Positions 1 to 34,213 of a stretch of 34,213 nucleotides of DNA are shown here, one piece after another. The stretch comes from Gemmataceae bacterium (GTDB lineage Bacteria; Planctomycetota; Planctomycetia; Gemmatales; Gemmataceae), in assembly GCA_026419115.1 (NCBI GenBank), contig JAOAAA010000029.1, positions 1 to 34,213 of the forward strand, read 5' to 3'. The notes beneath the pieces were generated by a model. That model saw only the letters and a program-made list of their open reading frames with translations. It ran no database searches and had not been told where the DNA came from. The translations under genes and the position numbers were made by a program. The number at the start of each line of letters is the position of its first letter. The stretch's first letter is position 1.

Positions 1-594
1 GAAGCGAATTCCTGCTTCAGTGGCCCGAGAATGGAAGACCGTGAAATGTTTTAGCCCCTTAATTTTAGCGACTTGTTCCATCCCTTTATCGTTGAAACTC
101 ATGCCTATTTTAATGTCCTGAAGTTTCGATTCCGAGAGAGCATCGTAGCCGCTGCCGTCATATAAATCGATTTCGGGATGATTCCCCACGAAACCGTTAT
201 GATCCCAATGGATGCTTCGTAATTCTGGCAAGCCTTTGAATGTCCGAAGTGTCTCATTCCTCAGCCAAGGCCCGTTCCCACTCAAGGCGAGAATATGCCC
301 TTTGGCATCGTAGGCGCACGCAAAGAATCCCCCACGATTGGGGCGCGGGTCTTTTTTCACTTCCATTTGCCAATTCTTAACGTCCTTGGTATCGACCCCG
401 AGATTGGTCAGCGTTTTTTTCAGACCATTTTGAACCCAACCGTAGACCGGCACGACTTCGGGTTCATACTTCTCAACGGCCACGAGTTTTTGGATGATTT
501 TGGCCTCTTCCGAAGCCACCGGAGGCTTGATCTCATCGGCAACTAAGGGGGGTAGACAAATCATCAGGCAGCACAAAGATAAGAAACGATTCAT
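1..594 (-). CDS. Exported leucine-rich-repeat protein, N-terminal part (runs off window)
   Basis: The frame is open from the ATG at 594 to the window edge, giving 198 residues with no stop. It begins MNRFLSLCCLMICLPPLVAD, a clear signal peptide, so the product is exported. About 120 residues of unassigned sequence follow. From about residue 150 there are repeats of the GALA-like planctomycete LRR type, with the pattern 'DKGMEQVAKIKGLKHF' followed by 'ATEAGIRF'. Such repeats usually act in protein binding; no enzymatic motif is visible. The start is supported by a GAGG ribosome site about 6 nt upstream (TTTGAGGACGATC-ATG). The 3' end lies outside the window, so the full length is unknown. The LRR assignment is fairly secure; the partner and role are not known. 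Confidence 0.75.
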   Translation of the reverse strand, partial: MNRFLSLCCLMICLPPLVADEIKPPVASEEAKIIQKLVAVEKYEPEVVPVYGWVQNGLKKTLTNLGVDTKDVKNWQMEVKKDPRPNRGGFFACAYDAKGHILALSGNGPWLRNETLRTFKGLPELRSIHWDHNGFVGNHPEIDLYDGSGYDALSESKLQDIKIGMSFNDKGMEQVAKIKGLKHFTVFHSRATEAGIRF

Positions 595-698
595 GATCGT
601 CCTCAAAGAAAAATGAATGGACCTGAGTTCTATTTTCAGCCGCAGCGTTCAGAAAGTAAAGAGAGAAATAGGATGCCGACCGTGAAGGGATGTTCTGC

Positions 699-805
699 TT
701 TAATCTTCGCCCGTTTCTTCATCGGGTACGGGGTCGTTAAACTCCCGAAGTCGGAGTTATTCCTAAAAGGTTTAATCTTCGCCCGTTTCTTCATCGGGTA
801 CGGGG
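699..805. repeat. 35-bp direct repeat pair duplicating the 3' end of the TPR gene
   Basis: Positions 699-733 and 771-805 are identical over 35 bp, with a period of 72 bp. The second copy holds the last codons (VPDEETGED) and the TAA stop of the gene ending at 772. The first lies just downstream in transcription order and keeps the same stop triplet at 700-702. This looks like a local tandem duplication whose spacer has since diverged. Confidence 0.9.
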
Positions 806-3480
806 GAGTCGAAGGGGGCTTTTTCAAAGCGGATTAATTGTTTGCGGAAGTAAGGGTTTTTGGGTTCCATGCGAGCACATTTTTGCATGAGTGCTAAGGC
901 CTCTTTACGATCCCCTTGACGGAAGCGTATTTCTGCGAGGGTATCCCAATACCCTGCCGAATCGGGAGAGAGTTCAACGGCTTTTTCGGAATGTTTTCGA
1001 GCTTGATCTAAATCCCGAATACAATTCACCATCACCCAAGCGAGGCTATTGCGGAGTTCGGGATTATTGGGGTAATCCTTAATTAAATCTTCGTAGCTTT
1101 TCTTCACAATGTTGTAAATTTCGTTGGCCTCTTTTTTATTCCCTTGCTTATCTAAAATCGGCACCAGCCCAATGGCCAGATCGACATTACGCGGGTGATT
1201 GTCGAGGGCATCGCGAATGAGTTTCATGGCCTCGTCGGTCTTTCCTTCCTTCAACAATGCCTGCGCCCGAAAGGTTTTGATTACCTGTGGGATGGTCAGG
1301 TAACTTCCTGCATTGACGAACGAAACGGTACTAAAAATCATTTGGGCTAAATCCTTTTCGTACAGGTCGGCCGCTCGTTGATAGTCCCCCTTTCTGGCCA
1401 AGTAGCGGGCAGTGCGAACATGAGCATTTCCTTCGGCCACGCCGTTGAACCAACTGGTTTCCATAATGATGTTGATGGCCTTTCGGGCTTCCTCATGAAA
1501 GCCTCGTTCTGCCAAATCTTCGGAAAATTTCATCCGCTTATCCGAGTCGGCCAACGGAATCAGGTGAGCCATTTCGATCAAGCGTTTGCCTTCTTTTTCT
1601 CGCCCTTCGCTGAGGAGTGTTTGCCCATAAAGAAAGGCCACGAGGGGATCGCTTGCTAAAGATCGAGAGAGTTGACTCAGCTGAGCTAAAGCAGCCTTGG
1701 TTTCTTTTAATTCGAGGAGATACTCGGCGTAAAGCAGACGGGTCCCACTGGGGAGCTGGGCAGCGGGAACCCCGCGAGTTTCGAGGATTTCGAGGTCCGT
1801 TGCGGTGGCTTTGGTGTCGATGGCTTTTTCAAAAAGCGATTTGGCCTTCTCGTGGAGTTGACCTAACTTGAGCAACTGAGCGGCAGAACGCAAACGGGTA
1901 TGTTCATGAAACCATTCCGGCGAGGGGTCCTGATCCATCGGCGTGCCGCGATACCGTTCGATCGCATTGGCTGCCTGTTCGTAATCGTCTTTGGTTGCGG
2001 TCCCCTCTAAGAGTTTGAATAAGCGGGCCACGGTTTGGGCGGTGGTTTCCTTTTTATTCTGGCTGCGCAGGGATAAATACGTTAGACAAAGAAATTCCCC
2101 CCGATTGCGATCGAGGGTATTAAATCCCATCAGAAGTAGGCTTTCTAACCGTTGATTGTGCGGTTCCTTTTCACAAATTTCGCACAGAAACTCAACGGCA
2201 AAGCGGCGGAGTCCTGCTCGATCGGCCGATTCGAGAATCAGGCTTAGTATCACTTCGATTCCTTCTTGTGGGTTCCCCTCTGCCAGTTTGCGATACAACT
2301 GAATGGCACCATCTCGATCCCCTAACTGAGCGAGAATTTTGGCTCGGCTGAGATCGAGCAGAAGCGTCGATTGATTTTCCCCTTTGGCTTCTTTTTTCAC
2401 TTGATCGGCAAACGCAAAGGCCTCCTTGTATTTTCCTTGGGCACAGAGAATCTCAAAAGTGAAATGAGGGCGGGCACTTCTCTTTTCGGTCAAAAGTTTA
2501 ATCGCTTCGTTCCCATAACCGTTGATGAGTAAGACTCTCCCAAGATGTTCTGCCAGCAGGTCATCGCCTTCCACCCCGTCGAGCTGTTTTTTTAATTCGT
2601 CTAAGGTTTCTCGGAACTTATCGACATTCCCCATGAGCCGGTATAGCGTCGCTTTTTCACCCAGTTCGAGGCTAGGCAAATCTTTATTGAGTTCCAAAAG
2701 CCCTTTCCAGTCGTTGGCTTCCCACCGAACTTTGAATTGAAATTCCTGCTGAGGGATTTTGTCCGCAATTTTCTTGGCCTCGGCCCAATCTTTCTTCATG
2801 CGGTATAGGTGCAGCAATACAAGGTCCACGTTGTGGGCTTGGTCTTTGGGTTTCGGTTTCTTTTTCCATAATTCAATCGCTCGATCCAGTTTGCCGGTTT
2901 GGTACTGGAAAATCGCATAGTTATGGGCCGTTTGTGCGTTCAGGTCTGCGGTGAGTTCCAAGAATTTCTCGGCTGTTTGAATATCGGCTTCGATGAGTAA
3001 TTCGGGAACGGCCTTGGAGACCACATTGGCCAGTTCTGCCGAGATAATGATTTTCGTTTCCTCATCGGTCACTTTCCCGACCAATTTGAAAATGGTGCTG
3101 ACAGGGATAGGCCGCATTTTCGCGAGTTTACGAATGACCTGAATTTGTGTATCGACATTCCCACTCCGAAAATCGGTAATGAGTTTTGCCATTTCCTTGG
3201 GAGTATCGGGATAAAGTCCCCATTCGTACTTTGCTAATATGTCACGCGCTCGTTGCGAAACTTCCTGATCACGGCTTTTGGCAGCCTCTTCAAGAAATGG
3301 TTCTGCCCTGCGACCCAGCGATTCTAAAAACACACTGGCTTTTTCTCGCACTACGAATTTACTGGAGCCTAAATCCTCGATGGCTTTTCGGATTTGGGCA
3401 TCGGTTACGGTTTCGACCGGAGTCGTTTGAGCCAAGACGGCGAAACTCGTTAAAACGATCGATAGCACTGCCAAACGCAT
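772..3480 (-). CDS. Exported HEAT/TPR-repeat protein
   Basis: This is a 902-residue protein. The ATG at 3480 is chosen because it gives MRLAVLSIVLTSFAVLAQ, a clean signal peptide; longer starts add a polar stretch with no export signal. Residues about 27-85 form a HEAT-like unit ('VREKASVFLESLGRRAEPFL', then 'EVSQRARDIL') common in planctomycete secreted proteins. The rest is helical with many TPR-like pairs. The clearest TPRs are near the C-terminus ('NSLAWVMVNC', 'ARKHSEKAVELSPDSAGYWDTLAE', split here by repeat boundaries). No catalytic domain is seen, so a periplasmic scaffold or binding role is inferred. The SGNH gene lies 222 bp upstream on the same strand. The 3' end is duplicated just past the stop. 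Confidence 0.85.
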   Translation of the reverse strand: MRLAVLSIVLTSFAVLAQTTPVETVTDAQIRKAIEDLGSSKFVVREKASVFLESLGRRAEPFLEEAAKSRDQEVSQRARDILAKYEWGLYPDTPKEMAKLITDFRSGNVDTQIQVIRKLAKMRPIPVSTIFKLVGKVTDEETKIIISAELANVVSKAVPELLIEADIQTAEKFLELTADLNAQTAHNYAIFQYQTGKLDRAIELWKKKPKPKDQAHNVDLVLLHLYRMKKDWAEAKKIADKIPQQEFQFKVRWEANDWKGLLELNKDLPSLELGEKATLYRLMGNVDKFRETLDELKKQLDGVEGDDLLAEHLGRVLLINGYGNEAIKLLTEKRSARPHFTFEILCAQGKYKEAFAFADQVKKEAKGENQSTLLLDLSRAKILAQLGDRDGAIQLYRKLAEGNPQEGIEVILSLILESADRAGLRRFAVEFLCEICEKEPHNQRLESLLLMGFNTLDRNRGEFLCLTYLSLRSQNKKETTAQTVARLFKLLEGTATKDDYEQAANAIERYRGTPMDQDPSPEWFHEHTRLRSAAQLLKLGQLHEKAKSLFEKAIDTKATATDLEILETRGVPAAQLPSGTRLLYAEYLLELKETKAALAQLSQLSRSLASDPLVAFLYGQTLLSEGREKEGKRLIEMAHLIPLADSDKRMKFSEDLAERGFHEEARKAINIIMETSWFNGVAEGNAHVRTARYLARKGDYQRAADLYEKDLAQMIFSTVSFVNAGSYLTIPQVIKTFRAQALLKEGKTDEAMKLIRDALDNHPRNVDLAIGLVPILDKQGNKKEANEIYNIVKKSYEDLIKDYPNNPELRNSLAWVMVNCIRDLDQARKHSEKAVELSPDSAGYWDTLAEIRFRQGDRKEALALMQKCARMEPKNPYFRKQLIRFEKAPFDSPVPDEETGED

Positions 3481-3702
3481 GAACATCTCGCAAAAATAAG
3501 GGCTATCATTATCGTACCCAAATTCGAGTCGATTTGGCAACGGATTTCGATTGGAAACAAGGATTGTGGGACAACAGATGAGCCAGCTATATCTCCGGAG
3601 AGGTGGCAGTTTCCCCCTACAATTTTAATCTTTGCACGAATGAGAACCTGTTGCGGTGGGAATCGAGATGAGAGGAGGGGTATCGCTCCGAAACTGCCCA
3701 AA

Positions 3703-4995
3703 CTAGGGTTTTCTGGCCTTTTGATAGCTGGGGGGTTCCTGAGAAAGTCGGGCTGTAAATCGGGCCGCCCCCTGAACACTGAGATGATGGCCATCATAAA
3801 AATCGTCGTTAACACACCAATGACGGGCATCGATCAGCGGGACATTCGCTTCTCGGCGGATGCGTTCAATAAAGGCTTCCCGTTTTTGAATGATTTCTGT
3901 TCCCCCCCCCTCTCGAAATTCTTGACCTTCAGGCATCACCACTAAGACAACCTCAATTCCCCGTTGACGACAAAGTTCGATGGTTTGAAGTAAGCGATAG
4001 TAAGGCCCCTGTGCCACCGCAAACGATTCCAAGTATCGGCCATATTGTCGTAAGGCCAAGGCTTTCATCTGTTCGGGGGTATGGATCAAGACGTTCCGCA
4101 TCCGTGTACCGTAATCGTCATGGTGGTCGGCCCGTTCCATTTGTTTCGCATCAGACGAAGGGGTATCAGACGAAGAGGCATCAGAGAAGTAGGCACCAGA
4201 CGAAGGGGCATCTAATGCAATAAAATCATGCAATTCTTTTTGATGTCGTCTCATGGGAAGTAAGCGGCTGGACAACCATTGCCCCCAAAGTGAACTCCGT
4301 GCATTTCCTGAACGGTGCGAACTCGGCACATCTGCTGAACGGTGCGAATTTCGAGAAGTCTCCCAGCTCCGTGCATTGGTCGAACCCTGCGTGTCTTCGG
4401 CAAATCCCGATTCGCAAGCAAAACGTAACTCGGAATAACTCAAGCGGGCGGCATCGATCATCTTTTGATCGAGTTGCTGTTGAGGCCCTGCATTGAGGTG
4501 GGTTAACAACACTTCCAGATAAATGATCTTGGGAACAATATCTCGATCGAGCAAACGATCGATCATGATTCGTTCTAATGTCGGGCCTGCCGTTGGGATG
4601 CCAAAGTTAAATACCAGATAATGCCCCCATTCCGGATGCTCGTTCAATCGGCGGGCATCGATCCCGTTGGTAAAACGAGAACTCCCCACGAACAACAAAA
4701 GGTCCTTGTGCGGATTTTCTGCCAGACGTTCCCGCAAGGTTCTTTCGAGTTGATGATATTCGGGATCACGCAGGGAAATTTCATTTTCAATCCCCCACCC
4801 CAAGGCGAGCTGCAACAGAATAAATGCGAATAGGCCCCAGAAAATCATCCTTTTTTGTTGAGCAATCCAACGTTGCCGTCGGTGTGAAGGGATCGCAGCG
4901 GGTAAGAGAGTATGTCCCGAATCCCAACGCCAAGAGGTGCGGAGTGAGCGGCGCCTGCGAAGAGCATTCAGAGAGTGATTTGTGGTGGTGCTCAT
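3703..4995 (-). CDS. SGNH-hydrolase-like membrane-anchored protein, partner of MBOAT acyltransferase
   Basis: This 430-residue protein has one N-terminal membrane segment (about residues 49-68) and a basic cytoplasmic tail. 'LLFVGSSRFTNGIDARRL' is the first SGNH block, with Ser in the GSS. 'FYDGHHLSVQGAARF' is the last block, giving the Asp-x-x-His pair. The fold and position match AlgJ/AlgX-like or DltD-like proteins that finish O-acyl transfer to an extracellular polymer; substrate and acyl group are not known. It starts 15 bp after the MBOAT stop, with AAGGAG upstream, so the two are probably co-transcribed. Between the blocks, about residues 195-285 are Ser/Asp/Arg-rich and low in complexity, with internal DNA repeats: CTGAACGGTGCGAA at 4308 and 4335, and repeated CATCAGACGAAG-type units at 4150-4215. 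A G9 run encodes GGG near residue 362. Confidence 0.7.
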   Translation of the reverse strand: MSTTTNHSLNALRRRRSLRTSWRWDSGHTLLPAAIPSHRRQRWIAQQKRMIFWGLFAFILLQLALGWGIENEISLRDPEYHQLERTLRERLAENPHKDLLLFVGSSRFTNGIDARRLNEHPEWGHYLVFNFGIPTAGPTLERIMIDRLLDRDIVPKIIYLEVLLTHLNAGPQQQLDQKMIDAARLSYSELRFACESGFAEDTQGSTNARSWETSRNSHRSADVPSSHRSGNARSSLWGQWLSSRLLPMRRHQKELHDFIALDAPSSGAYFSDASSSDTPSSDAKQMERADHHDDYGTRMRNVLIHTPEQMKALALRQYGRYLESFAVAQGPYYRLLQTIELCRQRGIEVVLVVMPEGQEFREGGGTEIIQKREAFIERIRREANVPLIDARHWCVNDDFYDGHHLSVQGAARFTARLSQEPPSYQKARKP

Positions 4996-5010
4996 ATGCC
5001 CAGTGGCTCC

Positions 5011-6450
5011 TTAAAATTGGAAGTAGACAAACGCTAAACTAACCCCTGGTGCCAAAACGATTCCTAAACCCATGAGAACGGCGCAGGCCATGCCCATCAC
5101 AGGAGAAGGAACCAAACGGGACAGGGTCAACCATTTCAACGAATGCGAATTGAGATAAGCACCGACAAAGTGCCCCAGAAACACAACCCACACCGTGAGG
5201 AGCAACCCCAGCCATGAAATAGGTAGCCCTTGCCCCATGTGATACACAAACATTCGCGAAAGCATTTCACCGGCAGCCGCTAGGCCATGACTGCGGAATA
5301 TCGCTAACCCCAGACAAAAGAAGGTAAAGGTCACCCCCACTCGGAAGATCGTTCCAACAGCCGATTCCCAAAAGCGATCCCAACCCAAAAACTTCCAAAA
5401 GGGGACCAAGAGAAATCGATGCGAAGCGAGCAGAACTCCTTGCAGTGCCCCCCAAGTGATGTAATTCCAATTGGCTCCATGCCAAAGACCACCTAAAGTC
5501 ATGACGATAATCAGATTTCGAGAGACCCGCCAAGCGGACCCACGCGAGCCACCTAATGGGAAGAAAACATAATCGCGCAACCAACTCGATAGGCTAATAT
5601 GCCAACGTCGCCAAAAATCTGCGATATTCACCGCTAAAAAGGGTAGGCGAAAGTTAATCGCCAATTTATAACCCAACAGGTATCCCGAACCGAGGGCAAT
5701 ATCCGAATAACCCGAGAAATCGCAATACACTTGTAAGGCAAAAGCCACAGAGGCCGCCCAGCAAACTTCGGTTGCGTAAGCGCTCACATTGGCAAAGACA
5801 GGGTCCACAATAAGGACCAAGCGATCGGCAATCGCGAGTTTCTTAAACACCCCCAAGCAGATCAAGGCCAAGCCTGCAATAGCCCGAGTCCATGACCAAA
5901 TTTTGTCTCTTTGAATCTGCGGAAGAAAATCGCGGGCACGAACAATCGGCCCTGCAACAAGGTGAGGGAAAAATAAAATAAACAATAGGAAATGCCCCAG
6001 ATTTTTCGTCGCGGGGATTTTGCGACGATATACCTCCACTGCGTAGTTGATCGCCTCGAAGGTGTAAAACGAAATTGCCACCGGAACGATAATCTCCAAA
6101 GTTCGCAGGGAACTTTGTGCTCCAAAAGCGTGCAAAACCTCGGATAGGGACTCTAAAAAGAAATTCAGATATTTGAAGAGAATGAGAATCCCCAAATTCA
6201 TCCCGATACTGCCCATCACCAACAATTTTCGGATCGACTCCCGCGAAGAATAATCCATCCCCCGTGCCAATAAATAATCAATCGTGGCTGTCCCCAGTAC
6301 CAGCAAAGCAAGATACAGATTCCATGTGGCATAGAAACAAAAACTCGCCACAACCAATAGCCAAATCCGAAAAGACTTCCACGGGGTTCCCCAATAGAGG
6401 AGGAGCACCACACTTAAGAAAATCGCGTATTGAGTTGTGCAGAAAAGCAT
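5011..6450 (-). CDS. MBOAT-family O-acyltransferase (AlgI/DltB-like)
   Basis: This polytopic membrane protein has 479 residues from the ATG at 6450. An upstream TTG would add 16 polar residues ahead of the first membrane segment, so the ATG is preferred. Signature motifs of the AlgI branch are present: 'FWRRWHISLSSWLRDYVF', 'FPLGGSRG' and 'GGLWHGANWNYITWG', which carries the conserved catalytic His. Family knowledge says these proteins move an acyl group, usually acetyl, across the inner membrane onto a surface or secreted polysaccharide. The next gene downstream encodes an SGNH protein, the usual partner. No polymer synthase is nearby, so the substrate cannot be named. The family call is firm. 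Confidence 0.9.
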   Translation of the reverse strand: MLFCTTQYAIFLSVVLLLYWGTPWKSFRIWLLVVASFCFYATWNLYLALLVLGTATIDYLLARGMDYSSRESIRKLLVMGSIGMNLGILILFKYLNFFLESLSEVLHAFGAQSSLRTLEIIVPVAISFYTFEAINYAVEVYRRKIPATKNLGHFLLFILFFPHLVAGPIVRARDFLPQIQRDKIWSWTRAIAGLALICLGVFKKLAIADRLVLIVDPVFANVSAYATEVCWAASVAFALQVYCDFSGYSDIALGSGYLLGYKLAINFRLPFLAVNIADFWRRWHISLSSWLRDYVFFPLGGSRGSAWRVSRNLIIVMTLGGLWHGANWNYITWGALQGVLLASHRFLLVPFWKFLGWDRFWESAVGTIFRVGVTFTFFCLGLAIFRSHGLAAAGEMLSRMFVYHMGQGLPISWLGLLLTVWVVFLGHFVGAYLNSHSLKWLTLSRLVPSPVMGMACAVLMGLGIVLAPGVSLAFVYFQF

Positions 6451-6758
6451 GCCCTGCCTGATACCTTCCCCTTGGTCTTGTTCAAGAAAATCTCGCAAAT
6501 TTCAATAGAGTCAGACTGGTGAAAGTTTTCGGCCGTAGGGGGGGCATTAAGGTTTCACTAAATCAACTACAGTGAAAAGCCCCCCCCCGTAAAGTTTGAC
6601 CGAATTGACTGATTTCTCAGGGATAATCAAGCCCTTGTTAGAATAAATTTTTGATGAAGAATTCCGGTTAGTCAAAATAGGAAGCGGATACAAAATCGAG
6701 CGGCTGCTATAATCATCTATGCCCTTGACTTCATCTCGATTTACTCGCAGGGAATGCC
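6451..6758. other. Divergent intergenic region between MBOAT and cytochrome genes
   Basis: These 308 bp separate divergent genes. The region holds a C9 run (6590-6598), a G7 run (6538-6544) and an extended -10 promoter for the cytochrome gene. No ORF or structured RNA was recognised. A promoter for the MBOAT operon must lie here, but I could not pick a convincing one. Confidence 0.5.
6705..6713 (+). promoter_or_regulatory. Extended -10 promoter for the cytochrome gene
   Basis: TGCTATAAT matches the extended -10 consensus (TGnTATAAT) perfectly. No good -35 lies 17 bp upstream (CGGATA), as is usual for extended -10 promoters. Transcription would start near 6720, leaving a leader of about 40 nt before the ATG at 6759. 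Confidence 0.55.
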
Positions 6759-8147
6759 ATGAATCGACCAATCGTGATGTTCGCTCTGGTTTTATGCTCA
6801 ACCACATTTGCACAAGAAACGGCAGCACAACGGGGCAAAAAAGCCCTAGAAAGCACTGCGTTCATTCCGGGGTTGTGGACTGCCAATGCCTATGGCAATG
6901 CTTGGAAACGCTGGGGGGGGGCCGAAAAACCCAAAGATTACGACAAGGCTTTTCGCGAATACTATGGCTTGAACGAGGCCCCCTATCCAAACAAAAATCT
7001 TCCCATGGGATTGCGTGAAAGCCCCTTGCTAGTCTTCAAAGGATTAGCGATCGATTGTATGTCCTGTCACGGGGGATCCATCTTCGGGAAATCGATCATC
7101 GGACTCGGCAACACCCAGTTGGATATTCATGCCCTGTTTGATGACCTGAACTACGCTGACGGTCGGAATATCCCCTTACCGTTCACCTTCTCGAATGTTC
7201 GCGGAACGACCGAAGCCGGTGGGATGTCGGTTTACCTACTCGGGTTTCGGGAACCGGACCTGACACTTCGGCAACCCCGCAAAGACCTCGGTTTGAAAGA
7301 TGATCTCTGTGAAGATACCCCCGCTTGGTGGTTGCTCAAAAAGAAACGGACCATGTATCACACAGGTGGGGCCGATGCCCGTTCGATTCGCTCGAAAATG
7401 CAATTTATGATGAGTCCGCTGACGAGTCCCAAAGAATTCCACAAACACGAAGCGGCCTTTTACGATATTCAAGAATATATGCTCGCCATGGAACCCCCAA
7501 AATATCCCGAGAAGATCGACACGGAATTAGCGGCCCAAGGCGAAAAACTCTTCCTGAAAAATTGTGCCTCTTGTCATGGGACCTACGGCGAAAAATGGAC
7601 CTATCCCAATAAAATCATCCCCCTTGATGAAATTGGTACCGATCCGAATCGCTTCTACGGTATCTCTGAAAAATTTGGCGAGTATTACAACCAAACGTGG
7701 TTTGCTCAAGAAAAAACTCGTTGGTTTTTACCTGAAGGAAAACCGGTCATGGCCACCAAGGGGTACCAAGCCCCCCCCCTCGATGGGATTTGGGCCACCG
7801 CTCCTTATTTCCACAATGGTTCCGTACCAACCCTGTACGATGTGTTGAACTCGAAAACCCGACCGCAACGATACACTCGCTCCTTCAAAACGGACAAGGA
7901 GGATTACGACTTTGAAAAGGTCGGTTGGAAGGTCACCCTTGTTAAGGACAAACTGCCGAGCACGGCCCCTGCGATCGAACGAAGAAAAATTTACGACACG
8001 ACACTTTCAGGACGAAGCAATGCCGGTCACACTTACGGCGACAAATTGACCGATCCCGAACGAATGGCGATTTCGAGTATCTCAAAACCCTGTAACATCC
8101 GTATTGCCGCCCATCGCCCATCGCCCATCGCCCATCGCTCCGATTGA
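6759..8147 (+). CDS. Exported c-type cytochrome with two haem-binding motifs, C-terminus apparently frameshifted
   Basis: The 462-residue protein starts at an ATG with AGGGA upstream. A signal peptide (MNRPIVMFALVLCSTTFAQ) exports it to the periplasm. Haem motifs CMSCH (residues 100-104) and CASCH (269-273) are present. 'APPLDGIWATAPYFHNGSVP' resembles the distal part of MauG/di-haem peroxidase-like proteins. This is a planctomycete periplasmic cytochrome type; its electron partner is unknown. The C-terminus is odd. After 'DKLTDPERMA' the frame runs into 25 unlikely residues ending in short repeats. The +2 frame at 8075-8095 instead reads EYLKTL and stop, a normal ending for such proteins. 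A single missing base near 8066-8074 would explain this. It could be a real mutation or a sequencing slip. G9 (6913-6921) and C9 (7771-7779) runs lie in the coding frame. Confidence 0.85.
   Translation: MNRPIVMFALVLCSTTFAQETAAQRGKKALESTAFIPGLWTANAYGNAWKRWGGAEKPKDYDKAFREYYGLNEAPYPNKNLPMGLRESPLLVFKGLAIDCMSCHGGSIFGKSIIGLGNTQLDIHALFDDLNYADGRNIPLPFTFSNVRGTTEAGGMSVYLLGFREPDLTLRQPRKDLGLKDDLCEDTPAWWLLKKKRTMYHTGGADARSIRSKMQFMMSPLTSPKEFHKHEAAFYDIQEYMLAMEPPKYPEKIDTELAAQGEKLFLKNCASCHGTYGEKWTYPNKIIPLDEIGTDPNRFYGISEKFGEYYNQTWFAQEKTRWFLPEGKPVMATKGYQAPPLDGIWATAPYFHNGSVPTLYDVLNSKTRPQRYTRSFKTDKEDYDFEKVGWKVTLVKDKLPSTAPAIERRKIYDTTLSGRSNAGHTYGDKLTDPERMAISSISKPCNIRIAAHRPSPIAHRSD
8109..8136. repeat. 7-bp tandem repeat (GCCCATC, 4 copies)
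   Basis: Four perfect copies of GCCCATC lie between the likely original stop of the cytochrome gene (8093-8095) and the current frame's stop (8145-8147). Since 7 is not a multiple of 3, changes in copy number would alter the extended tail. Confidence 0.9.
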
Positions 8148-8163
8148 TCGATCCGGATCGCCA

Positions 8164-8196
8164 ATCTATCTCATCTATCTCATCTATCTCATCTAT
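8164..8196. repeat. 9-bp tandem repeat (ATCTATCTC, about 3.7 copies)
   Basis: Perfect 9-bp units begin at 8164, 8173, 8182 and 8191 (the last partial). They lie in the short gap between the convergent cytochrome and GNAT genes. Confidence 0.9.
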
Positions 8197-8229
8197 GCTT
8201 CGATGGGATTTCTCAACCAATCCACCACG

Positions 8230-8724
8230 TCATGAACACTCAAGCGATTTGTAGAATATCCCCATGCCGTCCCCGTCTGCATAGTAGTTGGGAATTTCTC
8301 CGGCAAAAGTGTAACCGTTTTTCAGGTAAAACTGACGGGTCGCCTGATAGGTTGGCAACATAGAGGTTTCGATCACCAATGTTTTTCCCCCATGCTGGCG
8401 GATCGATTCTTCCACATGCCCGAGCAATAATTTCCCGAACCCATGACGTTGACGGGTGGCATCCACCACAATCCAATACAGATACCAAGTGGCTTCGGTC
8501 ATCGGGGTCGGGGCATAATACACAAAGCCCGCCAATTCCTCCCCCACTAACAAAGATTGGCACTGGTGTTGTTCTTCGTTGGCGAGCGCCGACAGATAGT
8601 CATCCAATAATTCCGCCAAGACCTCGATCTCTAACGGGCGAAACACACCGGTGGCCTCGGCGATTTCTACCAACGGAGAAATATCCTCCGCAATCATCGG
8701 ACGAATTTCAACAGAATGGGACAT
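8230..8724 (-). CDS. GNAT-family N-acetyltransferase
   Basis: This 164-residue protein starts at the ATG at 8724. It has the usual GNAT length and layout. The N-terminus is 'VEIRPMIAEDISPLVEIAEA', and the acetyl-CoA pyrophosphate-binding motif A is 'RQRHGFGKLLLGHVEE' (the R/QxxGxG/A pattern) near residues 95-110. It ends with the typical 'YLKNGYTFAGEIPNYYADGD' strand-turn. A cytosolic acetyl transfer from acetyl-CoA to an amine is expected; the substrate cannot be read from sequence. The gene is monocistronic, convergent with the cytochrome gene and divergent from moaC. No strong ribosome site is seen (TTGAGC upstream). Confidence 0.85.
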   Translation of the reverse strand: MSHSVEIRPMIAEDISPLVEIAEATGVFRPLEIEVLAELLDDYLSALANEEQHQCQSLLVGEELAGFVYYAPTPMTEATWYLYWIVVDATRQRHGFGKLLLGHVEESIRQHGGKTLVIETSMLPTYQATRQFYLKNGYTFAGEIPNYYADGDGMGIFYKSLECS

Positions 8725-8937
8725 AGCTCAACCGGTTTGGGGCAATAAAGGAATGGTGTTTGTATATAGCAAAGTTCCCTGTTTCTGCCAAATCATCTGG
8801 AGTAAGGTTTTCCCCTTTTGCAAATTTTGATTGTGTTCGATTCGGTTGAGCAACTAACAATAAAGAGGATGTTCGATAAGAAATGAACTGGGTGTTAATG
8901 GTACTAATTTAGTGCGGTTTTATCAGATAAGGAATCT

Positions 8938-9447
8938 ATGGCAGAGCTAAGCCATTTTGATGAACACGGGGGGAGCCGGATGGTCGATACCTCCCTAAAG
9001 CCTGAGACGATTCGGATTGCCAAAGCATCTGCCATAATCCGAATGAAGCCAGAAACCTTGGTAATGATCCAAAATCGGCAACTGGCCAAAGGGGATGTCT
9101 GCGAAGTCGCCCGATTGGCAGGGATCATGGCCGCCAAAAAAACGGCCGACCTGATCCCGTTATGCCACCCTTTGCCTTTGACTTCGATTCAAGTCCGCTT
9201 TGAATTTCTGGATGCCGAGCGTCTGCGAGTGGAACTCACCACGAAAACGATCGGTCGGACCGGCGTGGAAATGGAAGCCCTCACCGGAGCTAGTATCGCT
9301 GCCCTGACCATTTACGATATGTGCAAAGCTGTGGATCGGAGCATGACGGTGGAAACGATCCAACTGATGGAAAAATCGGGGGGGCAGGGCGGCGATTTTG
9401 TCCGAGAAATGCCCACAAACTCAGAACGAGAGAGGAGTGAATCATGA
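8938..9447 (+). CDS. moaC: Cyclic pyranopterin monophosphate synthase
   Basis: The 169-residue protein matches MoaC in length and throughout its sequence. It opens 'LSHFDEHGGSRMVDTSLK'. The active-site loop is 'KKTADLIPLCHPLPL', and 'TGVEMEALTGASIAAL' and 'YDMCKAVD' follow. MoaC works with MoaA in the first step of molybdenum cofactor synthesis, turning the GTP-derived intermediate into cyclic pyranopterin phosphate in the cytosol. The start has AAGGA 5 nt upstream. Its stop overlaps the start of the polyprenyl synthase gene by ATGA, so the two are translationally coupled although they serve different pathways. No other moa genes are in the window. About 10 extra residues at the C-terminus (TNSERERSES) lie beyond the usual end. 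Confidence 0.96.
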   Translation: MAELSHFDEHGGSRMVDTSLKPETIRIAKASAIIRMKPETLVMIQNRQLAKGDVCEVARLAGIMAAKKTADLIPLCHPLPLTSIQVRFEFLDAERLRVELTTKTIGRTGVEMEALTGASIAALTIYDMCKAVDRSMTVETIQLMEKSGGQGGDFVREMPTNSERERSES

Positions 9448-10454
9448 TGCAGTTTATGCCCGAAAAATTTGTTGCTGCTCCTCTCCCGTATTTGTTGAGC
9501 AAAGCGGCCCTGCACGACCTCACCGCAGCGGAACTTGCCAAAGTGGAAGCGATCTTTGCCGAGACGTTGGCCCCTTTTCGGGAGCCATTCCCCGACCTGA
9601 TTGATCATTTGCAGCACTACAAAGGGAAACGATTACGCCCCATGTTGGTTTTGCTCAGCGGCTTAGCCTGCGGGAAACTCACGCCCGCTCATTATACCCT
9701 AGCTGCTGTCGTCGAGATGATCCATACTGCCACTTTGGTCCACGACGACGTTTTGGACGAAGCCGAGACTCGGCGGCATGTTTCGACCATCAATTCCCGT
9801 TGGGGCAATCAGCAAAGTATCCTGCTCGGCGATGTTCTCTTTTCGAGCGCCTTTCGACTTTGTGCTACAGTCGATGCCCATGCTTGCTTGAAGATCGGTG
9901 AAACGACCAATCGGGTTTGTGCGGGGGAACTCCTTCAAGTTCGGAGTGCTCGCAATTGGGAACTCACCGAGGCCGACTATTTTCAGATCATTCTGGGAAA
10001 AACCGGCACCTTAACCGAGTGTTGCACCCATCTGGGAGCCTATTACGCGGGGTCTTCTCCCGAGATCGTCAAGCAGCTGGCCCTTTTTGGCCGTAATCTC
10101 GGCTTGGCCTTCCAAATTGCCGATGATTTGCTCGATCTCGAAGGGGATAGCGAAGTCGTCGGCAAAACCTTGGGCACCGACCTTTTGCAAGGAAAGCTCA
10201 CGCTCCCTTTGATTCGTTTCTTGAATGAAGCACCCCCTCGCGAGCGAAGTGCGCTTCGTGCTTTGCTCAGCCATCCAAGCGGCCATCAAGAATTAATCGC
10301 TCGGCTACGAAAGTCCCACGCCCTAGAATCGAGCAAAAAAACCTGCCAGAAATTAGTCGAGGAAGCCCAAGAATCCTTAGAGAAATTACGCCCCTCTCAA
10401 GCAAAAGATGCTCTTACCACCTTGGCGTATTGGTCGGGCAAACGAGATCGTTAG
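9444..10454 (+). CDS. Trans-polyprenyl diphosphate synthase (long-chain type)
   Basis: The 336-residue enzyme carries all marks of the trans-isoprenyl synthase family. 'YKGKRLRPML' binds the substrate diphosphate. The first aspartate-rich motif DDVLD is at 101-105 and the second, DDLLD, at 227-231; 'GKTLGTDLLQGKLTLPLI' follows. The enzyme adds isopentenyl diphosphate units to an allylic primer. No bulky residue is evident just before the first DDxxD ('IHTATLVH'), which fits octaprenyl/heptaprenyl-type enzymes making quinone side chains, though chain length is not proven. The start overlaps the moaC stop, with GAGAGGAG 7 nt upstream; a second ATG follows at once. Confidence 0.93.
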   Translation: MMQFMPEKFVAAPLPYLLSKAALHDLTAAELAKVEAIFAETLAPFREPFPDLIDHLQHYKGKRLRPMLVLLSGLACGKLTPAHYTLAAVVEMIHTATLVHDDVLDEAETRRHVSTINSRWGNQQSILLGDVLFSSAFRLCATVDAHACLKIGETTNRVCAGELLQVRSARNWELTEADYFQIILGKTGTLTECCTHLGAYYAGSSPEIVKQLALFGRNLGLAFQIADDLLDLEGDSEVVGKTLGTDLLQGKLTLPLIRFLNEAPPRERSALRALLSHPSGHQELIARLRKSHALESSKKTCQKLVEEAQESLEKLRPSQAKDALTTLAYWSGKRDR

Positions 10455-10486
10455 CAATCTCTTTAACCAATCGAACCGAACGAAGG

Positions 10487-10543
10487 AACCTTTCTAAAAC
10501 ATTTCTCAACGAACCGAATGGGAAAACCTTTCTAAAACATTTC
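10487..10543. repeat. Tandem repeat, 38-bp period, upstream of histidine kinase gene
   Basis: AACCTTTCTAAAACATTTC occurs at 10487-10505 and again at 10525-10543. Similar flanks (GAACCGAACG and GAACCGAATG) extend each unit to about 38 bp. The repeat fills the 118-bp gap before the kinase gene and would lie in or just before its leader. Confidence 0.85.
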
Positions 10544-10572
10544 CTAATCGAACTGAGAAAGGATCAGGTTTC

Positions 10573-12051
10573 ATGCGCGTGTTGAATTGGCGATACTTTG
10601 CCCCTCTTGTGATTTTGGGATTAGGATTGATTGCTTTATGTATCTTCATGGCGATTACTCTTTTTTCTCAGTATCGAAGCAGTAACCTGATCTTGCGGGA
10701 AAACGTCAACAGCAAACGGGTTGCCGTCGAATTAGAAGAATGTTTAACGGATTTGATTGCGTTAGAAAACGATCAAGTCGAACGGGTCACGGTTCTTCAT
10801 GAACGGATTTCGCTGCTGTTGGATCATTTATCCTTAGTGGCCGACCAAGAATCGGAACAAGAAATTAAATCTCGGCTCGATGAGCAGTATCAAATTTATC
10901 TGAATCGTTGGAATCACCTCCCTCCGCTGGGGCATAGCGAGCATGAACAAAAGAGGAAAGAAGTCACGCAATTTCTGGATTCCTCGGTCCGAAAGGTATG
11001 CGATGAGTTCATTCAGTATAACGATCGGCGGATTGAAGAATCGGTCGCGAATGAGGAGAAGGTTCTTCGTCGGCTTGCTTGGGGATTAGCGTTGGTCGGT
11101 GTGCTCGGAGGGGTAGCCGGTATTGTGTTGGGGTATGCTGTGGCCCGAACGGTTGCCGTGTCGATCCGGAAACTTCAGGTGCAGATTCGGGATGTGGCTG
11201 GGAAAATGAGTGCCGACTCGCCTGCGATTGTGTTAACGGGAGAGGGGGATTTCACGAGCTTACATCGGGAAATGGATCAACTTTCTCGACAGATCACAGA
11301 GGTACTTGAAACCTTGCAACAACGAGAGCGAGAAATTTTACGTTCGGAACAACTCGCTGCCGTGGGCCAATTAGCAGCAGGGGTCGCCCACGAAATTCGG
11401 AATCCCCTGACCTCGATCAAACTCATGGTTCAAACCACGCTTGAGAATGAAAACAATACCCTCACCCGAGAAGACCTTCTGTTGTTTGAAGGGGAAATTC
11501 GTCGGATTGAAAGTTCGCTACAAATTTTCTTGGATTTTACACGCCCCCAGAAAGCGAATCGCCAACAGACCGATCTCAAATCGTTGGTGGAGGAGGTCAA
11601 AGGTCTCGTGCGGGGTCGGGCCGTCAAACAAAAAGTTCAAATTCACTCCCAACTTCCCGAGACCGAGGTTTCCGTGATTGCGGATCGAGAGCAATTTCGG
11701 CAAGTTTTGGTCAATTTGTGTTTGAATAGCCTCGATGCCATGCCGCAATCGGGGGAATTGACCCTGATACTGGAATCGATCCCCGAGAAGGGGATTCAAT
11801 TACGGGTTCGTGATACGGGTCCGGGTATTGCCCCGAGCATTTTGCCCCGCCTGTTTGAACCTTTCGTCAGTGGCAAAGATACAGGGTTGGGATTGGGCTT
11901 AGCGATCTCGAAACGGATTGTGGAAGAACATGGGGGTAAAATTACCGTGACCAATCTCAAACCTAATGGCACGGAATTTGTTATTCATATCCCACAGAAC
12001 TTGCAAGACGCCCCCAGCGTTGCGAGGTTGCCTAGGGAAAAATCGCTATGA
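10573..12051 (+). CDS. Membrane sensor histidine kinase (NtrB/AtoS-like)
   Basis: This 492-residue protein has two membrane segments, about 10-32 and 168-192. They enclose a periplasmic helical domain of about 135 residues, with long charged helices resembling a four-helix sensor bundle. A linker and coiled coil (about 195-260) follow. The dimerisation/phosphoacceptor helix has His273 in 'VAHEIRNPLTSIK'. The ATPase domain shows the N box (N381, N385 in 'VNLCLNSLDAM'), 'DTGPGIA' (414-420) and 'GLGLGLAISKRIVEEHGG'. It should phosphorylate the regulator encoded next, whose start overlaps its stop by ATGA. The signal is unknown. AAAGGA upstream supports the start. Confidence 0.94.
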   Translation: MRVLNWRYFAPLVILGLGLIALCIFMAITLFSQYRSSNLILRENVNSKRVAVELEECLTDLIALENDQVERVTVLHERISLLLDHLSLVADQESEQEIKSRLDEQYQIYLNRWNHLPPLGHSEHEQKRKEVTQFLDSSVRKVCDEFIQYNDRRIEESVANEEKVLRRLAWGLALVGVLGGVAGIVLGYAVARTVAVSIRKLQVQIRDVAGKMSADSPAIVLTGEGDFTSLHREMDQLSRQITEVLETLQQREREILRSEQLAAVGQLAAGVAHEIRNPLTSIKLMVQTTLENENNTLTREDLLLFEGEIRRIESSLQIFLDFTRPQKANRQQTDLKSLVEEVKGLVRGRAVKQKVQIHSQLPETEVSVIADREQFRQVLVNLCLNSLDAMPQSGELTLILESIPEKGIQLRVRDTGPGIAPSILPRLFEPFVSGKDTGLGLGLAISKRIVEEHGGKITVTNLKPNGTEFVIHIPQNLQDAPSVARLPREKSL

Positions 12052-13538
12052 CACGATTACTTATTGTTGATGACGAACCAACTATTCAACTGGCCTTTGA
12101 ACGAGCCTTTCGAGGAACCCCCAACCAGATCATCACTTCGGGGACCGCAGCCGATGCTTTAGAGAAAGTGAAAACTTCTGTCCCCGATGTCATCGTTCTG
12201 GATATTCATTTGCCCGATGCCTCGGGTTTAATGACCTTTCGGGAAATTCGCAAGATCGATGCTCGCGTTCCCATTATTCTCATGACCGGTCATGGAACCA
12301 CAGACCTCGTAATCGAAGCGATGAAGGAGGGGGCCTTTGATTATTTATTTAAGCCCTTGGAACTCGCAGAGTTACGAGCCACCATCACCCGAGCTTTGCG
12401 GACTAGCACCCTGATGCGTGTCCCGACCCCCTTACCCGATGAGCAACCTGCACCGGTCATGGGTGATTATTTGGTAGGACGCTGTCGCGCTATGCAAGAG
12501 GTGTATAAATCAATCGGCCGCGTGGCTGGTCAAGATGTGACCGTGTTGATTCTTGGCGAATCGGGAACCGGAAAGGAATTAGTCGCCCGAGCGATTTATC
12601 AACATTCCTCAAGGAATATGCAACCGTTTGTTGCGATCAATTGTGGTGCGATTCCGGAACAACTGGTTGAAAGCGAGCTTTTCGGCCATGAACGGGGGGC
12701 GTTTACTGGGGCCGATCGCAAAAGGATCGGCCGCTTTGAACAGGCCCGAAATGGCACGATTTTCCTTGATGAAGTGGGGGAATTATCCCTTTCGGCTCAG
12801 GTGAAAATGCTCCGCGTGCTGCAAGAACAGCAATTCGAGAGGATCGGCGGACAAGAATTAATCCAGACAAACATTCGCCTGATTGCTGCGACCAATGCCG
12901 ACCTCGAAAAAATGGTGGAACAAGGTAAATTCCGTAAGGATTTATACTTCCGGTTGAACGTCTTTACCATCAAATTACCCCCGCTCCGCGAGCGAGAGGA
13001 TGATCTGGTCCATCTGGTCGATCATTACATCAAAAAGTATCGCCAAGAACTGGGCAGCCAAGTTCAAACGATTCATCCGCTCGCCATGGCCCAATTACAA
13101 AGTTATTCTTGGCCCGGTAACATTCGCGAATTGCAAAGCGTTCTCAAGCAAGCGGTTCTGAAATCGCGGAGTACGGTGATTCATGCCGACGATCTTCCCC
13201 CGTTAGGCGGTGAAGCCAATCCGATCCGTCTGCCGCAACCGGTTGAAACGGCCGCCAGTTTGGCCGAACAGTATTGGGATCGCTTGGTTCAGGAACGATT
13301 ATCCTCCGAGACGGAAAATCTGTATGCCGAGACCCTTGAAAAAATGGAACGCGAACTGCTAACACGGGTACTTAAACATACTTCCGGTAATCAACTACGG
13401 GCGGCCAAAATTCTGGGGATCACCCGAGGAAGCCTTCGCAATAAAATTCGGTCCTTGGGTATCACCATCACGAAAGGGGTATGGCTCGAAGACGATCAAG
13501 CTGATTCAGAATCGACCATTGATCCGGTCGCTCACTGA
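12048..13538 (+). CDS. NtrC-family sigma-54-dependent response regulator
   Basis: This 496-residue protein has three domains. The receiver (1-120) has acidic pair D8-D9, phosphoacceptor D52, T80 and K102. The AAA+ sigma-54 activation domain (about 143-375) has Walker A GESGTGKE (170-177), the sigma-54-contacting GAFTGA loop (217-222) and Walker B 'GTIFLDEVGEL'. A Fis-type helix-turn-helix near the C-terminus reads 'NQLRAAKILGITRGSLRNKI'. Once phosphorylated it should drive open-complex formation by sigma-54 RNA polymerase. It is coupled to the kinase gene by a 4-bp overlap. A sigma-54-type promoter lies 42 bp past its stop, the best candidate target in the window. About 23 residues follow the DNA-binding domain. 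Confidence 0.96.
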   Translation: MTRLLIVDDEPTIQLAFERAFRGTPNQIITSGTAADALEKVKTSVPDVIVLDIHLPDASGLMTFREIRKIDARVPIILMTGHGTTDLVIEAMKEGAFDYLFKPLELAELRATITRALRTSTLMRVPTPLPDEQPAPVMGDYLVGRCRAMQEVYKSIGRVAGQDVTVLILGESGTGKELVARAIYQHSSRNMQPFVAINCGAIPEQLVESELFGHERGAFTGADRKRIGRFEQARNGTIFLDEVGELSLSAQVKMLRVLQEQQFERIGGQELIQTNIRLIAATNADLEKMVEQGKFRKDLYFRLNVFTIKLPPLREREDDLVHLVDHYIKKYRQELGSQVQTIHPLAMAQLQSYSWPGNIRELQSVLKQAVLKSRSTVIHADDLPPLGGEANPIRLPQPVETAASLAEQYWDRLVQERLSSETENLYAETLEKMERELLTRVLKHTSGNQLRAAKILGITRGSLRNKIRSLGITITKGVWLEDDQADSESTIDPVAH

Positions 13539-13579
13539 CCTTTTTTCGCAAATTTTTGGCATCTGGGTCAACAATTTTC

Positions 13580-13595
13580 TGGCATCGTATTTGCG
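13580..13595 (+). promoter_or_regulatory. Sigma-54 (-24/-12) promoter
   Basis: TGGCATCGTATTTGCG matches the TGGCAC-N5-TTGCW consensus. The GG (-24) and GC (-12) dinucleotides are both present at the exact spacing, with mismatches only at weakly conserved positions. An inverted repeat, CGCAAAT (13547-13553) and ATTTGCG (13589-13595), has its right arm inside the -12 element. Transcription would start near 13606 and reach the small ORF at 13718. It lies just after a sigma-54 activator gene, which strengthens the call. Confidence 0.7.
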
Positions 13596-13717
13596 ACAAA
13601 TTGCCCATTCTTCAAAATCCGAAAATCACAACCTTTCTTTAGGTCGGTGCCAAATCGGTGGGTTAACTAACAAACCGTTTCCCGATGCCTTAGAAAGGCT
13701 ATTTTTGAGAATCTGAT

Positions 13718-13951
13718 ATGAACTACGACCCCGATATGATGTATTCCAAAGACCCTTCCCCATCGGATGTGGTGGAGATCGAAAAGGAACAGGCCGAATT
13801 ACAGCACTCGGCTCAGCCCTTGTCATTCGGTTGGCTGAGTTTAGCGTTAGCCCAACGGCTTTCACGCTCGGCCTCTTTACCGAATACCCCGACAATTATT
13901 TCCCCTCCGCAACAGACAGACGAGAATCCCCCTCGGGGCAGTGGTTCTTGA
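13718..13951 (+). CDS. Small orphan protein behind a sigma-54 promoter
   Basis: This 77-residue ORF, beginning MNYDPDMMYSKDPSPSDVV, is not one I recognise. The first half is acidic, with a short helix 'VVEIEKEQAELQHS'; then comes a mildly hydrophobic stretch ('LSFGWLSLALAQRL') too short and polar to be a sure membrane segment, and a Pro/Ser/Thr-rich tail. It lies 180 bp after the regulator stop and is the first ORF after the sigma-54 promoter, with a leader of about 110 nt. A weak GAGAA precedes the ATG. A terminator-like hairpin follows about 95 bp past its stop, so promoter, ORF and hairpin form a transcription unit. It may be a short protein under control of the upstream two-component pair, or the transcript may instead be a non-coding RNA. 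Confidence 0.45.
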   Translation: MNYDPDMMYSKDPSPSDVVEIEKEQAELQHSAQPLSFGWLSLALAQRLSRSASLPNTPTIISPPQQTDENPPRGSGS

Positions 13952-14047
13952 CTATTTCTCTACAGCTTCCTTCAAAGGATAATTTCTTCCAAAGGATGTT
14001 TCTGCCCCAGAAATGATGCTCGCTGAGTCGGAATAGTGCCCTTGGAT

Positions 14048-14077
14048 GCCTCCGAGGAAGGGAGGCTCCCTTTTCTT
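14048..14077 (+). terminator. Rho-independent-like hairpin
   Basis: GCCTCC (14048-14053) pairs with GGAGGC (14061-14066) across a 7-nt loop, followed by a broken T-run (TCCCTTTTCTT). The stem is short, but it sits in the right place to end the transcript from the sigma-54 promoter. Confidence 0.5.
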
Positions 14078-14143
14078 CTGCACGATGGGTTGTAAAGTCA
14101 ATAGTACCACTTTTTGTTTCTAATCCACCTAGATGGAGCCAAC

Positions 14144-15472
14144 ATGCGAATCCTCTCCCTATTTATCCTCGGGTTGATATGCCCCCCCCTACTTGATGCG
14201 GGTGAATTCAAGGCCGGCGTCGCCAAAAAAGTGATTACCCCAGAAGGTCCGTTATGGATGTCTGGTTACGCTTCTCGAAACAAACCTTGTGAAGCTAAAC
14301 AACACGACCTTTACATTAAAGCCTTGGCCCTTGAGGATGAACGCGGCGAACGATTTCTATTCGTGACGGCCGACTTATGCGGTGTGCCCATCCAGTTCAC
14401 CAATCAAGTGTGGGAATTGCTCAAAAAAGAACCGAAATTATCACGGGCCGGTTTTGTCTTTGCCTGTTCGCATACCCATTCCGGTCCGGTAATTGATGGG
14501 AACCTCACTGATATGTTTGCTTTCACCGAGGGACAACCTGAAAAGATCAAACAATATACAAAAGATTTGATTGTTAAGACGGCTGACCTGTGTCGCGAAG
14601 CTCTGAAAGATTTAGCCCCCGCCCAGCTGTCACACGGTACCGGTAAAGCCCGATTTGTGATCAACCGTCGTGAAGCCAAAGGCGGAAACATTGTGCTTGG
14701 GGTGAATCCCGAAGGTCCGACGGACCCTTCGGTTCCGGTTCTTAAGGTAGAACGAGACGGCAAATTGATTGCCATCGTGTTTGGTTACGCTTGCCATAAT
14801 ACCACACTTTCGGGCTATGAATGGAGCGGAGATTACGCAGGGTTTGCCCAAATCGAATTAGAGCAAAAACACAAAGGAGCCATTGCATTATTCTGGAGCG
14901 GCTGCGGGGCCGATGCGAATCCTCATCCTAGGGGCACACGAGAGTTAGCCGAGAAACACGGCAAAGAATTGGCCGAGGCCGTGACCGATACCCTGAAGGG
15001 GAAATTGGCACCCTTGCCCACTCGCATCGATGCTCAATTTGCGGAACTGACTTTACCCTTGAGCGAGATACCCAGTAAAGAGAAATGGTCGGCCGATTTG
15101 CTCACCAAGAATTTGGCACAGAAAAAACGGGCCGAAAAAATGCTCAAAATCCTCGAAGCGGGGCAAAAAATTCCTGCCGAATATATGGGTTACCCCGTTC
15201 ATGTTTGGAAATTTGGCGATCAATTGCACTGGGTTTCTCTGGGGGGGGAAGTGGTCGTCGATTATGCTTTGAAGATTAAGAAGGATGCCAAAACACCCGT
15301 GTGGATTACCGCTTATGCTGACGACGTGCCCGCGTATATTCCCTCGGCTCGTATCCTGAACGAGGGGGGATATGAAGCCGATTTTTCCATGATCTATTAC
15401 GGCTTACCCAGCAAATGGTCCCCCAAGATTGAGGAAATCATTCTGAATCAGGTTGCAAAGATGCTCAAGTGA
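14144..15472 (+). CDS. Secreted neutral/alkaline ceramidase-family hydrolase
   Basis: The 442-residue protein starts at the ATG at 14144, which has GGAG about 7 nt upstream and gives a signal peptide (MRILSLFILGLICPPLLDAG). An earlier in-frame start would add 10 residues ahead of it. 'AGVAKKVITPEGPLWMSGY' is the family's opening. 'CSHTHSGP' supplies the two zinc-binding histidines (H110, H112), and 'FGYACHNTTLSG' a third. The prototype enzyme hydrolyses the amide of ceramide. Planctomycetes carry many relatives with uncertain substrates, and this one lacks the C-terminal domain of true ceramidases, so the exact reaction is open. C8 (14182-14189) and G8 (15241-15248) runs are in frame. Its 3' end is duplicated downstream. 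Confidence 0.82.
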   Translation: MRILSLFILGLICPPLLDAGEFKAGVAKKVITPEGPLWMSGYASRNKPCEAKQHDLYIKALALEDERGERFLFVTADLCGVPIQFTNQVWELLKKEPKLSRAGFVFACSHTHSGPVIDGNLTDMFAFTEGQPEKIKQYTKDLIVKTADLCREALKDLAPAQLSHGTGKARFVINRREAKGGNIVLGVNPEGPTDPSVPVLKVERDGKLIAIVFGYACHNTTLSGYEWSGDYAGFAQIELEQKHKGAIALFWSGCGADANPHPRGTRELAEKHGKELAEAVTDTLKGKLAPLPTRIDAQFAELTLPLSEIPSKEKWSADLLTKNLAQKKRAEKMLKILEAGQKIPAEYMGYPVHVWKFGDQLHWVSLGGEVVVDYALKIKKDAKTPVWITAYADDVPAYIPSARILNEGGYEADFSMIYYGLPSKWSPKIEEIILNQVAKMLK

Positions 15473-15543
15473 TCGTGTAAGTGTCTGGGGGGGCCGAAAC
15501 TCAGGAATAGATTGCAAAGACGCTCAAGTGATCGTGTGAGTGT
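15453..15543. repeat. 32-bp direct repeat duplicating the 3' end of the ceramidase-like gene
   Basis: Positions 15453-15484 and 15512-15543 match at 30 of 32 positions, period 59 bp. The first copy holds the last codons and the TGA stop (15470-15472); the second keeps the TGA at 15529-15531. It lies in the 130-bp gap between convergent genes. Confidence 0.9.
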
Positions 15544-15602
15544 TGTGGAAGGTTCCATTCACTTCTTCCGGCCTTCCGACCTTGTATCCAGTGAAATCCC
15601 TC

Positions 15603-16475
15603 TCAACCATAATCCAAGGCAATATCGAGTGCTTTAGAAGAATGGGTCACGGCCCCCGTGCTGATGCGATCGACCCCCGTTTCAGCAATTTCGCGAACCG
15701 TCTCAAGATGGATTCCCCCCGAGGCTTCCAGTAACACTTGCGGTGCTAAACGATCGCGAAGGTGGACGGCCTGACGAAGTTGCTCAAGTGACATATTATC
15801 CAACAACACAAAATCGGGCTTTTCGACGAGGGCCAATTGCAATTGTTCGAGAGAATCGACCTCGATTTCTAAAGGAAGTTGAGGATAGGCCAAACGGGCC
15901 GATCGAATGGCAGCAGCAATAGGGTTACTCTCATGGGCTAGGGCCGCTAAATGATTATCTTTGATTAAGATCATGTCGTACAAACCGGTCCGATGATTGG
16001 CCCCCCCCCCACAGCGGACGGCATATTTTTCCAGCAAACGCCAACCCGGTGTTGTCTTTCGTGTGTCTAACAGTTGGCATTTCAACCCCTGAAGTTTCTC
16101 AACGAATAATCGAGTATGGGTCGCCACTCCGGAAAGCCGTTGCATGAAATTGAGTGCGGTCCGCTCCATAGTGAGAATGGAACGCATGGGGCCGGAAAAA
16201 ACACCAACGGCGGTTCCCGCAGAGACAAAATCGCCATCGATTTTGAGAGGTGCAAATTCCAGTTGCGGGATCAACGAAGCCAAAATTTCTGGCACATCCA
16301 AGCCTGCAATCACCCCTGCCGATCGACAGATAAAGTGAGCTTTGCCCTGTAGATGTTCGGGAATGATCGCCAGAGAAGTCACATCGCCTGCGGTCGCGAG
16401 GTCCTCTCTCAAAGCGAGGTCAATCAATTTTTGGCAGGCTTCGGATTCGGCAGAAGAAAAGAAACGAATCGACAT
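15603..16475 (-). CDS. nadC: Nicotinate-nucleotide pyrophosphorylase (carboxylating)
   Basis: The 290-residue enzyme has the usual NadC length and motifs. 'LALREDLATAGDVTS' is at the N-terminus. 'ERTALNFMQRLSGVAT' and 'LLDTRKTTPGWRLLEKYAV' form the quinolinate and PRPP site, followed by 'GGGANHRTGLYDMILIKDNH'. The C-terminal barrel has 'EIEVDSLEQLQLAL' and 'LLEASGGIHLETV'. It converts quinolinate and PRPP to nicotinate mononucleotide and CO2, the third step of de novo NAD synthesis, in the cytosol. It lies 82 bp downstream of the STN-domain gene on the same strand; other nad genes are not in the window. The GGG of 'CGGGANH' is encoded by a G10 run (16001-16010), the longest homopolymer seen and a likely slippage site. 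Confidence 0.97.
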   Translation of the reverse strand: MSIRFFSSAESEACQKLIDLALREDLATAGDVTSLAIIPEHLQGKAHFICRSAGVIAGLDVPEILASLIPQLEFAPLKIDGDFVSAGTAVGVFSGPMRSILTMERTALNFMQRLSGVATHTRLFVEKLQGLKCQLLDTRKTTPGWRLLEKYAVRCGGGANHRTGLYDMILIKDNHLAALAHESNPIAAAIRSARLAYPQLPLEIEVDSLEQLQLALVEKPDFVLLDNMSLEQLRQAVHLRDRLAPQVLLEASGGIHLETVREIAETGVDRISTGAVTHSSKALDIALDYG

Positions 16476-16483
16476 GGGAATAA

Positions 16484-16531
16484 CTTGGGTTACGTAGATT
16501 ACTTAGGTTACGACGTTGATAGCTTGGGTTA
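16484..16531. repeat. Short imperfect repeat, three CTTGGGTTA-like units
   Basis: CTTGGGTTA, CTTAGGTTA and CTTGGGTTA begin at 16484, 16502 and 16523, just before the nadC start in its leader. The spacing is irregular (18 and 21 bp). Confidence 0.5.
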
Positions 16532-16557
16532 GAAGGTGTGGCGCGGAATGGGCCGCT

Positions 16558-17826
16558 TTATTTATAGAATTGTTTACCCAGTAACCCATGAACTTCGGCC
16601 GATTGTCGAACAATAATGCTCATGCTGGGCCAATGGAAGGTGATTTCGCCTTTTCCACCAAGGCCGGCATCTTTCCATGAACTGGCATCGGTCGATTTTT
16701 TAATCGTATCGATGATGGCGTTCACATTGTCCCGCAGTTGTTGTTGATCGAGCAGGGCAAATCGTGGGTCCGGAAAGGCAGGGGCCGTGCGAACCAAATC
16801 CCCAATGTAATAAACGCGGGTTTCCATCATCGTGGCTGCTCGTTCCTTCGTCACCACTTGGATGGTGTTGTTTTTGATGATGTACGCTAAACCATATTGT
16901 TCTAGGGCCGCCCTCAGGGCGGTGCGGGCAGAAACCGGTCCGCGCGTATCGATCGAGGAGGGGGTACTCGATTCCACCATAGCTTCTTGCAGTGAGGCTT
17001 TTTCTAACAAAATGGGTTGCTTGATCGAATCAGAAATCGATTTGATGATCTCCTCAAACGCAGCATCTTTCAATTTCAAAGAAACCGGAGTATCAAGCGC
17101 CACCAGAATGGCTTTGAGTTTCGGATCGAGTTGCGGTTTGCGTTTCTCAGTGATTTCCTTCCAGCGTTTTGGATCGAACTCCATTTCTTCTTTCGGGAGA
17201 ACGGCCGACTTATCCAGTCCGACCATCGTTTTGCGAATGCGATCGACCTGTTCGGCTTGCATTTGCCGCACTTCATCGATGGTGATTCGTTTGTTGAGCA
17301 AATCGGGGAGAACCAAGACCGTCGGGGAGGTAGGGTATTTGGCCAACAGGGCATCGATTTCTTTTTTGGCTTGCTTATCTTCACCGGCACGGATGAGAGC
17401 GTTCATCGTGTCGATCCCGCGTTTGATCTCGGCCGCTTCGTCGGCAGCGGCTTTCACCCGTGCGAGTTCGGCGGCTTTCGGATCGTTACCAATCGCCCCT
17501 TTGGGGTCGGCCAGAGCTGGCTTTTCTCCTTTCTCTGCCAAGCGGATTCCTTCCAGTAATTGGGCACGCCAGATTTTTTTATTGGCATCGGGAAGGATCG
17601 GGTCATCGATGGCGAACAGTGTGCGCCGTAATCGCTCCGCCGCTTTGATCCCTTGGCCCGATTGTTGCAGCCGAGCCGCCTCGGCAAAGGCCGCTTTGAT
17701 TTCGGCTTCCACTTTCTGAATCATGATTTGCCGACGGGCTTCCTCGGCCTTGAGAGGATCGGACTGAGCCTCGGAAAGCCCCGTGATTAATAAGAGCAAA
17801 GTGAATACGAACAACAAACGATACAT
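16558..17826 (-). CDS. Exported protein with secretin/TonB short N-terminal (STN)-like domain
   Basis: The 422-residue protein uses the ATG at 17826, which has AGGAG 10 nt upstream and gives a signal peptide (MYRLLFVFTLLLLITGLSEA). Residues about 22-200 are charged and helical, with coiled-coil character. Residues about 241-327 show an STN/secretin-N-like pattern: 'VSLKLKDAAFEEIIKSISD', then 'RTALRAALEQYGLAYIIKNN' and 'TIQVVTKERA'. The tail 'VYYIGDLV' also resembles the sequence after such domains in planctomycete GspD-like proteins. There is no secretin channel domain, so it is not a pore itself. It may bind a polymer or membrane partner in the periplasm. nadC follows 82 bp downstream. An antisense ORF of 295 codons covers much of it and is rejected. 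Confidence 0.65.
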   Translation of the reverse strand: MYRLLFVFTLLLLITGLSEAQSDPLKAEEARRQIMIQKVEAEIKAAFAEAARLQQSGQGIKAAERLRRTLFAIDDPILPDANKKIWRAQLLEGIRLAEKGEKPALADPKGAIGNDPKAAELARVKAAADEAAEIKRGIDTMNALIRAGEDKQAKKEIDALLAKYPTSPTVLVLPDLLNKRITIDEVRQMQAEQVDRIRKTMVGLDKSAVLPKEEMEFDPKRWKEITEKRKPQLDPKLKAILVALDTPVSLKLKDAAFEEIIKSISDSIKQPILLEKASLQEAMVESSTPSSIDTRGPVSARTALRAALEQYGLAYIIKNNTIQVVTKERAATMMETRVYYIGDLVRTAPAFPDPRFALLDQQQLRDNVNAIIDTIKKSTDASSWKDAGLGGKGEITFHWPSMSIIVRQSAEVHGLLGKQFYK

Positions 17827-18008
17827 GGTGTTGATCTCCTTTTGGAGAGCCGATCTTCCTGAAATTGTAGCAGATTCTCCCCCGTTCCGATACGGGAATG
17901 ATCCCGTGTGAAAAACAAGGTTCGCTAATCTCATTAAACCAAAACGAAACCAAAACGGGATTTGTTAGCACAAATTGCAATCAATCGGACGAAAGTAAAA
18001 TCCCCCCG

Positions 18009-18112
18009 ATCGATTTATTGAGCGCAACCCGACGGGATTCGGTGAAAAAGCCCTTGATCCGACTCGTGAGATGAGCGAATCGATTTATTAAGCGCAACCC
18101 GACGGGATTCGG
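18009..18112. repeat. 34-bp direct repeat, period 70 bp
   Basis: Positions 18009-18042 and 18079-18112 match at 33 of 34 positions. The core AACCCGACGGGATT contains a small dyad (CCCGACGGG). The units lie in mid-intergenic space and do not copy a neighbouring gene end. Confidence 0.9.
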
Positions 18113-18223
18113 GGTACTTATTCGGGACAAATGCCAAGATATTGAAGAAGGGTTTCGCCGGCCGGACGTTGTCTTGGGGAACCCCACACTTGGAATAGAC
18201 TGGTCTACCGGCGGGGATTGCTC

Positions 18224-18252
18224 TTGTATCCAGCTTCGTAAGTGCTTATACT
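18224..18252 (+). promoter_or_regulatory. Sigma-70-type promoter for ACT-domain gene
   Basis: A weak -35 TTGTAT (18224-18229) and a good -10 TATACT (18247-18252) are exactly 17 bp apart. Transcription would start near 18259, about 23 nt before the ATG at 18282. Confidence 0.5.
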
Positions 18253-18281
18253 CGAAGAATAACGACTTGCCGAGGTTTGAT

Positions 18282-18773
18282 ATGAGTTTAGGTGAAGGGG
18301 CGAGCGATGATTTAGCAACCGCGCGCGGACGGGATTGGCCCAGTGTGCGTCAATTCAACGTCTTTATGGCCAATCGCCTAGGGGCGTTGATGGATGTGGT
18401 CCGCCGATTTGAATCGACCGACATCCAAATTGTTTCTTTAACGGTTGTAGATTCGGCCGATTGTGCGATTATCCGGATGGTTCTCTCGGACCCCGAACGG
18501 GCCACCGAGATTTTTGAAGCAGCGGATATGATGTACACCGAGACCGATTTGATTGTCCTAAAACTTCCGAATGGCCGCCAACCTTTGGCCACCATCTGCA
18601 AGGCCCTTCTCGCGGCCGAGATTAGCATTCATTATGCCTATCCTTTGATGATCGGTGTGGGACCCGAAGGAAGTACGGCGTTGGCCATTCACGTTGACGA
18701 TCACGCCACGGCGGTGACCACTCTTATGGAAAAAGGGTTCACGTTATACACCGAAAACGATTTGTTGGAGTAG
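18282..18773 (+). CDS. ACT-domain regulatory protein
   Basis: The 163-residue protein starts at the ATG at 18282, with GAGG 6 nt upstream and a promoter just before it; an upstream in-frame start would precede that promoter. 'SVRQFNVFMANRLGALMDVV' and 'DIQIVSLTVVDSADCAIIRMVLSD' form the first ACT unit (about residues 18-80). 'PLATICKALLAAEISIHYAYPL' and 'GSTALAIHVDDHATAVTTL' form a second (about 90-155). ACT pairs bind small ligands, usually amino acids, and regulate an enzyme. No catalytic domain is attached and no amino-acid biosynthesis gene is adjacent, so the ligand and target are unknown. Confidence 0.85.
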   Translation: MSLGEGASDDLATARGRDWPSVRQFNVFMANRLGALMDVVRRFESTDIQIVSLTVVDSADCAIIRMVLSDPERATEIFEAADMMYTETDLIVLKLPNGRQPLATICKALLAAEISIHYAYPLMIGVGPEGSTALAIHVDDHATAVTTLMEKGFTLYTENDLLE

Positions 18774-18822
18774 CCTTCGCGAGATTGGGAATCCTCCTAT
18801 CCGCGATAGTTGGAGGCAAAAC

Positions 18823-19347
18823 GTGCACCCTTTTGAGAACGGATCGGAGGCCAATCCAAATCACCTCTCACCGCAGGAGGAACTCCGACGAGTGAAAATT
18901 CACGCCAGCGACCTATCCCATTCTTTACCATCGGAGGAGGAACTCCGTGCCGATTATGACGATCAACCACAGTATCCAACACGAAGTGTGACCCCATCGA
19001 CTTGGATGGGACTCATTGCAACAGGGATTGCGACTTTGCTTGCGCTCGGCAGTGTTTTCATCGAGGGTTGGGCCATCAAGTTATTGGTTCTCGCATTTGG
19101 CCTGATGTTTGCGATTTCGGGATTCGTGATGAGCTGGGAAGGGTTAGGCTCGTTGCGGCTACGTCCATTTTGTGGTAGAAACGATTCTTCTCCTGAAATT
19201 CCTGTTTCTGGGGAAAGCCAACGGCCCGAAATTCCTGTTGTGTGGTTCGTTCGTCTCTCCTGTTTATTCTCGGCAGTAGTGGCTTTGTTTTATCTGGTGG
19301 TGTGTGGTGGGACGATGATTCTCCTTGTGGTTGCCTTTGGGGAATAA
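18823..19347 (+). CDS. Membrane protein, unrecognised family
   Basis: The 174-residue protein starts at a GTG with GGAGG 6 nt upstream (18812-18816), which decides the start. About 60 polar residues come first, holding a small internal repeat ('PQEELR' and 'SEEELR', from GGAGGAACTCCG copies in the DNA). Two hydrophobic segments follow (about 61-78 and 84-105), then a Ser/Pro-rich linker with 'PEIPV' twice, then a last segment (about 143-170). It sits 49 bp after the ACT gene on the same strand and may share its transcript. I do not recognise the family and propose no function. Confidence 0.7.
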   Translation: MHPFENGSEANPNHLSPQEELRRVKIHASDLSHSLPSEEELRADYDDQPQYPTRSVTPSTWMGLIATGIATLLALGSVFIEGWAIKLLVLAFGLMFAISGFVMSWEGLGSLRLRPFCGRNDSSPEIPVSGESQRPEIPVVWFVRLSCLFSAVVALFYLVVCGGTMILLVVAFGE

Positions 19348-19423
19348 ATTCGCGGACCCGCTTTGGAGTGAGAGAAAACGATTGCTTGCTTGCTTGGGAG
19401 AAAACCATTGCTTGGATGAGAGA

Positions 19424-19479
19424 GAATTTCTCTGCAGAAAAGATGGGATCATTCTGCGAGGAGGAAGGGGTTACTCTGC
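19424..19479. repeat. 22-bp imperfect tandem repeat spanning the kinase stop codon
   Basis: Read on the minus strand, GCAGAGTAACCCC (holding the kinase TAA stop), GCAGAATGATCCC and GCAGAGAAATTC occur at 22-bp intervals. The second unit keeps an in-register stop (TGA at 19449-19451); the third does not. Confidence 0.65.
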
Positions 19480-20904
19480 GGAAGGTACGGGAATTGCGTT
19501 GAGAAGATGGTCGGTGATTTGCCGCATTTGCACGGGTCTTTTGAGAATCAGGCCCGCTTCGTTAGTGCGGATTTCGTGAACAATATCTTCTTGATCGGGA
19601 TTGATGATGACGATCCCCGTGCAATCGAGTCGGCGACCTTGTGCTTCGCGAATCACCTTCATGTAGGCATTGGCTCCTTCTTCTCCGGCGGTGCCAATAT
19701 CGACAATCAGGCCATGGAAAGGTTGCTGAGAATAGCGTTGAGCGGCCCGATTGGCATCCGAGGCGATTAAAACCCGATAGCCTGCTTTTTTGAGTTTCTC
19801 GCGAAAGGCATCTTGAAGTTTGAGGTTCCCTTCGACCACATAAATCGTCGGAGGGCCTTCGGGGGTCGGTTTGCGAGGCACCCCACCTTCAAGTTCGGTT
19901 CGGGCTAGGGTAATGGCACTGAGAAGTTGATCGTAGGTTTGGTAGCGTTCTGCCGGATCAAAGGCGACCATTCGGGCCAAGATGTCGAAAACCGCAGGGG
20001 GAAGATCGGGGTCATCGCGATTGAGCAGTTCCGCCACTTTGTAGCGTTCCCTTTGCATGCGAGCGCGAGCATCCTTGGTTGGGGTCAACAACGGGCGCCC
20101 TGTGAGCATCTCGTGGAAGGTGCAACCCAAAAAGTAAATGTCGCTGCGGGGATCGCCTGCTTTGGCACCGGTTGCTTTTTCTAGACCGGCATAATCAACT
20201 GTCCGATCGATTTCCCCACCTTCTTCTTTGGCACCGCCGGCAATCTCAGCTAAGCCGAAATCGACGAGTTTGGCCGACTTGGTGGCAGAAATCAAAATGT
20301 TGGTGGGCTTCAAATCCCGATGGGTTAACCCCATGGAGAGGGCGTATTCCAAGCCCGAGGCGGTTTCCTCTAAAAGTCGCAGCGACTCGGTGGGGGACAA
20401 TTTTTTGCGGATGGCCAAAAAGTCGCGGAGATTCCCCCCTTCGACGAATTCCATCACAATGTAGTATTGCCCCGTGACCACATCCTGAGAAACCAAAATA
20501 ATGCTCACGATCGAGGGATGTCGCATGGCCATGCCGACCTTCCCTTCTCGTTCAAAGAGTTCGATTTTTCGCGGATCGTTCGACCACTTGCGGCGAAGCA
20601 CTTTCATGGCAACGACTTCCCCTGTACGGGGATTATCGGCACGGTAAACTCGGCCGAAACTTCCAGCAGCGATGCGGTATAAAAGGCGATAGCCCCCGAG
20701 AAAATAGCCGTCGGTATCACCCTTGATGAGTTTCGAGGCTTGCCAAGGGGTCAGTTGTCCTTTGCGCTCGAGATGCCGGAGTAAATCGACGGCAGGGGCG
20801 GTCTTATCACCCAGATCGATGAGGGCATCCTGTAATTGATCTTCGCTGATTAAACCCAGTCGGACGGCTTCCTTTCCCAGCGTGGCGGCGTCTGTTGAAC
20901 TCAT
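19471..20904 (-). CDS. Ser/Thr protein kinase with C-terminal receiver-like domain
   Basis: The protein has 477 residues from the ATG at 20904. An in-frame TTG 27 bp upstream is less likely because a TATAAT -10 overlaps it. Residues 1-66 are a planctomycete-type leader ('RLGLISEDQLQDALIDLG', 'KGQLTPWQASKLIKG'). The kinase (about 72-335) has the glycine loop 'AAGSFGRVY', catalytic K101, 'HRDLKPTN' (195-202) and DFG (215-217), so it should be active. After a proline-rich linker, residues 353-470 resemble a response-regulator receiver: D402 in 'HGLIVDIG' and K455 in 'LILKRPV'. However, the acidic pair is reduced to 'VVEGN' and the conserved Thr/Ser is missing. The receiver is therefore probably a pseudo-receiver or ligand sensor. 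No membrane segment is seen. The gene is divergent from the FAH-family gene. Confidence 0.88.
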   Translation of the reverse strand: MSSTDAATLGKEAVRLGLISEDQLQDALIDLGDKTAPAVDLLRHLERKGQLTPWQASKLIKGDTDGYFLGGYRLLYRIAAGSFGRVYRADNPRTGEVVAMKVLRRKWSNDPRKIELFEREGKVGMAMRHPSIVSIILVSQDVVTGQYYIVMEFVEGGNLRDFLAIRKKLSPTESLRLLEETASGLEYALSMGLTHRDLKPTNILISATKSAKLVDFGLAEIAGGAKEEGGEIDRTVDYAGLEKATGAKAGDPRSDIYFLGCTFHEMLTGRPLLTPTKDARARMQRERYKVAELLNRDDPDLPPAVFDILARMVAFDPAERYQTYDQLLSAITLARTELEGGVPRKPTPEGPPTIYVVEGNLKLQDAFREKLKKAGYRVLIASDANRAAQRYSQQPFHGLIVDIGTAGEEGANAYMKVIREAQGRRLDCTGIVIINPDQEDIVHEIRTNEAGLILKRPVQMRQITDHLLNAIPVPSAE

Positions 20905-20930
20905 AACAAAAATTCTTAATAAATGAGGCA

Positions 20931-20936
20931 ATTATA
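20931..20936 (-). promoter_or_regulatory. Candidate -10 element for the kinase gene
   Basis: TATAAT reads on the minus strand at 20936-20931, with no clear -35. It would start transcription about 20 nt before the ATG at 20904, which favours that start over the upstream TTG. Confidence 0.35.
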
Positions 20937-21066
20937 TTACGATAACGACCAAAACTGGTTCCTTCAACATTATCTCACAATAAGATTCCCTATAAAACCC
21001 CTCAAAGGTATAAAAAACCTACCTTGAGTTCCCAAAAATGGTTTCTTCCCTAAGTTTGAGAAAGAC

Positions 21067-21927
21067 ATGAAATTAGCTACTCTGAACACACCTCATGGTC
21101 CCTGTCCTGCGGTTTTGGCGAATGGTCATTACATCGATCTGATTGCTGCGGATGGTAATCTGCCCCGTTCGGTCCGCGAAATTATCGCTTCTCCCGCTCA
21201 TATAGCTACCGTGGCCGAAATTGCCAAACGCCCGCATGCCTTGGGGGTTCCTGAATCTTCCGCTCGATTGTGTGCCCCGATTCCGGACCCGCAAAAGATT
21301 GTTTGTGTGGGACTGAATTACAAGGATCATGCCATCGAAAGTAAAATGCCCATCCCGAAGGAACCCGTTTTGTTCAACAAATTTCCTTCTGCGTTAATTG
21401 GTCACGGCGAGCCGATCGTTCTTCCAAAAGTCTCGACCAAGGTGGACTACGAGGCCGAGTTGGTGATTGTGGTAGGGAAAAAAGGGCGCCATATTTCCGA
21501 GGCCCAAGCTATGGATCATGTGGCAGGCTATTGTGTCGGCCATGATGTTTCTGCCCGAGATTGGCAACTCGAAAAAGACGGCAAACAATGGATGGTGGGG
21601 AAAACCTTTGATACTTTTGCTCCGGTCGGTCCCGTCTTGGTTACCAAGGACGAGATTCCCGATCCGCATCGTTTAGGGATTCACTTCCGCTTGAACGGGA
21701 AAACGATGCAGTCGAGCAATACCGAACAAATGATCTTCTCGGTGGCACAAATCATTTCCTATATTTCGATTGTCTTCACGTTGGAACCGGGTGATCTGAT
21801 CTTTACGGGGACTCCTCCCGGAATCGGACATGCGTTGAATCCGCCCGTCTACCTCAAAGCCGGTGATGTGGCCGAGGTCGAAATCGAAAAACTTGGTATT
21901 TTGCGTAACCCCGTGGTGGCGGAATAA
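21067..21927 (+). CDS. Fumarylacetoacetate hydrolase (FAH)-family protein
   Basis: The 286-residue protein shows the FAH fold throughout. 'KIVCVGLNYKDHAIES' and 'PVLFNKFPSALIGHGEPI' are followed by the metal-binding 'VDYEAELVIVVGKKG'. 'GYCVGHDVSARDWQ', 'GKTFDTFAPVGPVL' and 'PGDLIFTGTPPGIG' complete the active site. Members hydrolyse or decarboxylate small keto or enol acids in aromatic or sugar-acid breakdown, with Mg or Mn bound by acidic residues. The substrate cannot be set from sequence. GAGAAAG precedes the ATG. corA starts 3 nt after its stop, suggesting one transcript. Confidence 0.92.
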   Translation: MKLATLNTPHGPCPAVLANGHYIDLIAADGNLPRSVREIIASPAHIATVAEIAKRPHALGVPESSARLCAPIPDPQKIVCVGLNYKDHAIESKMPIPKEPVLFNKFPSALIGHGEPIVLPKVSTKVDYEAELVIVVGKKGRHISEAQAMDHVAGYCVGHDVSARDWQLEKDGKQWMVGKTFDTFAPVGPVLVTKDEIPDPHRLGIHFRLNGKTMQSSNTEQMIFSVAQIISYISIVFTLEPGDLIFTGTPPGIGHALNPPVYLKAGDVAEVEIEKLGILRNPVVAE

Positions 21928-21929
21928 TC

Positions 21930-22937
21930 GTGCCTGCGACCTTCTTTTTGTGGAATGCCCAAACCAATTCCGGGGCTTGGCTTGACCTAAAGGACCTGCC
22001 CCCTTCCCCTCGGGAGCTTCCCGAAGGGGCCATCTGTTGGATCGATTTGCAATCACCTTCGCCGAATGAATTGGAACGAGTTTTCACCCAATTTCTTCCG
22101 ATCCATCCCCTTTCGATTGAGGATATTACCCGATTGCAACGCCAACCCGATGAGGCCCCCCACTTCTCCAAGGTCGAAGAATTTCCCGATTATCTCTTGG
22201 TGATTGTCAACCCTTTGGAACCGAACCAACTCGATAGCGAATCGGGCTGTGTGCATGGCCAATTCTCGGCCGTGCTGACTCATTCGGTTCTGATTACCCA
22301 TCATACCGGAGACTCGATTCTCACCCAACATGTGCGAGAATCGTTGCAAAAAAATCCCCAACAGGCCAACCGTGGGCCAGATTATCTTTTGCATCTGTTG
22401 CTCGATTATATGGTCGATCAATATGCCCCGACGGTGGATACCATTCTGGAAGAGCTGGACGAAATAGAATCGATCATCTTTCAAGAACCTAATTCTGCCA
22501 CATTAAACCGGCTCCTTCTTTTGAAACGTCGCATTGTTCATCTGCGTAAAACCCTGATTATGGAGCGCGAAGTTTTAGCTCGTTTAATCCGTGGCGAGTT
22601 TGAATTGGTCGATGATCGCGAAGTGGCTTACTACCGGAATGTTTATGACCATTTGGTTCGTTATGCCGAGTTGCTAGAAACTTCGCGGGAAATGGTTTCG
22701 GACCTCATGCAAACCCAATTGGCAGCCGTTTCTAACCGCCTCAACGGGGTCATGAAAGGGTTAGCTACTATCTCAACAATCATTTTGCCGATGACGCTGA
22801 TTTCTGGCATTTATGGGATGAACTTCGAGTTTATGCCAGAACTCAAATGGGTGATCGGGTATCCCCTTGCTTTGAGTATGATGGTGCTAGCCGCTGCCGT
22901 TTCTCTATACTTTTTTAGGCGGCAAAAATGGATTTAG
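21930..22937 (+). CDS. corA: CorA-family magnesium/divalent cation channel
   Basis: The 335-residue protein has a long cytoplasmic N-terminal domain ('PLSIEDITRLQRQPDEAPHF') and a long helical stalk ('ILEELDEIESIIFQ'). Two C-terminal membrane helices enclose the GMN signature ('LISGIYGMNFEFMPELKW'). The last hydrophobic helix and basic end ('FRRQKWI') are typical. It forms a pentameric inner-membrane Mg2+ channel. The start is GTG, 2 nt after the FAH gene stop, so translation is probably coupled. Divalent cation choice (Mg, Co, Ni or Zn) is not decided by the motif. Confidence 0.93.
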   Translation: MPATFFLWNAQTNSGAWLDLKDLPPSPRELPEGAICWIDLQSPSPNELERVFTQFLPIHPLSIEDITRLQRQPDEAPHFSKVEEFPDYLLVIVNPLEPNQLDSESGCVHGQFSAVLTHSVLITHHTGDSILTQHVRESLQKNPQQANRGPDYLLHLLLDYMVDQYAPTVDTILEELDEIESIIFQEPNSATLNRLLLLKRRIVHLRKTLIMEREVLARLIRGEFELVDDREVAYYRNVYDHLVRYAELLETSREMVSDLMQTQLAAVSNRLNGVMKGLATISTIILPMTLISGIYGMNFEFMPELKWVIGYPLALSMMVLAAAVSLYFFRRQKWI

Positions 22938-23255
22938 AGCAAGCCCAAGGAGAGGGGGGCGCGTTCACCATCCACGCTGGGAATTTTTGTCGCGGACAAT
23001 CGGGCTTTTTCAGGCTAAGGCAACCACCTCGAAACCCCTCTCGAATCCCCCGCTTTGAGCTTGCGAAGGTCTCGGGAACGAGTTTTTTCGATATTGTTCT
23101 TAAATTATTATCTACAAAGGGTTTGTGTTAGTACAATTCTGTGGGCTTTGCCTATCATTTTCGGGTCGTTCTCCGTAAAATAACACAAGGAATTTGTGAG
23201 AAATTTTTAGCTCATTTCGCACAGGTTTTCGCCCCAATAATAATCGAGAACATTT
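22938..23255 (+). other. Intergenic region upstream of gyrB
   Basis: These 318 bp lie between corA and gyrB. The first half is GC-rich and ends in a weak hairpin with a T-run; the second half is AT-rich. A TACAAT (23132-23137) could be the gyrB -10, but there is no -35 17 bp upstream. No ORF is convincing. Confidence 0.4.
23073..23090 (+). terminator. Weak hairpin with T-run after corA
   Basis: CTCG (23073-23076) and CGAG (23081-23084) pair across a GGAA loop and are followed by six T. The stem is only 4 bp, so termination is uncertain. Confidence 0.3.
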
Positions 23256-25742
23256 ATGGCCAGTGACCTTGTCCTTAACGAAGGTTCGGTATCGTCCGCC
23301 AGCACTTATGACGAAAGCAACATTCAGGTTTTACGCAACCGCGATCATATCCGTGCCCGCCCTGGAACTTATATCCCCGATACAGGCGTTCAGGGATTGC
23401 ACCACCTTGTTTATGAATTGACCTACAACTCGGTGGATGAACATCTGGCAGGGTATTGCAAAAACATCTCGGTGACGATTCATCCCGATGGGTCGCTGAC
23501 GGTTTCCGATGATGGGCGGGGCATTCCCGTTGAGATGCATCCGATCGAAGGAAGACCCACGCTCGAAGTGGTGATGACAACCGTCGGGGCAGGGGGAAAG
23601 TTCGACAACAACGCTTATAAAACCTCGGCCGGTTTGAACGGTATGGGGGCCAAGGCCGTCACCGCGTTAAGCGAACTGACTCGGGTGGAAGTATTCCGCG
23701 ATAAGAAAGCCTATCGTATGGATTTTGATCGTGGGATCGCTGCGACCGAACTGAAGGAACTAGGCCCTACAATGCAGACCGGTACTCATGTGACCTTCTG
23801 GCCCGATAAGGAAATTTTCAAGGATGCCCAGTTCGATTTTGAAACCCTAGAAAACCGGATGCGGGAACTGGCTTTTCTGAATCGAGGCCTGACAATCCAC
23901 TTAAAGGATGAACGGGAAAATCGCGAATCGAAATTCTGCTTCGAAGGGGGCGTCTCGGAATTTGTTCAATGGATGAATCGCGATTCCGAGCAAGTGATCG
24001 GCCCCATCATTCATGTGAACAAAATCGTGCCGGTCGAGAAGCCCGATGGCAGTGCTGATCAAGTCAAAGTCGAGGTGGCGCTTCAATATCGCAAAGAAGC
24101 GGGTGAATCGGTCCGTTGTTATGCCAACAATCAGTATAACCCACAGGGGGGAACGCACCTGACGGGTTTCCGCTCGGCCATTACCCACACTTTGGGGCAC
24201 TACGGCGAAGCAAACAATTTCTTCAAAGATGATATGAAACCCAAAGGGGAAGATTTCCGCGATGGCCTCGTCGCGGTGATTAACGTCGGGGTTTCTAATC
24301 CTCAATTTGAAGCTCAAACGAAAATTGCCCTGAATAATAAAGAGGTTATCGGGGCGGTTTCCACAGCCGTCAGCGAAAAGCTAAAGAAGTTTCTGGAGGA
24401 GAACCCCAAGGAGGCCAAGCTGATTATGGAGCGGGTTCGCCTTGCCACCGAAGTTCGCAAAGCGGAAGAAAAAGCTCGCCAAGCTGTGGTCGATCGGAAG
24501 AAACTTCTTGGTGGGGCCGGCCTACCGGGTAAGCTGATGGATTGCACAACACGCAATCGCGAGGAATCCGAATTATTCCTTGTGGAAGGGGATTCGGCAG
24601 GGGGCAGCGCCGACGGGGGACGGGATCGCCATTTTCAAGCGATTCTGCCTTTGCGTGGTAAACCCTTGAATGTCGAACAGGCCAATTCTGCCAAGATGCT
24701 CAAGAACGATGAGATTTCCAGTATCATGTCCGCAGTCGGGGTCGATATTGGGAATTCGGAAGACCTTTCTAAACTTCGTTATGGGAAGATTGTGATCCTC
24801 ACCGATGCCGATGTGGACGGTCAACATATTCGGACCTTGTTGCTCACGTTCTTCTTCCGTCAAATGCGACAAGTGATCGAAGCGGGGCATGTGTACGTCG
24901 CCCGTCCGCCGTTGTACAAGATCAAGCACAAGAAGGAAATCAAGTTCATCTCCACCGCACAAGAGTTGGCCAACATCCTGTACGAGCGGGGCCTGAAAGA
25001 TACCCTCATTCGAGCCGGCGAACGCACCATCGAAGGCCAACAGCTCCGCGAGTTAATTTCTCTTCTGGAGGTGATCCAAGAATCGCTTGTAAGTCTCGAA
25101 CGACGCGGAGTGAACTTGGTTCCCTTTATCGGCAAAATCACCACCGAGGGGTTACCCGCATGGCATGTGAAAGTGGGTGGAAAAGAGTATTGGTTCCACA
25201 CCTCGGAAGAAGTCGATGCCTTTCGGGTGGCAGAATCGAAGCGCTTGGGTCGAGAATGGGTGGTGGCAGCCTCGGATTCGCAAACCGATGATGATACACG
25301 CTACCCCGCCGAGGAATATCATGAAATTCGCGGATTGAATCGGGCGCTCACGAAATTGGCAGCGTTTGGCTTTACCGCACAGGATTTGATTCCGGTGCCA
25401 CGAATTGCCGGCCGCGAACCCCCCCTGCGATATACTCTAGAAAGCGGCGACAGCAAAACCCCCTTGGCTCATCTCCGCGAGGTGATTCCGAACATTCGCC
25501 GGTTAGGGGAACGCGGCATTGAAGTGACTCGCTTCAAAGGACTCGGGGAAATGAATGCCGAAGAACTTTGGGAAACAACCCTAGACCCTAAAGCGCGGAC
25601 TCTTTTGAAGGTCACCTTGAATGATGCCACCAAGGCCGACGAGATGTTCCGCAAACTCATGGGCAAAGAAGTCGAAAGTCGTCGAGAATTCATTATTCAA
25701 AAAGGGATCAACGTGAAAGATGCCATTGATTATGGCGCCTAA
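23256..25742 (+). CDS. gyrB: DNA gyrase subunit B
   Basis: The 828-residue type IIA topoisomerase ATPase subunit has a GHKL ATPase site ('YNSVDEHLAG', DDGRGI at 85-90, 'TSAGLNGMGAKAVTALSE'). The TOPRIM domain has E444 in 'EGDSAGGSA' and DADVDG from 517. The C-terminal end is 'RFKGLGEMNAEELWETTLDP'. With GyrA it supercoils DNA using ATP. An insert of roughly 170-200 residues between 'YVARPPLYKI' and the final 'VTRFKGLGEMN' block matches the long GyrB form known from E. coli. ParE (topoisomerase IV) is shorter, so GyrB is favoured. The ATP-lid motif reads GLNGMGAKAV rather than the common GLHGVGxSVV. There is no gyrA or recF next to it. The ribosome site is weak. Confidence 0.93.
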   Translation: MASDLVLNEGSVSSASTYDESNIQVLRNRDHIRARPGTYIPDTGVQGLHHLVYELTYNSVDEHLAGYCKNISVTIHPDGSLTVSDDGRGIPVEMHPIEGRPTLEVVMTTVGAGGKFDNNAYKTSAGLNGMGAKAVTALSELTRVEVFRDKKAYRMDFDRGIAATELKELGPTMQTGTHVTFWPDKEIFKDAQFDFETLENRMRELAFLNRGLTIHLKDERENRESKFCFEGGVSEFVQWMNRDSEQVIGPIIHVNKIVPVEKPDGSADQVKVEVALQYRKEAGESVRCYANNQYNPQGGTHLTGFRSAITHTLGHYGEANNFFKDDMKPKGEDFRDGLVAVINVGVSNPQFEAQTKIALNNKEVIGAVSTAVSEKLKKFLEENPKEAKLIMERVRLATEVRKAEEKARQAVVDRKKLLGGAGLPGKLMDCTTRNREESELFLVEGDSAGGSADGGRDRHFQAILPLRGKPLNVEQANSAKMLKNDEISSIMSAVGVDIGNSEDLSKLRYGKIVILTDADVDGQHIRTLLLTFFFRQMRQVIEAGHVYVARPPLYKIKHKKEIKFISTAQELANILYERGLKDTLIRAGERTIEGQQLRELISLLEVIQESLVSLERRGVNLVPFIGKITTEGLPAWHVKVGGKEYWFHTSEEVDAFRVAESKRLGREWVVAASDSQTDDDTRYPAEEYHEIRGLNRALTKLAAFGFTAQDLIPVPRIAGREPPLRYTLESGDSKTPLAHLREVIPNIRRLGERGIEVTRFKGLGEMNAEELWETTLDPKARTLLKVTLNDATKADEMFRKLMGKEVESRREFIIQKGINVKDAIDYGA

Positions 25743-26358
25743 CCAACGAGATTTTCTGCCACGTTAACCGTGCATCCAATCCTTTCTTTTATCTGAGCTT
25801 CCCTAACCTCTCTCCTTTATCTCAATCTGCTAAATTCTGCTTTCACATCCATATCTTTTTATAATCAGCTTGTACCATATTTACGATCTTGGCAGAAGTC
25901 TTCATTTTGTTGGGTGAATCAACATTTTAAGTTAACTCAATTCATATCATCGTCATTATTTTTCTTGCTGGGCGAAGGGCTATGGTTTGTCTCGACGGCC
26001 GATTTGTTCTGTTTCACATAATGAGTGAGATGAATCTTCCTCGGCTTCTTATTCGTCTGCGATTTCACATATTGATTGAGATGAGTCTTCCTCGTTTTTT
26101 TATCTTCATCTGCTTCACATATTCAAGCAAATGAGGCACGCTAGGTATCGATTTTTTTCGTGTTTCTTGAACTTATTTCCTGAAGTATGTGAATTATTTG
26201 AATCGACTTTCATTTGACTAACATCTATTAGAAAGAAGGAAAAGAAATGTAACAAGAGGTTAGGGATAACAACCTACCTCGTCTTTAAATTGAAGCCGTT
26301 GACAATCACAATCTGAAAAAGTTCTTTTCAAGAGTCCCCTGATATAGGCAGGTATACG
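25743..26358. other. Long AT-rich intergenic region after gyrB
   Basis: These 616 bp hold no credible ORF. The middle carries a threefold repeat (26012-26137); the rest is AT- and pyrimidine-rich on the plus strand. No hairpin with a T-run was recognised after gyrB. It is the longest non-coding stretch in the window. Confidence 0.5.
26012..26137. repeat. About 51-bp tandem repeat, two good copies and one partial
   Basis: 32-bp cores at 26012-26043 and 26063-26094, starting TTTCACATA, match at 29 of 32 positions. A third, degraded unit starts near 26113 (CTTCACATATTCAAGCAAAT). The period is 50-51 bp. Confidence 0.85.
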
Positions 26359-27021
26359 ATGATTTCTTCACACGAGAAGAAACGGAACCTTTTTTCGTTC
26401 CTTTTTTTGACCCTTTCGGCCGCTCTGGGTTGCACGAAAGTATCATCCCTAACGCAGGATAATCCCACACCGAATCTACCGAACGGGGCATGGAATAGTG
26501 GTACCACCGTAGCACCACAACCCAGCCGAAATCAGAATATGATTCGCTTTACACATAGCGGAAATGTTCATCTTCAAGGATCGATATTTTGTGGAGAAAT
26601 CCCAATTCAATCGGGTCGAATTATCGCACAAAATTCACAGGGATTTGTTTCCACCTTGGGGTTTATTCATAATGGACAATATGAAATCCATAATCTGCCG
26701 GCGGGCTATTGTAAATTGATTCTGATTTTAAATCCCGAGGGGGCGATGCCCTTCCCGCTACCTCCCGAGGAAGTCCGTATCATGCATTCGAGATTGCATC
26801 CTCATTTTGCCCCACCGATTCTTCCGGGAGGCTTAGAAGGGATGGATCAATTTCTGATTCCAGAAACCGAAGATTTCGAGTTGTATTATGCCCTTCATGA
26901 AATTTATGGGAACGTACATAGCCCCTTGGAAATTTATCTGCATGATGGATTCAATCGATTCGACATCCTTTTGCAAAAGCCCGAGTATCTGGGGTTATCC
27001 TCCTCCGAATTAGGCCAATAA
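26359..27021 (+). CDS. Predicted lipoprotein, small beta-rich domain
   Basis: The 220-residue protein has a lipoprotein signal: a basic start (HEKKRN), a hydrophobic stretch and 'LSAALGC', with Cys25 as the lipidation site. A Pro/Asn-rich linker follows. Residues about 68-125 ('GNVHLQGSIFCGEIPIQSGRI', ending 'YEIHNLPAGYCKLIL') look like a carboxypeptidase-regulatory-like beta sandwich of the type found in many planctomycete lipoproteins. The remainder is unassigned. It is probably anchored in a membrane facing the periplasm. AGGCAGG lies upstream of the ATG. Base composition is more AT-rich than in most neighbours. Confidence 0.7.
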   Translation: MISSHEKKRNLFSFLFLTLSAALGCTKVSSLTQDNPTPNLPNGAWNSGTTVAPQPSRNQNMIRFTHSGNVHLQGSIFCGEIPIQSGRIIAQNSQGFVSTLGFIHNGQYEIHNLPAGYCKLILILNPEGAMPFPLPPEEVRIMHSRLHPHFAPPILPGGLEGMDQFLIPETEDFELYYALHEIYGNVHSPLEIYLHDGFNRFDILLQKPEYLGLSSSELGQ

Positions 27022-27155
27022 TTTGTTGGAAGACATAATTGGGACAATTATTAATTGGAAGGAGTGATTCGAGTAAGAAAGTGGTAGGAAAGGGTGATTC
27101 GAGAAATCATTTATCGGAAGGAGTGATTTAGGAAATAATTCGTTAGAAGGGGGGG
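27010..27155. repeat. Degenerate tandem repeat in convergent gap
   Basis: GGAAGGAGTGATT occurs at 27057-27069 and 27116-27128 (period 59). Related units (AATAATTTGTTGGAAG at 27016, GGGTGATTCGAG near 27093, AATAATTCGTTAGAAGG near 27134) fill the gap between the lipoprotein and DUF1080 genes. It ends in a G9 run (27149-27157). Confidence 0.75.
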
Positions 27156-27158
27156 GGC

Positions 27159-27818
27159 TTATTTCAACGACCGAATTTCAATATCTTTGAAGTGAATTTC
27201 GGCACCTTCCGATTGCAGGGCGATCTTTCCTTTGTTCTGAACGACCTTTTTCGCTTCGTTAACCACCTTACCATTAATTTCGAGCTTGATCGTGTCGCCT
27301 TTGCAGGTAATAACGTATTCGTTCCATTCACCAATTTCTTTTTCGACCGCTTCTTTGACGATCCGGAAATAGTGACGTTCTACCTTCGGGTCTTGCTGTT
27401 TCGGGTCGATTTCGACTTGGGGTTTATCGATCAACCAGAAATCGCCTGCGGAACCCGAGGCCAACTGAGCTTCGATTGATTTCGGCCAGATTTTGTTATC
27501 TCCCACTACATGGAGTAACACCCCACTGTTACCCCCTTTGCTACCTTTGACCCAACGCCATTTTAGGCGGAGTTCGTAATCGCTGAATTCATCCTTCGTG
27601 ATGAGGTAGCCCAGTGGTCTTCCCACGCACTTGATGTAACCGTCTTCTACCGTCCAAACATCCTTCATTTCTACCTTTTTCCCATCTTTCGAGGGGGCTA
27701 GGAAATAATCCCAACCATTGAAGGTTTTGCCATCGAAGAGTTTTGTCGGTTCGGCACTTTGGCTGCTGGTTAGGCCCAGACCAAGCACAAGGAATGTGCT
27801 GAGTAGGAGTGTTCGCAT
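27159..27818 (-). CDS. Secreted DUF1080 (3-keto-disaccharide hydrolase domain) protein
   Basis: The 219-residue protein has a signal peptide (MRTLLLSTFLVLGLGLTSSQS) and one DUF1080 domain. It opens 'LFDGKTFNGWDYF', then 'WTVEDGYIKCVGRPLGYLIT', 'FSDYELRLKWRW' and 'NSGVLLHV', with 'IEAQLASGSAGDFWLI'. It ends 'ALQSEGAEIHFKDIEIRSL'. The fold is a concanavalin-like beta sandwich. The family is greatly expanded in planctomycetes and is thought to act on glycans; one branch cleaves 3-keto-glycosides. Catalysis by this copy is not proven. Confidence 0.93.
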   Translation of the reverse strand: MRTLLLSTFLVLGLGLTSSQSAEPTKLFDGKTFNGWDYFLAPSKDGKKVEMKDVWTVEDGYIKCVGRPLGYLITKDEFSDYELRLKWRWVKGSKGGNSGVLLHVVGDNKIWPKSIEAQLASGSAGDFWLIDKPQVEIDPKQQDPKVERHYFRIVKEAVEKEIGEWNEYVITCKGDTIKLEINGKVVNEAKKVVQNKGKIALQSEGAEIHFKDIEIRSLK

Positions 27819-27904
27819 AATTCACCGGAGAGATTGATAAGGTTCAGGGCGAGTGGTGAAATTATAAAAACTAGGGGGCGTCGATTTCAACCGCTTGGGA
27901 GCAA

Positions 27905-28165
27905 TTACCCAAGTAATTCTTTGATTAAGGCCGCGACGAGTTGGGGATCTTTTTGAGAGACGATATGCGTGATTCGACTAGCGGGGATTTCGAGTTTCGT
28001 CATCATTTCTTGTGCTCGCTTCCAAAGGGTTGCCTTTTTTTTCTCGGTCTCGGCCAAGAATAACTCCGTGACCAACTCCGAGAGTTTTTGAATTTGGATG
28101 GCCTCGAAATTTCGGTAATACCCTTTGATGATCCGTTGCTGGTATCGGGTGTAATCTTCAAGCAT
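27905..28165 (-). CDS. Small helical protein paired with ferritin-like protein
   Basis: The 86-residue protein starts at an ATG 8 bp after the stop of the ferritin-like gene, so the two are almost surely one operon. It is predicted all-helical and charged, with no signal peptide or membrane segment. It opens 'MLEDYTRYQQRIIKGYYRNF', carries 'KLSELVTELFLAETEKKKA' and ends 'KDPQLVAALIKELLG'. I do not recognise the family. Tight linkage suggests a partner or adaptor of the upstream protein. Confidence 0.75.
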   Translation of the reverse strand: MLEDYTRYQQRIIKGYYRNFEAIQIQKLSELVTELFLAETEKKKATLWKRAQEMMTKLEIPASRITHIVSQKDPQLVAALIKELLG

Positions 28166-28173
28166 GTATGGTT

Positions 28174-29574
28174 TTACTCCACGGCGTTGAGGTCGGCCCG
28201 TTTTCCTTCGTAGGTGGTCGAATAGGCAAGGATTGCCGGTTCGGGGGGCAGGCCGGCGCGCTCACAAGCCTGCATATAAATCGCCGGCCACCAATTTTCG
28301 TGAGCCGTTAAGCCCCGCTCGCGAACCTCGGCCCAGTTACTGAGAATCTTCGACCAAGCCCGATCCCCATAATCCAAAGCAGCTTGTAAATTCTCGAACT
28401 GCGGGACATACCACTCCCGACCAATTTGCGAATGCAAAACCTCATCGGCCCAATCGAAATCCTGAATGGTCGCTGCCAAGGGATTTTCCGATTGTTGGGC
28501 TACCTCGAATTCGTATCGCTTGCCTGTTCTCGGCATCAATCCTTGTTCGATAAAGAACAACACTCCGTGACGTTCCAACGGGCTACACTCGGTATTGAGA
28601 CGATACGACCAATTCCATGTAATCTTGGCTTGGGTCCAATCGATCCCTAGGGCCACAAAACCCACTTCGCCCATCATGGCATGGCGGGCTTCATCCCAAA
28701 TTTGCCGGCTCATTTTATGATAGTATTCCCAAGGTCTTCCTGAAGTTTCTGCAAGAATGCTGGCCATCATTTCCGGAACGTCGATCTCTCGAATCCGCTT
28801 GAAGTACATCATCAAGATTTTCGCCCGAGCGGGGAAATTCGCATCGTACAAAAACGCTTCGGCATTGACCCCTTGGTTCCAAACGTCGGTGAAGCGTTCA
28901 TCGCGTTGAGGAATCCGATCGTAGACATAGGGTTTCTCGGAGGTGATTCGTCTCACGGCGACTACCGTTTCGCTACCGGCAATACCCCCGAGATTTTGTA
29001 GGATGGCGTGCAGATTCTGTTCCCATTCTCCCTGACGAGGACAAGCCAATTTTTCTAGGGCCTGTTCCCCAAAGCGGAGCATTTCTTCCAGCTCCAGTAA
29101 CAAGAACCGTAAAAGCCGACGAGACGGGGCATCGGTCAAAGGATTCGTTTCTTGGAAATAGGCTTCCACTGCCTGTTTCACAGCAGGGATCGCCACACCA
29201 TACAAGCCCACCAAAAGTTCTTCCGTGGTTCGGGCATTGCGTATTTCGTCGAAGAAAATTTCGAGGGCCTCGTTCGGGACCACTTCCAACCCCAAGGGAG
29301 GCTCTCGCATCTCGGCCACACGATTGCGAATCGCCGTGATGTGTTCCGCACACAAATAGGCATGATGCGAGAACGCCGTTTTTAATTCGTAGATCGGTTC
29401 CGACGTGATTCGGGCCGTGAAAATTTCGTGCAGTCGTTTCAAAGCATAATGCAAGGCCTTGTGCCGACGCACACACTCTGCCACTAGCAAGCCGGGTTGT
29501 GCTGCCTGCTCATGCGTACACAAACCCGCCAAAGGAGGAAGATTCCGATACGTTTGATATTGCGATGCGGTCAT
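28174..29574 (-). CDS. Ferritin-like, predicted di-iron protein of unknown function
   Basis: The protein has 466 residues from the ATG at 29574, which has GGAG 9 nt upstream; a TTG 15 bp earlier is less likely. It is almost wholly helical and cytosolic. The second half has the spacing of a four-helix di-iron site: E268 ('VPEMMASIL'), EARH (295-298), E343 ('LFFIEQGL') and EVLH (378-381). This is the E...ExxH...E...ExxH pattern of ferritin-like oxidases and hydroxylases. The first half is also helical, with a His/Glu-rich stretch ('AFSHHAYLCAEHITAIRNR') and no clear ligand set. I cannot name the family. A small helical partner follows 8 bp downstream. An oxygen-activating or iron-handling role is inferred. 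Confidence 0.75.
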   Translation of the reverse strand: MTASQYQTYRNLPPLAGLCTHEQAAQPGLLVAECVRRHKALHYALKRLHEIFTARITSEPIYELKTAFSHHAYLCAEHITAIRNRVAEMREPPLGLEVVPNEALEIFFDEIRNARTTEELLVGLYGVAIPAVKQAVEAYFQETNPLTDAPSRRLLRFLLLELEEMLRFGEQALEKLACPRQGEWEQNLHAILQNLGGIAGSETVVAVRRITSEKPYVYDRIPQRDERFTDVWNQGVNAEAFLYDANFPARAKILMMYFKRIREIDVPEMMASILAETSGRPWEYYHKMSRQIWDEARHAMMGEVGFVALGIDWTQAKITWNWSYRLNTECSPLERHGVLFFIEQGLMPRTGKRYEFEVAQQSENPLAATIQDFDWADEVLHSQIGREWYVPQFENLQAALDYGDRAWSKILSNWAEVRERGLTAHENWWPAIYMQACERAGLPPEPAILAYSTTYEGKRADLNAVE

Positions 29575-29660
29575 GGCCCGAAACTCCAAAAGCTGTGAGC
29601 TTCAGTTGATTTTATGAATGGAATCACTTTTGGTTCCTTCGATGGTTCTCATATCATTCC

Positions 29661-29738
29661 CTGAGATAGTTTGACCCCCAAACTTTCTGAGATAGTTTGC
29701 CCCCCTGATTTTCTGAAATAGTTTGCCCTCTGACCCCG
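29661..29738. repeat. 26-bp tandem repeat, three copies
   Basis: Units begin at 29661, 29687 and 29713, exactly 26 bp apart, each opening CTGAGATAGTTTG or CTGAAATAGTTTG followed by a C-rich stretch. The array ends 9 bp before the ATG of the RraA-like gene, so it forms the whole proximal upstream region and replaces any Shine-Dalgarno site. Confidence 0.9.
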
Positions 29739-29747
29739 AACCCGATC

Positions 29748-30500
29748 ATGAAATCTCCTGTACCCGAGTCGATCCTTGCCGAATTGCGGAAATACGATAC
29801 CCCCACCATTTGCAATGTCATCGAACTGTTTGATTATCGACCTCGAACCGAAGGCTACGCCGATGCCCGACTCAAAGCCTGCTTTCCGAAACTTCCTCCC
29901 ATGGTCGGTTATGCCTGCACCGCCACATTTCGTTCCGCGACACCTCCCCGTGCGGGAGATGTGTATGCGGGGCTAGCCAAACAAGTCGAGTTGATTAGCG
30001 AATCGCTGACCCCTGCGGTGATTGTCTTCCAAGATTTAGACGAACCTTCGGTTTCGGCGACCTTTGGCGAAGTGATGTGCTCGACTTATAAAGCCTTTGG
30101 TTGTACGGGGCTGATTACAAGTGGAACCGGTCGCGATCTCGATCAGGTCGAGGCCCTAGAATTTCCTTGCTTCACCACCGGAACGATTGCCTCGCACGGC
30201 TATTGCCAAGTGGTCGATCTGAATATCCCCGTTCGGGTGGCGGGGCTGACGATCTATCCGGGCGATTTACTGCACGGAGATCGCAACGGGGTCACCACAA
30301 TTCCTGTTGAATTGGCCGAAGGGGTCGCTCTCGGTTGCCCGAAATTGGCTGCCGCGGAAGCCATCGTTTTGGATTACCTGAAACGCGGGACCATCTCTGC
30401 GAAGGGTTACGCCGATGCCCGTGCCGAGTGTCATCGGCAAATTCATACCCTAGCCCGAGAACTCAAACAGTTTTTAGAATCTCGAAAATCAACCGGCTGA
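29748..30500 (+). CDS. RraA-like / HMG aldolase-family protein
   Basis: The 250-residue protein has the RraA-like fold. It opens 'LRKYDTPTICNVIELF'; 'FGEVMCSTYKAFGCTGLITSGTGRD' holds the metal- and substrate-binding Arg-Asp. It continues 'GYCQVVDLNIPVRVAGLTIYPGDLLHGDRNGVTTIP'. Relatives include 4-hydroxy-4-methyl-2-oxoglutarate/oxaloacetate aldolases and the RNase E inhibitor RraA. A cytosolic aldolase or decarboxylase role is more likely in this setting, but the substrate is unknown. No ribosome site is visible before the ATG; the upstream region is a 26-bp tandem repeat. Confidence 0.85.
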   Translation: MKSPVPESILAELRKYDTPTICNVIELFDYRPRTEGYADARLKACFPKLPPMVGYACTATFRSATPPRAGDVYAGLAKQVELISESLTPAVIVFQDLDEPSVSATFGEVMCSTYKAFGCTGLITSGTGRDLDQVEALEFPCFTTGTIASHGYCQVVDLNIPVRVAGLTIYPGDLLHGDRNGVTTIPVELAEGVALGCPKLAAAEAIVLDYLKRGTISAKGYADARAECHRQIHTLARELKQFLESRKSTG

Positions 30501-30517
30501 TTCAGAAGCAGATCATC

Positions 30518-30625
30518 ATTCCCCCAGAGTGCGCCTTCACTCAGAACGTGCCTTTCCTCGTGATGTTGATTCCCCCAGAGTGTGCATTCCCCCAAGGTGA
30601 TCATTCGCTTAGAATGTTCCTTCGT
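30518..30625. repeat. Irregular direct repeat between RraA-like and SMP-30-like genes
   Basis: ATTCCCCCAGAGTG occurs at 30518 and 30569 (period 51), and ATTCCCCCAAGGTG at 30586. TTCACTCAGAACGTGCCT and TTCGCTTAGAATGTTCCT are further related blocks. The region fills most of the gap before the SMP-30-like gene. Confidence 0.75.
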
Positions 30626-30655
30626 CCAAAAAATTCTCTTTCATGGAGTGTCGAT

Positions 30656-31579
30656 ATGAAATTTTTCTGTCTTGGTTGCTTATGGTTCGGGATCGGTGTG
30701 ATGGTTGTGGCACAAGAAAAAGGAGCCAAAGAGCCATCGGGGAGCAGTAGTGCCAGTCCGTTCGATCCCTCTGCCAAAGTCGAAAAGCTCGCCGATGGGT
30801 TCACCTTCACCGAAGGGCCTGCTTCGGACAGTCAAGGTAACGTCTACTTTACCGATCAACCGAGTAATCGCATTTTGAAATGGTCCATCGAAGGGAAACT
30901 TTCGACCTTTCTGGAGAAATCCGGCCGAGCCAATGGTATGTACATCGATAAAAACGATGTACTCTGGAGTTGTTCCGACGAGAAAAATGAACTGTGGAAA
31001 ATCGATCTGAAGACCAAAGAACATACTGTGGTGGTGAAAGGTTACAACGGAAAATTGCTCAACGGCCCCAACGATGTTTGGGTATCTCCCGCAGGGGGAG
31101 TTTACTTTACCGATCCGTTTTATCGACGGGCTTGGTGGCCCCCAACCCGCACCGAAGAACAAGATAAACGGGGGGTATATTATTTATCGCCCAAGGGGGA
31201 ATTGACCCGTGTCGATGGCGATTTCAAACAACCCAATGGCATCCGAGGTACGGCCGACGGCAAGACCCTTTATGTGGCCGACATCAACGATCGCAAAACT
31301 TACACCTACGAGATCAAGGCCGATGGCACCTTGGGCAATCGCAAACTCTTTTGCAATTCGGGGTCGGATGGTCTGACGATCGATTCCGAAGGAAACGTAT
31401 ACCTCACCAGTGGAGCAGTACTGGTCTTCGATAAAACCGGAAAAGAAATCGCCAAGTTACCCGTTCCGGAATCCCCCGCGAATGTCTGCTTCGGCGGAAA
31501 GGATCACAGCACGTTGTTCATCACGGCCCGCAAGGGATTGTATGCGATTCCTACCAAAGTGAAAGGTGCCGGCCGCTGA
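30656..31579 (+). CDS. Exported SMP-30/gluconolactonase-family beta-propeller
   Basis: The 307-residue protein starts at the ATG at 30656, which has GGAG 8 nt upstream and gives a signal peptide (MKFFCLGCLWFGIGVMVVAQ). A longer open frame back to 30335 overlaps the RraA-like gene and is rejected. The propeller shows 'FTFTEGPASDSQGNVYFTDQ', 'RANGMYIDKNDVLWSCSDEK', 'LNGPNDVWVSPAGGVYFTDP' and 'QPNGIRGTADGKTLYVADIN'. These supply the Glu, Asn and Asp ligands of the metal site in this lactonase family. It probably opens a sugar lactone in the periplasm. Its stop is only 6 bp from the stop of the convergent TIM-barrel gene. Confidence 0.9.
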   Translation: MKFFCLGCLWFGIGVMVVAQEKGAKEPSGSSSASPFDPSAKVEKLADGFTFTEGPASDSQGNVYFTDQPSNRILKWSIEGKLSTFLEKSGRANGMYIDKNDVLWSCSDEKNELWKIDLKTKEHTVVVKGYNGKLLNGPNDVWVSPAGGVYFTDPFYRRAWWPPTRTEEQDKRGVYYLSPKGELTRVDGDFKQPNGIRGTADGKTLYVADINDRKTYTYEIKADGTLGNRKLFCNSGSDGLTIDSEGNVYLTSGAVLVFDKTGKEIAKLPVPESPANVCFGGKDHSTLFITARKGLYAIPTKVKGAGR

Positions 31580-31585
31580 AATATC

Positions 31586-32485
31586 TTACCATGATTTGAA
31601 TGTGCGATATTTCGGTTTGGGGCCGGCCGGTTTTCCTTCCAGTTGCGGTAAAAGCCAGTCGAGACCATCGAGATTATCTTGCAAGCGTTGCTCGACATCA
31701 TCATTGGTGTGACCGATGATTCCAATAGGCCCTTGATATTTCGAGGCGGCAATGATCTTCAAAAGTGAAAGGTCATGCTCACCGGCACCAAGGGGAAGAA
31801 TTTTTTGCCCTTTCTTATCGCCGTCGGTATTCATTCCGTTGAGGTTCAAACACAACAGATAGGGGGTCATCCGAGCCAGCGATTTCTCGAAATCTTTGAG
31901 GTGATCGTGCCCATGATGTAGGTTGTACACAATCCCCACATGCTGGGTTTTGTATTGCTCCCGAAGGGCTTGACACACCGCAACGAGATTCTCGGGTTCC
32001 CCTCCCCAACCTCCATGATTGTAAAGTCCCAGTTGGCATTTCATTTGTGCCGTTTTTTCTACCAGCGGCCCGAGTTGTTTCACAGCGGCTGCGACCTTTT
32101 CCTCGTGGGTTTTGCCTGCAGGGGAAGGGGCCGTTTGCCAAATCTGTGGGGTCAGTTTGTACTTCGCGAATAATTCCGTAGCCTTATCGTGGGTTCCCCA
32201 AAACGCAAAATACTCGATCTTGTTTTTCTGATACTCCTGAATCTCTTGCTCGAAAGTGGCCACATGGTTTTCACGCCAATCGTAAGCGACCTTCGTGAAG
32301 CCGAGTTGACGCACCATTTCGGCCCGTTCCTTCGGAGTCCGATTTTTACTATCGAAAGGGACAATGCACCAAGCCACCAGATTACTGCGGGCAAACAGTG
32401 TCGGCGATTTCTTCTCTTCGGCCCAACCCGAATGGAGCAGAAGGCCCACCATCGAAAAGATCGTAGCATAACCCATCACTTTCAT
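31586..32485 (-). CDS. Exported sugar phosphate isomerase/epimerase-like TIM barrel
   Basis: The 299-residue protein has a signal peptide (MKVMGYATIFSMVGLLLHSGWA) and GGAGAGGA just before the ATG. The body fits the xylose-isomerase-like TIM barrel: 'QLGFTKVAYDWRENHV', 'LGLYNHGGWGGEPENL', 'VGIVYNLHHGHDHL', 'LLCLNLNGMN' and 'IGIIGHTNDDVEQRL'. The histidines and acidic residues at strand ends suggest a metal site. Planctomycetes hold many secreted versions whose substrates are not known. It is separated from the BatA-like gene by 124 bp of repeats. Confidence 0.85.
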   Translation of the reverse strand: MKVMGYATIFSMVGLLLHSGWAEEKKSPTLFARSNLVAWCIVPFDSKNRTPKERAEMVRQLGFTKVAYDWRENHVATFEQEIQEYQKNKIEYFAFWGTHDKATELFAKYKLTPQIWQTAPSPAGKTHEEKVAAAVKQLGPLVEKTAQMKCQLGLYNHGGWGGEPENLVAVCQALREQYKTQHVGIVYNLHHGHDHLKDFEKSLARMTPYLLCLNLNGMNTDGDKKGQKILPLGAGEHDLSLLKIIAASKYQGPIGIIGHTNDDVEQRLQDNLDGLDWLLPQLEGKPAGPKPKYRTFKSW

Positions 32486-32497
32486 ATTCCTCTCCGT

Positions 32498-32617
32498 TCT
32501 TCAAAGGGGCAGACGATTCTCAAATTCAAAGGGCGGACGATCTTCAAAGGGGGAGCATTTTCCTCAAAAGATCAACCTTAAGAAGCGGGGCTTCCTCAAA
32601 AAATCAACCCTAAGAAG
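32498..32617. repeat. Tandem repeats including a duplicated 3' end of the BatA-like gene
   Basis: Positions 32560-32585 and 32592-32617 match at 24 of 26 positions, period 32 bp. The second copy holds the BatA-like stop (TAG, minus strand, 32612-32610); the first keeps a stop in register (TAA, 32580-32578). Upstream of these, three CTTCAAAGGGG-like units (from 32498) repeat at 22-28 bp. Confidence 0.85.
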
Positions 32618-33644
32618 GATTGATCTGCCGCCCCAGCGTGTTTTGCAACAGAACTAACATCATCAAACAGATCAAACCAGCTAATGCTAACGCCGGCCCC
32701 CATTCGTGATAGCGACGATAAGCATGAGCCACGATGGGTTGTTTCGCAAGCTGATCGATTTGTTGATACACATCGGCCAAACGATCGCCATTGTTGGCAA
32801 CAAAGGCATAACCATGAGTGAGGTCGGCGATGTTCTGATTGATTTTGCGTGCCGTCTGACGATTTTCCCGATCGACAGGGTCCACACTTTCCGGATCGGG
32901 ACCCGTATCGACAACAAAAATCGGGATGTTCAAGTTGGCCGCTAATTGAGCCGCTGCCGTCGGTTTGAAAACCCCTTCTTGGGCAAAGTTATGTTCACCA
33001 TCGGTGAGTAAGATCAAAACTTTTTGAGGGGCAGGGATCGCATCAAGCCGGCTGAGACCTTCCACCAGTGCATCGCCAATGTTCGTGGCCGTGTCCAATC
33101 GCGAAGGAGGGCGAATCTGATCCAAGGCGCGTAACAGGGCCGCATGATTCGTTGTGGGGGGGCACAACGTTTGCGGCCAAGTCGTGAAGGTCACTAAACC
33201 AATTTGATCGATCCCCTTTTCTGTAGCCCGACCCGCGAGAATTTTTCCATTCGGTAGGGTTCCCCCTTCAACGAAGGTGCGAAAGGTTCGCACGGCAGCT
33301 TCGCGGCGGGAGATTCGCTCTTGATCGCTCCAAGGAAAATCTTGTTCCTCCATACTTCCTGAGGTATCGAGCACGAGCATGATGGCGATGCCCCGAGTGG
33401 GAATGCGCGTCTTCATATCGGGGCTGCGCGGACCGGTCGCCGCGAGGATCAGTACCATCACCGAAAGGTATTCCAAAAAAAGAATGCTTCGGCGAACCCA
33501 GCGCGCTTTCGTTTGCGGGATCGAGCGGAAGCGGATCAAATGGGGCCAAGGAATTCGCCGCTGGGCTTGCTTCTTTCTCAGGTAATAAAAACCCGCAAAA
33601 GCCAAGGGAATCAGCAACAGAAATTCAGGATTCGCCAATTCCAT
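32610..33644 (-). CDS. BatA-like von Willebrand factor A (VWA) membrane protein
   Basis: The 344-residue protein has two N-terminal membrane segments (about 8-22 and 52-70), an extracytoplasmic VWA domain and a C-terminal membrane segment (about 316-336). It opens 'LANPEFLLLIPLAF', the usual BatA start. The metal-ion-dependent adhesion site is intact: DTSGS (93-97), a Thr in 'DTATNIGDALVEG' and Asp in 'LLTDGEHNF'. Such proteins are usually encoded with a MoxR ATPase and a DUF58 protein and help in envelope stress or in activating surface complexes. Those partners may lie upstream of the window. It starts 3 bp after the stop of the 113-residue gene, so the two are coupled. Confidence 0.9.
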   Translation of the reverse strand: MELANPEFLLLIPLAFAGFYYLRKKQAQRRIPWPHLIRFRSIPQTKARWVRRSILFLEYLSVMVLILAATGPRSPDMKTRIPTRGIAIMLVLDTSGSMEEQDFPWSDQERISRREAAVRTFRTFVEGGTLPNGKILAGRATEKGIDQIGLVTFTTWPQTLCPPTTNHAALLRALDQIRPPSRLDTATNIGDALVEGLSRLDAIPAPQKVLILLTDGEHNFAQEGVFKPTAAAQLAANLNIPIFVVDTGPDPESVDPVDRENRQTARKINQNIADLTHGYAFVANNGDRLADVYQQIDQLAKQPIVAHAYRRYHEWGPALALAGLICLMMLVLLQNTLGRQINPS

Positions 33645-33647
33645 GAG

Positions 33648-33989
33648 TTAATCGTGAGGGATTTGAAACCAGTCGGGGGAAGTGGCTTCGTATTTACTAT
33701 AAAGGTCATCCAGATCATAAGGTTCTACTGTGAATCCGTGAGCCGCGAATGACGAAGCAATTTTCTCAACCGCATCGACCTCGATCATATACTCCCGCGC
33801 AATCAATCCTTTTTTGCGGGAGAATTGCGTAGTCTCGGCATAAACTTTCTCGTAATCATCCGGGTGATTCCGAAGCATGAAGGTCCAAAACTCGATCAGA
33901 CGTTTATGAAAATCATCTTCGTTTTCGCCACTTTTTCCGCAAATGGTTAGGCAAACGTATTCTTCCAAGGTTCTGTTCTCTCCCCTCAA
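33648..33989 (-). CDS. Small unrecognised protein coupled to BatA-like gene
   Basis: Up to 113 residues, mixed alpha/beta, no signal or membrane segment. The frame opens at a TTG at 33989; a second TTG at 33968 lies about 11 nt after AGGGGAG and may be the true start, giving 106 residues. 'ICGKSGENEDDFHKRLIEFWTFMLRN' and 'AAHGFTVEPYDLDDLYSKYE' are its clearest parts. I do not recognise the family. It ends 3 bp before the BatA-like start, so co-translation is likely. Confidence 0.65.
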   Translation of the reverse strand: MRGENRTLEEYVCLTICGKSGENEDDFHKRLIEFWTFMLRNHPDDYEKVYAETTQFSRKKGLIAREYMIEVDAVEKIASSFAAHGFTVEPYDLDDLYSKYEATSPDWFQIPHD

Positions 33990-34045
33990 GATTATTGGTT
34001 GATAGGGTTGGTTTTTCGATTCCGGTTTCTCGGCTGGGTCGATCT

Positions 34046-34213
34046 TTATTTCGGGTCTTTTTCTTTGGGTTCTTTCTTCATTTCGTCGGGTTCTTTTTCT
34101 TTGGGTTCTTTCTCTTTCGGTTTATCTTTGCCGTCCGGTTCTTTCTTCATTTCGTCGGGTTCTTTTTCTTTGGGTTCTTTCTCTTTCGGTTTATCTTTGC
34201 CGTCCGGTTCTTT
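34046..34213 (-). CDS. C-terminus of a protein with Lys/Glu/Pro-rich 23-residue repeats (runs off window)
   Basis: The open frame from the window edge to the TAA at 34046 codes 55 residues: two identical 23-residue units (each opening KEPDGKDKPKEKEP) plus a partial one ending KEKDPK. It is highly charged, probably disordered and unlike any enzyme. The two repeat units are identical in DNA. The rest of the gene, including any folded domain or export signal, lies outside. It precedes the 113-residue gene by 56 bp on the same strand. Confidence 0.7.
   Translation of the reverse strand, partial: KEPDGKDKPKEKEPKEKEPDEMKKEPDGKDKPKEKEPKEKEPDEMKKEPKEKDPK
34072..34209. repeat. 69-bp perfect tandem repeat (2 copies seen)
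   Basis: 34072-34140 and 34141-34209 are identical. The period is 23 codons and keeps frame. The array may continue past the window edge. Perfect identity points to recent expansion. Confidence 0.92.

Follow-up and report, generated by a model that had tools for sequence, protein, structure and literature searches.

Di-iron ferritin-like proteins perform difficult oxidations, and the locus described here raises the question of whether a planctomycete protein of 466 residues (P0001) belongs among them, what it might do, and whether the 86-residue protein encoded beside it (P0002) is its partner. The window, that is, the whole stretch of 34,213 nucleotides that was analysed, is contig JAOAAA010000029.1 from the genome of a Gemmataceae bacterium (GCA_026419115.1; 4.26 Mb in 323 contigs). 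A preliminary description had proposed an uncharacterised oxidase, hydroxylase or iron handler, built as a di-iron four-helix bundle with an additional helical N-terminal half and served by a dedicated small adaptor. An in-frame TTG at 29589 would lengthen P0001 to 471 residues, and the small open reading frame described downstream is indeed present, 8 bp past the stop codon (Table 1). According to a Pfam scan, the flanking genes in the window encode a 3-keto-disaccharide hydrolase family protein and an RraA-like protein.

Two repeat arrays were observed close to these genes. Three tandem copies of a 26-bp unit (CTGAGATAGTTTG...) occupy positions 29661-29738, between the divergent starts of P0001 and the RraA-like gene, and the 16-bp core of this unit has no other occurrence in the genome. 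Additionally, degenerate repeats with a 17-bp spacing lie at 30517-30639, between the RraA-like and SMP-30-like genes, where five copies of a 38-nt reference match it at 61-100%.

Table 1. Positions of P0001, its bundles and candidate metal ligands, and the adjacent gene within the window.
Feature	Position	Strand	Evidence
P0001, two-bundle ferritin-like protein, 466 aa, ATG to stop	28174..29574	-	ORF, alignment, AF2 model
N-terminal four-helix bundle, residues 28-200	28975..29493	-	AF2 helices 31-56, 62-88, 117-142, 149-175
C-terminal di-metal bundle (predicted), residues 249-388	28411..28830	-	AF2 helices 249-276, 282-308, 332-345, 365-388
E263 codon, likelier helix-A metal ligand	28786..28788	-	Glu in 21/21 diverse C-domains
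E268 codon, ligand of the preliminary description; likelier second-sphere	28771..28773	-	Glu in 63/63 close, 16/21 diverse
EARH codons, residues 295-298, candidate ligands E295 and H298	28681..28692	-	63/63 close, 21/21 diverse
E343 codon, candidate helix-C ligand	28546..28548	-	63/63 close, 21/21 diverse
EVLH codons, residues 378-381, candidate ligands E378 and H381	28432..28443	-	63/63 close, 21/21 diverse; profile match 5k52
P0002, 86-aa conserved planctomycete protein, adjacent gene outside the system	27905..28165	-	ORF, distribution

Spread of the family and its gene neighbourhood

P0001 is a real, conserved protein. Scanning genome contigs with its sequence returned 298 stretches, 283 of which encode a relative; the best 80 of these loci, mostly from Planctomycetota and Verrucomicrobiota, were retained, and P0001 was aligned with 62 of them at 53-69% identity to give a close alignment of 63 sequences. 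Matches occur in 36 of 99 related genomes and in 15 of the 294 genomes of an even sample of the phylum, although 8 of these 15 are only 21-28% identical. A wider profile found matches in 23 of 240 genomes from the phylum of L034, a locus titled Spartobacteria and hence verrucomicrobial, with up to four copies in some genomes. A quick gene tree requires two changes for Planctomycetota and two for Verrucomicrobiota, which makes mostly vertical descent with loss likely; rows labelled Bacteroidales and Thermoflexales are nested within the groups of these two phyla and may represent mis-binned contigs. Searches for plasmid carriage, in NCBIfam and with PADLOC gave no match for P0001. Frames of about 650-720 residues in seven genomes (G548, G554, G570, G587, G591, G613 and G424) match the profile only over its putative di-iron C-terminal portion and are possibly other fusions of this domain.

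Across the 80 loci, the P0001 family has no conserved gene neighbour. Clustering of the reading frames placed DUF1501-like proteins in 15 loci, where they adjoin the gene chiefly within a single group of close relatives; little else emerged. Neighbouring frames were chosen by a codon-position GC filter, with long ones trimmed to 330 residues, and were scanned against Pfam; among the 25 families listed, DUF1501 was the most frequent in the 140 nearest neighbours (9/140, as against 2 of the 111 comparison frames lying more than 3 kb away), and the next families reached at most 5. Beyond DUF1501, the 25 families listed include no function-bearing neighbour family, only scattered small counts; AraC-type domains, in 3 of the 140, are too few to use. 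With no accompanying gene, the enzyme must rely for its electrons and substrate supply on general cell functions or on genes located elsewhere. In two related genomes (L142 and L143), a distant relative of P0001 lies just upstream, on the same strand, of a gene that we take to encode a Fur-family regulator, with presumably AraC-like genes and a phytanoyl-CoA-dioxygenase-like gene nearby.

The 86-residue protein had been read as the dedicated adaptor of a di-iron enzyme, and the arrangement of the two genes, 8 bp apart on the same strand, suggests that they are probably co-transcribed in the genome of the window. However, a tblastn search of the 80 P0001-family loci with this protein, at E values up to 10, recovered only the window's own copy (L081); the small gene lies beside the large one in 0 of the 80 fetched loci, 78 of which hold at least 300 bp downstream of the large gene (the exceptions are L023 and L024). 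Nor is the presence of the two genes associated across the 99 related genomes: the small gene is found in 93 of them and P0001 in 36, with the small gene in 34 of the 36 genomes that have P0001 and in 59 of the 63 that lack it (Fisher p = 1). Both genes share a contig in 9 of the 34 genomes having both. Only the window's genome has them adjacent, with match starts 269 bp from each other; in the others they are separated by 17 kb to 7.1 Mb. Moreover, the small family is present, nearly always as a single copy, in 120 of 244 genomes sampled across the phylum. The adaptor reading thus finds no support, and a dedicated complex of the two proteins is very improbable; the 86-residue protein is an independent protein conserved in planctomycetes. 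Dropping the supposed adaptor spares later work from pursuing a false complex.

The small family itself shows 11 invariant positions across 19 aligned members and gave no Pfam match above the cut-off and no NCBIfam match. In 5 of 20 loci of its gene (27905-28165 and L083-L101), a protein that presumably resembles D-aminoacyl-tRNA deacylase is encoded nearby.

Two helical bundles and a candidate dimetal site

Modeling of P0001 with AlphaFold2 (AF2) from the 63-row alignment yielded an all-helical structure with a mean pLDDT of 92.3 and a pTM of 0.92, in which two four-helix bundles are arranged in one chain, in agreement with the helical protein and extra N-terminal half described initially. 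The C-terminal bundle was also modelled alone (pLDDT 90.1), and a ferritin-like four-helix bundle appears in both the whole-chain and the C-domain models. Foldseek returned no match at E <= 0.001 for either model. In the whole-model fold comparison, which is dominated by the N-terminal bundle, Z scores of 15.6-17.6 were obtained to Dps-like, bacterioferritin, ADO and R2lox chains, marking the fold of the N-terminal bundle as ferritin-like. The C-domain model scored Z 9-11 to Dps, mini-bacterioferritin, ADO, and toluene and methane monooxygenases, values below the safe range of the tool for helical bundles, where, as the tool warns, the common helical arrangement alone may explain a match. The best Foldseek rows of the C-domain, at E values of 0.014-0.04, were 4ii4_B of the PaaA-PaaC subcomplex (0.014), AetD (0.018) and ADO; the top rows are mostly oxygenases or oxidases (PaaA/PaaC, AetD, ADO, CmlI and MMOH). 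TenA proteins, which to our knowledge are not di-iron oxygenases, also appear among these rows, and Dps and bacterioferritins are found among the VIA rows. On these predictions, the fold class of P0001 is clear, whereas its closest family is not.

No solved relative of the whole of P0001 was convincing. A profile match to "Tet4 Variant" chains (E 4e-5) was rejected as chance, because it adds together three copies of a single weak stretch, the protein being repetitive, and leaves the Glu and His ligands unaligned, and a single-sequence match to propanediol oxidoreductase (E 1.5) was regarded as noise.

In the AF2 model, the candidate metal ligands are distributed over all four helices of the C-terminal bundle. 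All the Glu and His residues named in the preliminary description occur where they were said to be, and E263, E268, E295, H298, E343, E378 and H381 are each conserved in 63 of 63 close sequences. To this set a more diverse MAFFT alignment of 21 C-domains was added, comprising 9 close members, 8 distant relatives (16-24% identical to P0001) and 4 DUF455 proteins. In it, E263, E295, H298, E343, E378 and H381 are invariant (21/21), whereas the position of E268 holds Glu in 16, Ala in 3 and Met in 2. The dimetal-carboxylate ligand set of ferritin-like proteins, E, ExxH, E, ExxH, is therefore present, one group per helix. The first Glu was taken to be E268 in the initial reading, and this part probably needs correcting: given its lower conservation, the helix-A ligand is probably E263, with E268 as a nearby acidic residue. 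Counted from E263, the first motif reads EX31EX2H, and from E268 EX26EX2H, the second motif being EX34EX2H; cyanobacterial ADO has two EX28-29EX2H motifs (PMC4286721). In the AF2 model, E263 lies 13 residues before the end of helix 249-276 and E295 lies 13 residues into helix 282-308, so that the two, being equidistant from the turn, should face each other across it. Together, the conserved ligands, the topology of the model and a distant in-register match to DUF455 lend good support to the original proposal of a di-iron four-helix bundle.

The N-terminal bundle differs in its conservation. H42, E63, E77 and E88 are each found in 63 of 63 close sequences; in the N-terminal part of a 13-row alignment (A2), only K65, R85 and G123 are invariant besides the initial Met, so no di-iron ligand set is conserved there. 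An internal duplication of the two bundles was also considered and lacks sequence support (hhalign probability 0.3%).

Oxidase, oxygenase or iron handler

Conservation and modeling together make it very probable that P0001 is a dimetal ferritin-like protein, and it is somewhat more likely than not to be an oxidase or oxygenase that uses O2. Our best reading, of moderate confidence, is that of a dimetal oxidase or oxygenase that stands alone and has a distant relation to DUF455. Most likely, P0001 would be self-contained, a di-iron enzyme using activated O2 for the oxidation or oxygenation of a small molecule, with two metals held in the C-terminal bundle between E263 on helix A, E295 and H298 on helix B, E343 on helix C, and E378 and H381 on helix D. 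Because P0001 has no dedicated genetic partner, its electrons would probably come from a general cellular reductase. The N-terminal bundle, in turn, would probably steady the catalytic bundle or shape the substrate pocket. PaaC, a separate subunit, is thought to play such a part for PaaA, and by this analogy we infer a PaaC-like role for the N-terminal bundle.

The same ligand pattern could instead serve the handling of iron or another metal, in a ferroxidase, iron store or sensor that has no organic substrate. Ferritins and bacterioferritins use the same six-ligand pattern, the best fold matches of the N-terminal bundle are Dps-like proteins and bacterioferritins, and the top VIA rows of the C-terminal bundle include Dps and mini-bacterioferritin; furthermore, the gene just downstream of the distant relatives in L142 and L143 is presumably of the Fur family. 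However, no iron-storage or iron-transport family appears by name among the 25 families listed for the 140 neighbouring proteins, and P0001, with one site per two bundles, is unlike the cage ferritins, which are small and consist of a single bundle. An iron-handling role is accordingly judged unlikely. Another dimetal protein, R2lox-like or otherwise, with a Mn/Fe or other metal centre and a ligand-binding or one-off oxidising role, appears more doubtful still: R2lox chains are among the fold matches of both models, but other bundles match at least as well, and the sequence gives no pointer to the metal.

An oxidative enzyme is the preferred reading of P0001. A conserved family without a curated name, with no NCBIfam match and only a sub-threshold Pfam match, has kept its active site in full together with a fused metal-free bundle, and it suggests that two little-studied phyla carry out oxidative chemistry yet to be assigned.

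Comparison with DUF455, ADO and PaaA/PaaC

The sole Pfam match of P0001 is to DUF455 (PF04305), over residues 269-394, and at 13.1 bits it falls far below the gathering cut-off of 34.3. The same domain is matched at low score by 56 of the 63 close members (best E 6e-6), and two distant relatives of P0001 that share its twin bundles exceed the cut-off, with 36.6 and 40.1 bits. Comparison by hhalign with four DUF455 proteins gave an E value of 1.3e-4, with a probability of only 53.5% and the ligands of helices A and B in register; under MAFFT, the four proteins align in register at all six ligand positions and at E268. Since distant relatives pass the cut-off and the profiles align in register, P0001 is remotely related to DUF455, although the curated cut-off places it outside the family. 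Size sets the two apart as well: three clean DUF455 reading frames encode 267-287 residues, as against 466 in P0001, and are therefore too short for a second bundle of the size seen there. In the literature searched, which did not extend to preprints and most subscription papers, no function was found for DUF455, PF04305 or COG2833; the available part of PMC4520260 gives none for DUF455, and that of PMC13061610, considered as a possible source, concerns AurF/CmlI-type enzymes and not the P0001 family. The model of P0001 and the question of E263 or E268 bring DUF455 within reach.

A second resemblance is to ADO (PF11266). The wider-family profile aligns the DExxH of helix D with the corresponding motif in aldehyde decarbonylases (5k52, E 0.0066), in which, according to PMC4286721, the Glu and His of this motif bind iron; the ligand kinds E, ExxH, E, ExxH are likewise common to both (PMC4286721). 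ADO differs in being a single bundle with EX28-29EX2H spacing. Moreover, P0001 does not match the ADO family profile: PF11266 had 0 matches in the whole source genome, while the same search on 14 control genomes gave matches in Caulobacter vibrioides and Synechococcus elongatus, one of them above the cut-off.

A parallel in architecture is to PaaA/PaaC, and 4ii4_B, from the PaaA-PaaC subcomplex, heads the Foldseek rows of the C-terminal bundle, with an E value (0.014) close to that of AetD (0.018), and other chains follow it. PaaA and PaaC share a fold, the former binding metal and the latter serving as a structural subunit (PMC4498308), and P0001 would similarly pair one metal-binding with one metal-free bundle. 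The differences are that both bundles lie in a single chain in P0001, that they have no sequence relation to each other, and that no Paa family is found among the 25 neighbour families listed around its relatives. We tentatively regard the P0001 family as possible single-chain ferritin-like oxygenases, occurring mainly in Planctomycetota and Verrucomicrobiota. They may join a catalytic di-iron bundle that shares its ancestry with DUF455 to a metal-free bundle of sister fold, have a reaction and substrate of their own in these phyla, and form a one-polypeptide counterpart of PaaA/PaaC.
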